Origin: Rhodococcus opacus B4
Lineage (GTDB): Bacteria > Actinomycetota > Actinomycetes > Mycobacteriales > Mycobacteriaceae
Reading direction: 5' to 3'
Assembly: GCF_000010805.1 (NCBI RefSeq)
Contig: NC_012520.1
Location: 248,001 to 312,000 of the forward strand
Length of the DNA stretch: 64,000 bases
The position numbers were made by a program, and so were the translations under genes. Position 1 is the first letter of the stretch. Each line of letters opens with the position of its first letter. Under the pieces are notes generated by a model. That model had not been told where the DNA came from. It searched no databases and worked only from the letters and a program-made list of their open reading frames with translations. This document shows, one piece after another, positions 1 to 64,000 of this stretch.

Positions 1-302
1 TGGGCACCAAGCATGTTGTCGTCCGCAAGTTTCTGGGCCGGCGGCTGGAACTGATCAACGAGTACGCACACTTCGAGCCGAACGTGGAGATCACGTTCAC
101 CGGTGCGTCCGGCCCGGGCCGCTTCGAGGTGACGTACCGGACCGAGGAGACCGCCGAGGGAACCCGGCTGAGCTGCCACATGCGGATGGAGCAGAAGGGG
201 CTGTTCGCCCTCGCTGACCCGGTGGTGGCCGCGAGCCTGCGGCGGGACTTCGCCGCCAACCTGCGAAACCTCGAGGCTCTGCTCGAAACCCGCGCCGAGT
301 AA
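1..302 (+). CDS. SRPBCC-family protein, 3' end (partial)
   Basis: The frame is open from base 3 to the stop at 302 and runs off the left edge, so only about the last 99 residues are seen. The segment has alternating beta-strand pattern (VEITF, RFEVTYRTEE, GTRLSCHMRME) followed by a C-terminal amphipathic helix (RRDFAANLRNLEALLET). This is the usual end of a START/SRPBCC (polyketide cyclase/dehydrase-like) ligand-binding domain. The family binds hydrophobic ligands in a helix-grip cavity, but the ligand cannot be inferred here. An internal GTG at 84 is probably not the start because the frame is coding upstream of it. Confidence 0.7.
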   Translation, partial: GTKHVVVRKFLGRRLELINEYAHFEPNVEITFTGASGPGRFEVTYRTEETAEGTRLSCHMRMEQKGLFALADPVVAASLRRDFAANLRNLEALLETRAE

Positions 303-320
303 GGCCGCGTCCCTGTGTGG

Positions 321-1541
321 TCAGGTCAGGGCGCTGCCGGCCTGCCATTGCTCCCACGGGACGGACCAGTCGCCGTTCTGCCACAGCTCGAGCGGGGCGC
401 CGCCGGTGTTGCGGACCTCGACGATGTCGCCGGGGACGGAGAAGTCGTAGAACCAGCGGGCGTTGTCGGGGCTCAGGTTCAGGCAGCCGTGCGAGACGTT
501 GGTGTTGCCCTGCGCCCAGATGGTGTCGGCGAGTTCGTGGAGGTAGATGCCGTCGTTGCTGATGCGGGTGGCGTAGTTGATCGATTCCTTGTATCCGAGG
601 CGGGAGTTCACCGGAAGCCCGTAGGTGGAGGAGTCCATGATGACCGGGTTGGCTTTGTCGATGACGGTGTAGATGCCCGGTTGGGTCCAGAACGAGAGGG
701 TCTGCCCGCCCACGACTTCGGTGCCGCCCCGGCCCATCGACGTCGGCATCGTGCGGACCACTTCGCCGTTGTCGGTGACGGTGACCTGTTTGGTGGTGTC
801 GTCGGCGACGGAGATGTGGGCGTCACCGATGGTGAACGAGGTGGTCGCGTCCTCCTGGCCGAAGAGGCCTTCGCCGAGCGCGATGCCGTAGACGTTGGCA
901 CGGACGGTGACCTGGGTGCCGGGCGCCCAGTAGTTCTGGGGTCGCCAGTGCACGTTCTGGACGTCCGCCCAGTACCAGGAGCCGGTCACCGGGGATGTGG
1001 TCTCCACGTGCAGGGCTCTTTCGGCGGCGGCGCGGTCGGTGATCGGTTCGTCGAAATGGGTGACGATCACGATGCCGACGCCGAAGGTGCCGCCGTCGGC
1101 GAGCAGGTTCCCGCCGCTGGTGACGAAGGTGGGTTTGGTCTGGTTGCCGGGGGTGACCGTGGAGAACGTGCTGGTCTTCTCGCTCGGGACACGCTGGTCG
1201 CCGACCGCGGTGACTGCGAGGGTGTAGGTGCGGCCGTAGCCGAGGGGTACTCCCGGTTTCCAGGACAGGCGATCGGGGGTGAAGATACCCTCGACCACCC
1301 GTCCCTCGTCGTTGGTCATGGTGACCGTCTCGAGGGTGCCACCGTTTGTGCTCACCGCTACCGGGTCCGTGGGGTTGACCGCGGCGGCGCCGTCGGCCGG
1401 GGACACGGTGATCTCCGGTCCCGGCGGCGGTGTGGCCGGTCCTGCAGGTTGGTCGGTGGAGGGTGCGCAGGCGGCGGCGAGAGCGAGCAGCAGGACTGCG
1501 AGGACAGCGGCGAGGTGACCGGGGCGGCGACGGGCGTGCAT
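321..1541 (-). CDS. L,D-transpeptidase lipoprotein (YkuD domain)
   Basis: The 406-residue product begins with an Arg-rich signal peptide and a lipobox ending LAAAC near residue 25, so it should be an outer-face lipoprotein. Ig-like domains follow, then a C-terminal YkuD catalytic domain with the motif SHGCLNLSP; Cys353 is the predicted nucleophile and His351 its partner. The architecture matches mycobacterial Ldt enzymes, which make 3-3 peptidoglycan cross-links and resist most penicillins. A Trp-rich C-terminal tail (ELWQNGDWSVPWEQWQ) resembles the LdtMt2-type extension. It is monocistronic and faces away from the CDF gene. Which Ldt class it belongs to needs a phylogeny. Confidence 0.93.
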   Translation of the reverse strand: MHARRRPGHLAAVLAVLLLALAAACAPSTDQPAGPATPPPGPEITVSPADGAAAVNPTDPVAVSTNGGTLETVTMTNDEGRVVEGIFTPDRLSWKPGVPLGYGRTYTLAVTAVGDQRVPSEKTSTFSTVTPGNQTKPTFVTSGGNLLADGGTFGVGIVIVTHFDEPITDRAAAERALHVETTSPVTGSWYWADVQNVHWRPQNYWAPGTQVTVRANVYGIALGEGLFGQEDATTSFTIGDAHISVADDTTKQVTVTDNGEVVRTMPTSMGRGGTEVVGGQTLSFWTQPGIYTVIDKANPVIMDSSTYGLPVNSRLGYKESINYATRISNDGIYLHELADTIWAQGNTNVSHGCLNLSPDNARWFYDFSVPGDIVEVRNTGGAPLELWQNGDWSVPWEQWQAGSALT

Positions 1542-1599
1542 GACAGTGATTCTCCCGTGCGGAAGGGTCCGGGCGTGTGCAGTCGCTGTGCGACGGCGG

Positions 1600-2529
1600 T
1601 CACCAGGGCAGTTCGCGGCAGCGGCCTTCGCCCTCGGCGGGTTCGACCTGCAACGTGGCGTGCTCGAGGTCGAACTTCTCCGCGAGCAGTGTCTGCGCCG
1701 AGGCGAGTACGGCGGTCGGGTCCGCGCCGCGTTCGGTGATCAGGTGCGCCGACGCCACCTCCATGCCCGAGGTCAGCGTCCACACGTGCAGGTCGTGCGA
1801 TTCCTTCACTCCGGGCAGGGTTTCCAGGGCGTGGCCGATCGCGTCGACGTCCACGCCGGCAGGGGCGTGCTGGAGCAGGATGCGGATGGCGTGGCGGCCG
1901 AGGTTGAACGCACGCGGCAGGACGAACAGGCCGATGGCGACACCGATGATCGGGTCGGCGTACCGCCACCCGAACAGCAGGGTGAGCAGTCCGCTGACCA
2001 GTACCCCGATCGAGCCGAGCATGTCGGCCATGACCTCGAGGTAGGCGCCGCGGACGTTGATGGACTCCTTCGCGCCGCTGCGCAACAGCAGGAACGCTAT
2101 GACGTTCATGGCCAGCCCGACCAGCGCGACGATGACGACCGGCAGGCCCGGCACCTCGGGCGGATCGTCGAGTCGCCCGGCGGCCTCGTAGAGGATCCAG
2201 CCGGCGACCCCGAAGAGCAGGACCGCATTGAACAGGGCGGCGAATACCTCCGCCCGGTACATCCCGAAGGTACGCTCGGGCCGGTTGTGCGCCTTGTTCG
2301 CCAACGTGATGGCGATGACCGCCATCAGAATGCCGAGCACGTCGGTGAACACGTGCGCCGAATCCGACAGCAGCGCCAGCGATGACGTCGACAGGCCCAC
2401 CGCGACCTGGGTGACGAAGGTGACCAGTCCGAGGGCGACGGCGATCCAGAGCTTGCGCAGGTGCTTCCCGGAGGCGCTCGTCGCGTCCGCGGGCGAGATC
2501 CCGTGGCCGTGGCCGTGTCCCTGACCCAT
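1600..2529 (-). CDS. Cation diffusion facilitator (CDF) metal exporter
   Basis: This 309-residue protein has a short His/Gly-rich N terminus (GQGHGHGHG), six predicted membrane helices and a cytoplasmic C-terminal domain (PGVKESHDLHVWTL), the CDF layout. CDF proteins export divalent metals (Zn, Co, Mn, Fe) by proton antiport. Membrane helix 2 carries HVFTD of the metal site. Helix 5 reads EVMAD, so Glu stands where many zinc CDFs have His, which makes strict zinc specificity uncertain. I chose the ATG at 2529, preceded by AAAGGA; an upstream in-frame extension to 2625 runs through an operator-like palindrome and is unlikely. Regulation is probably by an ArsR/SmtB-type repressor at 2575-2586. 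Confidence 0.9.
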   Translation of the reverse strand: MGQGHGHGHGISPADATSASGKHLRKLWIAVALGLVTFVTQVAVGLSTSSLALLSDSAHVFTDVLGILMAVIAITLANKAHNRPERTFGMYRAEVFAALFNAVLLFGVAGWILYEAAGRLDDPPEVPGLPVVIVALVGLAMNVIAFLLLRSGAKESINVRGAYLEVMADMLGSIGVLVSGLLTLLFGWRYADPIIGVAIGLFVLPRAFNLGRHAIRILLQHAPAGVDVDAIGHALETLPGVKESHDLHVWTLTSGMEVASAHLITERGADPTAVLASAQTLLAEKFDLEHATLQVEPAEGEGRCRELPW

Positions 2530-2574
2530 GACAGCGTGTCCTTTCGTTGCAGCGTCAGCCCGGATCATATTGTC

Positions 2575-2586
2575 ATATGCGCATAT
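2575..2586. promoter_or_regulatory. ArsR/SmtB-like palindrome upstream of CDF gene
   Basis: ATATGCGCATAT is a perfect 12-bp palindrome in an AT-rich pocket 46 bp upstream of the CDF start. ArsR/SmtB metal sensors commonly bind such short palindromes over the promoters of metal exporters. The core ATGCGCAT recurs at the start of the MMPL gene (24978-24987), and a related GTGCGCAC lies upstream of the ArsR-MFS pair (40461-40468). The assignment to a particular repressor is inference. Confidence 0.5.
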
Positions 2587-2621
2587 ATTCAATCGGGAGG
2601 GTGTTCGGTGCCGCACCCTCG

Positions 2622-2642
2622 TCAACTAACCTGCATAGTATT
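2622..2642. promoter_or_regulatory. BlaI-like operator (degenerate) upstream of copD-ctaG fusion
   Basis: The right half GCATAGTATT matches the consensus GCATAGTAGT at 9 of 10 positions. The left half TCAACTAACC matches ACTACTATGC at 6 of 10. It lies 69 bp before the GTG start of the CopD-CtaG gene, the same kind of placement as the better sites at 19389, 32029 and 37490. It is the weakest of the six candidate sites. Confidence 0.5.
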
Positions 2643-2711
2643 TCGGCGGCGGTGCACAGGCGATGAGCTGGCTCGACCGGAACTCCACAGACCAGGAAGG
2701 CCCTCTTTCGC

Positions 2712-4646
2712 GTGAGTGCAGTAGATGACCCCAGCGCCCCCGGGGAGCGGGCCCGCAGGCGCACCCTGCCGCAGATCCTCGGCTGGGCGGCGATCGCGGC
2801 CCTCGTCGCCGCCGCGCTGGCGCAGCTGTCGACCACCGAGGCGCTGCGCCTGTTGGGGTTACCCGATCCCGGCACGCTCACCACCTACGGGCTGCCGGCG
2901 GTGATGGCATTCGGGGAGGCGTGTGCGGTGGTCATGGTCGGCTCCGCCCTGCTGTCCACGGCGCTGGTGCCACCACAGCCCTCCGGGGTCCTCGACGTCG
3001 ACGGGTATCTGGCGATGCGCACCGCCGGTGTCGCCGCCGCACTGTGGGCGCTGAGCGCGGTCGCGCTGGTGCCGCTGACCCTGTCGGACAGTTCCGGGCA
3101 GACTCTCGCCGTGGTGTTCGCCGACCCGGGCCCCTTCGTCCAAGCCGTCACCGACCTGGAGGTCCCGAAGGCGTGGGCGTGGACCTGCCTGCTCGCCGTG
3201 GTGGCCGCGATCGCGGCCCGGCTGGTGCTGCGTCACAAGTGGACCCCGGTGGTGCTGGCGCTGGCGGTGATCAGCGTGCTGCCGCGCGCCCTGTCCGGGC
3301 ACTCGGCCTCGGGCGGCTCGCACGACGTCGCCACCAACAGCCTCCTCTTCCACATCGTTGCCGCCGCGCTGTGGGTGGGCGGGCTGGTGGCCCTGGTGTT
3401 GCACGCCCGCCGCCGCGGCGCGCGCCTCGATATCGCGGTCCGCCGGTTCTCGGCGCTCGCGCTGGGCGCCTTCACGGTGATGGCGGTCTCCGGGGTCATC
3501 AACGCCGCCGTGCGGCTCCCGATCACCGACCTGGTGACGAGCACCTACGGGGTACTCGTCCTGGCGAAAGTCGCCGCCCTGGTACTGGTCGGGTTCGCGG
3601 GCTGGCGCCAGCGCACCGTCGCGGTCACCGCACTCGAGAACGATCCCGAGGACCGGGCGGAGTTCGTGCGGCTCGCGGTGATCGAATCGGTCGTGCTCGC
3701 GGTCACCGTCGGCATCGCCGTCGCGCTGGGGCGCACCCCGCCGCCGGCCGGCGAGCGCCGCGAACCCACCCCGCTCGGGGAAACCCTCGGCTACGACCTG
3801 GGCGGCGCGCCGTCCGCCGGCCGCATGCTTCTGGATTGGCGGTTCGACCTGATCTTCGGGACCGCGGCGCTCGTGCTGGCGGCCGCCTATCTGCTCGGCG
3901 TTCGGCGCCTGCACGCGCGGGGTGACCGGTGGCCGGTGGGCCGGACGGTGTGCTGGGTTCTCGGGTGTGTGGTGCTGCTGCTGGCCACCTCGTCGGGGCT
4001 CGGGCGATTCGCGCCGGCGGTGTTCAGTGTCCACATGGGCGCGGTGGCCGGGCTGGCGATCATCGCGCCGCTGCTGCTCGCGCTGGGGGCGCCGCTGACC
4101 CTGTGGTCGGCGGCCGCGCGCCGCGGCGCCGACGGTGTGCCCGGGATGTGGGAGTTCTCCCGGCAGCTCTATCTCAGCGCCCCGCTGCGGCTGCTCACCC
4201 GCCCGGCGGTGGCGCTGACCCTGCTGTTCGGCGGGTTCTACGTGTTCTACCTCGGTGGGATCTACGGCTCGCTGGACGGATCGCACACCTGGCACGTGGT
4301 GTCCAACGGCTACTTCCTGGTCGCCGGGTTCGTGTTCTTCTGGGTCAGTGTCGGCCCGGACCCGACACCGGCCGCCGCCTCCACCCGCACCCGGCTGATC
4401 ACGGCGGTCGCCGGGCTCGCCGCCTACGCCGGCTTCCTACTCCTGGTCGCCCGCGCCGACAGCGTCATCGCCGCCGAGTACTACACGATGTTGCGCCGCG
4501 GCTGGTGGGACGACCTCGCCGCCGATCAACGGCTCGGCGCCGCGATCGGGGCGGGCACCGGGGCGGTGGCACTGGCGTTCGCGGTCGTACTCGCCGCCGC
4601 CGCGGTCACCGCGCCGCGCCGCGGCCGCACCGCGGCGCGCCGATGA
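2712..4646 (+). CDS. CopD-CtaG fusion, copper transport / cytochrome oxidase assembly membrane protein
   Basis: The 644-residue polytopic protein joins two copper-related membrane domains. Residues of roughly 1-340 form a CopD-like copper-import domain with conserved RRFSALALGAF and GVINAAVRL segments. Residues of roughly 370-635 form a caa3-type CtaG domain (SVHMGAVAGLAI, GFYVFYLGGIYGS, HVVSNGYFLVAGFVFFW). The fusion is known in actinobacteria; the combined role is inferred to be bringing copper to the membrane and to cytochrome c oxidase. The GTG at 2712 is preceded by AGGAAGG. A degenerate BlaI-like site precedes it and a MerR gene follows. A second CtaG is encoded at 32713. Confidence 0.9.
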   Translation: MSAVDDPSAPGERARRRTLPQILGWAAIAALVAAALAQLSTTEALRLLGLPDPGTLTTYGLPAVMAFGEACAVVMVGSALLSTALVPPQPSGVLDVDGYLAMRTAGVAAALWALSAVALVPLTLSDSSGQTLAVVFADPGPFVQAVTDLEVPKAWAWTCLLAVVAAIAARLVLRHKWTPVVLALAVISVLPRALSGHSASGGSHDVATNSLLFHIVAAALWVGGLVALVLHARRRGARLDIAVRRFSALALGAFTVMAVSGVINAAVRLPITDLVTSTYGVLVLAKVAALVLVGFAGWRQRTVAVTALENDPEDRAEFVRLAVIESVVLAVTVGIAVALGRTPPPAGERREPTPLGETLGYDLGGAPSAGRMLLDWRFDLIFGTAALVLAAAYLLGVRRLHARGDRWPVGRTVCWVLGCVVLLLATSSGLGRFAPAVFSVHMGAVAGLAIIAPLLLALGAPLTLWSAAARRGADGVPGMWEFSRQLYLSAPLRLLTRPAVALTLLFGGFYVFYLGGIYGSLDGSHTWHVVSNGYFLVAGFVFFWVSVGPDPTPAAASTRTRLITAVAGLAAYAGFLLLVARADSVIAAEYYTMLRRGWWDDLAADQRLGAAIGAGTGAVALAFAVVLAAAAVTAPRRGRTAARR

Positions 4647-4750
4647 CGTAGAGACGCTGATCAGCCAGTGCACGAACACCGCCGCCCCGGTGACCCGACC
4701 TGCAGTGCCAGCCGCTACCAGCGGGCGAAGTGGGTCCCTTGTTCGGGTTG

Positions 4751-4772
4751 ACCTTCGACTCGAATAGAAGGT
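4751..4772 (+). promoter_or_regulatory. MerR-type operator between -35 and -10
   Basis: ACCTTC (4751-4756) and GAAGGT (4767-4772) form a perfect inverted repeat with a 10-bp centre. It overlaps a TTGACC -35-like hexamer at 4748-4753, and TTTACC/TTACCG follows near 4772-4778, giving the long 19-20 bp spacer of MerR-regulated promoters. The predicted transcript starts near the ATG at 4786, so the mRNA may be leaderless and autoregulated. Confidence 0.65.
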
Positions 4773-4785
4773 TTACCGTGGCCAT

Positions 4786-5517
4786 ATGGCCGAGCTGCTG
4801 ATCTCCGAATTGTCGCGCCGCAGCGGTGTCCCCGCGACGACGCTGCGCTATTACGAGCAGGTCGGCGTCCTGCCCGCCGCCCGCTCGCACTCCGGATACC
4901 GCCTCTACGACGAGCACGCCGAACAGCGGCTGCGGCTCATCTCCGCGGCCAAGCGACTGCAGATGCCGCTGCTCGAGATCGTCGAGCTGCTGACAGTGTG
5001 GGAGGAGGACGCCTGTCGGTCGGTGCGATCGCACCTGCGACCCGCCCTCGATGCCCGGATCGCAGAGGCCGCCACTGGGATCGCCGCACTGACCCGGCTG
5101 CACACCGAACTCATCGCCGCGCGGGAGCGGCTCGACTCGCTACCCGATCGCGACGACCGGTGCAACCCTCGGTGCACCGTTCTCCTCGAACCCGTCACCG
5201 TGCAGGGACCGGACTCGGCCAAGACCGATCGGCCGATCGCCTGAACCCTCGACGGCGGCGACTACCGCACCCGGATCGCCGCCTGGAACACCCTCCTCGA
5301 CGGATGCCCCCGCGAGGAGGTGGATACCGGGGTCCGGGTCACCGTGCCCTCCGAGTCCGCTGCCGAGCTCGCCGGGTTGGTCGTGGCCGAACAACACTGC
5401 TGCGCCTTCCTTGACTTCATCCTCGCCTTCGACCGCGGCACCGTCGCGCTGACGATCACCGCCCCATCCGATGGGCGGGCCCTGATCGACGACCTGATCA
5501 CCCCGACGGCGCCGTGA
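4786..5517 (+). pseudogene. MerR-family metal-sensor-like regulator, split by in-frame TGA at 5242
   Basis: Residues 1-70 are a clear MerR winged helix (ELSRRSGVPATTLRYYEQVG...SGYRLYDE), followed by a coiled-coil dimer helix and CNPRC cysteines. The frame meets TGA at 5242-5244 after 152 residues. The same frame then stays open to 5517 and encodes about 90 residues containing EQHCCAFLDF. From family knowledge, actinobacterial MerR proteins of about 240 residues carry just this C-terminal domain, with Cys at the position of the TGA (IAC-TL). Either a TGC to TGA nonsense mutation truncated the protein, or the TGA is recoded. If termination is efficient the product is a 152-residue repressor/activator without the Cys-rich domain. 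The metal is unknown; the neighbourhood suggests copper or a thiophilic metal. Confidence 0.7.
5254..5283 (+). other. Stem-loop just after the in-frame TGA of merR
   Basis: GGCGGCGA (5254-5261) and TCGCCGCC (5276-5283) form a perfect 8-bp stem with a 14-nt loop, beginning 9 nt after the TGA at 5242-5244. The loop can extend pairing through CCG/CGG. Bacterial selenocysteine insertion elements sit in a similar place, but chance stems are common at this GC content and no SelB-binding features can be verified. Confidence 0.35.
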
Positions 5518-5612
5518 CCGCGGTCCGTCCAGTCCAGATACTGAAAACCAGGAATGTCTCGGGCGAGTGCTGATGGTCCCGCCCTCGTCTGGAACGTGCC
5601 CGGCCGGCTACA

Positions 5613-7046
5613 TCAAGGTGGGGTCACCGGTGTCTCCGGGTCCGACGGCCTCAATGGATCTATCGGTGCCGGTGGCGTTTCGGTCTCGTCGGGCAGGGTG
5701 GTCGCCGGCGGTTCGGTGGTCGGTCGCGGTTCGGTGGTGGGGGTGGATTCGTCGGGATCCGTCGTCGGTACCGGATTCGACTCGGGTATAGGCGCCGGGG
5801 CCGGGGCCGGGGCCGGAGAGGGAACCGAGGAGAGAGACATCGTTTTCCGAGTCGAGGGTTCGATGGTGGTGTCGACGAAGTCGATTACCGGGTGGATCGA
5901 TGTGGGCAGGGTGGGTGGGATGGGCGGGGCGGTGACTGCCACCATGCGGGGTATCGGCGTCACCGGATTCGCTGTGAGGGCCACCGTCGCCGGCGCCGCC
6001 GGGACGGTTGCGGCACTCGCCGAGGGAACGGGTGCCGGTGCAGCGCGTTCGACCAGCCGGAAGCCGTGCTGGGACGGGGGTGGACTTGCCACGACGGTGT
6101 CGTCGTGGCGCGCGTTGGATCCGACGTTCGAGGCGTACCAGGGCACGATGAGTGCGACCGCGGCGAGCACGACCGCCGCGACGACACGAAGGTTACCGCC
6201 CCGGCCTCGTCGAACCGTGTGCCCCGGTGGGACGATCGGGTATCGCGATGCGGCCGCGAGCAGTGCGGCGCCCCGGGCGGAAACACTGCCTGGAAACGGC
6301 GGGCAGGTCACTGGTGCGCCCAGGCCCTCGAGCCGCTCACGCAGCCCGGGGGGCGTCTCGGCGCCGGTGAGCAGGACCAGGTCCAGATCGGAGGTGTAAA
6401 GACCTGCGGCGTCCAGACAGTCGGCGACGAGTTCGAGCGCCGAGGTCAGTTCGTCGACGGTCGGTTGGCTCCGGTGGCTACCGAACTCCGTCGAACGCAG
6501 CGGCCGTCCGACGATGGGATCGGATCCGTCGTTCGTGCCGCCCGATACGATCGTCAGGTCCAGGCTGTCGGCACCGAGGTCGCAGACGAGCGCGACACCG
6601 TCGGAGAGTGGCCCATGCTCGGCTTCGAACCAGGCGAGCGCCGCGACGGGTTCGGGAACCAGTCCGACTCGGGCCAGCCCGGCCCGGTCGAGCGCGGCCC
6701 GTAGTTCGCCGACGGCGTGGGCTGAGTGCACCGCCGGGTGGGCAAGCACGACGGGGGTGTCTTCCGCGACATGGGTTTCGGCGATCACACAGTGCGCGGC
6801 GGCGGCGACCAGGTCCTGCGCGGCGTAGCGGCGCCCGTCGCCTGCAACGAGCACATCGCCGAGACGGTGCGCGAATTCGGAGAGCACCCCGGCGCCGTCG
6901 GGTGCGTCACCCAGGCGCACGGTCGAGTCCGGTCCGAGTGTCAGCGTCGACCGGCGCGTGAGCAGCGATTCGGTGGGGTGATCCGCGCTCGCGGTCGCGG
7001 CGACCGCGTACGCCGTCCCGATGGTCACGCCGACACCTAGTGTCAT
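5613..7046 (-). CDS. Hsp70-like (DnaK-type ATPase fold) membrane protein with Pro-rich tail
   Basis: The 477-residue product starts MTLGVGVTIGTAYAVAA, an actin/Hsp70-type phosphate-loop region, and contains the second phosphate motif GVALVCDLGADSLDLTIV and the EPVAALAW segment typical of DnaK relatives. No substrate-binding domain follows. Instead there is one predicted membrane helix (VVLAAVALIVPWYASNV) and a low-complexity Pro/Ala/Thr tail rich in APAPAP. Such Hsp70-like proteins occur in actinobacteria with unknown roles. The ATG at 7046 was chosen because the upstream open frame overlaps the TIGR03118 gene and reads as non-coding. Confidence 0.75.
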   Translation of the reverse strand: MTLGVGVTIGTAYAVAATASADHPTESLLTRRSTLTLGPDSTVRLGDAPDGAGVLSEFAHRLGDVLVAGDGRRYAAQDLVAAAAHCVIAETHVAEDTPVVLAHPAVHSAHAVGELRAALDRAGLARVGLVPEPVAALAWFEAEHGPLSDGVALVCDLGADSLDLTIVSGGTNDGSDPIVGRPLRSTEFGSHRSQPTVDELTSALELVADCLDAAGLYTSDLDLVLLTGAETPPGLRERLEGLGAPVTCPPFPGSVSARGAALLAAASRYPIVPPGHTVRRGRGGNLRVVAAVVLAAVALIVPWYASNVGSNARHDDTVVASPPPSQHGFRLVERAAPAPVPSASAATVPAAPATVALTANPVTPIPRMVAVTAPPIPPTLPTSIHPVIDFVDTTIEPSTRKTMSLSSVPSPAPAPAPAPIPESNPVPTTDPDESTPTTEPRPTTEPPATTLPDETETPPAPIDPLRPSDPETPVTPP

Positions 7047-7059
7047 CGTGGTGTCCCCG

Positions 7060-8403
7060 TCATTGTGCGGCCCGCAGGCGGCCGAAGACGCCGTCCTTCT
7101 CGTCGGCGGGGCCGGCGGTGAAGTAGAGCGAGTTGCTGTCGCCGAGGCTTTCTCCGTTGCCGAACAGCAGCCCCCACAGCCCCTCCACGCCGAGAACCGC
7201 ACCGGATTCGTCCCGGACGTAGTCGATGAAGGCGCCGGTGGTGTCGTCGAATGCGGCGATGTGTCCGGCGCCCCCGAAGTTGCCGACCAGGATGCTGCCG
7301 CTGAGCGCCCCGAAGTCCGCCGGGGCGACGGCCACGCCCCACGGTGAGTTGAGGCGGCCGCCGTCGTCGAGCACCCGCACGAGGTTGCCGGCCCGGTCGA
7401 ATTCGGCGATCTTGCCGCGGTCCGGGCGGTCGCCGGCCGCGACCTCTTGTTCGGCATCCAGCGAGTCCTCCTCGCCCGCATCGAATTCGCGGCCATCGGC
7501 GGAGTCCTCGGCGGCCTTGGTGACGGCGTAGGTGACGAAGACACGGTCGCCGGCGGTGACGAGGTTGAACGGGGCCGGATCACCCGGCCTCGCCCGCTTA
7601 CCCGACCCCGGGTCGGCGGGATCGATCGGGTCGCCGGTCGCGAACGGGTTGACGAATCCCTGCGTCGGAACCAGTCGCCAGGACTTGTCGAATTGCCGGA
7701 TCTGGGGATCGGCGCCGAAGTCGGCCGCCCACAAGGTGTCGTCGCGGCCCGAGGCAAGCGCGAGGCCGAAGAAGTTCATCCCCGCGGGGCCGCCGTCGAA
7801 CATCTGCAGCGCGGGTCCGTCGCGGCGGACGATCCGACCGTCGGCGCCCTGTTCGGTCCAGCCGGCGATGCGACCGGTGTCGGTGGCGAAGAGGAATCGG
7901 GAGGACCCGGCGAGCAGCTCGGGGTGCCCGTCGACGTCGACGGGTTGTCCGGTGACGGCGAAGCTGTCGGAGGCCAGAGGTGCGGGGTTGAACGCCACGC
8001 CGGTGATCTTCCCGCCGCCGGTGTCGGAGGTGTCGGAGTCGGTGCCGGGGACGGTGACCTCGTGCAGTGCGTCCTGGTGCAACGGGCGCAGCGCCGGGTT
8101 GGGTGAGGCGCTCACGTCGCCGACGAACTCGAACGAGGTTCCGCCGCCGCCGACCCAGAAGTGTCCGCCTTCGCCTTGCGGGCGGATCGCGATACCCCAG
8201 GCGTTCACCATCTCGGGGAAGGTGGCCGCGGCGCCGTACGAGTCGTTGCTCGCCACGAGCGTCGCAGCGGCATAGCGGTTGCCGGGCAGCGACTCGGTGT
8301 CGGCGGCCGGGGCGGCGGGGCTGCATCCGGTCGCGCCGAGCAGCAGCGCGGCGAGGGGTCCGGCGCAGGTGATCGAGAAGCGACGTGGTGGGTGGTGGGG
8401 CAT
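7060..8403 (-). CDS. TIGR03118-family secreted lipoprotein (beta-propeller-like)
   Basis: The 447-residue protein has a signal peptide with lipobox LGATGC and then repeated segments of the TIGR03118 type (NAWGIAIRP near the N terminus, NSPWGVAVAP and VEGLWGLLFGNG near the C terminus). These suggest NHL-like beta-propeller blades. The function of TIGR03118 proteins is unknown. The start at 8403 is preceded by GAAAGGA. It lies 13 bp upstream of the Hsp70-like gene and 80 bp downstream of a membrane protein gene, so the three may form an operon. Confidence 0.85.
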   Translation of the reverse strand: MPHHPPRRFSITCAGPLAALLLGATGCSPAAPAADTESLPGNRYAAATLVASNDSYGAAATFPEMVNAWGIAIRPQGEGGHFWVGGGGTSFEFVGDVSASPNPALRPLHQDALHEVTVPGTDSDTSDTGGGKITGVAFNPAPLASDSFAVTGQPVDVDGHPELLAGSSRFLFATDTGRIAGWTEQGADGRIVRRDGPALQMFDGGPAGMNFFGLALASGRDDTLWAADFGADPQIRQFDKSWRLVPTQGFVNPFATGDPIDPADPGSGKRARPGDPAPFNLVTAGDRVFVTYAVTKAAEDSADGREFDAGEEDSLDAEQEVAAGDRPDRGKIAEFDRAGNLVRVLDDGGRLNSPWGVAVAPADFGALSGSILVGNFGGAGHIAAFDDTTGAFIDYVRDESGAVLGVEGLWGLLFGNGESLGDSNSLYFTAGPADEKDGVFGRLRAAQ

Positions 8404-8483
8404 GGCAGTTCCTTTCGAGATCTCCGGTGCCGCACAAGGGTCGTGTCGGTCCGGGGAAGGGCAGTCGAGATGGCAGGAAGAGG

Positions 8484-9224
8484 TCAGTGTTCGGCGTTCC
8501 AGAAGCCGATCCATACCGCTGTCCACCAGCAGATCTGGGAGACCGAAGCGGTGGCCGCCCCCCAGATGGTCAGGGTGGGTGCGAGCGAGACGGTTGCGGC
8601 GCGGGCCATGCGCCGGCTCAGGATCAATGCCTGCAGACCGTTGAGGGTCAGGATCAGCACGCAGGGGACCTTGATCCGGGTCAGGGTCGAGGCGAGATTC
8701 GGTTCGAGCAGCGCGCCGCTGGCGACCAGCCCGGCCAGACCCAACCAGATCGGCAGGTGCAGGCGGTGTGCTCCGGCGATCGCCTCGGCGAGGGTCGATC
8801 TGCCCGACACCCACACCAGCACCAGATAGTCGGCGATCAGGACGCCACCGAAACCGAGCACGAGGGACGCCAGGTGCACGAACAGCGCCGCCGTGTGCAG
8901 CACGGGATCCACGGTGACGTGCGCCGAGATCCACAGCACCACCGTCAGGGTCGCGGAGGCGAGCACTCCGGCGACTGCAATGGCCCACCAGGAATCATGC
9001 AGGGCCAGTGGTCGGTCCGGCTCACTTGCCAGCATCCGACGTGTACCCGTGTCGACGGCGCGTGACGACGGGAGGCCCCGGTCCTCACCCCAGATGATCC
9101 TGGCGGTCCGCGCCTGCCGCGTCGGAAGTGGGGTCACCGGTGACCGGAGGGTCGGCGCGGTGGGGGACGAGGTCCCGGGGTCGGCGGTTGGCGAGTCGGT
9201 GGTGGAGGGGGAGGTGTTCTGCAT
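8484..9224 (-). CDS. Hypothetical multi-pass membrane protein
   Basis: The 246-residue protein has a Ser/Thr/Pro-rich N terminus of about 75 residues and then about five hydrophobic segments (WWAIAVAGVLASATLTVVLW, LFVHLASLVLGFGGVLIADY, LPIWLGLAGLVASGALL and two more). No enzyme motif is visible. An HLASLVLGFGG segment recalls DUF2269/CopD-like membrane folds, but the match is not firm. It precedes the TIGR03118 gene in the same direction. Confidence 0.7.
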   Translation of the reverse strand: MQNTSPSTTDSPTADPGTSSPTAPTLRSPVTPLPTRQARTARIIWGEDRGLPSSRAVDTGTRRMLASEPDRPLALHDSWWAIAVAGVLASATLTVVLWISAHVTVDPVLHTAALFVHLASLVLGFGGVLIADYLVLVWVSGRSTLAEAIAGAHRLHLPIWLGLAGLVASGALLEPNLASTLTRIKVPCVLILTLNGLQALILSRRMARAATVSLAPTLTIWGAATASVSQICWWTAVWIGFWNAEH

Positions 9225-9337
9225 CGGTGAGTCCGGTTCTGGTGAAGAGTGCGCGAACGGAGATCCGCGCCGACTTGGTGCGGTTGGTGGCGCGCGCTGC
9301 CCCGGACGCCGTGACCCGATGGGGAGTGGTGTGCGAA

Positions 9338-9463
9338 CTACCGCACTGCCACGTTCGACCCCTCGAAGTCGTTGCTTCGCAGGCGTGTTCGGTCCGTCGT
9401 TGACCGGTCGGCGATGTGGGGGTCGCGATCGATCTCGTCCTGGGGACGAGTGCTCATGGTCAC
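9338..9463 (-). CDS. Possible small ORF (41 residues)
   Basis: A GTG at 9463 preceded by GGAGGAG at good spacing opens a 41-residue hydrophilic frame (VTMSTRPQDEIDRDPHIADR...) ending at a TAG at 9338. Codon third positions are mostly G or C but less biased than in neighbouring genes. I recognise no family. It could be a small protein upstream of the membrane protein gene or chance. Confidence 0.25.
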   Translation of the reverse strand: MTMSTRPQDEIDRDPHIADRSTTDRTRLRSNDFEGSNVAVR

Positions 9464-10083
9464 GATCGCTCCTCCAGACTTCACGGACCCTTCACAGGGT
9501 GTAGCTAAGGCTGCCCTTTGCTGATTGGCGATCTAAGTAAAAATGTTCGGATACCCGAAGTCAATTGATGTGACAGCGAACACACCGTGGTGTCCGATTT
9601 TCCCGGCCGCTCCGACCGCCCTTTCGGCCCACAACGAACGGAGATCCCGAACCCTTTCCGGGTCGGGGGTCTCTTCATTCGGGCACGTGAAGGACGGGGA
9701 ATGTCCTCGTGGACTGTCAGGTTCGCGTCGTGATTGGTGCCCTCTATACCGGAACCCTGTTCGCGCCGACCGTGGACCGCGACCTGCCAGGGCAAGGCTT
9801 CACACACCGGACCGGCGACGTCGTCACCATCCGTAGTAAGCACTCGGCGCCCCGATCGACGAGGTCGGTGCCACGGAGACCCTGCCCGAATAGTCCCTCG
9901 GATTAGGCCGCCTCCTCGCCTATACCTCGCCGGCCGCCTGACCGCGTTCGTGCCTCCACCCCCACCCTCCCACCGCGGTGCCGGTCCCCGCCGCCACCGC
10001 GTAGACGCCTGCCCGGTCCTGGATGATCGGTCGAGCCGCCGCCTACTGGCACCGCGTCGACCATCATCGCGTGGGGGAAGCTT
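9464..10083. other. Intergenic region without convincing gene
   Basis: About 620 bp with locally lower GC (9520-9600) and no open frame with coding character. It holds a hairpin-like CCGAACCC/GGGTCGG near 9635-9660 and a weak IdeR-like sequence near 9498-9516. The latter matches the TTAGGTTAGGCTAACCTAA pattern at only about 12 of 19 positions. Confidence 0.4.
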
Positions 10084-11124
10084 TCACAGGTCGTACGCCA
10101 CGGCCTTCCCGAGAACGCGGATGCCGACACGGTCGCCGGGGGTGAGGGCGGTGGCGCCGAAGCGGCGGACGGTGACCCGTTCGGGCACCTCCCCGTCCCC
10201 GGTGTCGAGGCGGATACCGAGCAACATCTCCGACCCCAGATAGTCGACGTCGACGACCGTCCCGGATACACCGGCACCATCGGTGGTCACCTCGATCTGC
10301 TCCGGCCGCAACATCACTCGGGCGCTCCCGTGGACGCCGTTCGAGGCCACGGCCACGTCGCCGAGGGCGCAGCGGGCGCGGCCGCCGTCGACGTGCGCCG
10401 ACAGGACGACGGCGTCGCCGATGAACTCCGCGGTGGGGACGTCGATCGGGGTGGAATAGATTTCGCGTGGGGTACCGATCTGGGCGAGCCGGCCCGCACT
10501 CATCACCGCAACCCGGTCGGCGAACGACAGCGCCTCGGGCTGGTCGTGGGTGACGAGGATGGTGGTGATCGCGGCCTTCGCGAGGACGTCGGCGACGATC
10601 CTGCGGGTGTTCGCCCGCAGGCCGGCGTCCAGTGCGGAGAACGGCTCGTCGAGCAGCATGAGTTCGGGTTCGCGGGCCAGTGCCCGCGCGAGTGCCACCC
10701 GCTGCTGCTGCCCGCCTGAGAGCTGGTCGGGTCGCCGGGACGCGTACGACGAATCCAGCGACACCATCTCGAGCAGCTCGGCGATCCTCGCCGGGGTGCG
10801 GGCCCGGCGGGGCAGCCCGAACCCGACATTCGCGCCGACCGTGGCGTGCGGGAACAGCGCACCGTCCTGGGCGACGTACCCCACCGACCGCCGGTGCGCG
10901 GGCGTCCAGCCACCGCCCGCGACGACCCGGCCGGCCAGTGCGATGGTGCCGGCATCGGGCTTCTCGAAGCCGGCGATCAGGCGGAGCAGGGTGGTCTTGC
11001 CGCAACCGGACGGTCCGACGATCGCCGTCGTGGATCCGGCCTCGACGGCGAATGCGACGTGCCGGAGGATCGCCGCGGCGCCGAACGACTTGTCGAGTCC
11101 GTCCACTTCGAGTGCGTATGTCAT
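10084..11124 (-). CDS. fbpC: Ferric iron ABC transporter ATP-binding protein (FbpC-like)
   Basis: The 346-residue ATPase has Walker A (GPSGCGKTTLLR), the signature LSGGQQQRVALARAL, Walker B (LMLLDEPFSALD), a TILVTHDQ switch region and a C-terminal TOBE-like regulatory domain (RPEQIEVTTDGAG). This is the FbpC/PotA layout for import of ferric iron or polyamines. Together with the permease and a tyrosine-rich binding protein upstream, iron is most likely. Its ATG overlaps the permease stop by 4 bp. Confidence 0.9.
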   Translation of the reverse strand: MTYALEVDGLDKSFGAAAILRHVAFAVEAGSTTAIVGPSGCGKTTLLRLIAGFEKPDAGTIALAGRVVAGGGWTPAHRRSVGYVAQDGALFPHATVGANVGFGLPRRARTPARIAELLEMVSLDSSYASRRPDQLSGGQQQRVALARALAREPELMLLDEPFSALDAGLRANTRRIVADVLAKAAITTILVTHDQPEALSFADRVAVMSAGRLAQIGTPREIYSTPIDVPTAEFIGDAVVLSAHVDGGRARCALGDVAVASNGVHGSARVMLRPEQIEVTTDGAGVSGTVVDVDYLGSEMLLGIRLDTGDGEVPERVTVRRFGATALTPGDRVGIRVLGKAVAYDL

Positions 11125-12686
11125 AGTCCCGCTACCTTTTTCGACTGGGAGAAGAGCACGTAGGTCATGGGCAGCGACAGCACGATCATGATCAGCGCGT
11201 ACGGTGCGGCGCCGGCGTAGTCGATCTCGCTGCTCAGCGACCAGAACTGCATGGACAGGGTGCGGGTGCCGGTGGGCGCGAGCAGGAGGGTGGCGGTCAG
11301 CTCGTTGACGATCCCCAGGAACACCAGGGCCCCGCCCGCCGCGGTGGCCGGGGCGGCCAGCCGCAGCGTGACCCGGACGAAGGCCGACAGCGGTGAGAGA
11401 CCCAGCGACTGCGCCGCCTCCTCGAGCCCGACGGGCGCCTGCGCGAGACCGGCCCGCAGGTTCACCAGCGCACGCGGCAGGAAGAGCAGCGCGTAGCCCG
11501 CGATCACGACGGCGACGCTCTGATAGAGCGGATGGAGGTAGCGGATGGAGACGGTGACCAATGCCAGTGCCACCACGATGCCGGGCAGCGAACTCGAGAT
11601 GTAGGTGCCGCCCTCGAGGAAGCGGCTGAACCGGCCGGGGTGGCGGATCGAGATCCAGGCGATCGGGAAGGCGACTACACACGTCACGACGGCGCCGGCG
11701 ATGCCGAACCCGAGAGTCTGCACCAGCGCGGACGCGACGGCGTCCCATTCCCAGACCGCGCTCCCGCCGATGACGAGCCACCGCACGACACTGACGACCG
11801 GGACACCGACGGACGCCGCGATCAGCACCCCGAGGAACAGAAGCACGATCGGTGAGTACCGCCAGCCGAGTTCGGCGGGCACGGCCCGGCGGGCCGCACC
11901 CGACCCGATCCGGGCGTATCGGGCGCTGCCACGGACGACCGATTCGATCACCAGCAAGGTGAGGCAGAGCAGCACCAGGACACCGGCGAGCATGGTCGCC
12001 GCGGTTCCGTTGAACGTCGACTGGTACTGCTCGAAGATCGCCGTCGTGAACGTGTCGAACCTGATGAACACGAATGCGCCGTATTCGGCGAGCAGGTGCA
12101 GCGAGACCAACAGTGCCCCACCCGCGATGGCCAGCCGCAGCTGCGGCACCACGACGCGGAAGAACACCGCCCACGGCCCCACACCGAGGGCCCGCGCCGA
12201 TTCCTCGACGGCCGGATCCAGCCGGCGCAGTGTCGCGGCCGCCGGAATGTAGACGAGAGGGAAGTACGAGAGGGTCGCGATGAGAACACCGCCGCGCAGC
12301 CCGCCGAGGGAGGGAATCGCCGTCACCCAGGAATAGCTGTTCACGAACGCCGGAACAGCCAGAGGCACCGCGAGAAGCACCGCCCACACCTTCGCACCCG
12401 GCACCCGCGTGCGCTCGACGAGCCAGGCGGCGAGGACGCCGAGGACGACACAGATCGGCACCGTAACCACGACCAACAACACGGTGTTCGAGAGCAATTC
12501 GCGTACCCGCGGGCGGAACAGCAGCGCCGACGCGGTGTCCCAGCCCGTCGCGATGCTCTGCACCATCACGTAGCCGAGCGGAATGAACGACGCGGCCACC
12601 ACGATCACCGCGGCGACCGCCAATGGGAAGGGCAGGTGCGGCCGGGCGGTCGGGCGACGCGCCGTGGCCGCGTCGCCCGACCGCAC
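11121..12686 (-). CDS. fbpB: Ferric iron ABC transporter permease (FbpB-like)
   Basis: The 521-residue protein has about 12 predicted membrane helices in two halves, each with an EAA-type loop (EESARALGVGPWAVFFRVVVP and LEEAAQSLGLSPLSAFVRVT regions). This is the internally duplicated permease of FbpB/CysT-like ferric transporters. It lies 20 bp after the binding-protein gene and overlaps the ATPase gene. It should move iron across the plasma membrane as a single two-fold permease. Confidence 0.92.
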   Translation of the reverse strand: MRSGDAATARRPTARPHLPFPLAVAAVIVVAASFIPLGYVMVQSIATGWDTASALLFRPRVRELLSNTVLLVVVTVPICVVLGVLAAWLVERTRVPGAKVWAVLLAVPLAVPAFVNSYSWVTAIPSLGGLRGGVLIATLSYFPLVYIPAAATLRRLDPAVEESARALGVGPWAVFFRVVVPQLRLAIAGGALLVSLHLLAEYGAFVFIRFDTFTTAIFEQYQSTFNGTAATMLAGVLVLLCLTLLVIESVVRGSARYARIGSGAARRAVPAELGWRYSPIVLLFLGVLIAASVGVPVVSVVRWLVIGGSAVWEWDAVASALVQTLGFGIAGAVVTCVVAFPIAWISIRHPGRFSRFLEGGTYISSSLPGIVVALALVTVSIRYLHPLYQSVAVVIAGYALLFLPRALVNLRAGLAQAPVGLEEAAQSLGLSPLSAFVRVTLRLAAPATAAGGALVFLGIVNELTATLLLAPTGTRTLSMQFWSLSSEIDYAGAAPYALIMIVLSLPMTYVLFSQSKKVAGL

Positions 12687-12706
12687 GCGGCCGATCAGTG
12701 CGAGAT

Positions 12707-13744
12707 TCAGAGCAAACCGGCTTCCGTCATCAGCTCGGTGACCTGCGGGCTGTTGAGCTTCGCAGGGTCGACCTGCGGGGCCTGCAGTTCAGCGAGGGGA
12801 ACGAGCTTCGGGTTCGCCGGCACGCCACTGCCCACCGTGTACTCGAACGACGTCCCGGTCTGCAGGACCTCCTGCCCCTTCTGACCGGTGACGAACTTCA
12901 GGAACTGCTGCGCCGCATCCTGCTTCGTGCTGGACTGCAGGACGCCACCACCGGAGACGCTGACGAATGCTCCCGGATCCTCGTTCTTGAAGTAGTGGAG
13001 AGCGACGTTGTTGCTGTTCTCTCCGGTCTTGGCCTGATCACCGAACCAGTAGTAGTGGTAGATCACACCGCCCGGGATTTCGCCGGCGTTGACGGCCTTC
13101 ATCACCGTGCCGTTGCCCTTGTAGGTGCGGACGTTCTCCTTCATCCCGGCCAGCCACTGCCGGGTGGCGTCCTCACCCTTCAGCTCGAGCAGTGCGCTGA
13201 CGATGGCCTGGAAATCGGCCCCCGACGGGGACGCCGCCCAGCGGTCCTTCCACGCGGGATCCTGCAGGTCGAGCAGCGACTTCGGCAGCTGGTCTGGCAG
13301 CATGTCCTTGTTGTAGGCGAAGACGGTGGAACGGGCCGCGATGCCGGTCCACTTGCCGGACGACGGCCGGTACTGGCCCGGGACCTGGTCAAGGACATCC
13401 CGGTGCACGTCGGCGAAGAGCCCGGCGTTCTCCACCAGCGTCATGGCCGGGGAGTTCTCGGTGAGGAACACGTCGGCCGGCGACTGGTCACCCTCGGCCA
13501 CGAGCTGGTTGCCGAGTTCGGTGTCACTGCCGTTGCGCAGTTCCACCTCGATGCCGGTCTCCGCTGTGAAGGCGTCGGCCCATTCCTGGGTCAACGATTC
13601 GTGCTGGGCGTTGTACACGGTGATCTGGTTGGCGGCGCCGGAGTCGGTGCCGTTGTCCGAACCGGAATCCGAGCACCCCGCCACCGTCAGCACCGCGGCG
13701 GTGGCGAGCGCCACCCCCGACATCAGTCCGATCCGCATCCTCAT
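12707..13744 (-). CDS. fbpA: Iron ABC transporter substrate-binding lipoprotein (FbpA-like)
   Basis: The 345-residue lipoprotein has signal MRMRIGLMSGVALATAAVLT and lipobox VAGC. The mature part is a bacterial type-1 extracellular binding fold starting ITVYNAQHESLTQEWADAF. A paired-tyrosine segment, VIYHYYWFG, matches the adjacent tyrosines that coordinate Fe(III) in FbpA/FutA proteins. First gene of fbpABC, preceded by an IdeR-like box at 13805-13823, consistent with iron repression. Confidence 0.9.
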   Translation of the reverse strand: MRMRIGLMSGVALATAAVLTVAGCSDSGSDNGTDSGAANQITVYNAQHESLTQEWADAFTAETGIEVELRNGSDTELGNQLVAEGDQSPADVFLTENSPAMTLVENAGLFADVHRDVLDQVPGQYRPSSGKWTGIAARSTVFAYNKDMLPDQLPKSLLDLQDPAWKDRWAASPSGADFQAIVSALLELKGEDATRQWLAGMKENVRTYKGNGTVMKAVNAGEIPGGVIYHYYWFGDQAKTGENSNNVALHYFKNEDPGAFVSVSGGGVLQSSTKQDAAQQFLKFVTGQKGQEVLQTGTSFEYTVGSGVPANPKLVPLAELQAPQVDPAKLNSPQVTELMTEAGLL

Positions 13745-13804
13745 CGTCCGTCCTCTTCCGCAGCGGGACCTCTTCCAGCCGTCTCCAGGAAAATGATGCT
13801 ACTT

Positions 13805-13823
13805 GCAGGATTGGCAAACCTAA
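13805..13823 (-). promoter_or_regulatory. IdeR/DtxR-like iron box upstream of fbpABC
   Basis: Read on the minus strand, the 19-bp TTAGGTTTGCCAATCCTGC matches the IdeR consensus TTAGGTTAGSCTAACCTAA at about 14 of 19 positions, with an intact left half. It is 61 bp upstream of the fbpA start, a normal position for iron-dependent repression. Confidence 0.6.
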
Positions 13824-14047
13824 CCATTCGGATTTGGTGGACTGAGCGGAGGTTGGGGCGTCGGCCCGTCTGGGTGAGAAGGGAAGGAAGGACCCGGACC
13901 GGCGGCGTCCAGCGTGGAAGAAGGCTCGCACCGGGTGGACGTGGACGTCCCTGTGTACGAGGAACTGGGTCGGGTGATCCCCACACCGGGACAGCCAATC
14001 AACGCCCGAAACCGCCACCCGCACATCGTCGACGTGCGCGGCGAGAA

Positions 14048-16699
14048 TCACCCAACGTCGCTCCTGACATGCCTGTGATCAATGCGCCCGTCGATCGGTG
14101 GGCGCTTGTCTCGTTGCCGTGACGCGCAGGTTCGAACCAATAACGATGCGATCCGGTTCCGATCAGATTCCGAACGCACGACGCCGGGCCGTCGGCACAG
14201 GCCGAGTACGAATGTCACCGCCCGCCAGTAGAGGATGCCGACCACAATCGATAGCGCCAGCGCCAACCAGGGATGGTCGTCGCGCAGCGGCAGATACACC
14301 TGGAAATGTGTCAGGTAGATGTAGAGGGACGCACTCGCCAACACCCCTGCCACTCGGCTCAGCACCATGGGGCAGGGAACGGATTTGAGCCACACCAGCA
14401 GGCAGAGCCCACCGACGACGATGATTTCCCGTCGAGTCTCGCCGAAGAAGAACCCGGGAACCGTGGCCACGACCACCGCGGTGACCCAGAGTCGCTGCCA
14501 GATGGTCGTCGACTTGGCGGCGGCCCAGCCGAGAGCGAACAACCAGAAGACCACCGACGCGGTCAGGATGCGATTCCGGCTGTCGTCGACATCGACCAGT
14601 CCGTACCGGGTGAGCAGGCCGATAGCCACGAACCCCATCGCGAACCAGAACGGGTGCCTGCGCTCGATGCGGTCGACGAGCGGTATGTAGAGCACCGCGG
14701 CGAGGACGAGCACGATGTACACGATCGCCTCGACGAACCAGTATCTCCACTCGGCGGACCACCCGTCCGGACCGAAGATTCCGTTGAGCAGGAACGCACT
14801 GGTGATGCGGTAGTCCCCGGTGAGGGCGATGACGGATCCGATCCACACCATGCTGGGAACGGCGATCCGGGCGACGCTCCCGAGGGTGTGGCGGACGCGT
14901 TCGGTCCGTTCGGCGGTGCCGAGGTGGAACCGGGCGAAGTTGTAGCCGGCGACCCCGAGGAGCACGTGCGCTCCGCCGAGCAGCGTGAACAGGTGAATGT
15001 GCGAGCCCGCGATCAGCACGATCGCGACCGCGCGGAGCAGCACGTTGGTTTCCATCCTCCGCCACCGGCGTCGCCGCGGAGCCGGTGCGAAGTCCCCGAC
15101 AGGCGTGGTGTGCCAGTTCTCGGGGAGGTGGCCGAGCATCTCCTCGAGTCGCAGGGACATCCGCACGTAGGACAGGGAGTCGCCGCCCAGGCTCACGAAG
15201 GTGCTGTCGTCGGTGACGTGCGTGCAGTGGAGGATCTCGGCATACAGCGCCCTTACGGCGCCGGTGTCGGGGCCTGTGGTCGATTGCGTGGCCATCGGGG
15301 GTTCGGACGCGTGTGCCAGCTCGGCGACGGCGCGGAGGTCGGGTTTTCCCGTCGAGGTCCGCGGAAGCTCGTCGACGGGGAACACCCGGATGGCCGCGAC
15401 GGGAAGACCCGAGGCCCGGGCGGTCGCGTGCCGGACCGTGTCCACATCGCCGCAGTGCTGGACGGCCACGATCAGTTCGTCCGTGCCGCCCGCGCAGCAG
15501 GCCGTCAGCCCGTGCTGCGCGAGGGCCGACTCGACGTGCTGCAGGTCGATCCGCAGTCCGAAGACCTTGGCGAATCGGCTGCGGCGACCGACCACCTCGT
15601 ACAACGCGTCACCCGTCTGCCGGGCGAGGTCACCGGTCCGGAGTTCGCCGCCGAGGGTGTCACCGAGGCGGAGGTCGTCGGGGGTGTGGGCGTAGCCGAG
15701 CATCACGTTCGGCCCCGCGTAGATCAGCTCGCCGGCACCGTCCGGGGCGTCGGCGACCGGTTCGAGCCGGAAGGATCCGCCGGGAATCGGCCGGCCGATC
15801 GACTGCGGGTGGGTGGCGGCGAGTTCCGGTGGTAGGTACGCCATCCGGGCGGTCGCCTCGGTCTGCCCGTACATGACGAACAACTCCCAGCCCCGCCGTC
15901 GACCCAGATCCGCGTAGGCCCGCACCCGGTCCGGTGCGAGCCGTCCGCCGGCCTGCGTGATGTATCGCAGGTCGGGCAGATCCAGTTCGTCGAACCCGAT
16001 CCGGTCGAGGAGATCGAAGGTGTAGGGCACACCCGCGAAGCTGGTGCCGCGGTGGGCCTTGAAGAGGTCCCAGAACCCGGGGTCGGTGACCGAGTGGGTC
16101 GTGAGGATCAGGGCGGCGCCGCGGAGCAGGTGGCTGTGGATGACTGATAACCCGTAGCAGTAGTGCATGGGCAGCGTAGTCACAGCACGGTCGGTGTCGC
16201 GGATGTCGAGGTATTCCGCGATCGACTCGGCATTGGCCTGCACGTTGCGGTGCGAGAGGCGGACGAGTTTCGGTGATCCGGTTGATCCGGAGGTGCTCAG
16301 CAGCAGCGCGAGGTCGGGGTGCAGCAGGTGCACGGAGCACTCACGGAGCTCCTCGACCACCGTGCGCCCGTCGGCGCTGCGCACCACCACGTCGGGTCGG
16401 TACGCGGCGATCAGGGCCTCGAGGCTGTCGGGATTGTCGCCCGGTGCCAGCAGCACCGGATGCCCGGCGAACAGGGCCGAGAGATAGGTGACGACCAGAT
16501 CAACCTCGTTGCTGCCGGCGACCAGCACCAGACGACGGGTCCCGCCGAGCCGTGAGGCCTTCCGCTCGACGCGTTCTGCCAGTTCACGGTAGGTGACCGT
16601 CTCGCCCGGAGTAATCAGCGCCAGAGAGTCACCGAATCTTCCCAACACGCGCACGAAACGCACACCGAAGCGCTCTAGATGGAAGGACGAGCTGGACAC
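14048..16699 (-). CDS. Adenylation - carrier - membrane acyltransferase fusion protein
   Basis: The 883-residue protein combines three units. Residues of about 15-470 are an AMP-forming adenylation domain with LLSTSGSTGSPKLV, MYGQTEAT and the terminal STGKPD lysine. Residues of about 490-560 are a carrier domain with FVSLGGDSLSYVRM, whose Ser is the phosphopantetheine site. Residues of about 580-850 are a multi-pass acyltransferase-3-like domain with GSHIHLF and roughly ten hydrophobic helices. The likely logic is to activate an acid, load it on the carrier and transfer it to an acceptor at the membrane. The substrate is unknown. An IdeR-like box precedes it and the iron importer follows, suggesting an iron-responsive product such as a siderophore or lipid, but that is inference. 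Confidence 0.85.
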   Translation of the reverse strand: MSSSSFHLERFGVRFVRVLGRFGDSLALITPGETVTYRELAERVERKASRLGGTRRLVLVAGSNEVDLVVTYLSALFAGHPVLLAPGDNPDSLEALIAAYRPDVVVRSADGRTVVEELRECSVHLLHPDLALLLSTSGSTGSPKLVRLSHRNVQANAESIAEYLDIRDTDRAVTTLPMHYCYGLSVIHSHLLRGAALILTTHSVTDPGFWDLFKAHRGTSFAGVPYTFDLLDRIGFDELDLPDLRYITQAGGRLAPDRVRAYADLGRRRGWELFVMYGQTEATARMAYLPPELAATHPQSIGRPIPGGSFRLEPVADAPDGAGELIYAGPNVMLGYAHTPDDLRLGDTLGGELRTGDLARQTGDALYEVVGRRSRFAKVFGLRIDLQHVESALAQHGLTACCAGGTDELIVAVQHCGDVDTVRHATARASGLPVAAIRVFPVDELPRTSTGKPDLRAVAELAHASEPPMATQSTTGPDTGAVRALYAEILHCTHVTDDSTFVSLGGDSLSYVRMSLRLEEMLGHLPENWHTTPVGDFAPAPRRRRWRRMETNVLLRAVAIVLIAGSHIHLFTLLGGAHVLLGVAGYNFARFHLGTAERTERVRHTLGSVARIAVPSMVWIGSVIALTGDYRITSAFLLNGIFGPDGWSAEWRYWFVEAIVYIVLVLAAVLYIPLVDRIERRHPFWFAMGFVAIGLLTRYGLVDVDDSRNRILTASVVFWLFALGWAAAKSTTIWQRLWVTAVVVATVPGFFFGETRREIIVVGGLCLLVWLKSVPCPMVLSRVAGVLASASLYIYLTHFQVYLPLRDDHPWLALALSIVVGILYWRAVTFVLGLCRRPGVVRSESDRNRIASLLVRTCASRQRDKRPPIDGRIDHRHVRSDVG

Positions 16700-16711
16700 C
16701 GACAGAGTCTA

Positions 16712-16730
16712 TAAGGCATGCCGTACCTAA
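16712..16730 (-). promoter_or_regulatory. IdeR/DtxR-like box upstream of the fusion gene
   Basis: On the minus strand TTAGGTACGGCATGCCTTA matches the IdeR pattern at about 13 of 19 positions and keeps TTAGG, the central GGC and CCT. It lies 13 bp before the ATG at 16699 in an AT-rich promoter pocket, so binding would block transcription. It is weaker in number of matches than the fbp box but well placed. Confidence 0.5.
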
Positions 16731-16977
16731 TATTCCTGGTAGGGCCGCAGATGCCGTCCGAGGAGCGACAGGCGGACCGTTTCGAACACCGGTCCCAGGC
16801 GCGAATTGTCCTGCCGAATTTCGGTCTCTGCCCGAGGTAATTTCAGTCGGCAGCGCCCACCACCGCGCGCACCGAGGGGTGACTGGCGCACGCCCGCGGC
16901 GGTCGGGGACCGAACGCCGCCGAATGACCCGGGCCGGGGTGTCCCCGCGCTGGTGGGCGGAGTCAAGCCCCGAATGA

Positions 16978-16998
16978 AAAACTATGCAAGATAGTAGT
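16978..16998. promoter_or_regulatory. BlaI-like operator upstream of M23-blaI-M56 operon
   Basis: Halves AAAACTATGC and AGATAGTAGT around a central A match the consensus ACTACTATGC-N-GCATAGTAGT at 16 of 20 positions. It lies 56 bp before the TTG start of the M23 gene, the first gene of the operon that encodes BlaI. BlaI should therefore repress its own synthesis. Confidence 0.75.
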
Positions 16999-17054
16999 AG
17001 TGTGTGCGTGTCCGTCATCGTTTCGTTATCTCAACTCCGGCAAGGAACGCGATC

Positions 17055-18008
17055 TTGGCACGTCACCGCAAGCCCGAACCCGATCTCGACGTGTGCTGGG
17101 ATCACGAGAACATCACGACGGCCGCCGTGGGTGCGGTGACTTCTGCCCCCGCGGTCGACCCGCACCCGGCCGCCGGCGAGGGACAGGCCGAGACGGGGGA
17201 GTGGGCGGCCGTTCCGGCCGCCGCGCCGCACGCTCCGCGGCACCGCCGCGGCGGTGCGCATCGGCAACCCACGCCGGCCCGGCCCGGCGGGCGGGCGATG
17301 GTGCTGTCTATGGCCACCGGGGCGCTGCTCGCCGCCGGAACCTCGACCGCGCACGCCGCACCGGCCGACCCGACCCCGCAGGCCTCGGAGGTGGCCCCGC
17401 AACCCGCACCCGATCCGATAGCCGCGGCCCTCGCCGCGGTGCCGCAGGTGCTGCAGATCCCCGAGACTGCGGAGCTGTCGAAGTTCACAGATCAGCTGGC
17501 GAAGGCACGGGAGCGGGAGGCCGAACGCCTCGCCCGCGAGGCAGCCGACCGGGCCGCCCGGACTCCCCAGGCCACCCCGGGGAGCGGCGGAGGGTTCCTC
17601 CGACCGCCGGGAACCTCCATCGCACCGGTCAGTGGAACCCTCACCTCGAACTACGGGGCGCGCTGGGGCACCACCCACTACGGGCTCGATATCGCCAACG
17701 ACATCGGCACCCCGATCGTGTCGGTCACCGACGGCACCGTGCTCGAGGCCGGACCCGCCTCCGGGTTCGGCATGTGGGTGCGGATCCTGCAGGACGACGG
17801 CACCGTCGGCGTCTTCGGGCACATCAACGAAGCCCTGGTCACGGCGGGGCAGAAGGTCCGGGCGGGTCAGCAGATCGCCACCGTGGGCAATCGTGGGCAG
17901 TCGACGGGCCCGCATCTGCATTACGAGGTCTGGCAGGCCGACGGAATGAAGACCGATCCGATGGCGTGGCTGCGGGCGCGGGGCATCAACATGACATCAT
18001 CCGACTGA
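17055..18008 (+). CDS. M23-family (LytM) peptidase, exported
   Basis: The 317-residue protein has a long charged N terminus, one membrane/signal segment (VLSMATGALLAAGTSTAHAA), a Glu/Arg-rich predicted helix (AKAREREAERLAREAADRAA) and a C-terminal M23 domain. The zinc ligands are visible in HYGLDIAND and HLHYE. M23 enzymes cut peptidoglycan peptides or act as cell-wall scaffolds. I chose TTG at 17055 because AAGGA sits 8 bp upstream; a GTG at 17004 lies inside the promoter. It is followed after 35 bp by blaI and shares its operator, so wall turnover may be tied to this regulon. Confidence 0.85.
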   Translation: MARHRKPEPDLDVCWDHENITTAAVGAVTSAPAVDPHPAAGEGQAETGEWAAVPAAAPHAPRHRRGGAHRQPTPARPGGRAMVLSMATGALLAAGTSTAHAAPADPTPQASEVAPQPAPDPIAAALAAVPQVLQIPETAELSKFTDQLAKAREREAERLAREAADRAARTPQATPGSGGGFLRPPGTSIAPVSGTLTSNYGARWGTTHYGLDIANDIGTPIVSVTDGTVLEAGPASGFGMWVRILQDDGTVGVFGHINEALVTAGQKVRAGQQIATVGNRGQSTGPHLHYEVWQADGMKTDPMAWLRARGINMTSSD

Positions 18009-18043
18009 GTGATCGGACAGATTTTCGGTACGTGAGGAGGACC

Positions 18044-18403
18044 ATGAAGGGACTCGGTGGCCTCGAAGCCGAGGTGATGGACATCCTGTGGTCCTCGGCC
18101 GAGCCGTTGTCGGTGCACGATCTGCTCGACACGCTCAGCGAGCGCAAACAGTTGGCGTACACCACGATTCTCACGGTCGTGACCCATCTGCACGAGAAGG
18201 GCTGGGTGGAGCGGGAGAAGCGCAGCCGCGCCTACTTCTATTTCCCGGTGCGCTCCCGCGAGGAAGCGACGTCGCAGGCACTGCGGGAATTGCTCGACAG
18301 CAGCAACGATTCCGCGGCGGTTCTGCTGCACTTCGCGGGCACGGTCTCCGAGACCGAGCAGGAAGCGTTGCGGCGGGGGCTGCGGAAGGGCCGCAAGAAG
18401 TGA
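18044..18403 (+). CDS. blaI: BlaI/MecI/CopY-family repressor
   Basis: The 119-residue protein is a typical BlaI: winged-helix segment LEAEVMDILWSS, recognition region YTTILTVVTHLHEKGWVE, wing EKRSRAYFYFP and a C-terminal dimer helix. BlaI/MecI repressors bind ACTA-type dyads and are inactivated by proteolysis through a BlaR1-type protease. It lacks the C-terminal Cys motif of enterococcal CopY, so direct copper sensing is not evident. ATG follows GAGGAGG. It overlaps the M56 gene by 4 bp. It is the natural reader of the six TACTA/TAGTA dyads in this window. Confidence 0.93.
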   Translation: MKGLGGLEAEVMDILWSSAEPLSVHDLLDTLSERKQLAYTTILTVVTHLHEKGWVEREKRSRAYFYFPVRSREEATSQALRELLDSSNDSAAVLLHFAGTVSETEQEALRRGLRKGRKK

Positions 18404-19347
18404 CCCTCGCGGCCGTGCTGCTGGTCGGCGCTGTCCTCGTGGCGGTCCTGGCCCCACCCGTGCTCGAAACCATGCCGTTCTCGGGGATCCGGCCCAACGT
18501 GGTGCTGGCGTTCTGGCTGGCGAGTATGGCCAGTGTGCTGTTCTTCGCGGGCTCGGCGGTGGTCGTCCTCGCCTGGCCGGACCACGCTCCGGCCGAGGGG
18601 GTGATCGAGACGATCGTGCGGTGCTTCTCCGCCGTTTCGCACACCGCTGCCCCCTGGATCGGGGCATCGTTGGTCGCCGCGGGCCTGATGGTCGGTGCGG
18701 GTGTGGTCGCCCGGGCCGTCTTCTTCGCCCGGCAGCAGTCCGTCTCCCGGTCCCACATGCAGGACTTTCACCGTGATGTGGTCGCGATCGTCGCCCGCAC
18801 CGAACAGGGCCATGACGACGTGATGTGGCTCGATCATCCACTGCCGATGGCCTATTCGGTTTCCGGGCGTCCCGGTTTCGTGGTGGCGACCGAGGGGCTG
18901 TCGTCGAGCCTGAGCGGTGTCGAACGCGACGCCGTTCTCGCCCACGAACGTGCCCATTTGAGCGGGCACCATCACCTGATCGTCGGTGTCGCCGACCTGC
19001 TGGCCCGGGTTCTGCCGATGGTGCCGCTCTTCGCCCGGTCTCCGCGGGCGATCAAGACCGTGATCGAGCTGGCCGCCGACGAGCAGGCTGCCCGGGTCAC
19101 CAGCGCGGCCGTGGTCAGCTCGGCGCTGTCCGTCGTGGCCGATGCCGCCCTGCCGACCCCGGCGTTCACGCTCGGGCTGGGCAACGACATGAACCTGCGC
19201 CTGTGGCGGCTGCGGCGGGCGCCGCACACCCGATTCTCCCGGCTGGCGTGCTGCGCGGCGGCCGCCGTGACGGTCACCGTGCCCGCGGTTGTCGCATTGA
19301 CGGTCGTGTCGGTGACGACCATGACTGCGTGCATCCTGCTGACCTGA
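18400..19347 (+). CDS. M56-family membrane protease (BlaR1-like, sensor domain absent)
   Basis: The 315-residue protein starts GTG within the blaI stop (GTGA overlap). It has three N-terminal hydrophobic helices, a cytoplasmic zinc-protease segment with HERAH at residues 182-186 followed by GHHH, and a final membrane helix. In BlaR1/MecR1 this core cleaves BlaI after signal. The penicillin-binding sensor domain of BlaR1 is missing here; homologues such as mycobacterial Rv1845c are also short. The signal is therefore unknown, and copper or respiratory stress is inferred from the target genes. Confidence 0.88.
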   Translation: MTLAAVLLVGAVLVAVLAPPVLETMPFSGIRPNVVLAFWLASMASVLFFAGSAVVVLAWPDHAPAEGVIETIVRCFSAVSHTAAPWIGASLVAAGLMVGAGVVARAVFFARQQSVSRSHMQDFHRDVVAIVARTEQGHDDVMWLDHPLPMAYSVSGRPGFVVATEGLSSSLSGVERDAVLAHERAHLSGHHHLIVGVADLLARVLPMVPLFARSPRAIKTVIELAADEQAARVTSAAVVSSALSVVADAALPTPAFTLGLGNDMNLRLWRLRRAPHTRFSRLACCAAAAVTVTVPAVVALTVVSVTTMTACILLT

Positions 19348-19388
19348 CACGGTTTTCGCGGATTCCGCGGTGAGGACCCCACCCCCTA

Positions 19389-19409
19389 AATACTATGTTG
19401 CGTAGTAGT
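19389..19409. promoter_or_regulatory. BlaI-like operator and promoter of ctaD
   Basis: Halves AATACTATGT and GCGTAGTAGT match the consensus at 17 of 20 positions. A TAGGCT -10-like hexamer (TANNNT) follows at 19415-19420, six bases after the dyad, so the operator covers the -35 region. The same spacing is seen at copC. Confidence 0.75.
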
Positions 19410-19464
19410 TCGGTTAGGCTGTCGACGTCTCATTGATTGCGTTTCGACAGGAAGCGGGCATCTC

Positions 19465-21243
19465 ATGACCGCCATCGCACCCCCACCGGTCGCCACCCGG
19501 GCGTATCCCGCCCGCACGGCGCCCAAGGGGTCGTTTGTCTACAAGATGATCACCACGACCGATCCCAAGGTCCTCGGGATCATGTACCTGGTGACCTCGT
19601 TCGCGTTCTTCCTGATCGGCGGCCTCATGGCCCTGATCATGCGCAGCGAGCTCGCGGTGCCGGGCATGCAGTTCCTGTCGAACGAGCAGTACAACCAGCT
19701 GTTCACCATGCACGGCACGATCATGCTGCTGCTCTACGCGACCCCGGTGGTGTTCGGTTTCGCGAACTACATCCTGCCGCTGCAGATCGGTGCCCCCGAC
19801 GTGGCGTTCCCCCGCCTGAACGCGTTCAGCTACTGGCTGTACCTGTTCGGGGCGATCATCGCGACCGCCGGCTTCATCACCCCCGGCGGTGCCGCGGACT
19901 TCGGCTGGACCGCCTACGCCCCGCTCAGCTCCGCGGTGAGTTCACCCGGGATCGGCGCGGACCTGTGGATCGTCGGTCTGCTGGTCTCGGGCCTGGGCAC
20001 CATCCTGGGTGGGGTCAACATGATCACCACCGTCGTGTGCCTGCGCGCGCCGGGCATGACGATGTTCCGGATGCCGATCTTCACCTGGAACATCTTCATC
20101 ACCAGCATCCTGATCCTGCTGGCGTTCCCGCTGCTGACCGCGGCGCTGCTGGCGCTGCTCGCCGACCGCCAGCTCGGCGCCCACATCTTCGACCCCGCCT
20201 CCGGTGGAGTGATGTTGTGGCAGCACCTGTTCTGGTTCTTCGGTCACCCCGAGGTGTACATCATCGCGCTGCCGTTCTTCGGCATCGTCTCGGAGATCTT
20301 CCCGGTCTTTTCCCGCAAGCCGATCTTCGGGTACACCGGCCTGATCTACGCCACCCTGGCGATCGCGGCCCTGTCCATCGCGGTGTGGGCGCACCACATG
20401 TACGCCACCGGCGCCGTGCTGCTCCCGTACTTCTCGTTCATGACGTTCCTGATCGCCGTCCCGACCGGGGTGAAGATCTTCAACTGGATCGGCACCATCT
20501 GGAAGGGGCACCTGACGTTCGAGTCGCCGATGCTGTTCTCGATCGGCTTTTTGGTCACCTTCCTCTTCGGCGGCCTGTCCGGTGTGCTGCTCGCCAGCCC
20601 GCCGATCGACTTCCAGGTCACCGACAGCTACTTCGTCGTCGCGCACTTCCACTACGTGGTCTTCGGCACCGTCGTGTTCGCCACGTATGCCGGCATCTAC
20701 TTCTGGTTCCCGAAGATGACCGGACGCATGATGGACGAGCGGCTGGGCAAGTGGCACTTCTGGACGACGTTCATCGGTTTCCACGGCACGTTCCTCGTCC
20801 AGCACTGGCTGGGTAACGAAGGTATGCCCCGCCGGTACGCCGACTACCTGCCCTCGGACGGCTTCACGTTCCTGAACTCGTTTTCGACGATCTTCGCGTT
20901 CGTCCTCGGTGCGTCGACGCTGCCGTTCGTCTGGAACGTCTTCAAGAGCTACCGGTACGGCGAGGTCGTGACCGTCGACGACCCGTGGGGCTTCGGCAAC
21001 TCGCTCGAGTGGGCCACCAGCTGCCCGCCGCCGCGGCACAACTTCACCGAGCTGCCGCGCATCCGCTCCGAGCGTCCCGCGTTCGAGCTGCACTACCCGC
21101 ACATGATCGCCCGCATGCACGCCGAGGCGCACGTCGGACCCGGCCACGGCGGAAAGCACGCCAGCGCCGTGCTCGAGCAAGAACGCCACGCCCCGCTCAC
21201 CGACGACGCCACCGGTGGCGTCCGCGGCGACCAGGCCCGGTAG
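19465..21243 (+). CDS. ctaD: Cytochrome c oxidase subunit I (aa3-type)
   Basis: The 592-residue heme-copper oxidase subunit has about 12 membrane helices. It has an early heme-ligand region ([20 protein letters not shown]), HPEVY at residues 261-265 with the His-Tyr crosslink pair, WAHHMY with the CuB histidines, and HFHYVVFG for the heme ligands. It reduces oxygen in the membrane using cytochrome c. It stands alone, without subunits II or III nearby, so it is probably an additional CtaD expressed under BlaI control to work with core subunits elsewhere. Copper for its CuB site could come from the CtaG/CopC proteins of this region. Confidence 0.97.
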
Positions 21244-21287
21244 GCATCTCGCCGCCGACCACGATTTTTCCCGATCGGAACGCAACC

Positions 21288-21830
21288 ATGACAACACACG
21301 CGATACCGCTGCTCACCGTCCCGGCCACGCACGCAGCCACCGCCACCCTGGCGGACTGGCTGATCCGCAGCTTGGCCCCGACCGTCCTCGACGGTGCGGG
21401 CATGGTCGAGGACGCCGACGACCTGTGCGCACTGGCACCGATCACCGTCCGGCACCTGGCCCGCCCCCGCAGGCTGCGGAGCCATGAGCGGCAACTGCAC
21501 CAGATCACCGCCACGATGGAGGAACGGCTTCAGCGGCAGCCACCGCACCCGCCGGCGGCGGTCTTCGCCGACCCGGCCGTCCGGCCGATCCCCGACGAAA
21601 TCCTCGATATCGCAGCCCACATCGGGGGCACGATCGCCGATGTCGGTAGCCCCGCGGCCGCGCTGGCGAACCGGGCGCTGCACCTCGGGGCGGTCGTGGT
21701 CGATGCCGGACTCGGCGCCACCGCACCGGAGCACCTGCGCACACAGGTGACCGAGTCGTACCGCTCGCTGCTGACCTACCTCTGGCACACCGATCCCGAC
21801 CTGCAGATTCATCTGACGACACCCCGATGA
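21288..21830 (+). CDS. Hypothetical protein downstream of ctaD
   Basis: The 180-residue protein has no signal or membrane segment that stands out. It is Ala-rich with DADDLCALAPITVRHLARP and a C-terminal region LLTYLWHTDPDLQIHL. I recognise no family. The ATG at 21288 lies 44 bp after ctaD, so co-transcription from the same BlaI-controlled promoter is likely. Confidence 0.6.
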   Translation: MTTHAIPLLTVPATHAATATLADWLIRSLAPTVLDGAGMVEDADDLCALAPITVRHLARPRRLRSHERQLHQITATMEERLQRQPPHPPAAVFADPAVRPIPDEILDIAAHIGGTIADVGSPAAALANRALHLGAVVVDAGLGATAPEHLRTQVTESYRSLLTYLWHTDPDLQIHLTTPR

Positions 21831-21924
21831 CCGCCCCGGTGGGTGCCCGACCGGCACGGGCCGGCCATGACCCCTCACCGGTCATCCGGTTCCGACTCGC
21901 ACCGCCGATGACAGGACACCGATC

Positions 21925-22635
21925 ATGAGCGACCCCGACGACACTGACCACACCCCCGCGGAGCGGCAACCCGCGGAAGACCCACCGGCGCAGCGCACCT
22001 CGTCCTCCTCCGCGCAGACCCCGGGCGAACCCGGTCCGGCCGACGACCGGTCCGCTGCCGACACAGCCCGCCGAGCCGAGCACGATGCGGCCGCCGCGGA
22101 ACGCAAGATTGCCTCGGCGATCGATCCCGGGGTGCGCGCGATGGCCGTCGCGGTCGGGGTGCTGGTGCTGTTGTTCTCCTTCACCCTCGCGCACACCGGC
22201 ACCGCGAACGGCTGGGAGGTGCTGGTCAGCGCCGACGACGCCGGGGCCGAAGCCGTGGCCCTCCCGTCCCGCGTCTTCCTCACCCTCGCCGTGGTCTTCG
22301 GCGCGGTGATGTCCATGCTCGCCCTGATCACCCGCCTGTGGGTGCTGGCGTGGCTGGCGTTGGCCGGCTGCGCGTTGGCGAGCGTGTTCGGCATGCTCGC
22401 GGTGTGGTCCCGTCAGACCGTCTCACCCAATCTTGCGGTCGCCGGCGTCGGTCCCGGCCTGCTCCTGGGCTGGGCGACGGTGATCGTGCTGACGTTCCAC
22501 TGGCTCAAGGTGGTGTGGGGACGCACCGTCGCCCAGATGGACGCCGAGCACGAACGACGCCGCCGGGCCGCCGACGCCGAGCAGTACGGCGACGGCAACA
22601 CCGGCCCCGGCGGATTCACACCGAAACTGAAATGA
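21925..22635 (+). CDS. Hypothetical four-helix membrane protein
   Basis: The 236-residue protein has an acidic, Pro/Ser-rich N terminus of about 70 residues, four predicted membrane helices (VAVGVLVLLFSFTLAH, FLTLAVVFGAVMSMLALI, VLAWLALAGCALASVFGMLA, GPGLLLGWATVIVLTFHWLK) and a charged tail. It resembles conserved actinobacterial transmembrane proteins of unknown function. It probably belongs to the ctaD transcription unit. The next gene runs convergently 44 bp away. Confidence 0.65.
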   Translation: MSDPDDTDHTPAERQPAEDPPAQRTSSSSAQTPGEPGPADDRSAADTARRAEHDAAAAERKIASAIDPGVRAMAVAVGVLVLLFSFTLAHTGTANGWEVLVSADDAGAEAVALPSRVFLTLAVVFGAVMSMLALITRLWVLAWLALAGCALASVFGMLAVWSRQTVSPNLAVAGVGPGLLLGWATVIVLTFHWLKVVWGRTVAQMDAEHERRRRAADAEQYGDGNTGPGGFTPKLK

Positions 22636-22679
22636 GGATGCGCGGCGCATCGCCCGCCGAACGAGCGCGGGGCCGGCGG

Positions 22680-24986
22680 CTATCTCGGCGACGATGATGG
22701 GCGCGGTTCGGATGCCGCGCTCTCCTCGAGCCGAAGGTCCGGCCGGACACGGCCACCGCGACGGTGCCGGGTGCGGGGAAACCACCAATTCCGCGCGCCG
22801 AACAGCCGCATCAGCGCGGGAACCAGAACCAACCGGACGATGACCGCGTCGATGGCCACCGCCACCGCGAGTGCGAGACCGAGCTGCTTGAGCTCCAACA
22901 CCTCCGCCGTGACGAAGCTCCCGAACACCACCACCATGATGGCGGCCGCGGCGGTGATCGGGCGGGCGGTGTGCGTGATGCCGGCGGCGACCGCGTACTG
23001 ATTGTCGTGGCTCGAATCCCAGTACTCCCGCATCCGGCCGATCAGGAAGACCTCGTAGTCCATCGACAGCCCGAACAGGATGACGAACACGACCGTGGGC
23101 AGATAGACCTGCAGGAAGCCGGTGCTGGTGAAGTCGAGCAGCGACTCGCCGATGCCCCATTGGAAGACGGCCACGGTAATCCCCAGGGCCGCCCCGGTGG
23201 CCAGGAGGTTCATCACGATCGCCTTCACCGGCAGTACCAGGCTACGAAACGCCGCCAGCAGAAAAACCAGCGACGAGCCCAGGACCAAGGTGATGACCAG
23301 CGGAAGTTTGGCGGTCATTTCGTCGGAGATGTCGATGAATTCGGCGGTGCTGCCCCCGATCAGCACCACCGGTCCGCCGCCGCGCGCTACCTCGGCCGCT
23401 TCCGCGCGGAGGTCGCGCACCAGTTCGCCGGCGGCCATGGAATCGAACGGCACCCCGGGGATGGCCGAGATGAGCAGCCGCCCCTGGCTTTCCTGGGCGG
23501 GCAGGACCGCATCGACGCGGCCGTCGCGGGCGATGCGGTCGACGAGCTGATCGACTCGGGTGATGTCCTGCGCGGTCAACGGGGTATCGCCGGGGCCGGT
23601 GGCGATCATCTCGAGCGGGGACAGCGAGCCCGCCGGGAAATTCGCGGTCAATGCCGCCGCCGCGCGGCCCGAGGGTGCGGTATCGAGGGCGGAGGTCCCC
23701 ATGTCCAGGCCGTACCGGATCCCGAACAGCGGTATCGCGGCGAAAACCAGGACACCGACGGCCAGAGATCCGAACAGCACGGGACGGGCCATCATCGCGT
23801 ACGCCCACCGTGCCCACCGGCCCGGCTTTCCCGGATCGACGGGGGCGGCCTCGGCCGGCCGCATCCACTTCGGCAGTGCGCCGCGGCCTACCGCCGGACC
23901 GAGTGTGGCCAGCAGCGCCGGCAGCAGCGTCAGGCTGACGATCAGCGTGCTGACCACGGCGGTCGCGACCGCGAGGGCGATCCCTCGAAAGACCGGAGCC
24001 GCCATCACGATCAGCGAACACAGCGAGATCATCACGATCAGTCCCGAGGCGATGATCGTCCTTCCGGCGGTCATCAGGGACCGTCCGACGGCATCGGCGA
24101 TCAGTGCCCGGCCGTCCCGGCCGGTCACCCCGGCCCGGGTCAGCTCCTCGCGGAAGCGGCTGACGATGAACATGGCGTAGTCGATCCCGATGCCGATCCC
24201 GATCATCGTCGCCATCGAGACGACCAGCGGATCGAACGCGGTGACCGTCGTCATCGCGAACATGCTCCCGACCGCGACCAGCAACCCGGCCACGGCGACG
24301 CAGATCGGGACGATCGCAGCCACGAGGGCGCCGAGCGCCAGCACGAGAAGTGCCAGCGCCACGGGAATTCCGATCGTCTCGGCGCGTTGCACGTCGGCGT
24401 TCTGGATCTCGGTCACATCGTTCTGGACCGGTGAGTAGCCGGTGAGCGCCGCGTCGATGTCTGCGGTGCCGGTGGCCGCAATCGCCTCCTGCAGTTCCCT
24501 GGCCACCACCGCCCGCCGGGCCATGTCCCCGTCCAACCCGACCACGGCGATCGCCACCCGCCGATCCACCGAGATCTGCGCCCCGTCTCCGGCATACGGG
24601 CCGAGGACACTGCGCACCCCCGACATCTGCTGTGCCACTGCGACGGTACGGGTGACCGCCGCCCTGAACTCCGGATCGTCGGCGGTCCGGGTTCGGGATT
24701 GGAAGACGATGACGTCCTGCTCCACCCCGATCTGCGGGAAATGTTCGGTGAGCAACCGGTCCACTTCGGCCGACTCGGACTCCTCCACACTGAAGTCCGG
24801 TGTGCCGAGCCGGGACTCGAGCATCGGGTAGGCGGCCGCGCAGAGCACGAGCAGCGCAACCCACGCCCCGAGCACCAGTCGCCGCCGCCGCGCCACCGCG
24901 ACCCCCCACGCATAGATCACCGGGCGGCGTTCGCCCTGTCCCGGAGCCGGGGCGAACCCCTCCACAGATGATGCATGTATGCGCAT
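22680..24986 (-). CDS. MMPL-family (RND) transporter
   Basis: The 768-residue protein has the RND/MMPL plan: an N-terminal helix (RRRLVLGAWVALLVLCAAAY), a large extracytoplasmic loop, a block of helices with GIGIGIDYAMFIVSRFREEL carrying the proton-relay Asp/Tyr, then a repeat of the pattern with FGLSMDYEVFLIGRMREYW. MMPL proteins export lipids or drugs; the substrate is unknown. The ATG at 24986 lies within an ATGCGCAT palindrome, so a later start (GTG at 24966 or at VIYAWG) is also possible. The palindrome suggests ArsR- or TetR-like control. Confidence 0.9.
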   Translation of the reverse strand: MRIHASSVEGFAPAPGQGERRPVIYAWGVAVARRRRLVLGAWVALLVLCAAAYPMLESRLGTPDFSVEESESAEVDRLLTEHFPQIGVEQDVIVFQSRTRTADDPEFRAAVTRTVAVAQQMSGVRSVLGPYAGDGAQISVDRRVAIAVVGLDGDMARRAVVARELQEAIAATGTADIDAALTGYSPVQNDVTEIQNADVQRAETIGIPVALALLVLALGALVAAIVPICVAVAGLLVAVGSMFAMTTVTAFDPLVVSMATMIGIGIGIDYAMFIVSRFREELTRAGVTGRDGRALIADAVGRSLMTAGRTIIASGLIVMISLCSLIVMAAPVFRGIALAVATAVVSTLIVSLTLLPALLATLGPAVGRGALPKWMRPAEAAPVDPGKPGRWARWAYAMMARPVLFGSLAVGVLVFAAIPLFGIRYGLDMGTSALDTAPSGRAAAALTANFPAGSLSPLEMIATGPGDTPLTAQDITRVDQLVDRIARDGRVDAVLPAQESQGRLLISAIPGVPFDSMAAGELVRDLRAEAAEVARGGGPVVLIGGSTAEFIDISDEMTAKLPLVITLVLGSSLVFLLAAFRSLVLPVKAIVMNLLATGAALGITVAVFQWGIGESLLDFTSTGFLQVYLPTVVFVILFGLSMDYEVFLIGRMREYWDSSHDNQYAVAAGITHTARPITAAAAIMVVVFGSFVTAEVLELKQLGLALAVAVAIDAVIVRLVLVPALMRLFGARNWWFPRTRHRRGGRVRPDLRLEESAASEPRPSSSPR

Positions 24987-24987
24987 A
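24978..24987. promoter_or_regulatory. TATGCGCATA palindrome at start of MMPL gene
   Basis: A perfect 10-bp palindrome overlapping the predicted MMPL start. It shares its core with the 12-bp palindrome in front of the CDF gene at 2575-2586, which suggests a common ArsR/SmtB-type repressor or two related ones. Confidence 0.4.
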
Positions 24988-25701
24988 TCGCTATGTTTCC
25001 TCGCGGGTGCGGGAAAAAGCAACCCCCGGGGCAGGAAAATGTGGTGCGGGTGCGCCGCCCCGATCCCGCAACCGCGCGGCGGCGCGGCGTTGTTCACTGG
25101 TGGACCCGGATCTCGACGGGAGTCGAAAGATTCAGCGTCGCACCGTAGTAGGTAGGTGCGCGCAGCGCCGGGGCTTCGGCGCTGCGCGCGGATGTGCGCC
25201 GTCGCCGCGTCGTGCGTTCGACGGGCGTGGGGGAGCGTCGCGCAACGCTAAGTACTATGGTGAATAGTACTTGGGGCAACGTCGCCCCGCCGTGGCCGGA
25301 CGCAGCGCCGCGTCCGGACTTCGTCCGCGTGCCGGGCGCCGCCGCGTATCGATGCGCCCCGCGGGCGCACTGTCGCTCGGCCTCGGCGCGCAGCCATGGG
25401 CGATCGGAACACCCCGCGCCGGGCCGCCGTACCTGCGCGTCCGCAATCTAATTACGTTGTCTAACAACATCTTTCGTTGATGTGATGCTCGCCGCACTTC
25501 GTCTCGGATCTCAGGATGTTCTAAGCCTGCGTCCGTAGCGTCGGCGACCGCAGATCCCTCGGCCCTCCGGGGTGAGCAGAGCAAGACGCCAGCGGTGTCA
25601 GTTCGGCACGCTCTCACCGACGTCTTGGTCTCAACCGGAAGGCACACCGTGCACGACGACAGCGCCCGGCAGCTCGAGACCGGGGTGAAGGAGAAAGCCG
25701 T
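24987..25701. other. Long intergenic leader with strong hairpins
   Basis: About 715 bp without a convincing gene. It holds a perfect 12-bp stem CGCGCAGCGCCG/CGGCGCTGCGCG at 25159-25170/25177-25188 with a 6-nt loop, the BlaI-like dyad at 25251-25271, a perfect 8-bp stem CCGGACGC/GCGTCCGG at 25296-25303/25310-25317, and a GTTGT-CTA-ACAAC dyad at 25456-25468. Transcription from the BlaI-like site would give a leader of about 400 nt before the SulP-carbonic anhydrase gene, or a separate small RNA. Confidence 0.45.
25251..25271. promoter_or_regulatory. BlaI-like operator upstream of SulP-carbonic anhydrase
   Basis: Halves AGTACTATGG and GAATAGTACT around a central T match the consensus at 16 of 20 positions and are symmetric in the core AGTACTAT/ATAGTACT. 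The site is 430 bp before the start codon, further away than the other sites, so the direct target is less certain. Confidence 0.6.
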
Positions 25702-27447
25702 ATGCCGCCGACCACGACCACACAGAGCGACGATCCACCCACCGCCGCGGACGACTCCGCGAAGCCGGCCCCCTGGCTCCCACGGGTGCTCCGACACGAC
25801 CTGCCGGCCTCGCTGGTGGTGTTCCTCGTCGCCCTGCCCGCCCTGCCCGACGGGCAATGGCTCGGTGTCGCCACCGGAGTGCTCACCGTGGCGTTGATCG
25901 CCAGCGTCGAAAGCCTGCTCTCGGCCGTCTCGGTGGACAAGATGCACACCGGTCCGCGTGCGGACCTGAACCGGGAACTGCTCGGTCAGGGGGCCGCGAA
26001 CATCACCTCCGGTGTCCTCGGCGGCCTGCCGGTCACCGGGGTCATCGTCCGCAGCGCCACCAACGTCAACGCCGGGGCCCGCACCCGGGCCTCGGCGACG
26101 TTGCACGGGGTCTGGGTGCTGGTGTTCTCCGCCCTGCTCGCCGGTCTCGTCCAGCAGATCCCGAATTCGGTTCTGGCGGGTTTGCTGATCGTGATCGGTA
26201 TCCAGCTCATCAAGCTCGCACACCTGCGGATCGCCCACCGCACCGGTGATCTGTGGGTGTACGGCGTCACCGCCGCCGCGGTGGTGTTCCTCAACCTCCT
26301 CGAGGGTGTGCTGATCGGGCTTGCCCTGGCGGTCGCCCTCGTCGTGTGGCGGGTGGTCCGCGCCTCCATCCACGCCGAACCGGTGGGCACCCCGCAGTCA
26401 CGTCAGTGGCGGGTGGTCGTGGAAGGCTCGTGCAGCTTCCTGGCCCTGCCCCGCCTGACCAGCGTGCTCGCCTCGGTGCCCCCGGACAGTCACGTCACCA
26501 TCGAACTGACCGTCGACTTCCTCGACCACGCCGCATACGAGGTGATCGAGGAATGGTCCCGCCAGCACGAGAGCAACGGCGGCACAGTGCTGATCGACGA
26601 ACGGGGAACCGCGGAAATGGCGGCGGCCGCCGCCGGACCCCCGACACGCACCACCGACGGCACCGCCCAACTCAGCCGGCGCGGCGGCTTCGCCCCCTGG
26701 CGGGTCTGGCAGAAATTCCACCTCCACCACACCCCGGACGGTCAGACGAAGCAACCGGGTCCACGGGCACTCCGGTCGGTGCTGGCCGGGATCTCCGACT
26801 ACCACCGCACCCACGCTCCCCACCTGCGCCCGCACATGGACGACCTGCACGACGGGCAGAACCCCGACGCCCTGTTCTTGACCTGCTCGGATTCGCGGAT
26901 CGTCCCGAACATCATCACCAGCAGCGGCCCCGGCGACCTGTTCACCGTCCGCAACATCGGCAACCTGGTCCCGGCCGGGGAGCGCGACGACTCTGTCGAG
27001 GCGGCGCTGGCCTTCGCGCTCGACGAACTGGGGGTCAGCTCCGTGCTGGTGTGCGGCCACTCCGGGTGTGGCGCCATGAAAGCCCTGCTGGCCGACCAGG
27101 ATCAGCCGCACCCGCGGTCCGGCGACGGCCTCGCCGTGGGGCGGTGGCTCGAGCACGCTCAGCCCAGTAAGAGGGCGTACCTGGCCGGGCACCCGGTCGC
27201 CCGCGCCGCCGCCGAGTCGGGGTTCGGTGCCCTCGACCAACTTGCCATGGTCAATGTCGCTCTGCAGCTGCAAACCCTGCAACGGCATCCGCTGATCGGC
27301 GCGGCGATGTCGGAGGGCCGGGTCCACATCGCGGGCCTGTTCTTCGACATTCCCACCGCGCGGGTACTGGCGGTCTCGACCAGCACGATCGACGAACTCG
27401 ACCCCGACAGCGCCGCGGCGGCGTCGCTGTCGGCCCCGCTGGGTTAA
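25702..27447 (+). CDS. SulP-type transporter / beta-carbonic anhydrase fusion with internal deletion
   Basis: The 581-residue protein is the SulP-STAS-carbonic anhydrase fusion known in mycobacteria (Rv3273, 764 residues). Residues of about 1-46 match the normal N terminus up to SLVVFLVALP, which then joins directly to ALPDGQWLGVATGVLTVALI. From family knowledge about 200 residues of membrane helices are missing between them. A STAS region (HVTIELTVDFLDHAAYEVIE) and an intact beta-carbonic anhydrase domain follow, with zinc ligands in CSDSR and CGHSGCGAM. The anhydrase should work, whereas anion transport probably does not. The join lies in GCCCTGCCC tandem copies (25831-25848), suggesting a short-repeat deletion. 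A strong terminator follows. Confidence 0.9.
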   Translation: MPPTTTTQSDDPPTAADDSAKPAPWLPRVLRHDLPASLVVFLVALPALPDGQWLGVATGVLTVALIASVESLLSAVSVDKMHTGPRADLNRELLGQGAANITSGVLGGLPVTGVIVRSATNVNAGARTRASATLHGVWVLVFSALLAGLVQQIPNSVLAGLLIVIGIQLIKLAHLRIAHRTGDLWVYGVTAAAVVFLNLLEGVLIGLALAVALVVWRVVRASIHAEPVGTPQSRQWRVVVEGSCSFLALPRLTSVLASVPPDSHVTIELTVDFLDHAAYEVIEEWSRQHESNGGTVLIDERGTAEMAAAAAGPPTRTTDGTAQLSRRGGFAPWRVWQKFHLHHTPDGQTKQPGPRALRSVLAGISDYHRTHAPHLRPHMDDLHDGQNPDALFLTCSDSRIVPNIITSSGPGDLFTVRNIGNLVPAGERDDSVEAALAFALDELGVSSVLVCGHSGCGAMKALLADQDQPHPRSGDGLAVGRWLEHAQPSKRAYLAGHPVARAAAESGFGALDQLAMVNVALQLQTLQRHPLIGAAMSEGRVHIAGLFFDIPTARVLAVSTSTIDELDPDSAAAASLSAPLG

Positions 27448-27482
27448 CCCGGGGGCCCAGCCGGTCGGGGAAAGCGAATCTG

Positions 27483-27519
27483 GGGGAGGCCCGCGGCGCG
27501 AGCCGCGGGCCTCCCCTTT
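27483..27519 (+). terminator. Intrinsic terminator after SulP-carbonic anhydrase
   Basis: A perfect 15-bp stem (GGGGAGGCCCGCGGC at 27483-27497 pairing with 27502-27516) closed by a GCGA tetraloop of the GNRA type and followed by TTTC. It lies 36 bp after the stop and also faces the convergent ZIP operon. Confidence 0.85.
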
Positions 27520-27605
27520 CAAGACGGGGTGGTGCGGCGTCATCCGGCGGCACCTGCACCTCACCGCCGGCACGCTGCGTCGTCTACCGTGCGTCGACCC
27601 GGTCG

Positions 27606-28787
27606 TCAGGCGACCACGAGGAGTCCGGTGACATACATCGTGAGCAGCCCGGCGGTGATCCCGCCGATGGTGCCGGGGCTGAGTACTCGTCCCGCACGGT
27701 CGCGCAGGGCGGGGGCGATCTGGAGGATGACCTGCGCGATCGCCCCGACACCGATGCCCAGGAGCAACGCCGACAGCTCGGCGTTGTTCACGCTGGCGCC
27801 GATGAGCGCACCGACAATGGCCGGTGTCCCGGCGAGTAGCCCCAGACCGAGGAGGTGCAGCACTGGCGGGCGCCGTTGGGTCAGCGGGGTCACGACCGCC
27901 AGCCCCTCGGTGGTGTTCTGGATGGTGAATCCCACCACCAGGGTCGCCCCCAGGGCGAGCTCGCCGACAGCGTAGGCGGCGCCGATCGCCAACCCCTCAC
28001 CGAGATTGTGCAGTCCGATCCCGAGGGCGATCATGAACGCCAGACGGATCCCGCTCGATCCCCGCGTGTCGCTGACGGCGCGGCGGGACCCGAGATAGCG
28101 GTCCAGTGCGGTCAACCCGAGGAACGCGAGTACCGCACCGAGGACCAGGAGGGCGGGGCCGCCGAAGGCGCCGCCACCGCGTTCGGAGAGTTCGACCCCC
28201 TCGAGGGTGGCGTCGACTGCGAGGAATGCCAGCAACCCGACCGTGAGCCCCAGCAGGACACGTATCCCACCGGGTCCGATCCTGCGCAGGACCGGCAGGA
28301 ACAGCATTCCCAGCACGACGGGGATGATTCCGACGTAGGTCCCGATCAACGCCATCAGTGCGAAGAACCCGGCATCGGCCTGCGGGGTGGTCACCGCAGC
28401 CGGGATCTCGTGTTCGATCACCAGGCCGGTCGAGGTCAGGAACGAGAGCAGATACGGCTGCCCGTCCTGCCACGGGTAGTCGAGCCGCAGGACCTCCGAG
28501 TCCAGGTGCCCGATCGGCTGCTCCCCACCGGTCAGATCCACGTAGGAGTCGTTGACGAACACCTGCGCGACCTGGACCGGATCGGGTCCGGTGTTGCGGA
28601 CGGTGACCTCGATGGAGCCCGGGACCAGTTCGGTGTGTTCCACCGCGAGCTGCTCGATCGGCGGCCCGGCCCGCTCGGGCAGGGTCCGGCCACCGACCAT
28701 GGCGAGCAGGAGAAGGGCGGCACCGATGAGCAGGGCCGCACCGACCGCGGAGATCCAGGTCCGTTTGCGCTCGACCGAGGTGCCCAT
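27606..28787 (-). CDS. ZIP-family metal transporter with extracytoplasmic N-terminal domain
   Basis: The 393-residue protein begins with a signal/anchor helix and about 110 residues of predicted beta-rich extracytoplasmic domain (GSIEVTVRNTGPDPVQVAQV). Then come eight hydrophobic segments of a ZIP permease with HNLGEGLAIG in helix 4 and NTTEGLAV in helix 5. The first motif is the ZIP metal site; in the second, the usual His-Glu pair (HEIPEG) is reduced to NTTEG. ZIP proteins move Zn, Fe or Mn into the cytoplasm. It overlaps the multicopper oxidase stop by 1 bp and sits third in the DtxR-MCO-ZIP operon. Confidence 0.85.
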   Translation of the reverse strand: MGTSVERKRTWISAVGAALLIGAALLLLAMVGGRTLPERAGPPIEQLAVEHTELVPGSIEVTVRNTGPDPVQVAQVFVNDSYVDLTGGEQPIGHLDSEVLRLDYPWQDGQPYLLSFLTSTGLVIEHEIPAAVTTPQADAGFFALMALIGTYVGIIPVVLGMLFLPVLRRIGPGGIRVLLGLTVGLLAFLAVDATLEGVELSERGGGAFGGPALLVLGAVLAFLGLTALDRYLGSRRAVSDTRGSSGIRLAFMIALGIGLHNLGEGLAIGAAYAVGELALGATLVVGFTIQNTTEGLAVVTPLTQRRPPVLHLLGLGLLAGTPAIVGALIGASVNNAELSALLLGIGVGAIAQVILQIAPALRDRAGRVLSPGTIGGITAGLLTMYVTGLLVVA

Positions 28788-29839
28788 CAGTCGGTCACCT
28801 CGAAGAACCCCATCCAGCCGAGTTCGGCGAATTCGGTCTTGTGGGCGTGGAACATGAACCGGCCGGTGTACGGGAACCGCAGTTCGCAGATGCCGCGCTG
28901 ACCCTGCGCCTGCATGACGGTGTCGGTGTACTCGGACGGCTGCAGGCGGGTGCCGGTCGGGTAGTAGTCGAAGAAGTTCCCGTGCAGGTGGAAGGTGTTG
29001 ATCGGGTCGTATTCGAGGGCGTTGACCAGGTAGATCCGCACCAACTCGTTGCGCCGCACCCGGATCGGTTCGTGCATGTAGTGGAACGGGATCCCGTTGA
29101 CGGCGTAGAGCTGATTGCCCTCCCCATCGAAGGTGGTGTTGTAACCGTGCATGACCATGACCATTTCGTCCGCCGGCGGGCGCGGGGTGGGCGGATCGAC
29201 GATGAACGTGCCGTACAGGCCGCGGGCGATGTGCTCGGCGAGCGGTCCGACATGGCAGTGATACAGATGCAACCCGAACGGTTGCGCGTCGAACTCGTAG
29301 GTGAAGCTACCGCCGGAGGGAATGACACCCGGGCCGATGTCGGGGACCCCGTCCATCTCGGCTCGGTGGATGCTGTGAAAGTGCATCGTGTGCGGGTGCA
29401 TGGAGGCGTTGATGAACGTCACCCGCAGCAGATCCCCCTCCTGGCAGCGCAACGTCGGCCCCGGGATGCGCCCGTTGAACGTCCACGCCGGATACCGGAC
29501 CCCGGGCGCGATTTCCACGTCGACGTCGGCGGCGGCGATATCCCACTCGCGCAGTACCCGCCCGTCCGGCAGGAGGGAGACCCGGCCGTAGTCGAAGTCG
29601 CGCAGAACCTCGGTGGGATCGAAACCGTTCGCGTCATGGTCGACGATCGCGCCCTTGCGGAACGTCGGGCCGCTGACCCCGCCGCCGTGGCCGCCGGCAT
29701 GCGCGCCGCCGGAATGCGCCTCCTCGGTGCCCGGCGAGGGGGAGGCCGCCGACACCCCCCGGACTCCGAGCGCTGCCGCACCGGCGGTGCCGAGCAGGGC
29801 GGAGCCCAGCAAGAACTGTCGTCGCGATTCGGCCATCAC
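28787..29839 (-). CDS. Multicopper oxidase, Tat-exported
   Basis: The 350-residue protein has a twin-Arg signal (ESRRQFLLGSALLG) and then two cupredoxin domains. Copper ligands are visible in HPHTMHFHSIH, HLYHCHV, TFHLHGNFFD and FMFHAHKTEFAELGWMGFF. The short length fits two-domain oxidases rather than three-domain CueO. Substrates may be Mn(II), Fe(II) or Cu(I); the DtxR-family regulator and ZIP neighbours make oxidation of a transported metal plausible. The start overlaps the DtxR-like stop by 4 bp. Confidence 0.92.
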   Translation of the reverse strand: MMAESRRQFLLGSALLGTAGAAALGVRGVSAASPSPGTEEAHSGGAHAGGHGGGVSGPTFRKGAIVDHDANGFDPTEVLRDFDYGRVSLLPDGRVLREWDIAAADVDVEIAPGVRYPAWTFNGRIPGPTLRCQEGDLLRVTFINASMHPHTMHFHSIHRAEMDGVPDIGPGVIPSGGSFTYEFDAQPFGLHLYHCHVGPLAEHIARGLYGTFIVDPPTPRPPADEMVMVMHGYNTTFDGEGNQLYAVNGIPFHYMHEPIRVRRNELVRIYLVNALEYDPINTFHLHGNFFDYYPTGTRLQPSEYTDTVMQAQGQRGICELRFPYTGRFMFHAHKTEFAELGWMGFFEVTD

Positions 29840-30540
29840 GCTGCCCTGCCGTAAATGAGGCCGCCGACCGCGGCCGCCAGCTCATGCGGGTGGCCCTCGA
29901 TGTCCACGCACACCTCCCCGCCCTGGGGGGATGCTTCTGCCCGGGCGATGACGCGGCCCGGGTAGACGCCCAGGCCCGCGAGCAGTCGCAGCCCATCGAT
30001 GTCCCGGTCCACGACCCGTTCGACCGTGAAATCTCGGCACGGGACCGCAGCCCGGAGACTCTCCGGCCACGCCTCGACATAGTCGCCGGTCGCCGGCGGA
30101 ATCGGGTTGCCGTACGGATCGCGGGTCGGGTTGCCCAGTGCGGCGGTCAGCCGGGAGGCGAGCCGCGGGCTGATGGCGTGCTCGAGCACATCCGCCTCGG
30201 CACCGATCTCGGACCAGGACATGCCCAGGAATTCGGCGAGGAACACCTTCGCCAACCGATTCCGGCGAACAACGTCCACCGCGTGCCGCCCTCCGTGCGC
30301 CGTGAGGGTGACCCGATGGAGTCCGGGCCGTGCGATCAGACCGGCCCCGGCCAGCCGCCGGTGCATCCCGGACACGGTCGGGGTGGCCAGATGAAGGCAC
30401 CGGGCAAGCGCCGACGTGGAGGTCGTGTCGCCCCGGGCAGACAGGCAGAAGAGGGTTCGCAGATAGTCCTCAACCACCGGGGTGAGCAGGGATCCGCAGC
30501 ACTGCGAGGGTGCGCGCATCAAAGAGTTAGGCATGGCCAC
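29836..30540 (-). CDS. DtxR/MntR-family metal-dependent regulator
   Basis: The 234-residue protein has an N-terminal winged helix (VEDYLRTLFCLSARG...ALARCLHLATPTVSGMHRRL), a dimerisation/metal domain (VLEHAISPRLASRLTAALG, DPYGNPIP) and a C-terminal FeoA/SH3-like domain (LAGLGVYPGRVIARAEAS). Such proteins repress metal genes when bound to Mn(II) or Fe(II). A TTAGG dyad overlaps the GTG/ATG start region, pointing to autorepression of this operon. The ATG at 30534 or 30519 could be the true start. A PSQCC segment near the N terminus is unusual. Confidence 0.88.
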   Translation of the reverse strand: MAMPNSLMRAPSQCCGSLLTPVVEDYLRTLFCLSARGDTTSTSALARCLHLATPTVSGMHRRLAGAGLIARPGLHRVTLTAHGGRHAVDVVRRNRLAKVFLAEFLGMSWSEIGAEADVLEHAISPRLASRLTAALGNPTRDPYGNPIPPATGDYVEAWPESLRAAVPCRDFTVERVVDRDIDGLRLLAGLGVYPGRVIARAEASPQGGEVCVDIEGHPHELAAAVGGLIYGRAA

Positions 30541-30546
30541 ACCTAA
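30527..30546. promoter_or_regulatory. DtxR/MntR-type dyad over the start of the regulator operon
   Basis: TTAGGCATGG and CCACACCTAA form a 20-bp inverted repeat with 8 of 10 arm positions symmetric, and it covers the GTG at 30540. Its TTAGG...CCTAA ends match DtxR-family boxes. It would let the regulator shut off its own operon in metal-replete cells. Confidence 0.6.
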
Positions 30547-30650
30547 AAGTTAGCTCACCCGAACATTCGGATCAAGAGATCGAATTCGGCACAGGGGCGG
30601 GGCAGGTGCGCAGCCGCACGAGCGGTCGACCGGGAACGATCCGGGGGAGA

Positions 30651-31304
30651 TCAGACGAGCGTGCGCCAATACACCCAGAACGCCTCGGCGATCAGGGCCG
30701 CGATGATCAGCACCCAGACGGTCAACACCGCGGTGTGGTTGCGGGCGGCGAACGCCATCCATCGGCGCAGCCGCCGACCGGGGCTGCGCGTCTGGGCGCC
30801 GGTGTGCAGCAGGACGTACCACAGCGAGACCACCACGGCGACCCACACCAACATGCAGTACGGGCACAGCGCCCCGATGCGATAGAGGCTCTGGAAGATC
30901 AGCCAATGCACGAACACCGCCGCCCCGATCAGTCCGGCCGCCAGGCCGAGCCAATACCACCGGGGGAGCCTCACGCCGCCGAGAGTCACGACCCCGGTGG
31001 TCAGGGCCACGGTGAAGCCGATGATCCCCAGCAGGGGATTGGGGAACCCGAACGCCTCGGCCTGCGGGGAGCTCATGACGGAACCGCAACTGATGACCGG
31101 GTTGATGCTGCACGAGGGCCGGTAGGTGGGGTCGGCGAGCAGGCTGAACTTCTCGATCGTCAACACCAATGAGGCGGTCAACCCCAGCGCCCCGGCCACC
31201 ACGAGCACCCAGCCCACCACGCGCGAGCCCGTGAACGGGACCGCTGACCGGGGAGCCGGCGGGTCGATGTATCCAGAAGAGGCAGCGGAAGCCGGCGCCC
31301 TCAT
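30651..31304 (-). CDS. Vitamin K epoxide reductase (VKOR) family protein
   Basis: The 217-residue membrane protein has five predicted helices with the VKOR loop cysteines (PSCSINPVISCGS) and the active-site pair CPYC. In actinobacteria VKOR replaces DsbB and reoxidises a DsbA-like thiol oxidase using quinone. Its ATG overlaps the stop of the DsbA-like gene by 4 bp, so the two are a functional pair. The BlaI-like dyad at 32029 controls the pair. Confidence 0.93.
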   Translation of the reverse strand: MRAPASAASSGYIDPPAPRSAVPFTGSRVVGWVLVVAGALGLTASLVLTIEKFSLLADPTYRPSCSINPVISCGSVMSSPQAEAFGFPNPLLGIIGFTVALTTGVVTLGGVRLPRWYWLGLAAGLIGAAVFVHWLIFQSLYRIGALCPYCMLVWVAVVVSLWYVLLHTGAQTRSPGRRLRRWMAFAARNHTAVLTVWVLIIAALIAEAFWVYWRTLV

Positions 31305-31984
31305 TCGGCCAGGGCGGCGTCGATCCGGGCGCGCAGGTCCTCGTAGCTGGGCATCGGCGGCAACGCGGTGCCGCCCAGGAACAGGGTCGGGGTGCCCTGC
31401 ACCCCGAGTTCGATCCCCTCGTTGAAGTCCTGATCGACCCGTTCGGCGAGCGCGGGATTGCCCAGGTCACTGTCGAAGCGGCCCATGTCCAGGCCGAGGT
31501 CCTGCGCGAAGGACCGGAACAGCGGCTCCTGCGAGCGCCCCGATTCTCCCCACTGGGTCTGGGTCTCGTACATGCGCTGATACATCGCCTCGAACTTCCC
31601 CTGCCGGGACGCGGCTTCGACGACGCGGGCGGCGAGGTTGCTGTTGGTGTGACTGGGAATCGGGAAGTACCGCACCCCGACGGTGATGCGGCCCGAGTAC
31701 TCGGCGCGGATCCGCTCCATCGTGGGATACATCGCCAGGCAGGATTCGCATTCGAAATCGAGGAACTCCACCAGCACGACCTTGCGGTCCGGCGAGGACG
31801 TGAGCAGGTGAGTGTTCTCCCGCAGCACCGCGGCGGGATCCACCGTCCGGCCGGCCGCACCCGACGCCGCGGACCCGGATCCGGACCGGTTGACGTACAA
31901 CAACATCCCGATCACCACCGCGAACACCGCCACCAACGCCGCCGAGAACTTCAGGTTGGTCGACAGCTTCATATACCCGTCCAT
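31301..31984 (-). CDS. DsbA-like thioredoxin-fold protein, membrane anchored
   Basis: The 227-residue protein has one N-terminal membrane helix (FSAALVAVFAVVIGMLLYV) and a thioredoxin-like domain with active site FECESCLAMYP (CESC). The C-terminal cis-Pro region is GTPTLF. It resembles mycobacterial DsbA-like partners of VKOR and should oxidise thiols of exported proteins. The start at 31984 or the internal ATG at 31972 are both possible. It is divergent from copC across a perfect BlaI-like palindrome. Confidence 0.88.
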   Translation of the reverse strand: MDGYMKLSTNLKFSAALVAVFAVVIGMLLYVNRSGSGSAASGAAGRTVDPAAVLRENTHLLTSSPDRKVVLVEFLDFECESCLAMYPTMERIRAEYSGRITVGVRYFPIPSHTNSNLAARVVEAASRQGKFEAMYQRMYETQTQWGESGRSQEPLFRSFAQDLGLDMGRFDSDLGNPALAERVDQDFNEGIELGVQGTPTLFLGGTALPPMPSYEDLRARIDAALAE

Positions 31985-32026
31985 TCCAGAGTCGAATTGT
32001 GCAGACCACCGGTCGAACGGCCGCCC

Positions 32027-32051
32027 CTACTACTATGCAGCATAGTAGTAG
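32027..32051. promoter_or_regulatory. Perfect BlaI-like operator between dsbA-like and copC genes
   Basis: ACTACTATGC (32029-32038), a central A and GCATAGTAGT (32040-32049) are perfectly symmetric, and symmetry extends two bases further on each side to 25 bp. A TATCGT -10-like hexamer follows at 32056-32061 toward copC. One dyad could control both divergent operons: VKOR/DsbA-like and CopC/CtaG. Confidence 0.88.
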
Positions 32052-32121
32052 CGCGTATCGTGGCCGCGGAGAAGCCACAGCCCGGCCACCGCGGTCAGGG
32101 CACTCTAGGAGGTACAGGCCC

Positions 32122-32670
32122 ATGCGGCGCGTGATCACCCTGTTGGCAGTGACCGCCACTGCGTTGCTGTTGGGAATGGGCTCGGCCCAGGCTCACAGCG
32201 AGTTGATCAGTTCATCTCCGGCCGCCGATTCGGTTCTCGACTTCGGTCCCCCCGGTGTGGAGTTGGTGTTCAACCAGAACATTCAGAACCAATTCGTGAA
32301 TGTGTCGGTGACGGCGCCGGACGGGACGCAGGTCGGCCAGGGCGAACCCTCCGTCCAGGGCGCGCAGGTATTGCTTCCGATCCGGGACGGGGTCGGGTCG
32401 GGCCAGTACACCGTCGGATACCGGGTGATCTCCGAGGACGGTCACCCCATCACCGGGACCTACTCGTTCACCCTCGCACTGCCCGCTCCACCGGTAGAGC
32501 AGACAGGCGCCGCCTCCGCCGCACCGGCGCCGGCGCCGGTGGCAGCCGACACCGAGCAGTCGGGGGGCGGTTCGTCGCTGGTATTGCCGATCCTCGGCGG
32601 TGTGGTGGCTCTGCTGTTCGTCGCCGGCATCGTGATCGTGCTGCGCGGTGAGCGCCGCAAGCGGGACTGA
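32122..32670 (+). CDS. copC: CopC-like copper-binding protein, membrane tethered
   Basis: The 182-residue protein has a cleavable-type signal ending SAQA followed at once by HSELISSSP, the conserved N-terminal His of CopC copper sites. A second His lies in SEDGHPITGTYSFTL. A Pro/Ala linker and a C-terminal membrane helix (LVLPILGGVVALLFVAGIVI) anchor it outside. CopC binds Cu(II) in the periplasm-like space and works with CopD or CtaG. The ATG at 32122 is preceded by AGGAGG. CtaG follows 42 bp later. Confidence 0.92.
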   Translation: MRRVITLLAVTATALLLGMGSAQAHSELISSSPAADSVLDFGPPGVELVFNQNIQNQFVNVSVTAPDGTQVGQGEPSVQGAQVLLPIRDGVGSGQYTVGYRVISEDGHPITGTYSFTLALPAPPVEQTGAASAAPAPAPVAADTEQSGGGSSLVLPILGGVVALLFVAGIVIVLRGERRKRD

Positions 32671-32712
32671 ACACCACCAGGGCCCGGCGCAGCGAGATCG
32701 GAGTAGCCGCAC

Positions 32713-33660
32713 GTGATGACGGCGATGGACTGGGTGCAGCTTCCCGGCGCACCCCCCTCGCTCGGCGCGATGCTGTCCTGGAACCCGCAACCGCTGCCGC
32801 TGCTGCCGGCGCTCGGTGTCGCACTCGCCGCCTGGTACTGCTGGGCGGTGCGCCGGGTGCACCGGACCGGCCGAGTGTGGCCGTGGCCGCGCACGGCCAG
32901 CTTCCTCGGCGGCGCCCTGCTGCTGATCCTGGTCACCGGCCTCGGCATCGAGGGATACGGGTTCGAGCTGTTCAGCGTGTGGATGTTCCAGCACCTGACC
33001 TTGTCGATGGCGGTGCCGCCGCTGCTCGTGCTCGGCTGCCCCGGGACACTGTTGCTGCGCTCGACCCCGCACACCGGGTGGGGGAATCCGGTGTTGCGCG
33101 CCGCGCTCGGTGCCCTGCGCAGCCGCGCCGCTCGCCTCCTGCTCCACCCCTCGGTCACCATCCCGCTGTTCCTGTTCAGCTACTACGGCATCTACCTGTC
33201 CCCGGTGTTCGACACCCTCGCCACCTCGTGGGCCGGTCACACCGGACTCGAGGTGTTCTTCCTCGCCACCGGGGTGCTGTTCATCGTCCCGGTGCTCTCC
33301 TCGGGACCGTTGCCGGTCAAACAGAGCAACCTGGGAAAGTGCTTCGACCTGTTCGTCGAGATGCCCCTGCACGTCTTCATCGGGGTGATCTTGATGATGG
33401 CCACCTCACCGCTGCTGTCGACCTTCACCGACCCACCGGCCTCCTGGGGCATCGACGTCATGAGCGACCAGCAACTGGCCGGGGCGCTGGCCTGGTCCTA
33501 CGGCGAACCGGTCGCCCTGATCGTGGTCGTGATCTTCGCGATGCGCTGGAACCGCGACGAAGACCGCTCCAACGCGGCCGTGGACGAGCGGAACAGCCGC
33601 GGCGGGGACAGCGAACTCGCCGCCTACAACGAATTCCTCAAGACCCTGCCCCGCCGGTGA
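32713..33660 (+). CDS. ctaG: CtaG-type cytochrome c oxidase assembly protein
   Basis: The 315-residue polytopic protein is a caa3_CtaG family member with helices including FSVWMFQHLTLSMAVPPLLV, LFLFSYYGIYLSPVFD and MPLHVFIGVILMMA. CtaG proteins help place CuB in heme-copper oxidases. Start GTG at 32713 or ATG at 32716. It is in one transcription unit with copC under the perfect BlaI-like site, and functionally linked to ctaD at 19465. Confidence 0.92.
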   Translation: MMTAMDWVQLPGAPPSLGAMLSWNPQPLPLLPALGVALAAWYCWAVRRVHRTGRVWPWPRTASFLGGALLLILVTGLGIEGYGFELFSVWMFQHLTLSMAVPPLLVLGCPGTLLLRSTPHTGWGNPVLRAALGALRSRAARLLLHPSVTIPLFLFSYYGIYLSPVFDTLATSWAGHTGLEVFFLATGVLFIVPVLSSGPLPVKQSNLGKCFDLFVEMPLHVFIGVILMMATSPLLSTFTDPPASWGIDVMSDQQLAGALAWSYGEPVALIVVVIFAMRWNRDEDRSNAAVDERNSRGGDSELAAYNEFLKTLPRR

Positions 33661-33674
33661 GGGCTGGCCCGGCC

Positions 33675-33726
33675 GGGGTGCACCGACATCGGAACCGCCC
33701 CCGAACCCGGACCGGCGCACCCCTTT
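33675..33726. terminator. Hairpin between convergent ctaG and DUF305 genes
   Basis: GGGGTGC (33675-33681) pairs with GCACCCC (33717-33723), followed by TTTC. The loop is long and GC-rich. It lies in the 68-bp gap between two convergent genes and probably stops transcription from the left. Confidence 0.5.
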
Positions 33727-33728
33727 CG

Positions 33729-34478
33729 CTAGTTCATCGTCAGCGCCGTCGCGCCCTTCGCGGCGAGTAGTTGCTCGATGGCGGTCGACTCGGCCTGCTG
33801 GGTGGCCACCATCTGACCCGCCAGCGCGGACACCGGCGGCACCGCGGCGTTGTCCGCCGCATACTGCGCCATCGGGATACCGCCCTTGTGGTGACGCAGG
33901 AGCAGCTGCAGGTAACGGGCGTCGAACGCCGACCCGGTGGTCCTGCGGAGGTCGGCGAGCTCGCCGGTGGTCGCCATCCCCGGCATCGGGGGCGAGGACG
34001 AATCCGCTGTGGCGGTGCCGCTTTCCATGCCCGGCATCGAATGGTGCGCCGAGCCGGCGGCGCTGTCGGTGGGCATCCACTGCATCGGCTCCCCGGACCC
34101 CAACGGAGGACGATCCCACAGGCTCAGCCACCCCTGCATGGTGCCGAGCTGACTCTGCTGGGTGGTGAGCACGTCATAGGCGAGGGAGCGCACCGCCGGA
34201 TCGGCGGCATTCGCCAATGCCATCGCGGACATCTCCACCGCCTGACCGTGATGGACGGACATGTCCTGGGCGAACCCGACATCCACCGAGTCGCCGGCCG
34301 GCGCCCCCGGCTGGTCGCCGTCGAGCCATCTCTGCGCCCAGGCCCCGAGAAGGACACCCACCAGGACGGCGATGATCGCTCCGAGCGCCACCGCGGACCT
34401 CGAGGCGCTGCGGCGCCGCGCAGCGTCATCGACCATCGCGGGGTCGGGTGCGGCGGCGGCGGGAGAGGTGTTAGCCAT
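33729..34478 (-). CDS. DUF305-domain membrane-anchored protein
   Basis: The 249-residue protein has one N-terminal membrane helix (VALGAIIAVLVGVLLGAWA) and two halves of the DUF305 ferritin-like/copper-associated fold: DMSVHHGQAVEMSAMA and YLQLLLRHHKGGIPMAQYA. A Met/His-rich insert (HHSMPGMESG, PPMPGMA) between them is typical of copper-binding proteins. DUF305 proteins are often found in copper resistance loci. It is the last gene of the tlpA-ccdA operon and overlaps DUF3105 by 8 bp. Confidence 0.88.
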   Translation of the reverse strand: MANTSPAAAAPDPAMVDDAARRRSASRSAVALGAIIAVLVGVLLGAWAQRWLDGDQPGAPAGDSVDVGFAQDMSVHHGQAVEMSAMALANAADPAVRSLAYDVLTTQQSQLGTMQGWLSLWDRPPLGSGEPMQWMPTDSAAGSAHHSMPGMESGTATADSSSPPMPGMATTGELADLRRTTGSAFDARYLQLLLRHHKGGIPMAQYAADNAAVPPVSALAGQMVATQQAESTAIEQLLAAKGATALTMN

Positions 34479-35268
34479 TGCCTCCTCCGGTGGGTGCGGT
34501 CGGTGTCGACGTCGGCGACCCGTCCGAGGGGGCGGTCGCCGCCTGGTCGTCGGTGGCCGGGACCGCGTCCGGGCCCGGTGCGGAGGGGTCGAACGGCGGC
34601 GGGTTGGGCGGGTTGGCCGGGTCGAACCCGCCGGGCACGGTCGAGCAACTCGCACCGGCTTCGGGGTAGGTGTTCGGGTTCTGGCTCAGCGCGGTGACGA
34701 ACTGGGTGATCCGCCGATCGTCGGCACCGTCGAGTTTGAGTTGGTGGCCCCATGATTGGAGGGCGATCGCCGCATCGAGGCCGGGATACGGGGACATCAG
34801 GGTGTACGGCCGACCGTCGATCTTCGCGGCGAGGGCGGTGACGTCGTCGGCGCCGAGCCGATCAGGGTTGTAGGCCACCCACACCGCGCCGTGTTCGAGG
34901 GAATGCACCGCATTTTCGGTACGGATGGGTTCGGGATAGACGATGCCGGTACAAGTGGCCCAGTACTGGTCGTGCGCACCACCGACGGGAGGACTCTGGT
35001 CGTACGCCACGCGCTGCGGGGCCTGAATGTGACTGCCGGCCGTATACTCGATCTCGGTCACCCCGGCGATGTCCGTGGCCGGGTCGGGGTTGTCCGCGCT
35101 CGGCGCGTACCGCTGGGCTTCGGCCCGCTCGACCGCCCTGGGCACCATGTTGTAGGCGATGATCCCGATCAGCCCGACGATGATCACGACGGCGCCGATC
35201 ATCAACCAGGGAATGCGCCGGGTGCCCGGGATGCCCCCCGGCCTGGCCTTGTTGCGGTTGTTGGTCAT
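34471..35268 (-). CDS. DUF3105-domain membrane-anchored protein
   Basis: The 265-residue protein has one N-terminal helix (WLMIGAVVIIVGLIGIIAYN) and an outer DUF3105 domain with YDQSPPVGGAHDQYWATCTG and the conserved NAVHSLEHGAVWVAY. The His/Cys-rich conserved positions suggest metal binding, but the function is not known. A Pro/Ser/Thr-rich tail follows. DUF3105 and DUF305 are often neighbours; here they are translationally coupled and downstream of thiol-redox genes. Confidence 0.85.
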   Translation of the reverse strand: MTNNRNKARPGGIPGTRRIPWLMIGAVVIIVGLIGIIAYNMVPRAVERAEAQRYAPSADNPDPATDIAGVTEIEYTAGSHIQAPQRVAYDQSPPVGGAHDQYWATCTGIVYPEPIRTENAVHSLEHGAVWVAYNPDRLGADDVTALAAKIDGRPYTLMSPYPGLDAAIALQSWGHQLKLDGADDRRITQFVTALSQNPNTYPEAGASCSTVPGGFDPANPPNPPPFDPSAPGPDAVPATDDQAATAPSDGSPTSTPTAPTGGGNG

Positions 35269-35322
35269 CTCAACGGACCCGTTCCTTCACTCTCGTACCG
35301 CCGGGCCCGGTGCCCGGGACGG

Positions 35323-36141
35323 TCATATCGGCAGCACTACCGAGGTGACGAACTCGTTGCGCAGCCATCCGACGAACAACTCCCAGGCGCCGCTGAGCAA
35401 CGCCGTCCCCACCACGATCAACATGACCCCGCCGACGATCTGAATGGTCCGGGAATGCCGACGCAGCCACCCGATCCCGTGCAACGTCTTCGCGGAACCG
35501 AAACCCAATGCAATGAACGGCAATCCGAGACCGAGACAGTAGGCGACGATCAACGCCACCCCGCGGGCGGCGGTGGCGCCCTCGGTGCCGGCCGCGACCG
35601 ACAGCACACCGGCCAGGGTGGGGCCCAGGCACGGGGTCCAGCCCAATCCGAACACCCCGCCGAGCAGCGGTGCACCGGCGAGGGAGGAGATCCGGCGCGG
35701 GGTGAACCGGGTGTCTTTCTGCAGGGCGGGGATGAAACCGAGGAAGACCAACCCCATGACGATGGTGATCGCCCCGCCGACCCGCTGGAGCAGCTCCTGG
35801 TTGAGCCGTAGGGCACCGATCACACCGAAGACCGAGGCGGTGGCCAGGACGAAGACCACCGTGAAGCCGGTGACGAACAACGCTGCTGCCCCCGCCACCC
35901 GCCACCGATCCGAGCCGGCGGCACAGTCACCGCTTGGGGTGACTGCCGGTGTTTCGGCGCCGGAGACACCGGCGAGGTAGGACAGGTATCCCGGCACCAA
36001 CGGCACTACACACGGGGAGGCGAACGACACCAGACCGGCGAGCACGCAGGCCCCGAGCGCGAGCAACAGCGGCCCGGTGGCGGCGGCGTTCTGGAAACTC
36101 ACCCCGACCCCCTGCGCCAGCACTATCCCGTGCGCGGTCAC
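35323..36141 (-). CDS. ccdA: CcdA-type thiol-disulfide electron carrier
   Basis: The 272-residue protein has six or more hydrophobic helices with paired cysteines in [19 protein letters not shown] and [12 protein letters not shown], the CcdA/DsbD signature. CcdA passes electrons from cytoplasmic thioredoxin to outer TlpA/ResA/CcsX-like reductases, used for cytochrome c maturation and for reducing copper-site cysteines. It overlaps the tlpA-like gene upstream by 4 bp. Confidence 0.93.
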
Positions 36142-36794
36142 GGCTGCGCCGCCAGACGTTCGATAACCGGCAGCAGGTCCTCTGCCAGCAAGGCCCGCAG
36201 GAAGACCGCGGCAACGCGGTGCTGGCGATCGAGGACCAGCGTGGAGGGGATGACACTGGTGGGATAGCTTCCGCCCAAGGCGATCAGGGTACGCATCGGC
36301 GGGTCGTAGATCGACGGATACGACATCCGATTGTCGATGACGAAGTCCTGCGCCTTGTCGCGCTGCGGATCGCGCACGTTGATCCCCAGGAACTGCACAC
36401 CGAGATCCTTCGTGGCCTCATACGCCTGTTCGAGGTCGTCAGCCTCGGACCGGCACGGCGCGCACCACTGACCCCAGAGGTTGATCACGACCACCTGCCC
36501 GGCGTAGTCCGACAGCGACACGGCCCGGCCATCGGCCATCAGGTCAGGCCCGGAAAGCGGACCGACCTTCCCCCGGCTCTCCGGTGGGTCGTAGAGGATG
36601 TCCGTCTGCCCACCCGGCGCAACGAAGTCGAAGGTGCCGCCCTGGGCGACCGCATCGGACCCGGACGCACACCCGGCGGCCCCGAGAACCGCTGCCATGC
36701 CGACAGCGAGCACCGCGAGCAACCGGGCCCGCCAACCCCGGTGCGACCACCACATCGGTCGCCGACCGATCGTTAGGCAGTATCGAGTGGTCAT
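36138..36794 (-). CDS. TlpA/ResA-like thioredoxin lipoprotein
   Basis: The 218-residue protein has a signal with lipobox GAAGC and a TlpA-type thioredoxin domain with WCAPC in [17 protein letters not shown] and a cis-Pro segment near VIPSTLVLD. It should be the outer thiol reductase served by CcdA for heme or copper centre assembly. ATGA overlaps occur with both neighbours, so translation is coupled. Confidence 0.9.
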
Positions 36795-37441
36795 CGGATC
36801 AACTCACCAACCGCGGACCGGACCTCGGCCGGGTCCGCGAACACGGACGGGGTGACGATCCGATCGACCGAACCATCCCGTTGCACAACGAAACTCAGCG
36901 GCAGCACCGGCGGCGCCGCCAAGGCCTGCATCGCCGCCTCGGCTCCGCCGAACGAGGGATAGTGGGCGTCGAGTTCGGTCAACAGCTTCAGGGCCGCCAC
37001 CGGATCGTCCTGAACGTTGATCCCCGCGACAGGGAGCGAGTCAGGCTGATTCGCATAGGACTCGAGCACGGGGATTTGCTCGCGGCACGGGCCGCACCAG
37101 GACGCCCACATGTTGACCACTGTCGGTGCACCGCTCAGTGCGGCACCGAGATCGACCGCCTGCGCCGCCCCCAGGCACCGCGCCGACACCCCACTGAGCA
37201 CCATGCCCACAGGCTGGGACGGCAGCGGTGTCGGGCACGGCCGCAGCTCGGCCTCGGCCGCCACCCGGGACAGCTCGGCGGCACCCTGGGGCGCACCGGC
37301 GCCGGCGACCGAAACAGCGCCGGCACCAGCGGTAACGCGTGCCTCCGGTACGTCGGACTCCTCCGATCGAGGCCAGATCGCCGCGATCAGCGCCACGACC
37401 GCGGCCAGGAAAAAGACCAGCCATCGACTCCCAGTTCGCAC
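36791..37441 (-). CDS. TlpA-like membrane-anchored thioredoxin
   Basis: The 216-residue protein has an N-terminal helix (WLVFFLAAVVALIAAIWP) and a thioredoxin domain with WCGPC in NMWASWCGPCREQIPVLE. Extra cysteines at ELRPCPTP and SARCLGAA may form a structural disulfide. It resembles mycobacterial Rv3673c-type proteins. First gene of the five-gene operon that ends with DUF305, facing the BlaI-like dyad at 37490. Confidence 0.88.
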   Translation of the reverse strand: MRTGSRWLVFFLAAVVALIAAIWPRSEESDVPEARVTAGAGAVSVAGAGAPQGAAELSRVAAEAELRPCPTPLPSQPVGMVLSGVSARCLGAAQAVDLGAALSGAPTVVNMWASWCGPCREQIPVLESYANQPDSLPVAGINVQDDPVAALKLLTELDAHYPSFGGAEAAMQALAAPPVLPLSFVVQRDGSVDRIVTPSVFADPAEVRSAVGELIR

Positions 37442-37489
37442 CGGCGTCCCTTCATGCGTGTAGCGATCGGTCGAGAGCCCACACCCTCA

Positions 37490-37510
37490 ACTACTATTGT
37501 GCATAGTAGT
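37490..37510. promoter_or_regulatory. BlaI-like operator between tlpA and DUF4229 genes
   Basis: Halves ACTACTATTG and GCATAGTAGT around a central T match the consensus at 18 of 20 positions. It is in a 167-bp divergent region, 49 bp from the tlpA-like start and 99 bp from the DUF4229 start, and could control both. Confidence 0.8.
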
Positions 37511-37608
37511 TAGCATGGTTCGTCCGCCACCCCACCCTCACGGGGAAGCGACTGCGCCGCAGGTAACCGACCGCACGAGACAACTGCGCGGGCGAAAGAA
37601 GGAAACTC

Positions 37609-37965
37609 ATGACGCCGTCACCCCCGGCCGGACACCGTCCGGCGAACGCCGCCCTCGCCACCCCGGCGCCCGGCGGACCCGAATCGGGGTCCCATCCGCC
37701 GACCGATACCTCGGTCACGCGGTTGATCCGGCTCGTGTTGCTCTACACCGCGGCACGATTGACGGTGATCGCCGCGCTGGTGGCGCTGCTGATCGGAGTC
37801 GACCGGGCCTTCGATCTCGGGCTCCCGCTGATGCTGTCGTCGATGGGCGTGCTGCTGGCCGGTGTCGCCATCTCCGCGGTGGCGTTCCGGTCGCTGCGCC
37901 GCCGGATCAATCAGGACGTCAACACGATCGACGACCGGCGGCGCCGCGCCCGCGATCAGCGCTGA
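37609..37965 (+). CDS. DUF4229-domain small membrane protein
   Basis: The 118-residue protein has two predicted helices (LVLLYTAARLTVIAALVALL, LMLSSMGVLLAGVAISAVAF) and a basic C-terminal tail (FRSLRRRINQDVNTIDDRRR). This is the DUF4229 pattern of actinobacteria, with unknown function. ATG follows AAGGA. The chromate transporter remnant lies directly downstream. Confidence 0.75.
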   Translation: MTPSPPAGHRPANAALATPAPGGPESGSHPPTDTSVTRLIRLVLLYTAARLTVIAALVALLIGVDRAFDLGLPLMLSSMGVLLAGVAISAVAFRSLRRRINQDVNTIDDRRRRARDQR

Positions 37966-38706
37966 ACCCCCTGCACGCCGACGCCCCCGCCTGCGGCGGG
38001 CGATCATCGTCCTCGGTGTCGGGGTGATCGCCTGGGGCATCCCGAAGGTCGCCGTGGTCGTGTTCACCGGCCGGAACAGTGTGATCACCGAACAGGGCCT
38101 GTTCTTCTCCGGCACTGCGCTGGTCACTTTCGGTGGCGCCTACGAATCCTCGCCTTCGTCGCCCAGAAAGCGGTGGAAACCTGCGGCTGGCTCAGCCCCG
38201 GCGAGATGGTCCGCGGCTCGGTCTGGCCGAGACCACACCCGGTCCGCTGATCATGGTGGTGCAGTTCGTCGCGTTCCTCGGTGCCTACCGCACACCCGGG
38301 CGATCTTCGACCCGTGGGTGGCGTGGCGGCCACCATCGGTGCCCTGCTGACCACCTGGGTGACGTTCGTGCCGTGTTTCGTGTTCATCTTCCTCGGCGCC
38401 ACTACGTCGAGCGGCTCCGCCACACACCCGACATCCGCACTCAGCGGCATCACGAGCACCTTCGGAATGTCGACGTGGTCCGCGGCCGTGGTCGGGGTGA
38501 TCGCGAACCTGGCGTTTTGCTTCGCCGTGCACGCCCTCTTCGACGCCTCCCTGCGGCACGGGGGTCGATCCACCTTGCTGGTGCCCGACCCGGACACGAT
38601 CCGGCCGGTCGTCGCGGTGATCGCGGCGGCGGCCGGGGTGATGATCTATCGCGCTGGTGCTGGTCGGCGGCTACCCGCGGCGCGCCGCGAGGACACCGAT
38701 CGATAG
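37966..38706 (+). pseudogene. chrA: Chromate transporter (ChrA) remnant
   Basis: Three frames together spell the second half of a ChrA protein. VITEQGLFFSGTALVTFGGAY is in one frame, LAETTPGPLIMVVQFVAFLG in a second, and GALLTTWVTFVPCFVFIFLG with VVGVIANLAFCFAVHALF in a third. The first transmembrane half of ChrA is absent, there are at least three frameshifts and the C terminus is short. ChrA exports chromate; this copy cannot. The decay right after DUF4229 may mark a deletion joint. Confidence 0.85.
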
Positions 38707-38778
38707 GACCCGCCGCGACCACACGCTCGTCTGGAGGCAGGATCGTGAAGAAACCGGTGACGGAATCCGGGACTAGGT

Positions 38779-39156
38779 CTAGGCGTGTGGGGGTTCGCCG
38801 GTGACGACGTGGTCGGCGTGGTTGATGCCCTCGAGGATCAGCCGGGATAGGTGGCCGTCGTGGATGCGGTAGATCACCCGCCGGCCCTCCTTGCGGGTGT
38901 CGACCAGTCCGGTGAACCGCAGTTTCGCCAGGTGCTGGCTGACCGCGGTCCGCGAGCCCCCGGTCTGCTCGATCAGCGCGGTCACATCGGCCTCACCGCG
39001 GGTGAGGATCCACAGGATGTGCAGCCGGGTGGGGTCGGCGAGCATCCGGAAGGTTTCGGTGGCGGTGTCGAGGCGCTCCTGATCCGGTTCGACCGGGTGA
39101 CTCAGGCTCGCCGCCGGGGCCACCGCCGGGGCCGCTGCCTCGGTCATCGGGTCCAT
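38779..39156 (-). CDS. ArsR/SmtB-family metal-responsive repressor
   Basis: The 125-residue protein has the ArsR winged helix (ETFRMLADPTRLHILWILTR, SRTAVSQHLAKLRFTGLVDT, GRRVIYRIHDGHL). The alpha-5 segment DGHLSRLILEGINHADH carries Asp/His and His/His spacing like the zinc/nickel/cobalt site of SmtB/NmtR proteins. It lies 4 bp after the MFS gene, so the repressor is the second gene of the unit and probably controls it. Confidence 0.9.
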   Translation of the reverse strand: MDPMTEAAAPAVAPAASLSHPVEPDQERLDTATETFRMLADPTRLHILWILTRGEADVTALIEQTGGSRTAVSQHLAKLRFTGLVDTRKEGRRVIYRIHDGHLSRLILEGINHADHVVTGEPPHA

Positions 39157-39160
39157 CGCA

Positions 39161-40405
39161 TTACCGCCTTCCCGCCACCACCGCCTCGACGAGCGGCTCG
39201 GTCCGTGCCGGCCAGGCCCGTGCGGCGGCCAGTCCTGCGAGTGTAGCGAGCACGGTCAACGTGAGGGCCGCGGCGACCTGCCCGACCTGCGCGCCCACCC
39301 ACCCGGCGAGCGGGTAGGTGAGGATGAAACAGGCGTGCGAGAGCGAGAACTGGGCGGTGAACACCGCGCTGCGGTTCTGCTCGTCGGATTCGTAGCGCAG
39401 CAGCCGCGCCGACGGGGTGTTGATCATCGACGTCCCGGCACCGAGCACGATCCAGATCCCGGCCAGCAGCCCCCACCCCACCGACGGGGTGGGGGCGGCG
39501 AAGAGCATCAGCGCGGCCGCCGCCAGCCCGACCGGCAGGATCGCGCACCCGGTGAGCATCAGCCGGCGATCCTCGAGGGCCATCAGCAGCCGCGGCAGCG
39601 CCAATGCCACCAGCATCGACCCGCCGCCGAAGCAGCCCAGCGCCACCGCGACCCCGGTGTTCGACCCGCCGAGCAGATCCCGGACGTACACCACGGTGTT
39701 GACCACCACCAGGGCGGTCGCGGCGGCGACGACCATGTTCATCGCCAGCAACCCCCGCAGCACCGGGCGGCCCACCATCACCCGCGCCCCGAGGGTGATG
39801 CGGTGAAGCAGCGGCACCGACCGGTCCGCCGGGACGGGCCGCGGCAACACCGTCCTCATCACCAGCAACGCCGAACCCACGAACCCGGCGACGGTGCCGA
39901 GGAACAGGAAGTTGTAGCTGATCAGTGTCAGCAGTGCCGCCGCGAGGATTGGGCTGAGCAGGGACTCGAGGTCGTAGGCCAGCCGGGACAGCGACAATGC
40001 CCTCGTGTAGTCCGCCTCCTGGACCAGCACCGCCGGAATCAGCGACTGGAACGCCGGGGTGAACGTCGCCGACGCCGCCTGCAACACGAAGATCAGCACG
40101 TAGATCTGCCAGGTCTGATCCACCAGCGGCAGCGCCGCCGCGATGGCCGCCCGGATGACGTCCGCCCCCACCAGCAACACCTTCCGCGGCACCCGATCGG
40201 CGAGCGCCGAGATCACCGGGGCCACCGCGACATAGGCGACCATCTTGATCGCCAACGCGGTCCCGAGCACCGCCCCGGCATCGGCGCCGGCCAGATCGTA
40301 GGCCAACAGGCCCAGGGCCACGGTCAGCAGACCCGTCCCCACCAGGGCCACGATCTGCGCGGCGAACAACCGGCCGAACGTGCGATGACGCAACACCTCG
40401 AGCAC
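39161..40405 (-). CDS. MFS transporter (enterobactin-exporter-like)
   Basis: The 414-residue protein has about 12 helices with the MFS loop DRVPRKVLL after helix 2 and FGRLFAAQIVALVGTGLLTV at the start. It resembles MFS members that export siderophores, drugs or metals. Coupling to an ArsR/SmtB regulator suggests metal-linked export. I chose GTG at 40405 because GGAGG sits 7 bp upstream; an in-frame ATG at 40450 would make a leaderless longer form. Confidence 0.85.
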   Translation of the reverse strand: MLEVLRHRTFGRLFAAQIVALVGTGLLTVALGLLAYDLAGADAGAVLGTALAIKMVAYVAVAPVISALADRVPRKVLLVGADVIRAAIAAALPLVDQTWQIYVLIFVLQAASATFTPAFQSLIPAVLVQEADYTRALSLSRLAYDLESLLSPILAAALLTLISYNFLFLGTVAGFVGSALLVMRTVLPRPVPADRSVPLLHRITLGARVMVGRPVLRGLLAMNMVVAAATALVVVNTVVYVRDLLGGSNTGVAVALGCFGGGSMLVALALPRLLMALEDRRLMLTGCAILPVGLAAAALMLFAAPTPSVGWGLLAGIWIVLGAGTSMINTPSARLLRYESDEQNRSAVFTAQFSLSHACFILTYPLAGWVGAQVGQVAAALTLTVLATLAGLAAARAWPARTEPLVEAVVAGRR

Positions 40406-40460
40406 CCCAGGACCTCCAGACCTCTTCACAACGGTTACCGACTCGACCATAATCCTATAT

Positions 40461-40475
40461 GTGCGCACTTGCGCA
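40461..40475. promoter_or_regulatory. GTGCGCAC palindrome upstream of MFS-arsR
   Basis: A perfect 8-bp palindrome at 40461-40468 followed by a second TGCGCA at 40470-40475, in an AT-rich pocket next to TATAT. It is placed where an ArsR/SmtB repressor would block the MFS-arsR promoter and is related to the ATGCGCAT sites at 2575 and 24978. Confidence 0.45.
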
Positions 40476-40549
40476 ACCATGTGAGGTTTACGGGTCGGCT
40501 GAGGGAGAGGAACGTTCCGGGTAAGAACGCAGGTCAGCGAGGAGTTGTG

Positions 40550-40810
40550 GTGAGTGCGGCGTCGAGTCTGGAGGTCGAGGATCTGCGGTGGGGCTGGGGC
40601 GCCGCCGGATTCGTCCTTGGCTGCGCCGCGGTGCTGGCCTTCACCCCGCTGTACCTGGTGCTGGCCGCGGCCGCGCTCGGGTTGGCCGGGATGGCCGTGT
40701 TCCACCTCGCCGGTCACCGCACCGCCGGCGCCCGGCTGGCCTCGTTCGGGCTGGGGGTGCTGATCCCGGCCGCCGCCGGCGCGGTCCTGGTGGGAATCAA
40801 TTCGTTCTGA
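40550..40810 (+). CDS. Small hydrophobic membrane protein
   Basis: The 86-residue protein has three predicted helices (AAGFVLGCAAVLAFTPLYLV, AAALGLAGMAVFHLAG, FGLGVLIPAAAGAVLVGI) and little else. GTG at 40550 follows GGAG. I recognise no family. It is divergent from the MFS gene and 34 bp before the methyltransferase. Confidence 0.6.
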   Translation: MSAASSLEVEDLRWGWGAAGFVLGCAAVLAFTPLYLVLAAAALGLAGMAVFHLAGHRTAGARLASFGLGVLIPAAAGAVLVGINSF

Positions 40811-40844
40811 CAGACGAGTCCATCTGACAGGTAGGGGGAGCACC

Positions 40845-41507
40845 GTGGGACTGGGGGCACGACTTCTCGGCGACCACCGCGGTCACGCGGACGACGCCAG
40901 CGGCGGACTGATCCGCCGGGCACGGCTGTACGAACTCGTCTCCGCGGCCGCCTTCCTCGGCCGGCGCCGCCGGGTCTTCGACCGGCTGGTGTCTCTCAGC
41001 GGCGCCGGTCCGGGCGACCGCGTCCTCGATGTGGGGTGCGGCACCGGCTATTTCGCCACCCGACTTGCCGCGGCGATCGAGCCGGGCGGCCGGGCCCAGG
41101 GCATCGACCCGTCCTCGCCGATGATCGATTACGCCACCGGGCGGCGCGGCACCGCGCACACCACCTTCTCCGTCGCGGCCGCCGAACGGCTGCCCTTCCC
41201 CGACAACTCCTTCGACGTGGTGACCTCGACCCTGGTCATCCACCACATCGCCCCGAACGCCCGCGCCGCCGCGGCACGGGAAATGGCCCGGGTCCTGCGG
41301 CCCGGGGGCCGGGTGCTGATCGCCGATTTCCGTCCGCCGACCAACCCGGTCGCGAACCATCTGATCGGGGCCCTCGCCGGGCACGCCATGCAGCACACCC
41401 CGATCGACGACTTCGCCGCACTCCTCGACAGGGCTGGATTGCACACCACCGCAACCGGCGAACAAAAGCCCTGGCTGCGCTACCTCCAGGCGGACAAGAC
41501 CCGGTGA
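40845..41507 (+). CDS. Class I SAM-dependent methyltransferase
   Basis: The 220-residue protein has motif I VLDVGCGTGYFA, a motif II-like acidic region (GIDPSSPMIDYA), ERLPFPDNSFDVVTSTLVIH and RVLRPGGRVLIADF, the UbiE/Coq5-like Methyltransf_11 pattern. The substrate cannot be inferred. It follows the small membrane gene in the same direction. Confidence 0.88.
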   Translation: MGLGARLLGDHRGHADDASGGLIRRARLYELVSAAAFLGRRRRVFDRLVSLSGAGPGDRVLDVGCGTGYFATRLAAAIEPGGRAQGIDPSSPMIDYATGRRGTAHTTFSVAAAERLPFPDNSFDVVTSTLVIHHIAPNARAAAAREMARVLRPGGRVLIADFRPPTNPVANHLIGALAGHAMQHTPIDDFAALLDRAGLHTTATGEQKPWLRYLQADKTR

Positions 41508-41518
41508 GCAGCGGAGCG

Positions 41519-41550
41519 AGTGCGGTTCTCATCCTGCATCGCACCGCACT
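41519..41550. other. Inverted repeat after methyltransferase gene
   Basis: AGTGCGGT (41519-41526) and ACCGCACT (41543-41550) form a perfect 8-bp stem with a 16-nt loop. There is no T-run, so termination is uncertain; it could also be an operator for the next gene. Confidence 0.4.
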
Positions 41551-41568
41551 GAGCCCTATCGTGTGCGA

Positions 41569-41991
41569 ATGGGACTGGGACTTCTGATACTCGATCTCCC
41601 ACGCGCCTGGTCCCGGCACACCGCACTCGACACGGCTGCCGATGCGCTGCGCGAACGCGGAATATACAACTGGTCCAGGCTCGAATTACGCGGCACAGCC
41701 GCGACCGGAACAGACCTGGTCCGCCAGTTCACCTTCACGTATTGGGACCCGTCGACCCATGGACGGCAGGTTTACAATCTCAGCTACACCGACCTGTGGG
41801 AGCGCCTCGATGCCGCCGACCGCACCACGCTGCTGAGCGTTCTCTCCGGCGGCACCATCGGCTCCCACGTCACCACAACGCTGGCCCGCGTCGCCGGCGA
41901 CGACTTCCTCGTCCGCGACCGTGAGGGCAACCAAAACCTGCCCCGTAGCCTCCGCCACTTTCTTCGTGCAATGGATGACCACCGCAGGTGA
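41569..41991 (+). CDS. Hypothetical protein
   Basis: The 140-residue protein starts MGLGLLILDLPRAWSRHTAL and contains YTDLWERLDAADRTTLLSVL and a basic end. It has no signal or membrane helix and no family that I recognise. Codon use fits a real gene. The ATG at 41569 is only a few bases after an in-frame GTG at 41563, which is an alternative start. Confidence 0.55.
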   Translation: MGLGLLILDLPRAWSRHTALDTAADALRERGIYNWSRLELRGTAATGTDLVRQFTFTYWDPSTHGRQVYNLSYTDLWERLDAADRTTLLSVLSGGTIGSHVTTTLARVAGDDFLVRDREGNQNLPRSLRHFLRAMDDHRR

Positions 41992-42123
41992 GATGGTCGA
42001 GCGGAAGCACAGATCCGAGGATCGGTGGTGGCATCGACGCGCGTGACCGACATGATGTGCAGTCCCCAAGTCTCCGGGCCAGGCCCCCGTAGTGGCACGG
42101 GTTCGGCGCCGTGTGTCTGCGTG

Positions 42124-43614
42124 TCACACGGGCGCTTCACCTTGGAGAGGGGGGTGCCAGAAATCGGGTGTCGGTATTTCCACGAAGGCGCGCGCTTGCC
42201 TGAAGTGTTCGAGTTGTTGTGGTCGCACCAGAACTTCCGGTCGCAGCAACCGTTCGAGCTGGTCTGCCGTGAGGAGCCCGCGTGTGACCACGATGTCCGG
42301 AATGCTGCGGCCAGTGGAAAGCGACTCCTCAGCAACGGAAGTGGCGGCGGTGTACCCGATGTGCGGGTTCAACGCGGTGATGATGCCGATGGAATGTTCG
42401 ACATCGGCGCGGAGTTTGTCCGCGTTGGCGGTGATGTCCGGGACACATCGCTCCGTGAGAGCCCGACAGGCTGCACTGAGATGTGTCAGGGATTGAAACA
42501 AACTCGAGGCGATGATCGGCTCGAGGGCGTTGAGTTGGAGTTGGCCCCCTTCTGCGGCCAGGCTGATCGTGACATCGTTCCCGATGACTTCGTAGGCGAC
42601 CTGGTTGACCACCTCCGGCACGACCGGGTTGACTTTGCCCGGCATGATCGATGATCCCGCTTGGACTGCTGGCAAATTGATTTCGCCCAGGCCGGTGCGT
42701 GGACCCGAGGAGAGCAGGCGCAGGTCGTTGCAGATCTTCGACAGTTTGACCGCGGTGCGCTTGAGAACTCCGGACAGCTGAACGAATGATCCGACATCTT
42801 GTGTCGACTCGATCAGGTCGGTTGCGGTGGTCAAGGGCAGGCCGGTGATGGCACGGAGAGCCTCACAGGCGGTTTCCGCGTACAGCGGGTGGGTGTTGAT
42901 TCCTGTGCCGATGGCGGTGCCACCGAGGTTGATCTCGGCGACGAGGCGTTCGGCTTCGAGCAGTCGGTCGGCGTCCTCGGTCACCATCACCGCGTAGGTG
43001 CCGAATTCCTGTCCGAGTGTCATGGGGACGGCGTCTTGGAGCTGAGTGCGGCCCATCACCACGTCGTGAAACTCCGTCGCCTTGATCGTGAACTCGGTGG
43101 CGAGGTCTTTCATTGCCGCTCGGAGGTGATCGATGGCGAAGTGCAGGGTGACCTTGATTGCGGTGGGGTAGACGTCGTTGGTGCTCTGACTGAGGTTGAC
43201 GTCCTCGAGGGGATGCACCTCGCGGTAGGTTCCGCGAGGGAGCCCGAGTATTTCCAGTGCGCGGTTGGCGATGACCTCATTGGCGTTCATATTCGTCGAC
43301 GTGCCCGCGCCGCCTTGGATGACATCGACGACGAACTGATCGTGAAACCGGCCGCCGCGGATTTCTCTGCATGCCTCCACGATTGCCGTCATCCGTCGTG
43401 TGTCGAGAAGACCCAGCTGATGATTCGTCTGTGCTGCGGCTTCTTTGACGCTGGCCAAGGCGACAATCAATTCGGGGTAGACACTGATCGGGGTTCCCGT
43501 GATCGCAAAATTCTCTACCGCTCGGAGTGTGTGAATGCCGTAATAGGCGGAATCGGAGACCGGGCGGGTCCCGAGGAGATCGTGTTCGTCCCGCGTGACA
43601 GGTGGAGGGGGCAT
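42124..43614 (-). CDS. aspA: Aspartate ammonia-lyase
   Basis: The 496-residue protein belongs to the aspartase/fumarase superfamily, with GTSTNMNANEVIANRA, SQSTNDVYPTAIK and the signature GSSIMPGKVNP. The overall sequence (DLLGTRPVSDSAYYGIHTLR at the N terminus) points to aspartase rather than fumarase. It converts aspartate to fumarate and ammonia. The ATG at 43614 is preceded by GAAGG. It lies downstream of an ArsR-like gene on the same strand and could finish amino-acid catabolism begun by the neighbouring operons. Confidence 0.93.
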   Translation of the reverse strand: MPPPPVTRDEHDLLGTRPVSDSAYYGIHTLRAVENFAITGTPISVYPELIVALASVKEAAAQTNHQLGLLDTRRMTAIVEACREIRGGRFHDQFVVDVIQGGAGTSTNMNANEVIANRALEILGLPRGTYREVHPLEDVNLSQSTNDVYPTAIKVTLHFAIDHLRAAMKDLATEFTIKATEFHDVVMGRTQLQDAVPMTLGQEFGTYAVMVTEDADRLLEAERLVAEINLGGTAIGTGINTHPLYAETACEALRAITGLPLTTATDLIESTQDVGSFVQLSGVLKRTAVKLSKICNDLRLLSSGPRTGLGEINLPAVQAGSSIMPGKVNPVVPEVVNQVAYEVIGNDVTISLAAEGGQLQLNALEPIIASSLFQSLTHLSAACRALTERCVPDITANADKLRADVEHSIGIITALNPHIGYTAATSVAEESLSTGRSIPDIVVTRGLLTADQLERLLRPEVLVRPQQLEHFRQARAFVEIPTPDFWHPPLQGEAPV

Positions 43615-43716
43615 CGGGCCTTCTCTCTCGAGCAGATCTGAACAAGGCGGATCGGGGATGGGCATGTCGGATGGTGAACAGACTCGGACGGCTGGGGCGG
43701 GAAGGCCGCATCGGTC

Positions 43717-44154
43717 TCACGAGGCTGCGCACGCAAATTTGCTACCCGCTCCGGTCACCCCGGCGCTGGGAGGAGGGGCATTCGCCGTCTCTGGAGGTCC
43801 GGTTGCGCCGGCACCGCGACCTCCCGTAACCCCGCTGCAGGAGAGGGCGTCGGTGATGAGCATCCTGGCGTAATCATTTTCGAGTCGGTAGAGCCGGCGA
43901 GTGCCTATCCTGCGGGAGGCCACCAAGTGCGCTGCTCTGAGTTGGGCCAGATGCCGAGAGACCGTCGATGCCGGAGTGCCTACTATCGCGGCGATGTCGT
44001 TGACCGATCGCTCGCCGCCGGTGAGCGACCACACCACTCGGACACGGGTGGGATCGGAGAAGAGCCGAAACACCTCGACCAGGAAGGCCACATTGGCGTT
44101 ATTCCACTGCGGCCGCGGTAGGGACCGGGCCGTTGCCTCGTTGTGGTGGAGCAT
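43717..44154 (-). CDS. ArsR-family regulator
   Basis: The 145-residue protein has an ArsR winged helix (FLVEVFRLFSDPTRVRVVWS, ASTVSRHLAQLRAAHLVASR, GTRRLYRLENDYARML). Similar proteins include KmtR/CzrA-like sensors. The C-terminal 45 residues are Gly/Pro-rich and lack the His-rich alpha-5 metal ligands expected in that subgroup, so the sensing site may be lost or different. It precedes aspA in the same direction with a 100-bp gap. Confidence 0.82.
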   Translation of the reverse strand: MLHHNEATARSLPRPQWNNANVAFLVEVFRLFSDPTRVRVVWSLTGGERSVNDIAAIVGTPASTVSRHLAQLRAAHLVASRRIGTRRLYRLENDYARMLITDALSCSGVTGGRGAGATGPPETANAPPPSAGVTGAGSKFACAAS

Positions 44155-44237
44155 CGAGCCCCCGCTTTCCGCTCAGTGCGTCGTGGTGGAACCCGTGTTG
44201 CCGGGGACAATGCGTCGCGACATCGGTGTCGTGATGA

Positions 44238-45716
44238 TCAGGGTCGTTGCGTTCGGGCTGCGACGATTTTCGGTTCGGTGAGTGCTTCGACTGCACTCCA
44301 CACACCTTCGCGGCCGATGCCGGATCGTTTGACTCCGCCGAAAGGCATGGCATCGATCCGGAAGTCCGGACTCGAGTTGATCAGCACTGCGCCGACCCGG
44401 AGCTTGGCGGCCAGGTCCAGAGCGACATCGATATCTTGGGTGAACACGCCCGCTTGCAGCCCGGTATCGACTGCATTGGCCGAATCGATCACCGAGTCGA
44501 GGTCGGTGAACGGGTCGATCATGACCACCGGCCCGAACACCTCGTTGGTCCTGATCTGTGCGTCGCGGGGCACGTCGGTCAGCACTGCCGGGGTCACGAA
44601 CGTTCCGGTGCGGACGCCACCGGTCCGCAACACCGCGCCGCCGTCGACGGCCTCATCGATCCATCCGGTGATGCGGCGCGCCTGGTCTTCGTCGATGAGG
44701 GGCCCGATATCGGTGGCCGGGTCTCGCTTACTGCCGACCACCAAAGCTGACGCACCTTCGACCACCCGGTCCACGACAGTGCGGTAGAGACGGTTGTGGA
44801 CGAATACCCGCTGCACCGACAGGCAGTTCTGGCCGGCCACCCCGAACGCGCCGTCGACAATGGACGCGGCGACTTCCTCGGGGTCGGCGTCCGCGCAGGC
44901 GATCCGCGCATTGTTGCCCCCGAGCTCCATCAGGAGTTTGCGGGCGGGCCCGGCGTGCGCGATCAGGTCGGCCGTCGCCGGGCCGCCGGTGAAGGAGACG
45001 ACGTCGATCGCCGGGTTGGCGACCAGGGCCTGCCCCGCCGTATCGCCGGTGACCACCGCGAGGTACTCCGGTGGTACGCCGCTGGCGAGAAGGACATCGA
45101 CGAGGGCGAGCGCCGTCACGGGGGTGGCCCCAGAGGGTTTGAGCACCACCGCATTGCCCGCGATCAGGGCGGGCCCGAGCTTGTGCGCCACCAGGTTGAG
45201 GGGATCGTTGAATGGGGTGATGGCCGCGACGACTCCGACGGGTTCGCGGGTGTACCAGCCCGTCCAGCCCTCGCCGCGTGGTGTGTCGTCGAACGCGATG
45301 CTGCGGCCGGTCAAGGCGGAGGAGGCTTGGGCGGACAGTCGGAGTGTCTCCATCGCCCGGGTGACTTCGCGGTCGGCTTCCCGGAGAGTCTTGGATGACT
45401 CCGCCGTGATCAGGCGCGCGAATCGTTCCCGATCGTGTGCCACCCGTGCCGCCGCCTTCTCGATGGCCTCGCGCCGTTGCCACAGTGGCCAGGCTCGCTG
45501 CCGGTGGCCGCGGGCGACGAAGGCAATGGCCTTGTCCACTTCGTGGTCGGTGGCATTCATGACGGTGCCGACCAGGGTGCGGTCCTCGGGGTCGTAGACG
45601 TGGAGGTGCCGTGCACCGTCTCGCCACAGTCCTTCCCAGAACCCGCCCGCGAGGGGCCGCCACAGTGGGTTCTGCGGTGCGGGTGCGGTGTCGGCTGGGG
45701 TGACCGTGGATGTCAT
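44238..45716 (-). CDS. NAD(P)-dependent aldehyde dehydrogenase
   Basis: The 492-residue enzyme has the general-base motif MELGGNN and the catalytic Cys in GVAGQNCLSVQR, with the cofactor region VVAAITPFNDPLNLVAHK. It is a class-3-type ALDH that oxidises an aldehyde to an acid. It is the last gene of the minus-strand ABC transporter/oxidase operon and overlaps the ATPase gene by 4 bp, so its substrate is probably the aldehyde released by the flavin oxidase at 50405. Confidence 0.92.
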   Translation of the reverse strand: MTSTVTPADTAPAPQNPLWRPLAGGFWEGLWRDGARHLHVYDPEDRTLVGTVMNATDHEVDKAIAFVARGHRQRAWPLWQRREAIEKAAARVAHDRERFARLITAESSKTLREADREVTRAMETLRLSAQASSALTGRSIAFDDTPRGEGWTGWYTREPVGVVAAITPFNDPLNLVAHKLGPALIAGNAVVLKPSGATPVTALALVDVLLASGVPPEYLAVVTGDTAGQALVANPAIDVVSFTGGPATADLIAHAGPARKLLMELGGNNARIACADADPEEVAASIVDGAFGVAGQNCLSVQRVFVHNRLYRTVVDRVVEGASALVVGSKRDPATDIGPLIDEDQARRITGWIDEAVDGGAVLRTGGVRTGTFVTPAVLTDVPRDAQIRTNEVFGPVVMIDPFTDLDSVIDSANAVDTGLQAGVFTQDIDVALDLAAKLRVGAVLINSSPDFRIDAMPFGGVKRSGIGREGVWSAVEALTEPKIVAARTQRP

Positions 45717-46759
45717 ACCGACTTCTCCTTGTCATGTACTAGTGCGGCTCGGACGTCATTCCATCGGTGGCAGCGCACCGAATGTCCCGCCGCGATCTCG
45801 GTCAACACCGGTTGTTCGGCGCGGCATCGGTCCACGGCGAGCGGGCACCGGGTATGGAATCGGCAGCCGGGTGGCGGGTTGATCGGCGAGGGCGGTTCGC
45901 CGGCAGCCTCGGCGTGGCCCGTGCAGGGGTGTGCGTGGGTTGCGGCCGCGAGGAGCGCGAGGGTGTAGGGGTGCACCGATCCTTCGAAGAGGTCGTCGCG
46001 GTCGGCGATCTCCACGATCTGCCCGAGGTAGAGCACGGCGACCCGATCGCTGGCGAATCGCACCACGCGCAGGTCATGCGAGATGAGGACCATGGTGAGG
46101 TGGTGTTCACGGCGGAGCCGGGTGAGGAGGTTGAGGACCCTGGCCTGTACCGAGGCGTCCAGTGCCGAGGTCGGCTCGTCGCAGATCAACAGTCGCGGTT
46201 TGAGGAGCAGGGCGCGGGCGATGACCACGCGTTGCAATTGACCGCCCGAACACTGCCCCGGGTATCGGCCCAGGTAGGTGTCGTCGAGCCCGACCTCCTG
46301 CAGCGAGGCCGAGATCGCGAGCCCCCGTTCGGCGCGGGTTCCGATGCGGTGTTGTGCGAGGACGGCGTAGAGGCTGTCAGCGATGGTCATCCGCGGGTCC
46401 ATCGCGGCGTGCGGGTCTTGGAAGACCAATTGGGCGATGCGCCGCAGTTGTTTTCGCTGAGACTCTTTCATGGTTCGGGTGTCGAGCCCGTCGATGGCGA
46501 CGGTGCCGGCATCGAGCTCGATGAGCCGGAGTATTGCCCGGGCGATTGTGCTTTTGCCGGAACCGGATTCGCCGACCAGTCCCAGAACCTGCCCGGCCTT
46601 GATGGTCAGCGAGACGCCGTCGATGGAGTGCACATGTTCGCGTGTGCGGCGCAGACCGCGGCGGGGCAGGGGGAAGCGTTTGACCGCGCCCTCCATAACG
46701 ACCATGTCGGGTGCGTGCTCCGCACGACGGTGCGGGGGAGACATCATCATCGAGGTCAT
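45713..46759 (-). CDS. Peptide/nickel-type ABC transporter ATP-binding protein (DppF-like)
   Basis: The 348-residue ATPase has Walker A (GLVGESGSGKSTIARAI), signature CSGGQLQRVVIARAL, Walker B (LLICDEPTSALD) and the C-terminal oligopeptide-type cysteine region (PPGCRFHTRCPLAVDRCR). It is the second ATPase of a dipeptide/opine importer. The ATG at 46759 overlaps the previous stop. Confidence 0.92.
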   Translation of the reverse strand: MTSMMMSPPHRRAEHAPDMVVMEGAVKRFPLPRRGLRRTREHVHSIDGVSLTIKAGQVLGLVGESGSGKSTIARAILRLIELDAGTVAIDGLDTRTMKESQRKQLRRIAQLVFQDPHAAMDPRMTIADSLYAVLAQHRIGTRAERGLAISASLQEVGLDDTYLGRYPGQCSGGQLQRVVIARALLLKPRLLICDEPTSALDASVQARVLNLLTRLRREHHLTMVLISHDLRVVRFASDRVAVLYLGQIVEIADRDDLFEGSVHPYTLALLAAATHAHPCTGHAEAAGEPPSPINPPPGCRFHTRCPLAVDRCRAEQPVLTEIAAGHSVRCHRWNDVRAALVHDKEKSV

Positions 46760-47757
46760 GCGGACTCCCCGAGGTGGATGGGTGCCCAGCAGCGGGTGGA
46801 GTGTTCGTGGGGCTCGTGCCGGCCCGCAGTGAGATCGGGCTCGGTGGTGGCGCATTGATGTTCCACGTGTGCGGTCGCTGCCACCGAACATCGGGACCGG
46901 AAACGGCAGCCCGCCGACAGGTCGCGGGCGGAGCTGGCGTTTCCGGGAATGGCATACAGCTCCCCGGTCGCGGTGGTCTTGAGCATCGAGGCGTTGATGA
47001 GGGCTTGGGTGTAGGGGTGCTCGGGTGCGGCGAGGATGTCCGCGGTCGTCCCCTCTTCGACGATGCGCCCGGCGTACATCACGGCGATGCGGTCCGCGAT
47101 GGCGGAGACGACGCCGAGATCGTGCGAGATGAACAGGACGGACATGCCGAGCTGTGTGCGCTTGGCTGCGATCAGCGCCAGGATCTGTGCCTCGATGGTG
47201 ACATCGAGGGCGGTCGTCGGTTCGTCGGCGATCAACAGTTGCGGCTGTCCGGCGAGCGCGATCGCGATCATCACTCGCTGTGCGATACCACCGGAGAGCT
47301 GGTGTGCGTAGGAGCGGGCTCGGCGGTCCGGTTCGGCGATGCCGACGTCGGCGAGTAGTTCGACCGCGGCCCGTCGTGCCGAGTGCCGGTTCATCCCGAG
47401 ATACCGTCGCAGCGGCTCCGCGACCTGCGCACCGACTGTGGAGGTCGGGTCCAGCATCCGCTTGGGCTGCTGGAACAGTGCCCCGATTCGGCCGCCCCGC
47501 ACCTTGTTCATGGCGCGATCGGACAACCCGAGCAGATCGACCCCGTCGAGCGTGATCGCGCTGGCGTTCATCTGCGCGCCGCGCGGGAGCAGGCGCATCA
47601 ACGACAGCGCGGTCATGCTCTTGCCGGACCCTGATTCCCCGACGAGGGCGAGTATTTCACCGCGATCGATGTGGAAACTCACCTCGTCGAGTACCGGGCT
47701 CGTGGGTGCGCCGTCGAACCTTGCCGACAACTTGGTGACATTCAACAGCTCGGGCAT
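46756..47757 (-). CDS. Peptide/nickel-type ABC transporter ATP-binding protein (DppD-like)
   Basis: The 333-residue ATPase has Walker A (LVGESGSGKSMTALSLM), signature LSGGIAQRVMIAIAL, Walker B (LLIADEPTTALD) and the C-terminal AGCRFRSRC region. The ATG at 47757 follows GGAGGA and almost touches the GntR gene; upstream frame to 47820 overlaps that gene and is unlikely. Confidence 0.92.
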   Translation of the reverse strand: MPELLNVTKLSARFDGAPTSPVLDEVSFHIDRGEILALVGESGSGKSMTALSLMRLLPRGAQMNASAITLDGVDLLGLSDRAMNKVRGGRIGALFQQPKRMLDPTSTVGAQVAEPLRRYLGMNRHSARRAAVELLADVGIAEPDRRARSYAHQLSGGIAQRVMIAIALAGQPQLLIADEPTTALDVTIEAQILALIAAKRTQLGMSVLFISHDLGVVSAIADRIAVMYAGRIVEEGTTADILAAPEHPYTQALINASMLKTTATGELYAIPGNASSARDLSAGCRFRSRCSVAATAHVEHQCATTEPDLTAGRHEPHEHSTRCWAPIHLGESA

Positions 47758-47758
47758 G

Positions 47759-48481
47759 TCATCCTCCGTGGTGCTGGTGAGTGTGTGCGACTGCGACTGC
47801 GATTGCGGATGTGTCGTCACGGTGCGTGGTGAGGGTGTTCATCGCGTCACCGAAATGCGCGTCGAGTGCCTCGATCAGGGCAGGCAGGTTCCCGGTGGTG
47901 ATCAGCCTGAGCAGGTGCTGATGCTCGTCGAGGAGATCGCCACGGCCTTTGTAGGTGCCGACCAACATGTTCAATCCCAGTCGCGTCTGTCCGGCGAGCT
48001 GGGCGTACATGGTGGTGAGCCGTTCACTACCCGCCGCGTAGACCGCGATCTCATGGAATCGGAGATCGAACGCCGAGGCCTGTACCCAGTCCTCTCGGTG
48101 AATCGCGAGGGACATGCGCCCGAGCGTTTGTTCGAGTTCGGCGATCAGTGAAGCCGGGGCGCCGCGAGTGACGAGCCGAATCAGTGCGGCGCGTTCGACG
48201 GTCGCACGGGCGAAGTAGAGATCCTCCAAGTCCTCTGCGGTCAGCACCCGGACGGTGATCCCGCGGTGCGGGGTGCGCACGAGCAGCTCTTCTTGCACCA
48301 GCCGTTGCAATCCCTCACGAACGGGCCCGCGGCTCGTGCGGAACTGCGCGGCCAGTTCCACCTCGTTGAGCGGCATACCCGGTGCGAATGTGCCGTCGAA
48401 GATGCGTTGACGTATCTGCGACGTCACGACAGCGGCGAGTGTGCGCTTCGGTACATCGTTGTCGGGTGGCGCTTTTCGCAT
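47759..48481 (-). CDS. GntR-family regulator (FCD-type)
   Basis: The 240-residue protein has an N-terminal GntR helix-turn-helix (IRQRIFDGTFAPGMPLNEVE, FRTSRGPVREGLQRLVQEE) and an FCD ligand domain with FDLRFHEIAV, DEHQHLLRLI and LDAHFGDA histidines that usually bind a metal and an organic acid. It is inside the transporter operon, so it likely controls this catabolic unit. A GTG at 48487 close to AAGGAGGG is an alternative start. Confidence 0.9.
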   Translation of the reverse strand: MRKAPPDNDVPKRTLAAVVTSQIRQRIFDGTFAPGMPLNEVELAAQFRTSRGPVREGLQRLVQEELLVRTPHRGITVRVLTAEDLEDLYFARATVERAALIRLVTRGAPASLIAELEQTLGRMSLAIHREDWVQASAFDLRFHEIAVYAAGSERLTTMYAQLAGQTRLGLNMLVGTYKGRGDLLDEHQHLLRLITTGNLPALIEALDAHFGDAMNTLTTHRDDTSAIAVAVAHTHQHHGG

Positions 48482-48528
48482 ATTCACGGTCCCTCCTTGG
48501 CGGTGCTTTGGGCCGGACGGGTGCAGCG

Positions 48529-49431
48529 TCAGCTCTGGCGGCTGCGGCGGGCGTTGATGCCTTGACCGATGAGGGTCACGCTCAATGCCGTGATGAAGAT
48601 GGCGAGACCGGGATAGATGACCAGACCCGGTGCGGCGGACATGAAGGGCTGGGCATCGGCGAGCATGGATCCCCAGTCGGCGTCGGGTGGTTGCACGCCC
48701 AGCCCTAGAAAGGACAGGGCGCCGACGGTGATGAGTTTGTGCCCGAAGCGCAGTGCCGCGTGTGCGGTGAGCGGGCTCAGTGCGTTGGGAAGGATGTGCC
48801 GGAAGACGATGAAGGTGGACGAGCAGCCGAGCGCGCGAGCGGCTTCGATGAAGTCGCGTGAGTCTATTTCCAGCGTCAACCCTCTTGCGAGTCGGGCGAA
48901 CGGGGTCCATCCGCCGATGACGAGGGCGAGGATCAGCGTCGTGTATCCGGCGCCGAGGATGGACACCAGGAACATGGCCACGATCATTTCGGGAAAGGCG
49001 AGCAGGACGTCGGTGACCCGCATGACGAACTGGTCGAGGGCGCCGCGTCGCCTGGCGCAGACGATGCCGATGAGGGTGCCGCTCACCGCGCAGATCGCCA
49101 GGGTGATGGCGGCAATCGAGACAGAGAAGCGGCCGCCGTCCATCAGCCGGCTCAGCACGTCGCGGCCGAGTTGATCGGTGCCGAGCCAATGGCTGCTCGA
49201 GCTCGGTGCCAGCCGGTCGCTGAGGTTTTGGGCCGACGGGTTGTAGGGCATGATCCACGGGGTCAGCACAAGGATGACGGTGATCGCCACGATGACGGCG
49301 ATGCCGATGATCAGGCTGACCGGGGTGTTCCGCAGGGCGTGTACGGCCCGGCTCGGGGTGGAGGCGCGGCGTGGGGCGGGTCGCTCTGGCCGGCTGGGCG
49401 CCGGTGCAGTCGGGTTGTCAAGCAGGGACAT
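48529..49431 (-). CDS. Peptide-type ABC transporter permease (DppC-like)
   Basis: The 300-residue permease has an N-terminal helix (SLIIGIAVIVAITVILVLTP), the GTDQLGRDVLSRLM segment typical of DppC/OppC and an EAA loop EAARALGCSSTFIVFRHILP. It pairs with the DppB-like gene just upstream (14-bp overlap). Confidence 0.92.
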   Translation of the reverse strand: MSLLDNPTAPAPSRPERPAPRRASTPSRAVHALRNTPVSLIIGIAVIVAITVILVLTPWIMPYNPSAQNLSDRLAPSSSSHWLGTDQLGRDVLSRLMDGGRFSVSIAAITLAICAVSGTLIGIVCARRRGALDQFVMRVTDVLLAFPEMIVAMFLVSILGAGYTTLILALVIGGWTPFARLARGLTLEIDSRDFIEAARALGCSSTFIVFRHILPNALSPLTAHAALRFGHKLITVGALSFLGLGVQPPDADWGSMLADAQPFMSAAPGLVIYPGLAIFITALSVTLIGQGINARRSRQS

Positions 49432-50361
49432 TCGCTGACCTCACCGTCGGATTGATGTAGGTGTACAGCACATCGGTCGCGGTGGTGATGATGACGGCCA
49501 GCGCGACGATGCTGATGATCGATGCTTGGATCACCGGGACGTCCCCGTTCATGACGGAGTCGTAGAGCAGCCGGCCCATGCCCGGCACCGCGAAGATGAC
49601 CTCCACGACGACGGAACCACCGAGCAGACCTGCCAGCCACACCGAGAACAAGGTGACCACGGGCAGGAGCGAATTCCGCACGCCGTGCCGGACCATCGTC
49701 TCCCGGAACGTCAGGCCGCGGGCCCGTGATGCGGTGATGTGCGGGGATTCGAGGACGTCGACCATCGAGGCCCGGGTGACTTGCGTGAAGTAGCTCATCG
49801 GCCGCAGCGCCAGGGTCAGGCAGGGAAGGATCATCGAGGACGGGCCGGTCCAGCCCGCCGACGGCAAGGCGCCGAGTTTGAGCGCGAACATCAGGATCAG
49901 CACGGGGGCGAGCCAGTACTCGGGGATCGCGACGAAAGCTTGGGTGATAGTGGTGATTACGGTGTCCGTCGGTGTGCCCCGCTTGATGGCGGCGATGGAT
50001 CCGAGGGGCAGGGCGAACAGTAACGCCACCAGCAGCGAGGTGACTGCCAGTATCGCGGTGACCGAGAGTGCGTGCCCGATCATCTCCATGACCGGGGATC
50101 GGCTGGTGTACGACAACCCGAGGTCACCGGTGACGGCCTTGGCCAACCAGTCGAAATACTGCACGACGAGCGGCCGGTCGAGCCCGTAGGCGGCGCGGAG
50201 ACGCTCGACGACCTCCGGATCCATGGTGACGTCGTTGACCCTTGCTCGGAGAATCTTCCGCGCCGGGTCACCGGGGTGATGTACGGGATGAGGAAGACGA
50301 CGAACGAGACGATCAGCAAGGTGGCGACGAGCACGGACATGCGTCGGACGATGGCGATCAC
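49418..50361 (-). pseudogene. Peptide-type ABC transporter permease (DppB-like), one-base frameshift
   Basis: The N terminus MIAIVRRMSVLVATLLIVSF is read in the frame starting 50361, but the rest (PGDPARKILRARVNDV onward to VRSANVPA) is in another frame. The switch is at about 50270-50276, where CCCCGGTGAC stands for an expected CCCCGGGTGAC: one G is missing in a short run. The body contains the EAA-like ASRARGLTFRETMVRHGVRN and six helices of DppB. If real, the importer lacks this subunit; a sequencing error in the G run is a serious alternative because every other gene of the operon is intact. Confidence 0.8.
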
Positions 50362-50404
50362 TACACACCTCCTTCGGTATTTCGGTCTCAGCGGCGGCGA
50401 CGGT

Positions 50405-51682
50405 TCAGCGGACCAGGTCGAGGACTCGGAAGAAGGCCCCGGCCGGGGGCAGGAACCAGGGCGGTCCGAAGTGGCCGGGCACCGGCAGGAAGGTCAGATC
50501 TCTCCACGGATTCGCCGTGGTGTCGCCGGTGACGATGTGGGAGAGGACCTTTCCCATGTGGGTGGCCATTTGCACGCCGTGGCCGCTGTAGCCGACGGAG
50601 TAGTACAGGCCGTCTTGTTCGCCCGCGTGCACCATCTGATCGACCGACATGTCGACCAGACCACCCCAGCAGTAGTCGATGCCGACATCGGCGAGCTGCG
50701 GGTAGACCTTGGTCATGGCCCGCTTCAGGATCTGACCGCTCTTGATGTCGGATCCGCTGTTCGACATCGCAAACCGCGCACGACCACCGAAGAGGAGCCG
50801 GTTGTCCGGGGTGATGCGGAAGTAGTAGAGCAGGTGCTTGCTGTCGGCGGCGACGCGTTTGCGGGGGAGCAGCTCGTCGACGACGTGCTGGGGGAGCGGT
50901 TCGGTGACGATGATGAAACTGCCGATCGGCACGATCCGGCGCCGCAGCCAGGGGGTCAGGCCTCCGGTGTAGCCGCTGGTGGCGACGACGACCTGGTCGG
51001 CCCGCACCACACCCCGAGCGGTCTGGATGTCGTGCTGGTATCCGTCCCGTTTGGTCATGGCGGTGACCTTGCAGCCCTCGTGGATCGACACGCCGTTGGC
51101 GGCGGCCGCCCGCGCGAGCCCGTGGACGAGTTTGCCGACGTGTACCCCGGCGCCGAGGGGGTCGACCATCGCGCCGTGGTAGAAGGAACTGCCGATCTCG
51201 TCGCGAATGTCCTGGGGCGGGATCAGGGCGACGTCTTGGCCGGTGTACTTGCTGATCAGTTCCGCGGACCGCTCGAATCCGGTGTAGTGACTGGGTTTGC
51301 AGGCCAACGTCAGTTTCCCGGTGCGCTCGAATGCGCAGTCGATGCCCTCGGTGGTGACGAGGTCTTCGATCGTGTCGATGGCGGCGTTGTAGGCGAGGAA
51401 CATCTCCCTCGCCCGTTCGGGTCCGTACCGTCGCACCGCGGTGGGAAAGGAAATGGCCAGCCCGGTGGTGGCCATGCCCCCATTGCGTCCGGAGGCACCC
51501 CATCCGATCGTGTGCTCCTCGAGCAGCACCACCGAGGCGCCGGCTCGCGCCACATGCAGTGCGGTCGACAGCCCGGTGAGACCGGCGCCGATGACGGCGA
51601 CGTCGGCGTGCGCGGGCACATCGTTGCGGCGGTAGTCCGCTCCTGGCTCGGCCGTGTCCAGCCAGTAGGACCCGAGCTTCAC
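50405..51682 (-). CDS. FAD-dependent amine oxidoreductase (DAO family, PuuB-like)
   Basis: The 425-residue flavoprotein has the dinucleotide motif VIGAGLTGLSTALHVA, the conserved GWGASGRNGGM loop and a C-terminal FAD segment GYSGHGVQMATHMGKVL. These match the D-amino-acid-oxidase-like family that includes gamma-glutamylputrescine oxidase. It likely oxidises a secondary or primary amine imported by the adjacent ABC system to an aldehyde, which the ALDH at 44238 could then oxidise. It overlaps the HAD gene by 4 bp. Confidence 0.88.
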   Translation of the reverse strand: MKLGSYWLDTAEPGADYRRNDVPAHADVAVIGAGLTGLSTALHVARAGASVVLLEEHTIGWGASGRNGGMATTGLAISFPTAVRRYGPERAREMFLAYNAAIDTIEDLVTTEGIDCAFERTGKLTLACKPSHYTGFERSAELISKYTGQDVALIPPQDIRDEIGSSFYHGAMVDPLGAGVHVGKLVHGLARAAAANGVSIHEGCKVTAMTKRDGYQHDIQTARGVVRADQVVVATSGYTGGLTPWLRRRIVPIGSFIIVTEPLPQHVVDELLPRKRVAADSKHLLYYFRITPDNRLLFGGRARFAMSNSGSDIKSGQILKRAMTKVYPQLADVGIDYCWGGLVDMSVDQMVHAGEQDGLYYSVGYSGHGVQMATHMGKVLSHIVTGDTTANPWRDLTFLPVPGHFGPPWFLPPAGAFFRVLDLVR

Positions 51683-52380
51683 GATGCGTCCGCGGTGCTC
51701 ATCGCGCGCAGCCCGAGCAGCGCCGGCACTCCGCCCAGGTCCGTGGTCTCGGCGTAGCCGTAGAACGGTGTAGACGGATCGTAGCCACGGTTGACGTAGA
51801 CCTTGTGCGTGATTCGAAGCTCGTGCGCCGGTATCACGTCGTACCAGATGTGCGAGGAGACGTGCAGGATCTCACTCGGTTTGGCATCGAGTTGGTCGAG
51901 CATGTACTCGAACGCCCGGTAGCGGGGCTTGTAGGCACCGGCCTGCTCGGCGGTGAAGACCCGGTGGAAGTCGACACCGAGTTGCTCGATGTTGCGGGCC
52001 AGCATGCTGTCGACCGCATTGGACAAGATCACCAGCGGATATTCCGCGGCCAATGCCGCGAGAGGTTCCGGCACGTCCGGGTGCGGGCCCCACGAGCCGA
52101 CCGCCTCGATGATGGCGTCGACGTCCGAGGGCTTGAACTGAATTCGCCAGCGGTTGCAGGCGCGGAGCCAGGAGTCGCGCAGCAGCTGGGGATACAACTT
52201 GAACGGCCCGAGCACTTCATCCATCCGGTATGCCCGGAAGTCGGCATTGAAGGCCGCGACATCGGCAGGGGCGATTGTGTCTTTGATGAGCGGCGCGACC
52301 GCCTCGGCCATCTGGAAGTTGGTCAGTGTCCCGTAGCAGTCGAACGTGATGAACTTGGGTTCGAAATCGCTCAGTTCCAT
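51679..52380 (-). CDS. Haloacid dehalogenase-like hydrolase (type II)
   Basis: The 233-residue HAD protein has the nucleophile motif FDCYGTLTNF near residue 13, the Ser/Asn motif VILSNA, the Lys/Arg region KPRYRAFEYML and a conserved HVSSHIWYD acid region. This is the type II L-2-haloacid dehalogenase pattern. In amine-catabolism operons such proteins are common with unclear substrates, so dehalogenation is not proven. Overlaps the oxidase start. Confidence 0.88.
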   Translation of the reverse strand: MELSDFEPKFITFDCYGTLTNFQMAEAVAPLIKDTIAPADVAAFNADFRAYRMDEVLGPFKLYPQLLRDSWLRACNRWRIQFKPSDVDAIIEAVGSWGPHPDVPEPLAALAAEYPLVILSNAVDSMLARNIEQLGVDFHRVFTAEQAGAYKPRYRAFEYMLDQLDAKPSEILHVSSHIWYDVIPAHELRITHKVYVNRGYDPSTPFYGYAETTDLGGVPALLGLRAMSTADAS

Positions 52381-52402
52381 GACGGTGAAATGTCCTTTCC
52401 TG

Positions 52403-53947
52403 TCAGCTGTTGGAGACGGTGAGATCCGGGGTGACGGCGTATCGCGCGAGGGGGTCGTCGACGAAACTCTCGATGGTCTCCAGCCGTGCGGCGGTGGTCT
52501 GTTCGTGGGCGATGAAGGTGGTGACGGCGTCCGCTTGCAACTGCGAGGCGACGTCGGCGTAGATCGCGTTCCGTCGTTGCGGGTCGTTCTCGGTGTTCGC
52601 GGCGCTCAGTTGCGCGTCGATCGCCGGATCGCAGTACTGGCTGATGTTGAATCCCCCACCGCAGGAGTAGTCGGCGGTGAGAAACCCCAGAGGATCGGCG
52701 ATGTCGGTGAGGTGATTACGGGACAGCAGCGCGAGGTCGTATGAGCCGTCCAACAGCGAGGGCTCGATTGCCGAGTAGTCACTGACCTGCACGCCGACGT
52801 CGATTCCGATCTCGGCCAGGTTGGCTTGGATCACCGCGGCGAGGTCCGCGAACTCGGGGCGCTCGGTGTAGGCGAGCAGCGTCAGCTTCAGTTGTCCCGG
52901 TGCGTATCCCGCTGCGGTGAGCAGACGGCGGGCCTGGTCGAGGTTGCGGTTCACCGGTTGAGAATCGGGGGCCCACGCTTCGGTGGGCGCGAACGGTCCG
53001 ATGGCCGGGTGCGCCTGCCCGCCGAAGACACTGGCGGTGATCGACTCGACGTCGACCGCAGCCTGCACGGCCTTACGCACCTCGGGATTGTCGAACGGTG
53101 CCCGGGATTGATTGAAATACAGGCCGGTGGTGCGCGGGGTGAACGCACTACTGACCTTGATGCGCGCATCGCCCTCGAGCTCCGGGACGGTCGATGCGGG
53201 AAGTCCGAGGGCGATCTGCGACTCACCGGTGCGGACCTGCGTGGCCCGGGTGGCGCCCTCCGGAATGAACCGGGCCGTCACCGACTTGAGCGGTACGTTC
53301 CCGCCCCAGTAGGCGGTGTTTCCTTCCAGGGTCATCGACTGGGCCGGGGTTTGCGCGACCGGAGTGTAGGGGCCGGTGCAGTGCGAGAGCGGGTCGATGC
53401 CGGTGCCGGTGTACGCGGCCGGCGCCAGAATTCCGGTGTTGATACTCGCCAAACGGAAGGGCACCAGCGCGCTCGGTTCGGGAGTGCGTATCCGCACAGT
53501 CGAATCATTCAGTGCTTCAACGGACGTGATCAGCTTCGGAGTGAAGGCCCGGGGCGGAGCATCTGCTCGGAGTAGGTATTGCAGGGAGGCGACCACGGCG
53601 GCCGTCGTGAGGTCGGTCCCGTCCTGGAATTTCACCCCCTCTCGAAGCGTGAAGTCCCAGGCCGTGGGTTCGGTCTGAACCCACTCCGTTGCCAGAAGCG
53701 GCACGAGTGCGCCGGCCTCGGCGTCGTATTTCACCAGGGTTTCGAGGCAACCGACTTGGGAGAGGACGAACGCGTCGTCGGTTTCGAGGGAGTAGTTCGC
53801 CCGCGGGGTGAATTGCAGGCTGACCGTCAGATTGTCGGCGGAGCCCGAACCGCTGGTTGTGCTGCCTTCGAAACTGCCACAGGCAGTTGCAGCGAGTGCT
53901 CCGGCCACAACGACGGCCGGCCATCGAACACATCTTGAGATTCGCAT
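52403..53947 (-). CDS. Peptide/opine-type ABC substrate-binding lipoprotein
   Basis: The 514-residue protein has a signal with lipobox ATAC and the SBP_bac_5 layout (TPRANYSLETDDAFVLSQVG, LLATEWVQTEPTAWDFTLRE). These proteins bind peptides, opines or nickel. It heads the nine-gene operon and lies downstream of the TTGTNNACAA motif cluster. The ATG at 53947 was chosen because it opens the signal peptide; an upstream frame to 54031 is non-coding in character. Confidence 0.9.
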   Translation of the reverse strand: MRISRCVRWPAVVVAGALAATACGSFEGSTTSGSGSADNLTVSLQFTPRANYSLETDDAFVLSQVGCLETLVKYDAEAGALVPLLATEWVQTEPTAWDFTLREGVKFQDGTDLTTAAVVASLQYLLRADAPPRAFTPKLITSVEALNDSTVRIRTPEPSALVPFRLASINTGILAPAAYTGTGIDPLSHCTGPYTPVAQTPAQSMTLEGNTAYWGGNVPLKSVTARFIPEGATRATQVRTGESQIALGLPASTVPELEGDARIKVSSAFTPRTTGLYFNQSRAPFDNPEVRKAVQAAVDVESITASVFGGQAHPAIGPFAPTEAWAPDSQPVNRNLDQARRLLTAAGYAPGQLKLTLLAYTERPEFADLAAVIQANLAEIGIDVGVQVSDYSAIEPSLLDGSYDLALLSRNHLTDIADPLGFLTADYSCGGGFNISQYCDPAIDAQLSAANTENDPQRRNAIYADVASQLQADAVTTFIAHEQTTAARLETIESFVDDPLARYAVTPDLTVSNS

Positions 53948-54021
53948 GAATGCCACCAAGGAATTGGGATGGACCGGCCGGGGAAGGTGCCGGTTTTGAA
54001 CCAGCCAGAGCTTCGTGGGTC

Positions 54022-54096
54022 TGGTTGACAATCAAACTAAGGAGGCTCCGTAAACATTGTCAACAACTACATCATTGCGGTCCATGTTGTTAACAC
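54022..54096. promoter_or_regulatory. Cluster of GntR-type TTGTNNACAA motifs
   Basis: TGGTTGACAA (54022-54031), TTGTCAACAA (54057-54066) and TTGTTAACAC (54087-54096) lie upstream of the substrate-binding protein. The last two are exactly 30 bp apart, three helical turns. The region also holds GGAGG. FCD-type GntR proteins often bind this pattern; the regulator at 47759 is the obvious candidate. A fourth copy, CTGTTAACAA, is at 54441-54450. Confidence 0.6.
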
Positions 54097-54596
54097 TTGC
54101 GCAACACCCGCAGATGCCTTGTGGCCCTGATTTACTCCCGCGGGTGGGGCGAGTGCCGGACCTCTTCGGAGAGTGATCGGAGTGCATCCACCGCTGCCGC
54201 CTCCTTCCGGTAGACCGAAGATTCTCGGCGCGGCTGGGTTCCTAGAACGGTTACTGTACAGCGCAATCCGTGGCCAAGGCATCGAAATGGGGATCGGACG
54301 CCGAACGGGCTGCGGTGCCGCGAATCCGACGGTAATACGCCGTCCATGCTTTCGGTCGCAGCGCTGGGTTCGGGCATGAAAAGGCTGTGTCACGGGCCCA
54401 ATTCCCGAAAATGGCGATCCCGCGACGGATTCGCGTCCCGCTGTTAACAATGTTGCCGTTGTAGCTGACTGGGCGTCGTCGAACGTGAACCCGGGAACGT
54501 CGTTCGCGTTGACGGAACCCTGACGAGGTCCTAATGTATCAGGTGAAATATCACGGTGTCACTGTCGACGCCTCATCCAGAGACAGGACCTCCTTC
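54097..54596. other. Divergent intergenic region without convincing gene
   Basis: About 500 bp between the transporter operon and the CDF gene. Short open frames here have no start signal and no coding bias that I trust. It contains the fourth TTGTNNACAA-like motif at 54441-54450 and the promoter region of the CDF gene. Confidence 0.45.
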
Positions 54597-55898
54597 ATGA
54601 GGAATCACCCCGCGATCTCAGCCACCGACACGAGCTCTGTGGGCAGCCATGCGCCGAAACACGAACACGGAGCTCATGCGCACTCCCGCACTGCCAGCGG
54701 ACATGCCGACCACGCCCACGACGACCAGCGCCACGAGAACCACGGCCACGGTGACCACAGCCCCGGTCACGGCCATCCTCACGGCGACCACGATGACCAG
54801 CGCCACGACGACCACAGCCCCGGTCATGGGCACGGCCACGGACACGGCGACCACGATGACCACGACCACGGACACGGCGCCCTGGCCAAGCTCAAGCACA
54901 TCTTCGTTCCGCACTCACACGACGCCAACGAGGCGATCCAATCGGCTCAGGAATCGAGCGGCCAAGGCATTCGCGCGGCATGGATCGGCCTCGCGGGAAT
55001 GATGACCACGGCGATCCTGCAGATCTTCATCGTCGCGATATCCGGCTCGATCGCCCTTCTCGCCGACACCCTGCACAACCTCGGACACGCCATGACCACC
55101 ATTCCGCTGGTCATCGCCTTCAGGATCGGACAACGCGCCGCCAGCAAGCGCTACAGCTACGGCTACCGACGCGCAGAAGATCTTGTCGGGGTGCTGATTT
55201 CGCTGGTCATCGCCGCATCGGCCGCCCTGATCATCTACGAATCGATCGATGCGTTGATCAACCCACGACCTCTGACGAACCTGGGTTGGGTCTTCGCCGC
55301 CGGCCTCGTCGGCGCCCTCGGCAACGAGGTCGTCGCGGTCTACCGGATCCGTACCGGCCGCAAGATCGGCTCAGCAGCGTTGATCGCCGAAGGTCAGCAT
55401 GCCCGCGCCGACGGATTGACCTCCATCGCCGTGGTCGTGGGCGTCATCGGTGTCTGGTTCGGATTCGAACGCCTCGATGCCATCATCGGGCTGTTCATCG
55501 CAGCGGCCATCCTGTGGATCCTGTTCAACTCCATGCGCACCATCTGCCGCCGACTGATGGACGGGGTCGACCCGGGCGTCATCGAAAGCATGACGACGAC
55601 CGTGGCCGCCGTCGACGGCGTGGTCGACGTCGATCGTGTCCGAGCTCGCTGGAGCGGTCACCGGATGGAGGCCGACGCCAATGTCGTTGTCTCCAAGGGA
55701 CTGAGCGTGGTGGACGGCCATCACATCGCCGAACAGGTCCAACACCAGCTGCTGCACACCACGCCGCACCTGGAAGAGGTCGTCGTCCACCTCCACCCGG
55801 ACCTGAGCGCCGGCGAACTCGACGAGCTGCACGAGCTGTCCGGACACCATGCCAGCGCCGAAGCGCGCAGCCGCTATCTGGCGAAAACCCGCAGGTAA
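54597..55898 (+). CDS. CDF-family metal exporter with long His-rich N terminus
   Basis: The 433-residue protein begins with about 110 residues dominated by His, Asp and Gly in tandem HGHGDH-type units, then six helices and a C-terminal domain of a CDF transporter (ISGSIALLADTLHNLGHA; HARAD motif in EGQHARADGLTSIAVV). The His-rich arm probably buffers metal ions. CDF proteins export Zn, Co or related ions. The ATG at 54597 was preferred; an in-frame ATG at 54534 is possible. It is a second CDF in the window beside that at 1600. Confidence 0.9.
   Translation: MRNHPAISATDTSSVGSHAPKHEHGAHAHSRTASGHADHAHDDQRHENHGHGDHSPGHGHPHGDHDDQRHDDHSPGHGHGHGHGDHDDHDHGHGALAKLKHIFVPHSHDANEAIQSAQESSGQGIRAAWIGLAGMMTTAILQIFIVAISGSIALLADTLHNLGHAMTTIPLVIAFRIGQRAASKRYSYGYRRAEDLVGVLISLVIAASAALIIYESIDALINPRPLTNLGWVFAAGLVGALGNEVVAVYRIRTGRKIGSAALIAEGQHARADGLTSIAVVVGVIGVWFGFERLDAIIGLFIAAAILWILFNSMRTICRRLMDGVDPGVIESMTTTVAAVDGVVDVDRVRARWSGHRMEADANVVVSKGLSVVDGHHIAEQVQHQLLHTTPHLEEVVVHLHPDLSAGELDELHELSGHHASAEARSRYLAKTRR
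54660..54890 (+). repeat. Degenerate His/Asp/Gly-coding repeat array
   Basis: Repeated units of GACCAC, CACGGC and GACGACCAGCGCCACGA-like sequence encode HDDQRH, HSPGHGHG and GDHDDHDHG blocks. Units such as GACCACAGCCCCGGTCA occur twice. Copy number may vary between strains. Confidence 0.75.
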
Positions 55899-56005
55899 CC
55901 GGCGCAACCCGCGGCGGCCCAACCCATCTCCAGGCGCACCGGCCGACCCCTGCCGCGGACACCGACCACCACTGAGCACTATGCACACATTTGGAGGCAA
56001 AGACC

Positions 56006-56611
56006 ATGTCTGGTGACACTACGAGCGGCGAGCACGACTTCGTCGTACGGGAGTTGACCATCGACGACCTGCCCGAAGCTCGCGCACTGATGTTGCGGTC
56101 GGTAGTCGAGGACTTCGGGGATGAATACGATCCCCGCGTCCACGCCGACATCGACGACATGATCGGCTGGTATCTCGAACCCGAGGGCCCATTCATGCTG
56201 GTCGTGGCAGATCGCGCGACGGGGGAACTGCTCGCCACCGGCGGCATCCGCGGGGGAGCGCTGAAGGAAGGACTGAGCCCGCAGAACCTCGTCGAGCGGT
56301 ATCGGGACGGCCACACCGGCCAACTGGTTCGCGTCTACGTCCTTCGCGAACACCGCCGGCGCGGCATCGCACGTATCGTCGTCGACGCCGTCCTCGAACG
56401 CGTTGCGCAGGAAGGCATTTACGCGACGATCGCGCTGCACACCTTTCGGCATTCACCAGGGGCAATCCCATTCTGGCTCTCCATGGGCGCCCGGATCATC
56501 GAAGACGACACCACCGGGATATCTCGCGCGATCTTCCTCGAAATCCCGGTCGACGACGCAACCGCAGCCCACTGCTGCAAGTCCACCGCATACAGCCAGT
56601 CCAGCATCTGA
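56006..56611 (+). CDS. GNAT-family N-acetyltransferase
   Basis: The 201-residue protein has the acetyl-CoA motif A in VRVYVLREHRRRGIARIVV and the C-terminal fold pattern of GNAT enzymes. Acceptor unknown. The ATG at 56006 follows GGAGG. It starts a four-gene plus-strand run that ends with the aldehyde dehydrogenase. Confidence 0.85.
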   Translation: MSGDTTSGEHDFVVRELTIDDLPEARALMLRSVVEDFGDEYDPRVHADIDDMIGWYLEPEGPFMLVVADRATGELLATGGIRGGALKEGLSPQNLVERYRDGHTGQLVRVYVLREHRRRGIARIVVDAVLERVAQEGIYATIALHTFRHSPGAIPFWLSMGARIIEDDTTGISRAIFLEIPVDDATAAHCCKSTAYSQSSI

Positions 56612-56617
56612 AATTTT

Positions 56618-56656
56618 CGTATCCACCCGAGAAAGTCCGTATCCAACCGAGAAGGC
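56618..56656. repeat. 20-bp tandem direct repeat before the small alpha/beta-barrel-like gene
   Basis: CGTATCCACCCGAGAA at 56618 is followed at 56638 by CGTATCCAACCGAGAA, a spacing of 20 bp with one mismatch. It lies between the GNAT and next gene and could bind a regulator on the same face of the helix, or be a small duplication. Confidence 0.5.
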
Positions 56657-56666
56657 AGGCGAACAC

Positions 56667-57101
56667 ATGACCAAGCGACGTGACCTCTTCATCTTCGTAC
56701 CCGAAACCGGCAAGGCCGAGCAGGCCCAGGCCTACCTCGGCGAGTGGCTTCGTTCACTCGACGGCCACCCCGGATATCTCGGTGGCTCCGTGCTCAAGGA
56801 AGTCGCGAACGAACTGCTCCCCGACACCCTGGTCCTCGTGCTCGAGTTCGAGTCCACCGAGGCGGCGCGCGCACTGTGGCCCAAGATCGAGAACACCGTC
56901 AACCCGCTGTACCCGGACGACAAGTCCGACAAGTCACCCGACCAGGGCACCGCCTTCTTCGACGGAACCAAGCAGGCCGTGGCCGCCGGTGGACCGCTGC
57001 CACTCAAATTCACCCGAGGCAACGGGCTGCTCGCGCGAATGCTGCACATTCACGCCGCCGAGGTCGACGAGTTCGCCACCGCCGCCACCGCCGCCGTCTG
57101 A
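56667..57101 (+). CDS. Small protein, possible dimeric alpha/beta-barrel (ABM-like)
   Basis: The 144-residue protein starts MTKRRDLFIFVPETGKAEQA and has the strand-helix pattern of antibiotic-monooxygenase-like domains (GYLGGSVLKEVANELLPDTL, LVLVLEFESTEAARALWPKI). I am not sure of the family. It sits between the GNAT and the aminotransferase, suggesting a role in the same pathway. Confidence 0.6.
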   Translation: MTKRRDLFIFVPETGKAEQAQAYLGEWLRSLDGHPGYLGGSVLKEVANELLPDTLVLVLEFESTEAARALWPKIENTVNPLYPDDKSDKSPDQGTAFFDGTKQAVAAGGPLPLKFTRGNGLLARMLHIHAAEVDEFATAATAAV

Positions 57102-57147
57102 CCTCGACTCTTCGACGTCCGACTCACAGATCCAGGAGAAAACCACC

Positions 57148-58404
57148 ATGGAGACGACCGGCATACTGTGGCACCCGCAGACGCACATGCCCACCGCTCC
57201 GCAAGAGCGTCTGGTGATTACGGCCGGCGACGGCGCATGGGTGACTACCGAGGACGGCCAGCGGTTGCTCGATCTGCCGGCCGGCCTCTGGTACGCCAAC
57301 GTCGGCCACGGACGCGCACGCATCGCGGACGCGGCAGCGGCACAGATCCGCACACTCGAGACGTACCACCTGTTCGGGGCACACGCCAACAAGCCCGCCC
57401 TCGAGCTCGCCGAACGGGTGTCCGCGCTGCTCCCCATCGACGACGCCTCGATCTTCTTCACCTCCGGCGGCTCGGATTCCGTCGACACCGCCTGCAAGCT
57501 GGCCCGCCGATACTGGAACGTCCTCGGCAAGGACACCAAGAAGACCATCCTCAGCCGGCGCGGCGGCTACCACGGTCTTCACGGCTTCGGCACCTCCATC
57601 GCCGGCCTCGACTTCAACCGCGAGGGATACGGCACCGCCTCACTGATTCCCGACACCGCCCGGGTCCCGCAAACAGACCTCGCCGGCACGGCCGAGGTCA
57701 TCGATCGACTCGGGCCCGAGAACATCGCCGCGATCATCGTCGAACCCGTCATCGGCACCGGCGGAGTCGTACCACCACCCGAGGGCTACCTACCCGGCCT
57801 CGCCGCCCTGGCGAAAAACCACGACATCCTGCTCATCGCCGACGAGGTGATCACCGGATTCGGCCGGACAGGGCACTGGTTCGGCTGCACCCGGTGGGGC
57901 ATCGAACCGGACATCATCACCATGGCCAAGGGCATCACCTCGGGATATCTCCCGCTCGGTGTGGTCGGCATCGCACCCAGGGTCGCCGAGCCGTTCTTCA
58001 TCGGCGCCGACGCGCCCATCTTCCGCCACGGCCTCACCTACTCAGGCCACGCCACCGCGTGCGCGGTGGCATCAGCCAACCTCGACATCATCGAGGAAGA
58101 AGACCTCGTTCGCAGAGCCGCGGACCTGGAACCCGTGCTCGCACAGGCCCTGACACCACTGACCCGATCACCCTTCGTCGCCGAGGTCCGCGCCATCGGC
58201 CTGATGGCCGGAATCCAGTTACATCCCGACATCGACGGAAACGAAGTGGTGCGCGACTGCCGGCGAGAAGGTGTCCTGACCCGGCTCCTGGCCGACAACA
58301 CGCTGCATGTCTGCCCACCGTTCGTCATCACCAAAGAGGAGATCGAATTCGCGATGTCGGTGATCGGCGACCAACTCTCCGCGCTCGAAGACAAGGCGGC
58401 CTGA
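57148..58404 (+). CDS. Class III PLP-dependent aminotransferase
   Basis: The 418-residue enzyme has FFTSGGSDSVDTACKLARRY, the cofactor motif LLIADEVITGFGRTGHWFG and the PLP-lysine region ITMAKGITSGYLPLGV. This class moves amino groups from omega-amino acids or amines to pyruvate or 2-oxoglutarate. ATG at 57148 follows GGAG. The next ALDH starts 1 bp after its stop, so the pair should convert an amine to an acid through an aldehyde. Confidence 0.92.
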   Translation: METTGILWHPQTHMPTAPQERLVITAGDGAWVTTEDGQRLLDLPAGLWYANVGHGRARIADAAAAQIRTLETYHLFGAHANKPALELAERVSALLPIDDASIFFTSGGSDSVDTACKLARRYWNVLGKDTKKTILSRRGGYHGLHGFGTSIAGLDFNREGYGTASLIPDTARVPQTDLAGTAEVIDRLGPENIAAIIVEPVIGTGGVVPPPEGYLPGLAALAKNHDILLIADEVITGFGRTGHWFGCTRWGIEPDIITMAKGITSGYLPLGVVGIAPRVAEPFFIGADAPIFRHGLTYSGHATACAVASANLDIIEEEDLVRRAADLEPVLAQALTPLTRSPFVAEVRAIGLMAGIQLHPDIDGNEVVRDCRREGVLTRLLADNTLHVCPPFVITKEEIEFAMSVIGDQLSALEDKAA

Positions 58405-58405
58405 C

Positions 58406-59879
58406 ATGACCAGCATCGACGCGGCCACCAAACCCGCACTGGTCTCAGCTCTGGCGATCCCCACCGGATTTCTCGCCGGAACCCGAACACGGCAACCTCT
58501 TCGAGGTGATCGACCCCGCCACCGAACGGATCGTCGCCACCGCACCGGACTGCTCGGTCGCCGACGCTCGTCTGGCCCTCACGGCAGCACACGAGGCGGG
58601 CGACACCTGGGCGCGGTTCCCGTTGCGCGCCCGCGCCGGCATCCTGCACCGCCTGTTCGCACTTGTCCACGAACACCGCGAACGCCTGGCGGTGACGATC
58701 TCCCTCGAGGTCGGCAAGACGCTGGCCGAAGCGCGCGGTGAGGTGGACTACGCCGCGGACTACATCCGCTGGTACGCCGAGGAAGCGGTCCGGCCCGCCG
58801 GTCGAAGCACCCCGTCACCGGACGGCCGGTCCCATATCGTCACCGTCGCCGAACCTCTCGGCCCGTGCCTGCTGATCACCCCGTGGAATGTGCCATTGGC
58901 GATGGCGACGAGGAAACTCGCTCCCGCACTCGCCGCGGGCTGCACCGCCATCCTCAAACCCTCCGAATTGACACCACTGTCCTCCCTGATCTTGGCCGAA
59001 CTCGCGCTCGAGGCCGGGCTGCCTCCCGGTGTGTTGTCGGTCCTGCCCACGACGGAAGCGGCGCCCGTGTGCGCCGCCCTCATGGCGGACGACAGACTGC
59101 GGAAGGTGTCCTTCACCGGCTCGACCGCCGTGGGGCGAATCCTGCTCGAACAGGGCGGCCGACGCGTCCTGCGGATGTCGATGGAGCTGGGCGGCAACGC
59201 CCCCTTCCTCGTGTTCGACGATGCCGACCTCGACACCGCCGTCGAGGAGGCCATGATCGCCAAAATGCGGATGGGCGGTCAGTCCTGCGTCGCGGCGAAC
59301 CGCTTCCTGGTCCAGGACGGGGTCGCCGACCAGTTCGCCGACGCGCTCGCGGCGCGGGTAAACGCCATGCGCGTCGGTCCCCCGGGCACCGAGGGAGTCG
59401 ACTTGGGGCCGCTCGTGTCCGCACCGGCAGTGGCCAAAGCCCGCCGTCTGGTCGAGGACGCCCTGGCTCGGGGCGCCTCACTGCGGGCGCAGGCAAAGGT
59501 CCCCGACGGCCCTGGTTTCTATTATCCGCCAACCGTTCTCGACAACGCGGATCGCGGCGCCCTGATCTGCCGTGAAGAGGTCTTCGGCCCCGTCGCGGCC
59601 ATCTCACGATTCAGGACCGAGGACGAGGCCCTCGCCCTGGCCAACGACACGGAGTACGGGCTGGCGGCATACCTGGTGACCCGGGATCTGGGACGGGCAA
59701 GCAGCGTCGCCGGGCGGCTACAGGCCGGGATGATCGGCATCAACCGGGGTCTCGTCTCCAACGTCGCGGCGCCATTCGGCGGCATCAAACAATCAGGGCT
59801 CGGCAGAGAAGGCGGCGCCGAGGGCCTTCTCGAGTACCAACAGACGAAATACCTGGCCGTACCGCCGCTGTACAGCTGA
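58406..59879 (+). pseudogene. Aldehyde dehydrogenase with N-terminal frameshift
   Basis: The frame opened by ATG 58406 encodes MTSIDAATKPALVSALAIPT then leaves the ALDH sequence near 58480-58495. The natural continuation EHGNLFEVIDPATERIVATA is in another frame, which runs to 59879. The body is a full ALDH: LLITPWNVPLAMATRKLAPA, MELGGNAP and the catalytic region GGQSCVAANR. A downstream GTG at 58506 could start a 457-residue protein lacking about 30 residues, which may still be active. A sequencing error is possible. Confidence 0.75.
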
Positions 59880-59913
59880 GCTCCGCCACAAGCGCTACTC
59901 CACCGGAAAGTTT

Positions 59914-59963
59914 CGCAGTCCCCAAGCTTGGCGGCCCGGTCACCGCGTCACGTGGGGACTGCG
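59914..59963. terminator. Bidirectional hairpin between convergent genes
   Basis: CGCAGTCCCCA (59914-59924) and TGGGGACTGCG (59953-59963) form a perfect 11-bp stem with a 28-nt GC-rich loop, in the gap between the ALDH and the convergent oxidase gene. No strong T-run, but its position fits a bidirectional terminator. Confidence 0.55.
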
Positions 59964-59967
59964 CTCG

Positions 59968-61143
59968 TCATGCCGGTGTCCGGGTCTCCGGTGCCCACTC
60001 CTGCAGATTCCGTCCGGGGGCGAGGAACTCCACATCCCGGTCCGTCGATCCCTCGATGATCTGATCGGCGACGACATCGCCCATGACCGGCGCGAATTTG
60101 AATCCAGCCCCGGAGAAGCCACACGCCACCACGATCTGTTCCGTGCCCGGAACCGCTCCGACCATCGGCTGACCGTCCGTGGTGTACCCCTCCATGTTGA
60201 CCGTCGTCGTGATCGGATCCGGATGGAGCCCGGGAAAATACTCTTCGACCACATCCCGGAAGTAGCGAACAATGCTGTGGCCCACAGTCAATGCCGGATT
60301 CTCGGTGTCATAGACGATGGGATGACCGCTGGTATAGATGCCGACCTTGACCGTAGCCCCATCGATGGTGGGAAAGCCGTACGCGCGGATGTCACCCACT
60401 CGTTCGAACACCGGAAACCTCGACGACCGATAGGCGTCGACGTCGCGGGGCAGGTACCACGCCTGCACGAGCCGTCTCGGCAATACCGTCGCCGCGGCTG
60501 CCGGCAGCAGGTCCCGCGCCCACGGGCCCGGCGCAACCACCACACGGCTGTAGCGGCGGACACCCTCGGCAGTTCGCACCGTTACACCGGCACCGTCCGG
60601 CTCGACGCCCAACACCCGGGTGTAATCGGAGACCGTCGCCCCGAGAGCCCGTGCGCGGTCCACGGCGGTGACGACACTGAGTTCGGGTCGGAGGAAACCC
60701 CCGAAGGGATCGGTGATCGCGGCGTCGGTCGGCCGTACCAGGTGTTGGGGGTACCGTCTGGCGAGCTCCGTGCTGTCGAGCAGCTCGTGTTCGAGCCCCG
60801 CCGCCATTGCCGACTGATGGGCGAGAATCAGTGCGTCGCTGTCGTTCGGCCCGAGAATGAGACCGCCCGTGATCTCGAGCAGCCCGCGCCCGGTGGTGTG
60901 CTCGAGTTCCCTCCACAGACCGAGTGCGTCGAGCGCCAGGGGAGTGCATTGATGAACACGTTGGCTCTGCGCCGAGAACCGCCGGGTCTGGCCGGCCGAG
61001 GCGCCGCGGTCGTGACCGACCCCGAAACGCTCGTATCCGTGGACCCGGACGCCACGCTCGGCCAGGCGCCACAACGCCATGGACCCGATCGCACCGAGTC
61101 CAACGATGGCGACCTCGGCGTCATCTTTCGAAGGCTGTGTCAT
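59968..61143 (-). CDS. N-methyl amino acid oxidase (sarcosine/N-methyltryptophan oxidase-like)
   Basis: The 391-residue flavoprotein has VAIVGLGAIGSMALWRLA and the C-terminal GFSGAGFKFAP segment of the monomeric sarcosine oxidase/SolA family. In MSOX a Cys attaches FAD near the segment read here as VNMEGYTTDGQPMVG; I see no Cys at that spot, so covalent flavin is doubtful. It should remove an N-methyl or similar group to give formaldehyde and H2O2, or act as a related dehydrogenase. Confidence 0.88.
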   Translation of the reverse strand: MTQPSKDDAEVAIVGLGAIGSMALWRLAERGVRVHGYERFGVGHDRGASAGQTRRFSAQSQRVHQCTPLALDALGLWRELEHTTGRGLLEITGGLILGPNDSDALILAHQSAMAAGLEHELLDSTELARRYPQHLVRPTDAAITDPFGGFLRPELSVVTAVDRARALGATVSDYTRVLGVEPDGAGVTVRTAEGVRRYSRVVVAPGPWARDLLPAAAATVLPRRLVQAWYLPRDVDAYRSSRFPVFERVGDIRAYGFPTIDGATVKVGIYTSGHPIVYDTENPALTVGHSIVRYFRDVVEEYFPGLHPDPITTTVNMEGYTTDGQPMVGAVPGTEQIVVACGFSGAGFKFAPVMGDVVADQIIEGSTDRDVEFLAPGRNLQEWAPETRTPA

Positions 61144-61179
61144 GGAGCTACTTTCGGTGTGGGGAGTCGGTGGGGGAGT

Positions 61180-61198
61180 CCGCCGCAGCTAGCGGCGG
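61180..61198. other. Short perfect hairpin in the divergent promoter
   Basis: CCGCCGC and GCGGCGG form a 7-bp stem with loop AGCTA between the oxidase and the M20 hydrolase gene. It may be part of the leader of the oxidase. Confidence 0.35.
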
Positions 61199-61271
61199 CG
61201 CTCTGATAGCGATGTCCGCGGCTGACCCGCGGACCCGGCTGTACATGTCACGCACATTCCACCCTGCATTC

Positions 61272-61293
61272 TGATATTTTACTAGAAACATCA
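61272..61293. promoter_or_regulatory. TGATNTTT-N6-AAANATCA operator-like dyad
   Basis: TGATATTT (61272-61279) and AAACATCA (61286-61293) are 8-bp arms with one mismatch around TACTAG, in an AT-rich pocket 13 bp before the M20 hydrolase start. It is well placed to bind the GntR protein encoded at 62601. Confidence 0.5.
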
Positions 61294-61305
61294 CAAGGGC
61301 GTGGA

Positions 61306-62604
61306 ATGGACGGAGAGACGACCGTGACGACAAGCCGGGACACGGAGCTGGTCTCGTTGCGCCGCGCGCTGCACGCCCACCCCGAACTGGGATTCTGCGA
61401 GATAGAAACCGCAGCGCGCATCATCGACGAACTCGCCACGGCGGTCGACACACTCGAATTCGGCAGCACGGTCTGCGCCGTCGCAGAACTCGCCGGCCTC
61501 CCACCCGCCGAGGAACTCGACCATGCACGCCGCCGCGCCCTCGAGGCGGGCATCGAGCCCGAACTGGTGGAACGCCTCGGCCACGGCAACACCGGCGTCG
61601 TCGCGAGCGTGCGGGGACGCAGGCCCGGACCGGTCATCGCGCTGCGATGCGACATGGACGGACTTCCCATCACCGAGTCCGAGGACGCCGCTCACCCGCC
61701 GTTTCGCGGCGGCTTCGCCTCGGAGGTCTCGGGCATCATGCACGCCTGCGGGCACGACGGCCACGTAGCCATCGGCGTGACGCTGGCGAAACGCCTCGCT
61801 GAAGACCGGAACTTCGCCGGCGAGCTCAGGGTGATCTTTCAGCCCGCAGAAGAGGGCGTGCGTGGGGCGCGAGCGATGGTGGCCGCGGGCGCCGCACGCG
61901 GCGTCGACGTCATGCTGGGGCTCCACCTCGGGATCGGTCTCGACGTGGGAACCGTCGCGAGTAGCACCTCAGGGGTGATGGCCACCGAGAAGTGGAAGAT
62001 CGAATTGACGGGGGCCCCCGCACATGCCGCCCTCGCCCCGAGCGAGGGACGCAACGCGCTGTTGGGCGCCGCGACGATCGCCCTCGGATTGCACGCGCTA
62101 CCGCCGTTCGCGCAGGCAACCACCCGTGTCAACGTCGGCAAAATGACGGCCGGCACCTCGGCCAACATCATCGCCGACAGCGCAGAAATACACTGCGAAC
62201 TTCGTGCCGACGACACCGACGTCTTCGCGGAGTTGACCTCACGGGCCCGTGACGTCGTCCTCGGCGCCGCCGGCATGTACGGGCTCGGCGCACGGATTGA
62301 TGTGATCGGCAGCGCGGAGGTTGCCGTCTGCGACTCGGAAATTGCCCGGGCCCTGGACCGATGCGCACACACCGTGGACGACATCACGAACGCTCTACCG
62401 ACCGCCCCGATGTCCGCGAGCGACGACGTCACCCTCTTCATGGCCGACGTGCAGCGCCGCGGCGGGAAAGCCACCTTCGTCCTCGTGGGTGCGAGTAGCC
62501 CGGCCCCGCATCACCATCCTCGATTCGACATCGATGAAAGGTCGCTGCCGATCGCGGCCGACTGGCTGGAACAGTTCATCCGCACACAGGACTACCATCG
62601 ATGA
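61306..62604 (+). CDS. M20-family amidohydrolase (aminoacylase/aminobenzoyl-glutamate hydrolase-like)
   Basis: The 432-residue metallo-amidohydrolase has RRALHAHPELGFCE, the metal motif ALRCDMDGLPITE, MHACGHDGH and FQPAEEG. These match the AbgA/IAA-amino acid hydrolase branch, which splits N-acyl amino acids. It could release an amino acid for the nearby oxidase and aminotransferase. The GntR start overlaps its stop by 4 bp. Confidence 0.92.
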   Translation: MDGETTVTTSRDTELVSLRRALHAHPELGFCEIETAARIIDELATAVDTLEFGSTVCAVAELAGLPPAEELDHARRRALEAGIEPELVERLGHGNTGVVASVRGRRPGPVIALRCDMDGLPITESEDAAHPPFRGGFASEVSGIMHACGHDGHVAIGVTLAKRLAEDRNFAGELRVIFQPAEEGVRGARAMVAAGAARGVDVMLGLHLGIGLDVGTVASSTSGVMATEKWKIELTGAPAHAALAPSEGRNALLGAATIALGLHALPPFAQATTRVNVGKMTAGTSANIIADSAEIHCELRADDTDVFAELTSRARDVVLGAAGMYGLGARIDVIGSAEVAVCDSEIARALDRCAHTVDDITNALPTAPMSASDDVTLFMADVQRRGGKATFVLVGASSPAPHHHPRFDIDERSLPIAADWLEQFIRTQDYHR

Positions 62605-63416
62605 TATTTCACGGTCTGTCCCACGACCCCGTGGAGCAGGCAGGGCCGACGACGAAGGAGTTCGAGACAGTGGAGATCAGCGGCGGGGCGCGGGTTGGCT
62701 CTGCCACCGGCGCCAGTGCAACGGAAAACGCATATCGGCATATCAAGCGCCTCATTTTGACCAGCGAACTCGCCCCCGGAACCGAGCTACGCGAGGCCAC
62801 ACTCTCCGAATCGACAGGCTTCGGACGCAGTCCCGTGCGCGAGTCGCTACGGCGGCTGGTACAGGAAGGCTTCGTAGACGTCCGCGCTCGCCAGGGCTAT
62901 CGGGTGTCGGTAGTGACCATGGCGAGCGTCAGAGACCTGTTCGAGATGCGGCTCCTCCTCGAACCGGCGGTCGTCGAGCTCGCGGCAGAGCGAGCGCCGA
63001 TGGCCGAACTGGAGGCACTGCACTCACTCGCTCACCAAACCTACGTCAGCGGAGACATCCATAGCTACGAGAAATTTCTCGAAGACAACCGCGAGTTCCA
63101 TGTCCGGATCGCCCAGGCGTCCGGCAACGAAATCTTCACCCGAACCCTCAGAACGTTATTGGAGGAAATGCAGCGGCTGTTCTTCATCAGCCTCGACGGG
63201 AGCGACTCCGTTTCAGAACAGATGCACGAACACCACGACCTCCATGATGCACTGCTGGCCCGTGACGGAACACGGGCGCGCGAGATCATGATCGCGCAGA
63301 TCGAGGCCAGCCGGGAACGCGTTATGGAGGGGCTGGTGGGCGCCGCCCAGCGGCCGCGCCGTGCAGCAACAGGGGTCGTTCTGTCGAGCAGTTCGTCCTC
63401 AAAGCGAGGTTACTAG
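62601..63416 (+). CDS. GntR-family regulator (FCD-type)
   Basis: The 271-residue protein has a GntR helix-turn-helix (YRHIKRLILTSELAPGTELR, FGRSPVRESLRRLVQEGFVD) and an FCD domain with NREFHVRIAQ and EHHDLHDALLARD histidine positions. The ATG at 62601 is coupled to the M20 stop; a GTG at 62671 is an alternative. Probably controls the hydrolase/oxidase pair through the dyad at 61272. Ends with a Ser-rich tail. Confidence 0.9.
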   Translation: MIFHGLSHDPVEQAGPTTKEFETVEISGGARVGSATGASATENAYRHIKRLILTSELAPGTELREATLSESTGFGRSPVRESLRRLVQEGFVDVRARQGYRVSVVTMASVRDLFEMRLLLEPAVVELAAERAPMAELEALHSLAHQTYVSGDIHSYEKFLEDNREFHVRIAQASGNEIFTRTLRTLLEEMQRLFFISLDGSDSVSEQMHEHHDLHDALLARDGTRAREIMIAQIEASRERVMEGLVGAAQRPRRAATGVVLSSSSSSKRGY

Positions 63417-63570
63417 CGGGCAGCGACTCACGGAACGTTGCATCTCTCCCGTGGCCTACGGTCTGACGGCCAGTTGAAGCGTCGCGGCAGATCGCATTGC
63501 TGCGTACCAACGACCTTTCCATCGGGAAACTGCATCCTCCCACGAAATTTCGGGTGCAACTATCGCGGAA

Positions 63571-63768
63571 TCACGTGTCCAGCCGCGTATGGGTCGCTGT
63601 TCCGAACGTGCCGGCGAAGGGGATCAGTAGCAGTACCAGCATCACCGTGAGCAGCACGATGACGGCCTCGTAGCGGTCGCTTCGGCGCATCAGGCGGTTG
63701 CGGCTCCACAGTCCGAGCCGCCACCACCGGATCGGTGTGGGTACCGGTGCCGGTTCCGCGGGGCGCAT
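63571..63768 (-). pseudogene. Truncated Rv1733c-like membrane protein
   Basis: The 65-residue frame has good start signals (GGAGGTGACC before ATG) and matches the N terminus of Rv1733c-type actinobacterial proteins (RNRLMRRSDRYEAVIVLLTV, PFAGTFGTATH). Full-length relatives have about 200 residues with a second helix pair; here a stop follows directly, so only the first part remains. Confidence 0.6.
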
Positions 63769-63877
63769 TGGTCACCTCCAGCAGGGTTCCGCTTGTCCTC
63801 CTTCGATTGTGCGACGGAACCCGAGGCGGTGTTCTCGCACGTTGTCCGGAAGGCCGTGGAACGCCGACGGAGGTGTT

Positions 63878-64000
63878 CTAGGCGGAGTGCTTCTGGATGT
63901 ATTCCTCGACTGCCTCGCGCATGAGTTCGCTGGGCTTGCGGTGCTGACGCTGCGCGAGTTCGTCGAGTTTGTTGCTCAGCGGCAGTGGAAGCCGGACTTG
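63878..64000 (-). CDS. Ribbon-helix-helix (CopG-like) protein, 3' end (partial)
   Basis: The last 40 residues of a frame entering from the right edge read VRLPLPLSNKLDELAQRQHR then KPSELMREAVEEYIQKHSA. The beta-strand followed by two helices with KPSELMREA is the CopG/Arc ribbon-helix-helix pattern of small DNA-binding proteins, often antitoxins. The start and any toxin partner are outside the window. Confidence 0.7.
   Translation of the reverse strand, partial: QVRLPLPLSNKLDELAQRQHRKPSELMREAVEEYIQKHSA

Follow-up and report, generated by a model that had tools for sequence, protein, structure and literature searches.

Ordinary AT3 membrane acyltransferases carry an R-X10-H motif together with an RXXR motif in helix 3 (PMC9833829). 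In simulations of OafB, Arg74 of the RXXR motif and Arg14 hold the 3'-phosphate of CoA, with the acyl-CoA spanning the pore (PMC9833829), and enzymes of this type are thought to thread acyl-CoA across the membrane. HGSNAT and GWT1 are members of the transmembrane acyltransferase (TmAT) superfamily (PMC12423673). Among systems that activate acids, stand-alone acyl-ACP ligases use a free ACP, NRPS A-PCP didomains pair adenylation with a carrier, and Aas-type acyl-ACP synthetase/acyltransferases join acid activation and acyl transfer in a single polypeptide. To our knowledge, no dedicated ligase-carrier-acyltransferase has been described for the known Fbp systems of ferric-iron import. Papers on AT3 proteins say nothing of fusions to adenylation or carrier domains (PMC9558356, PMC9833829, PMC12423673), and the open literature yielded no account of an adenylation-carrier-AT3 architecture or of an experiment on such a protein, although subscription papers lay outside the search and a prior report is possible.

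A gene of this architecture lies in the window, that is, the whole 64-kb stretch of DNA that was analysed, which comes from an 8.8-Mb Rhodococcus genome. It occupies positions 14048..16699 of the minus strand, begins with GTG and encodes 883 amino acids. R. opacus strain 9 has a 100% identical protein, encoded by a linear plasmid of 691 kb. The acid-activating AMP-binding domain (15320..16645, minus strand; about residues 19–460; Pfam 6e-47) contains K452, the A10 lysine, and has C181 in place of the amino-acid-binding Asp. It is followed by a carrier domain (15131..15265, minus strand; about residues 479–523; PP-binding, 8.5e-6), in which Ser508 stands in a GGDSL motif (codon 15176-15178), and by a membrane domain of AT3/TmAT fold (14180..15064, minus strand; about residues 546–840), which keeps R556-X10-H567, W654, Y795 and H798 and has lost RXXR. 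Ser508, K452, R556, H567 and W654 are invariant in an alignment of 32 full-length members of the family, which share the same architecture.

The C-terminal part is a ten-helix, AT3-like membrane domain. Against the Acyl_transf_3 profile (PF01757), the window protein scores 22.6 bits, below the 31-bit cut-off, while 46 of 48 relatives match, the best at 9.7e-34. Sequence search of the domain against solved structures gave no match up to E 1. In VIA-align, its AlphaFold model (pLDDT 91) matched HGSNAT (Z 13.9) and GWT1 (Z 9.4), the best unrelated row reaching Z 5.0. Foldseek by itself placed HGSNAT at an E value of only 0.25, and the clear separation came from VIA-align. The earlier note had read an acid-activating, carrier and AT3-like membrane fusion from the sequence and knew of no characterised product for it. 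The fusion is borne out by Pfam, by the fold match and by relatives beyond the window genome, and no product was identified in the open papers searched.

Comparison with the systems above shows what is shared and what is not. The fusion resembles AT3/TmAT proteins (OafB, OatA, HGSNAT, GWT1) in the ten-helix fold, the R-X10-H motif, a late Tyr and His, and the expected transfer across the membrane. It differs in having its own adenylation and carrier domains and a predicted iron control, and in lacking both RXXR and the Asp that precedes the motif Arg by three residues. Its adenylation pocket positions, including Met276 and Arg285, are mostly common to the stand-alone acyl-ACP ligases, which in contrast have no membrane domain and lie, as judged by eye, beside SDR and LuxE-/LuxC-like genes. 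The adenylation and carrier pair, the GGDSL serine and the A10 lysine are NRPS-like, yet no condensation or thioesterase domain is present and Asp235 is replaced by Cys or Ser. NCBIfam models of the Aas type match over the ligase part, whereas the soluble glycerolipid acyltransferase domain is missing and the transfer part is AT3-like.

The loss of RXXR distinguishes the fused domains from their free-standing counterparts. The comparison set comprised 34 AT3 sequences from actinobacterial genomes and two sphingomonad neighbours (two of them, L160 and L162, look mis-framed). R-X10-H is present, in the first helix, in all 48 fused relatives examined. However, the first Arg of RXXR occurs in none of these 48, against 32 of the 34 comparison proteins, and the second in 23 of 48, against 31 of 34. 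In CoA-dependent AT3 enzymes this motif lies at the cytoplasmic side of helix 3; the fusion lacks it and is not classed with them. The phosphopantetheine of a carrier arm is that of CoA, minus the nucleotide. Loss of the nucleotide dock is therefore what would be expected of an AT3 domain fed by a carrier arm, and the motif pattern is consistent with a donor borne by the fused carrier rather than by CoA. Similarly, the predicted AT3/TmAT fold and the RXXR loss agree with a transfer to an extracytoplasmic acceptor that may need no other modules. A natural, carrier-armed version without the CoA-docking motif would allow a direct test of how AT3 enzymes thread their donors.

The acid that is activated can be narrowed from the pocket residues, a check that the earlier note had named. 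In a hand alignment, the position of the Asp235 that marks alpha-amino-acid adenylation corresponds to C181, and is Cys in most Actinomycetota and Ser in the other branch, in all rows but one gapped one. Because Asp235 is replaced, an alpha-amino acid is an unlikely substrate, and the ‘aminoacyl’ group that had been entertained alongside an acyl group is correspondingly disfavoured. Thus, the pocket served to argue against alpha-amino acids and did not name the acid. Y182, S185, M276 and R285 are, again by hand alignment, common to the fusion and the stand-alone acyl-ACP ligases; a finer prediction was dropped because this pocket is common to ligases of uncharacterised substrate. Oxalate-CoA and o-succinylbenzoate-CoA ligases are among the solved adenylation folds that match best. 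The adenylation domain also has stand-alone relatives (L076–L104, approximately 36–48% identical) whose operons, judged by eye, encode LuxE-/LuxC-like proteins together with an SDR and a small ACP, some of them adjoining NeuB-like genes. These operons might represent an uncharacterised acyl-ACP pathway, perhaps for glycans.

A survey of plasmids, GTDB genomes and further genomes, of the kind the earlier note had proposed, gathered 73 full-architecture loci, among which L070 holds a partial gene and a few records cover the same DNA in part. Another two, L064 and L073, were initially scored as lacking the membrane domain yet encode it too, giving about 75 relatives. The gene is present in 7 of 28 genomes of the genus, the window genome included, and in 16 of 396 sampled Actinomycetota genomes. 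The family tree separates Actinomycetota from Proteobacteria with full support, and the proteobacterial members are alphaproteobacterial except for one Oceanospirillaceae genome. In one Rhodococcus genome, a second copy consists of the N-terminal part only (G005:C2:16172-16993, L017). In another (G016:C859, L014 and L016), the gene is split over two overlapping frames near the carrier/membrane junction, through a frameshift or a sequencing error.

Downstream of the fusion on the same strand lies an FbpABC operon: an FbpA-type ferric-iron-binding lipoprotein (12707..13744, minus strand), an FbpB-type permease (11121..12686, minus strand; its true start is probably somewhat downstream) and an FbpC-type ATPase (10084..11124, minus strand). 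FbpA is clearly related to two ferric-binding proteins, SfuA and YfuA (E 1e-136 to 1e-133), and has the tyrosine pair, in the form YHYY, that is seen in Fbp/Sfu importers. With its permease and ATPase in one operon, the set qualifies as an importer of that type. Outside close relatives, FbpABC is the only recurrent neighbour of the fusion in Actinomycetota. No receptor, exporter, release or iron-release gene, or siderophore cluster recurs beside it in the collected loci, unlike a classical siderophore locus.

This pairing has arisen or been lost repeatedly. The operon lies downstream or upstream of the fusion, or is divergent or convergent, and two FbpA subfamilies are involved (approximately 60% and 33% identical to the window FbpA), both matching ferric-binding structures. 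Mapped on the tree, adjacency requires 11 gains or losses, at least seven of them forced by well-supported branches; FbpABC is non-adjacent in 20 of 53 actinobacterial rows and adjacent in no proteobacterial row. In the 396-genome sample, FbpA is present in 13 of 16 genomes with the fusion and 105 of 380 without it (p 2e-5, not corrected for phylogeny). The difference persists when the only fusion genomes counted are those in which fusion and FbpA lie apart (7 of 10, compared with the 105 of 380; p 0.007, likewise uncorrected). Three fusion-carrying genomes of the sample, one with a broken fusion copy, are missing a detectable FbpA.

A predicted IdeR/DtxR-type box, TTAGGTACGGCATGCCTTA, lies 12 nt before the start codon of the fusion (16712..16730, minus strand). 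The exact canonical IdeR palindrome is absent from the window at up to three mismatches, and the box was consequently scored against a degenerate DtxR consensus, which it matches at 16 of 19 positions, the best score in the window. It forms an identical island in five Rhodococcus loci whose flanks are unlike. A second, weaker box, TTAGGTTTGCCAATCCTGC, is found upstream of fbpA (13805..13823, minus strand; 14 of 19) and can be recognised at every one of the eight Rhodococcus loci. In two Rhodococcus loci (L124 and L126), where the fusion is convergent with fbpABC and adjoins a tRNA-gene-like sequence, the fusion has no clear box and the one at fbpA is retained.

The position of the best 19-bp DtxR-type match was then sought in each of 53 actinobacterial loci. 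It fell in the promoter window of the fusion or of fbpA in 44 loci, where 1.9 were expected. Twelve column-permuted motifs used as controls did so in 1 to 9 loci. Since the loci are related, the nominal p of 1e-54 is not to be taken literally, and the contrast with permuted motifs is the fair measure. Several of the nine loci that miss look like miscalled starts. By its promoter box, the fusion would belong to an IdeR/DtxR regulon. The association with FbpABC and the iron boxes exceed chance.

Iron control seems to extend to the rhizobial relatives in a different form. The rhizobial regulator RirA binds TGA-N9-TCA (PMC6386902). This dyad occurs in the promoters of 9 of 11 rhizobial relatives, 39 to 63 bases upstream of the called start, and ranks first among the dyads tested at spacings of 3–15, the runner-up being found in five promoters. 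Its first half overlaps TTGAC, which may be a -35 element, so the second half bears most weight. No convincing Irr (ICE) box was seen in these promoters, nor any iron box in the sphingomonad and caulobacter relatives. As a RirA-type site replaces the DtxR box in rhizobia, iron control appears, from promoter motifs, to recur through unrelated regulators in two bacterial groups. The Sinorhizobium meliloti relative is SMc00592, assigned by gene order to ndk (SMc00595) and uvrC (SMc00602) rather than matched by sequence. It is listed as ‘Hypothetical, transmembrane protein’, with a swarming transcriptome pattern like that of the hmu and fhu iron genes, haem-uptake genes among them (PMC2848241). 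A rhizobial relative is thus already within a published iron-linked gene set, under that description only. The link to iron starvation suggested by the earlier note has in this way gained support from recurrent DtxR boxes, rhizobial sites and S. meliloti co-expression, and its two observations, the IdeR-like box and the FbpABC neighbourhood, hold well beyond one genome.

The domain make-up and the iron link are well supported, and transfer from carrier to acceptor across the membrane is likely. We give about an even chance to the idea that the fusion is an iron-starvation-induced, self-contained transmembrane acyltransferase whose acyl product helps to capture the ferric iron imported by FbpABC. 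The acid activated by the adenylation domain would be a small carboxylic one, probably not of the alpha-amino type, and would be loaded onto the phosphopantetheine arm of the fusion's own carrier. The carrier would then dock where the AT3 domain opens to the cytoplasm, its arm threading the membrane pore in place of CoA, and the acyl group would pass to an acceptor that is extracytoplasmic or in the membrane. Most likely, the product would aid ferric capture for FbpABC as a small or membrane-held iron ligand. Among the ideas on the product, this role leads, evenly poised, and envelope remodelling is its main rival. In its boldest and more tentative form, it would make the fusion a one-enzyme metallophore system: an acid is activated, the fusion's own carrier arm reaches through the AT3 pore and the iron ligand is assembled from it directly outside the membrane, which makes an exporter unnecessary; FbpABC takes up the iron, and unrelated regulators wire the gene to iron starvation in two phyla. 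Should the product prove to be an iron ligand, soil and root-nodule bacteria would have an iron route that the usual siderophore searches would probably miss, because it consists of a single gene.

Envelope remodelling, which we consider possible though somewhat doubtful, would have a surface glycan or glycolipid acylated at low iron, altering charge or permeability, with a product that is not an iron ligand. For AT3 proteins that have been characterised, the acyl acceptors are mostly extracytoplasmic sugars (PMC9558356), polysaccharide genes surround the sphingomonad and caulobacter relatives, and the stand-alone adenylation relatives sit in glycan-modification-like operons with free ACP. By itself, however, remodelling leaves unexplained the repeated pairing with two FbpABC subfamilies and the co-occurrence with non-adjacent FbpA. 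Tailoring of a siderophore or precursor made by an NRPS cluster elsewhere in the genome would suit the predicted iron control and the abundance of NRPS genes in the host genome, but seems improbable given that no siderophore cluster recurs near the fusion and that the transporter repeatedly seen beside it is of the Fbp ferric type rather than of a siderophore type. That this is an ordinary ligase-acyltransferase fusion, its iron boxes and FbpABC pairing coincidental, is hard to credit. The window box is imperfect, and a loose pattern search of the window genome, its pattern derived in part from the box, gave 3 places and the reversed control 2; this search was not counted as support for the box. 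Yet DtxR boxes recur at the same place across the phylum, a different iron box recurs in rhizobia, and co-expression with iron genes has been published (PMC2848241).

Several loci have surroundings of other kinds. Three full-length caulobacter and sphingomonad relatives (L061, L063 and L064) adjoin flippase, glycosyltransferase or plain AT3 genes, and L073 also has a plain AT3 gene adjacent. The three are possibly a glycan-modifying branch, which suggests that the fusion may perform a glycan-type acylation chemistry that was recruited elsewhere to iron starvation. On the other side of the fusion in the window, positions 17004-19347 hold an M23 peptidase gene, followed by genes for a BlaI-type repressor and an M56 peptidase, near ctaD; in the R. 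opacus plasmid record, this region has metal- and copper-related genes too.

Follow-up and report, generated by a model that had tools for sequence, protein, structure and literature searches.

A probable recent and strain-private deletion in the plasmid-borne SulP–beta-carbonic anhydrase fusion gene of Rhodococcus opacus B4

Background

Proteins that join a SulP anion transporter to a STAS-like domain and then to a beta-carbonic anhydrase include Rv3273 (beta-CA3) of Mycobacterium tuberculosis, and fusions of this type reportedly go back to Felce and Saier 2004. A plasmid-borne gene of Rhodococcus opacus B4 keeps this domain order and has only half of the transporter. The question raised by this locus is whether the short form is a membrane-anchored carbonic anhydrase with a new role, as proposed in a first-pass annotation of the sequence, or a damaged copy of an ordinary fusion gene.

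Rv3273 has 764 aa with a sulfate-transporter domain, and its carbonic anhydrase domain (residues 550-764) retains activity when separated from the transporter (excerpts of PMC6834203). It has also been called an experimentally validated bicarbonate transporter (excerpts of PMC6458275), a statement that lies outside the basis of the conclusions drawn here. The SulP/SLC26 fold, according to excerpts of PMC8298490, consists of 14 helices in which pseudo-twofold symmetry relates TM1–7 to TM8–14, with a core formed by TM1–4 and TM8–11 and a substrate site at the crossing of TM3 and TM10 that is lined also by TM1 and TM8.

The stretch of DNA analysed (hereafter the window, 64,000 nucleotides) covers bases 248001–312000 of a 558,192-base plasmid contig of B4, presumably the 558-kb replicon that bears the name pROB01. 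The B4 genome is finished (8,834,939 bases in 6 contigs, 100% complete), and the R. opacus B4 plasmid is named in excerpts of PMC4988695. The literature searched on the B4 plasmid and on short-repeat deletions in Rhodococcus contained no account of the fusion gene, and that searched on B4 did not give the method by which B4 was sequenced.

The short gene and its retained parts

The features of the gene and of the deletion discussed below are as follows:

25702..27447, + strand: shortened SulP–beta-carbonic anhydrase fusion gene, an ORF with an ATG start (1746 bp, 581 codons, 0 internal stops)
25810..25839, + strand: TM1 remnant SLVVFLVALP, from the sequence and the helix cut in a full-length homologue
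25829..25838, + strand: deletion joint, the single surviving copy of the 10-bp direct repeat TCGCCCTGCC, from the 10-bp prefix/suffix overlap against the strain 9 record (L124)
25831..25848, + strand: two tandem copies of GCCCTGCCC (ALPALP), ancestral, being present in the intact strain 9 gene
25858..26358, + strand: remaining membrane half, the TM8-TM14 equivalent (residues 53-219), from model helices H53-83 to H184-219 (low confidence) and from the intact gene aligned to BicA and SLC26Dg
26365..26601, + strand: STAS-like domain (residues 222-300), with beta/alpha elements at high pLDDT and no Pfam STAS match
26869..27363, + strand: beta-carbonic anhydrase domain (residues 390-554), PF00484 (Pro_CA) E 1.1e-39, Foldseek top match CcaA 5swc
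26884..27069, + strand: zinc-site motifs C395-x-D397-x-R399 and H453-x-x-C456, retained in the window protein

The protein reads SLVVFLVALP joined directly to ALPDGQWLGV without a break, as had been noticed at first reading. Residues 57-181 match the Pfam Sulfate_transp profile over positions 245-369 of 380, its last third only, against positions 1-369 for the intact gene of R. opacus strain 9. A promoter scan returned 0 sites.

The enzyme part has the family profile and the fold of a beta-carbonic anhydrase, together with the Cys, His and Cys zinc ligands and the Asp-Arg dyad; C395, D397, H453 and C456 were invariant, and R399 nearly so, among 43 sequences (42 of 80 genome_contigs homologues plus the window protein, the set used for the structure models, from which some loci, among them those with no clear start, had been removed manually). 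Model confidence was high for the STAS-like part and for most of the carbonic anhydrase domain. All top 50 Foldseek matches listed for the short protein were carbonic anhydrases, whereas SLC26 proteins came first among the best 50 listed for the full-length model. The first-pass statement that the reading frame and the zinc ligands remain agrees with our analysis, and what was called the STAS region is kept as a STAS-like part. The carbonic anhydrase domain of the short protein is probably intact, and enzyme activity is possible since the isolated Rv3273 domain is active.

The membrane half was modelled poorly: its block means average about 62, whereas in the full-length homologue these helices reach about 77 (both averaged by hand). 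The TM1 remnant is weakly hydrophobic, with a peak of 1.59 compared with 2.51 in the intact protein. This leaves seven or eight spanning segments, and hence either side of the membrane for the enzyme.

Comparison with the strain 9 plasmid gene

R. opacus strain 9 carries the closest relative of the window gene, on a 691-kb plasmid (MPY17_RS37455, WP_007296023.1, annotated as a bifunctional SulP family inorganic anion transporter/carbonic anhydrase), with 99.9% identity over the query and with the same locus and neighbours. This gene (L124:20103-22442, CDS 2340 bp, 779 aa) contains all 1746 bases of the window CDS, plus 594 bp that the window lacks. The only difference between the two coding sequences is an in-frame gap of exactly 594 bp, or 198 codons; both flanks align with 0 mismatches, and the missing residues are 47-244 of the intact 779-residue protein. 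The first-pass proposal of a clean deletion that keeps the frame and spans about 200 residues, made by reference to Rv3273-type relatives, is therefore borne out.

In the intact gene TCGCCCTGCC occurs at CDS 128-137 (in FLVALP) and at CDS 722-731 (in the first tandem unit). Because the prefix and suffix shared with the window overlap by 10 bp, the deletion ran between these two copies and left one; alignment to the strain 9 gene places the joint at 25829-25838. An intact parent, a direct repeat at both ends and one remaining copy are what characterises a short-repeat deletion, and all three are seen here. The chance of a 10-bp repeat lying exactly at both deletion ends was estimated from base composition at about 2 in 100,000, and the improbability of such a coincidence supports a repeat-mediated event well. 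Recombination between short repeats had been suspected from the tandem GCCCTGCCC at the joint. A deletion at short repeats is supported, the proposed scar is not: the tandem is already present in the intact gene, which has an 11-bp repeat, CGCCCTGCCCG, at CDS 723 and 732, and we rejected it as a product of the event. The 10-bp pair was absent from the other three plasmid orthologues (R. pseudokoreensis, R. oxybenzonivorans and strain WAY2) and from the chromosomal paralogue.

Direct-repeat pairs of at least 10 bp number 21 in the intact gene, and in 17 of them the spacing is a multiple of three. Most such events in this gene would keep the frame, and we therefore rejected the preserved frame as more than weak evidence of selection.

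The missing transporter half

Aligned by phmmer, residues 29–392 of the intact protein correspond to BicA and 31–482 to SLC26Dg. The window protein has in common with BicA (6ki1) and SLC26Dg (5da0) the TM8-14 equivalent and an acidic position in TM8 (E70 in the window protein), whereas of the TM1-7 that both transporters possess, including the half-helix TM3, it keeps the start of TM1 only. The deletion takes out the last part of TM1, the whole of TM2–TM7 and the loop leading into TM8, that is, one of the two inverted 7-helix repeats with the half-helix TM3 and half of the substrate site. The window protein consequently has neither the two-repeat, 14-helix architecture of SulP proteins nor a TM3/TM10 site, the BicA TM3-aligned segment falling within deleted residues 47-244. 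That transport helices have been lost is thus confirmed; the loss is about half of them (the rest of TM1 and TM2-7) and not most, as had been stated.

The model used for the intact form is that of a full-length Gordonia homologue (L046), not of the strain 9 protein, with one model for each form. Its membrane helices extend from 9–40 (TM1) to 383–404, with TM8 at 237–265. The deletion maps to residues 33 to about 231 of this protein and cuts the helix 9-40 at residue 32. The MAFFT alignment did not keep the N-terminal ~50 residues of the window protein together.

The removed segment belongs to the most conserved parts of the family, with a mean majority-residue frequency of 0.76; the corresponding means are 0.80 in TM8–14 and 0.68 in the carbonic anhydrase region (42 homologues). 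Columns conserved at 90% or more numbered 84 of 199 in the deleted segment and 83 of 180 in the kept membrane half.

Distribution of the short form

With the intact 779-residue protein as the query, residues 47–244 were covered in full (198/198) in all 80 species-genome loci kept of 301 relatives; the coverage test joined matches of at least 25% identity in any frame and so shows that the segment is there without showing that its frame is open. It was likewise present in 21/21 other fused whole-genome loci (L002, L009–L028), the window's own being excluded, and in 4/4 other plasmid records, two of which duplicate whole-genome loci. Within the genus, matches with E no higher than 1e-100 came from 17 of 28 genomes, and the window's copy alone started after residue 30. 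Within the family, 121 matches were obtained in 102 of 251 genomes, and two started after query residue 30, the window's and one other (G124). These genome searches took one genome per species, and other R. opacus strains were covered through the plasmid collection only. On this sampling the short form occurs once, in the B4 assembly.

Two candidates for a second natural short form were rejected. The G124 match starts at query residue 166 and has a stop, whereas the locus of Williamsia sp. 1135 (L047) gave a partial best match with the remainder found as a second match, for which reason it looks frameshifted and not deleted. The transporter part of the SulP-carbonic anhydrase gene is apparently broken by a frameshift or stop in both (L047 at about 2300-4530, and G124:C26); our guess is that they are the same species, and the broken genes are possibly sequencing errors or decaying copies. 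In further family genomes (e.g. G111, G217, G277 and G271), close homologues match the transporter and STAS-like part (about query 5-530) and give no carbonic anhydrase match, which suggests that the enzyme domain was lost or gained within the clade.

The surrounding plasmid and the age of the deletion

The B4 and strain 9 plasmids are collinear over 141 kb and agree almost base for base. The differences listed, after alignments of 300 bp or less (below 1500 bp in a second listing) had been dropped, form 18 small clusters in two long aligned blocks, with one more directly behind the gene. No second difference as large as the 594 bp occurs in the 141 kb, and apart from a hairpin spot directly behind the gene there is no other indel longer than about 10 bp in the aligned sequence. 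With the gene otherwise unchanged and its surroundings almost so, the deletion is judged very recent, and therefore nothing shows selection for the short form.

Two of the clusters sit at GC-rich hairpins (window 12643-12683 and 27482-27516, corresponding to L124 7034-7084 and 22481-22541), where the window has clean inverted repeats and the strain 9 record reads G/C runs. Strain 9 was sequenced by Nanopore plus Illumina (NextSeq) (PMC9584215), for which reason the G/C runs look like an error of the record, probably of base calling or polishing in the NextSeq data. The 594-bp coding segment cannot be an error of this kind, because it is homologous in some hundred relatives. At window 5794 a small tandem repeat of GGGGCC type differs between the plasmids, the window having one 6-bp unit fewer than strain 9.

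Interpretation

Taken together, these results point with fair confidence to a deletion allele, recent and private to strain B4, in an otherwise ordinary SulP–beta-carbonic anhydrase fusion carried on a plasmid. We regard the window gene as a nascent loss-of-function allele and not as a new protein shaped by selection. The 594 bp would have been deleted in the B4 lineage by replication slippage or by short-homology (RecA-independent) recombination. Anion transport by this copy is expected to be abolished, because one inverted repeat of the 7+7 fold is gone, including the TM3 half of the substrate site. If made, the protein would at best be a TM8-14 anchor, itself folding poorly, that carries the STAS-like domain and a probably intact carbonic anhydrase domain. 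The deletion may have been tolerated through redundancy, since the B4 chromosome carries an intact paralogue (69–71% identical) and the genome has carbonic anhydrase matches separate from the fusion genes. Counting against a loss of function are the preserved frame, the lack of a second lesion in the gene, and a carbonic anhydrase domain whose critical residues are intact and most of which is modelled with high confidence.

The chief alternative, an artefact in which the 594 bp was lost from a cloned insert or collapsed in the B4 assembly and the living strain is full-length, is a minority possibility that we consider unlikely and nevertheless worth bearing in mind. Deletions between short direct repeats in membrane-protein genes are typical of cloning; the short form comes from a single assembly, and nothing else of its size separates the two plasmids. 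The finished state of the B4 genome and its near base-for-base agreement with an independent plasmid over 141 kb argue against an artefact, and a repeat of only 10 bp would not lead a normal assembler to collapse a unique stretch of 594 bp.

A functional short form, that is, a carbonic anhydrase anchored by one SulP repeat and selected for its role, appears improbable. The open frame, the intact zinc ligands, the confident models of the STAS-like and carbonic anhydrase parts and the activity of the isolated Rv3273 domain are consistent with it. It is opposed by the absence of any change in the gene after the deletion, by the lack of a second occurrence in the species loci and in the genus and family searches, by the low confidence of the orphan membrane half, by the ambiguous topology that follows from the weak TM1 remnant and by the intact paralogue. 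The similar conservation of the lost segment and the kept membrane half weakens the proposed new role further, and we do not retain that proposal. It is likewise very doubtful that a natural half-SulP, made of TM8-14 and a scrap of TM1, inserts and then anchors an active beta-carbonic anhydrase or pairs with a partner such as the chromosomal paralogue.

That the short form is an old trait of the subfamily can practically be dismissed, as nothing was found in its favour and the helices are present in the 99.9%-identical strain 9 gene and in every other fused relative examined. The refuting condition named in the first-pass annotation, that the helices are lacking throughout the subfamily, therefore does not apply.

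If the recent deletion is real, it offers a natural truncation with which to ask whether one repeat of the 7+7 fold inserts and holds a working enzyme; otherwise it amounts to commonplace damage, confined to one strain, in a plasmid gene that is redundant. It is also a warning for annotation by homology, which would label the B4 gene transporter/carbonic anhydrase when it probably cannot transport. The general interest of this deletion allele of a known fusion is low; production of an active short protein would change that.

As to the neighbourhood, in the strain 9 annotation the gene (region corresponding to window 22680-30540) is flanked by an MMPL transporter and a hypothetical protein. The latter is named a ZIP-family metal transporter in R. 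pseudokoreensis, and beyond it lie a multicopper oxidase and then a metal-dependent regulator, giving the region a metal-resistance-like appearance.
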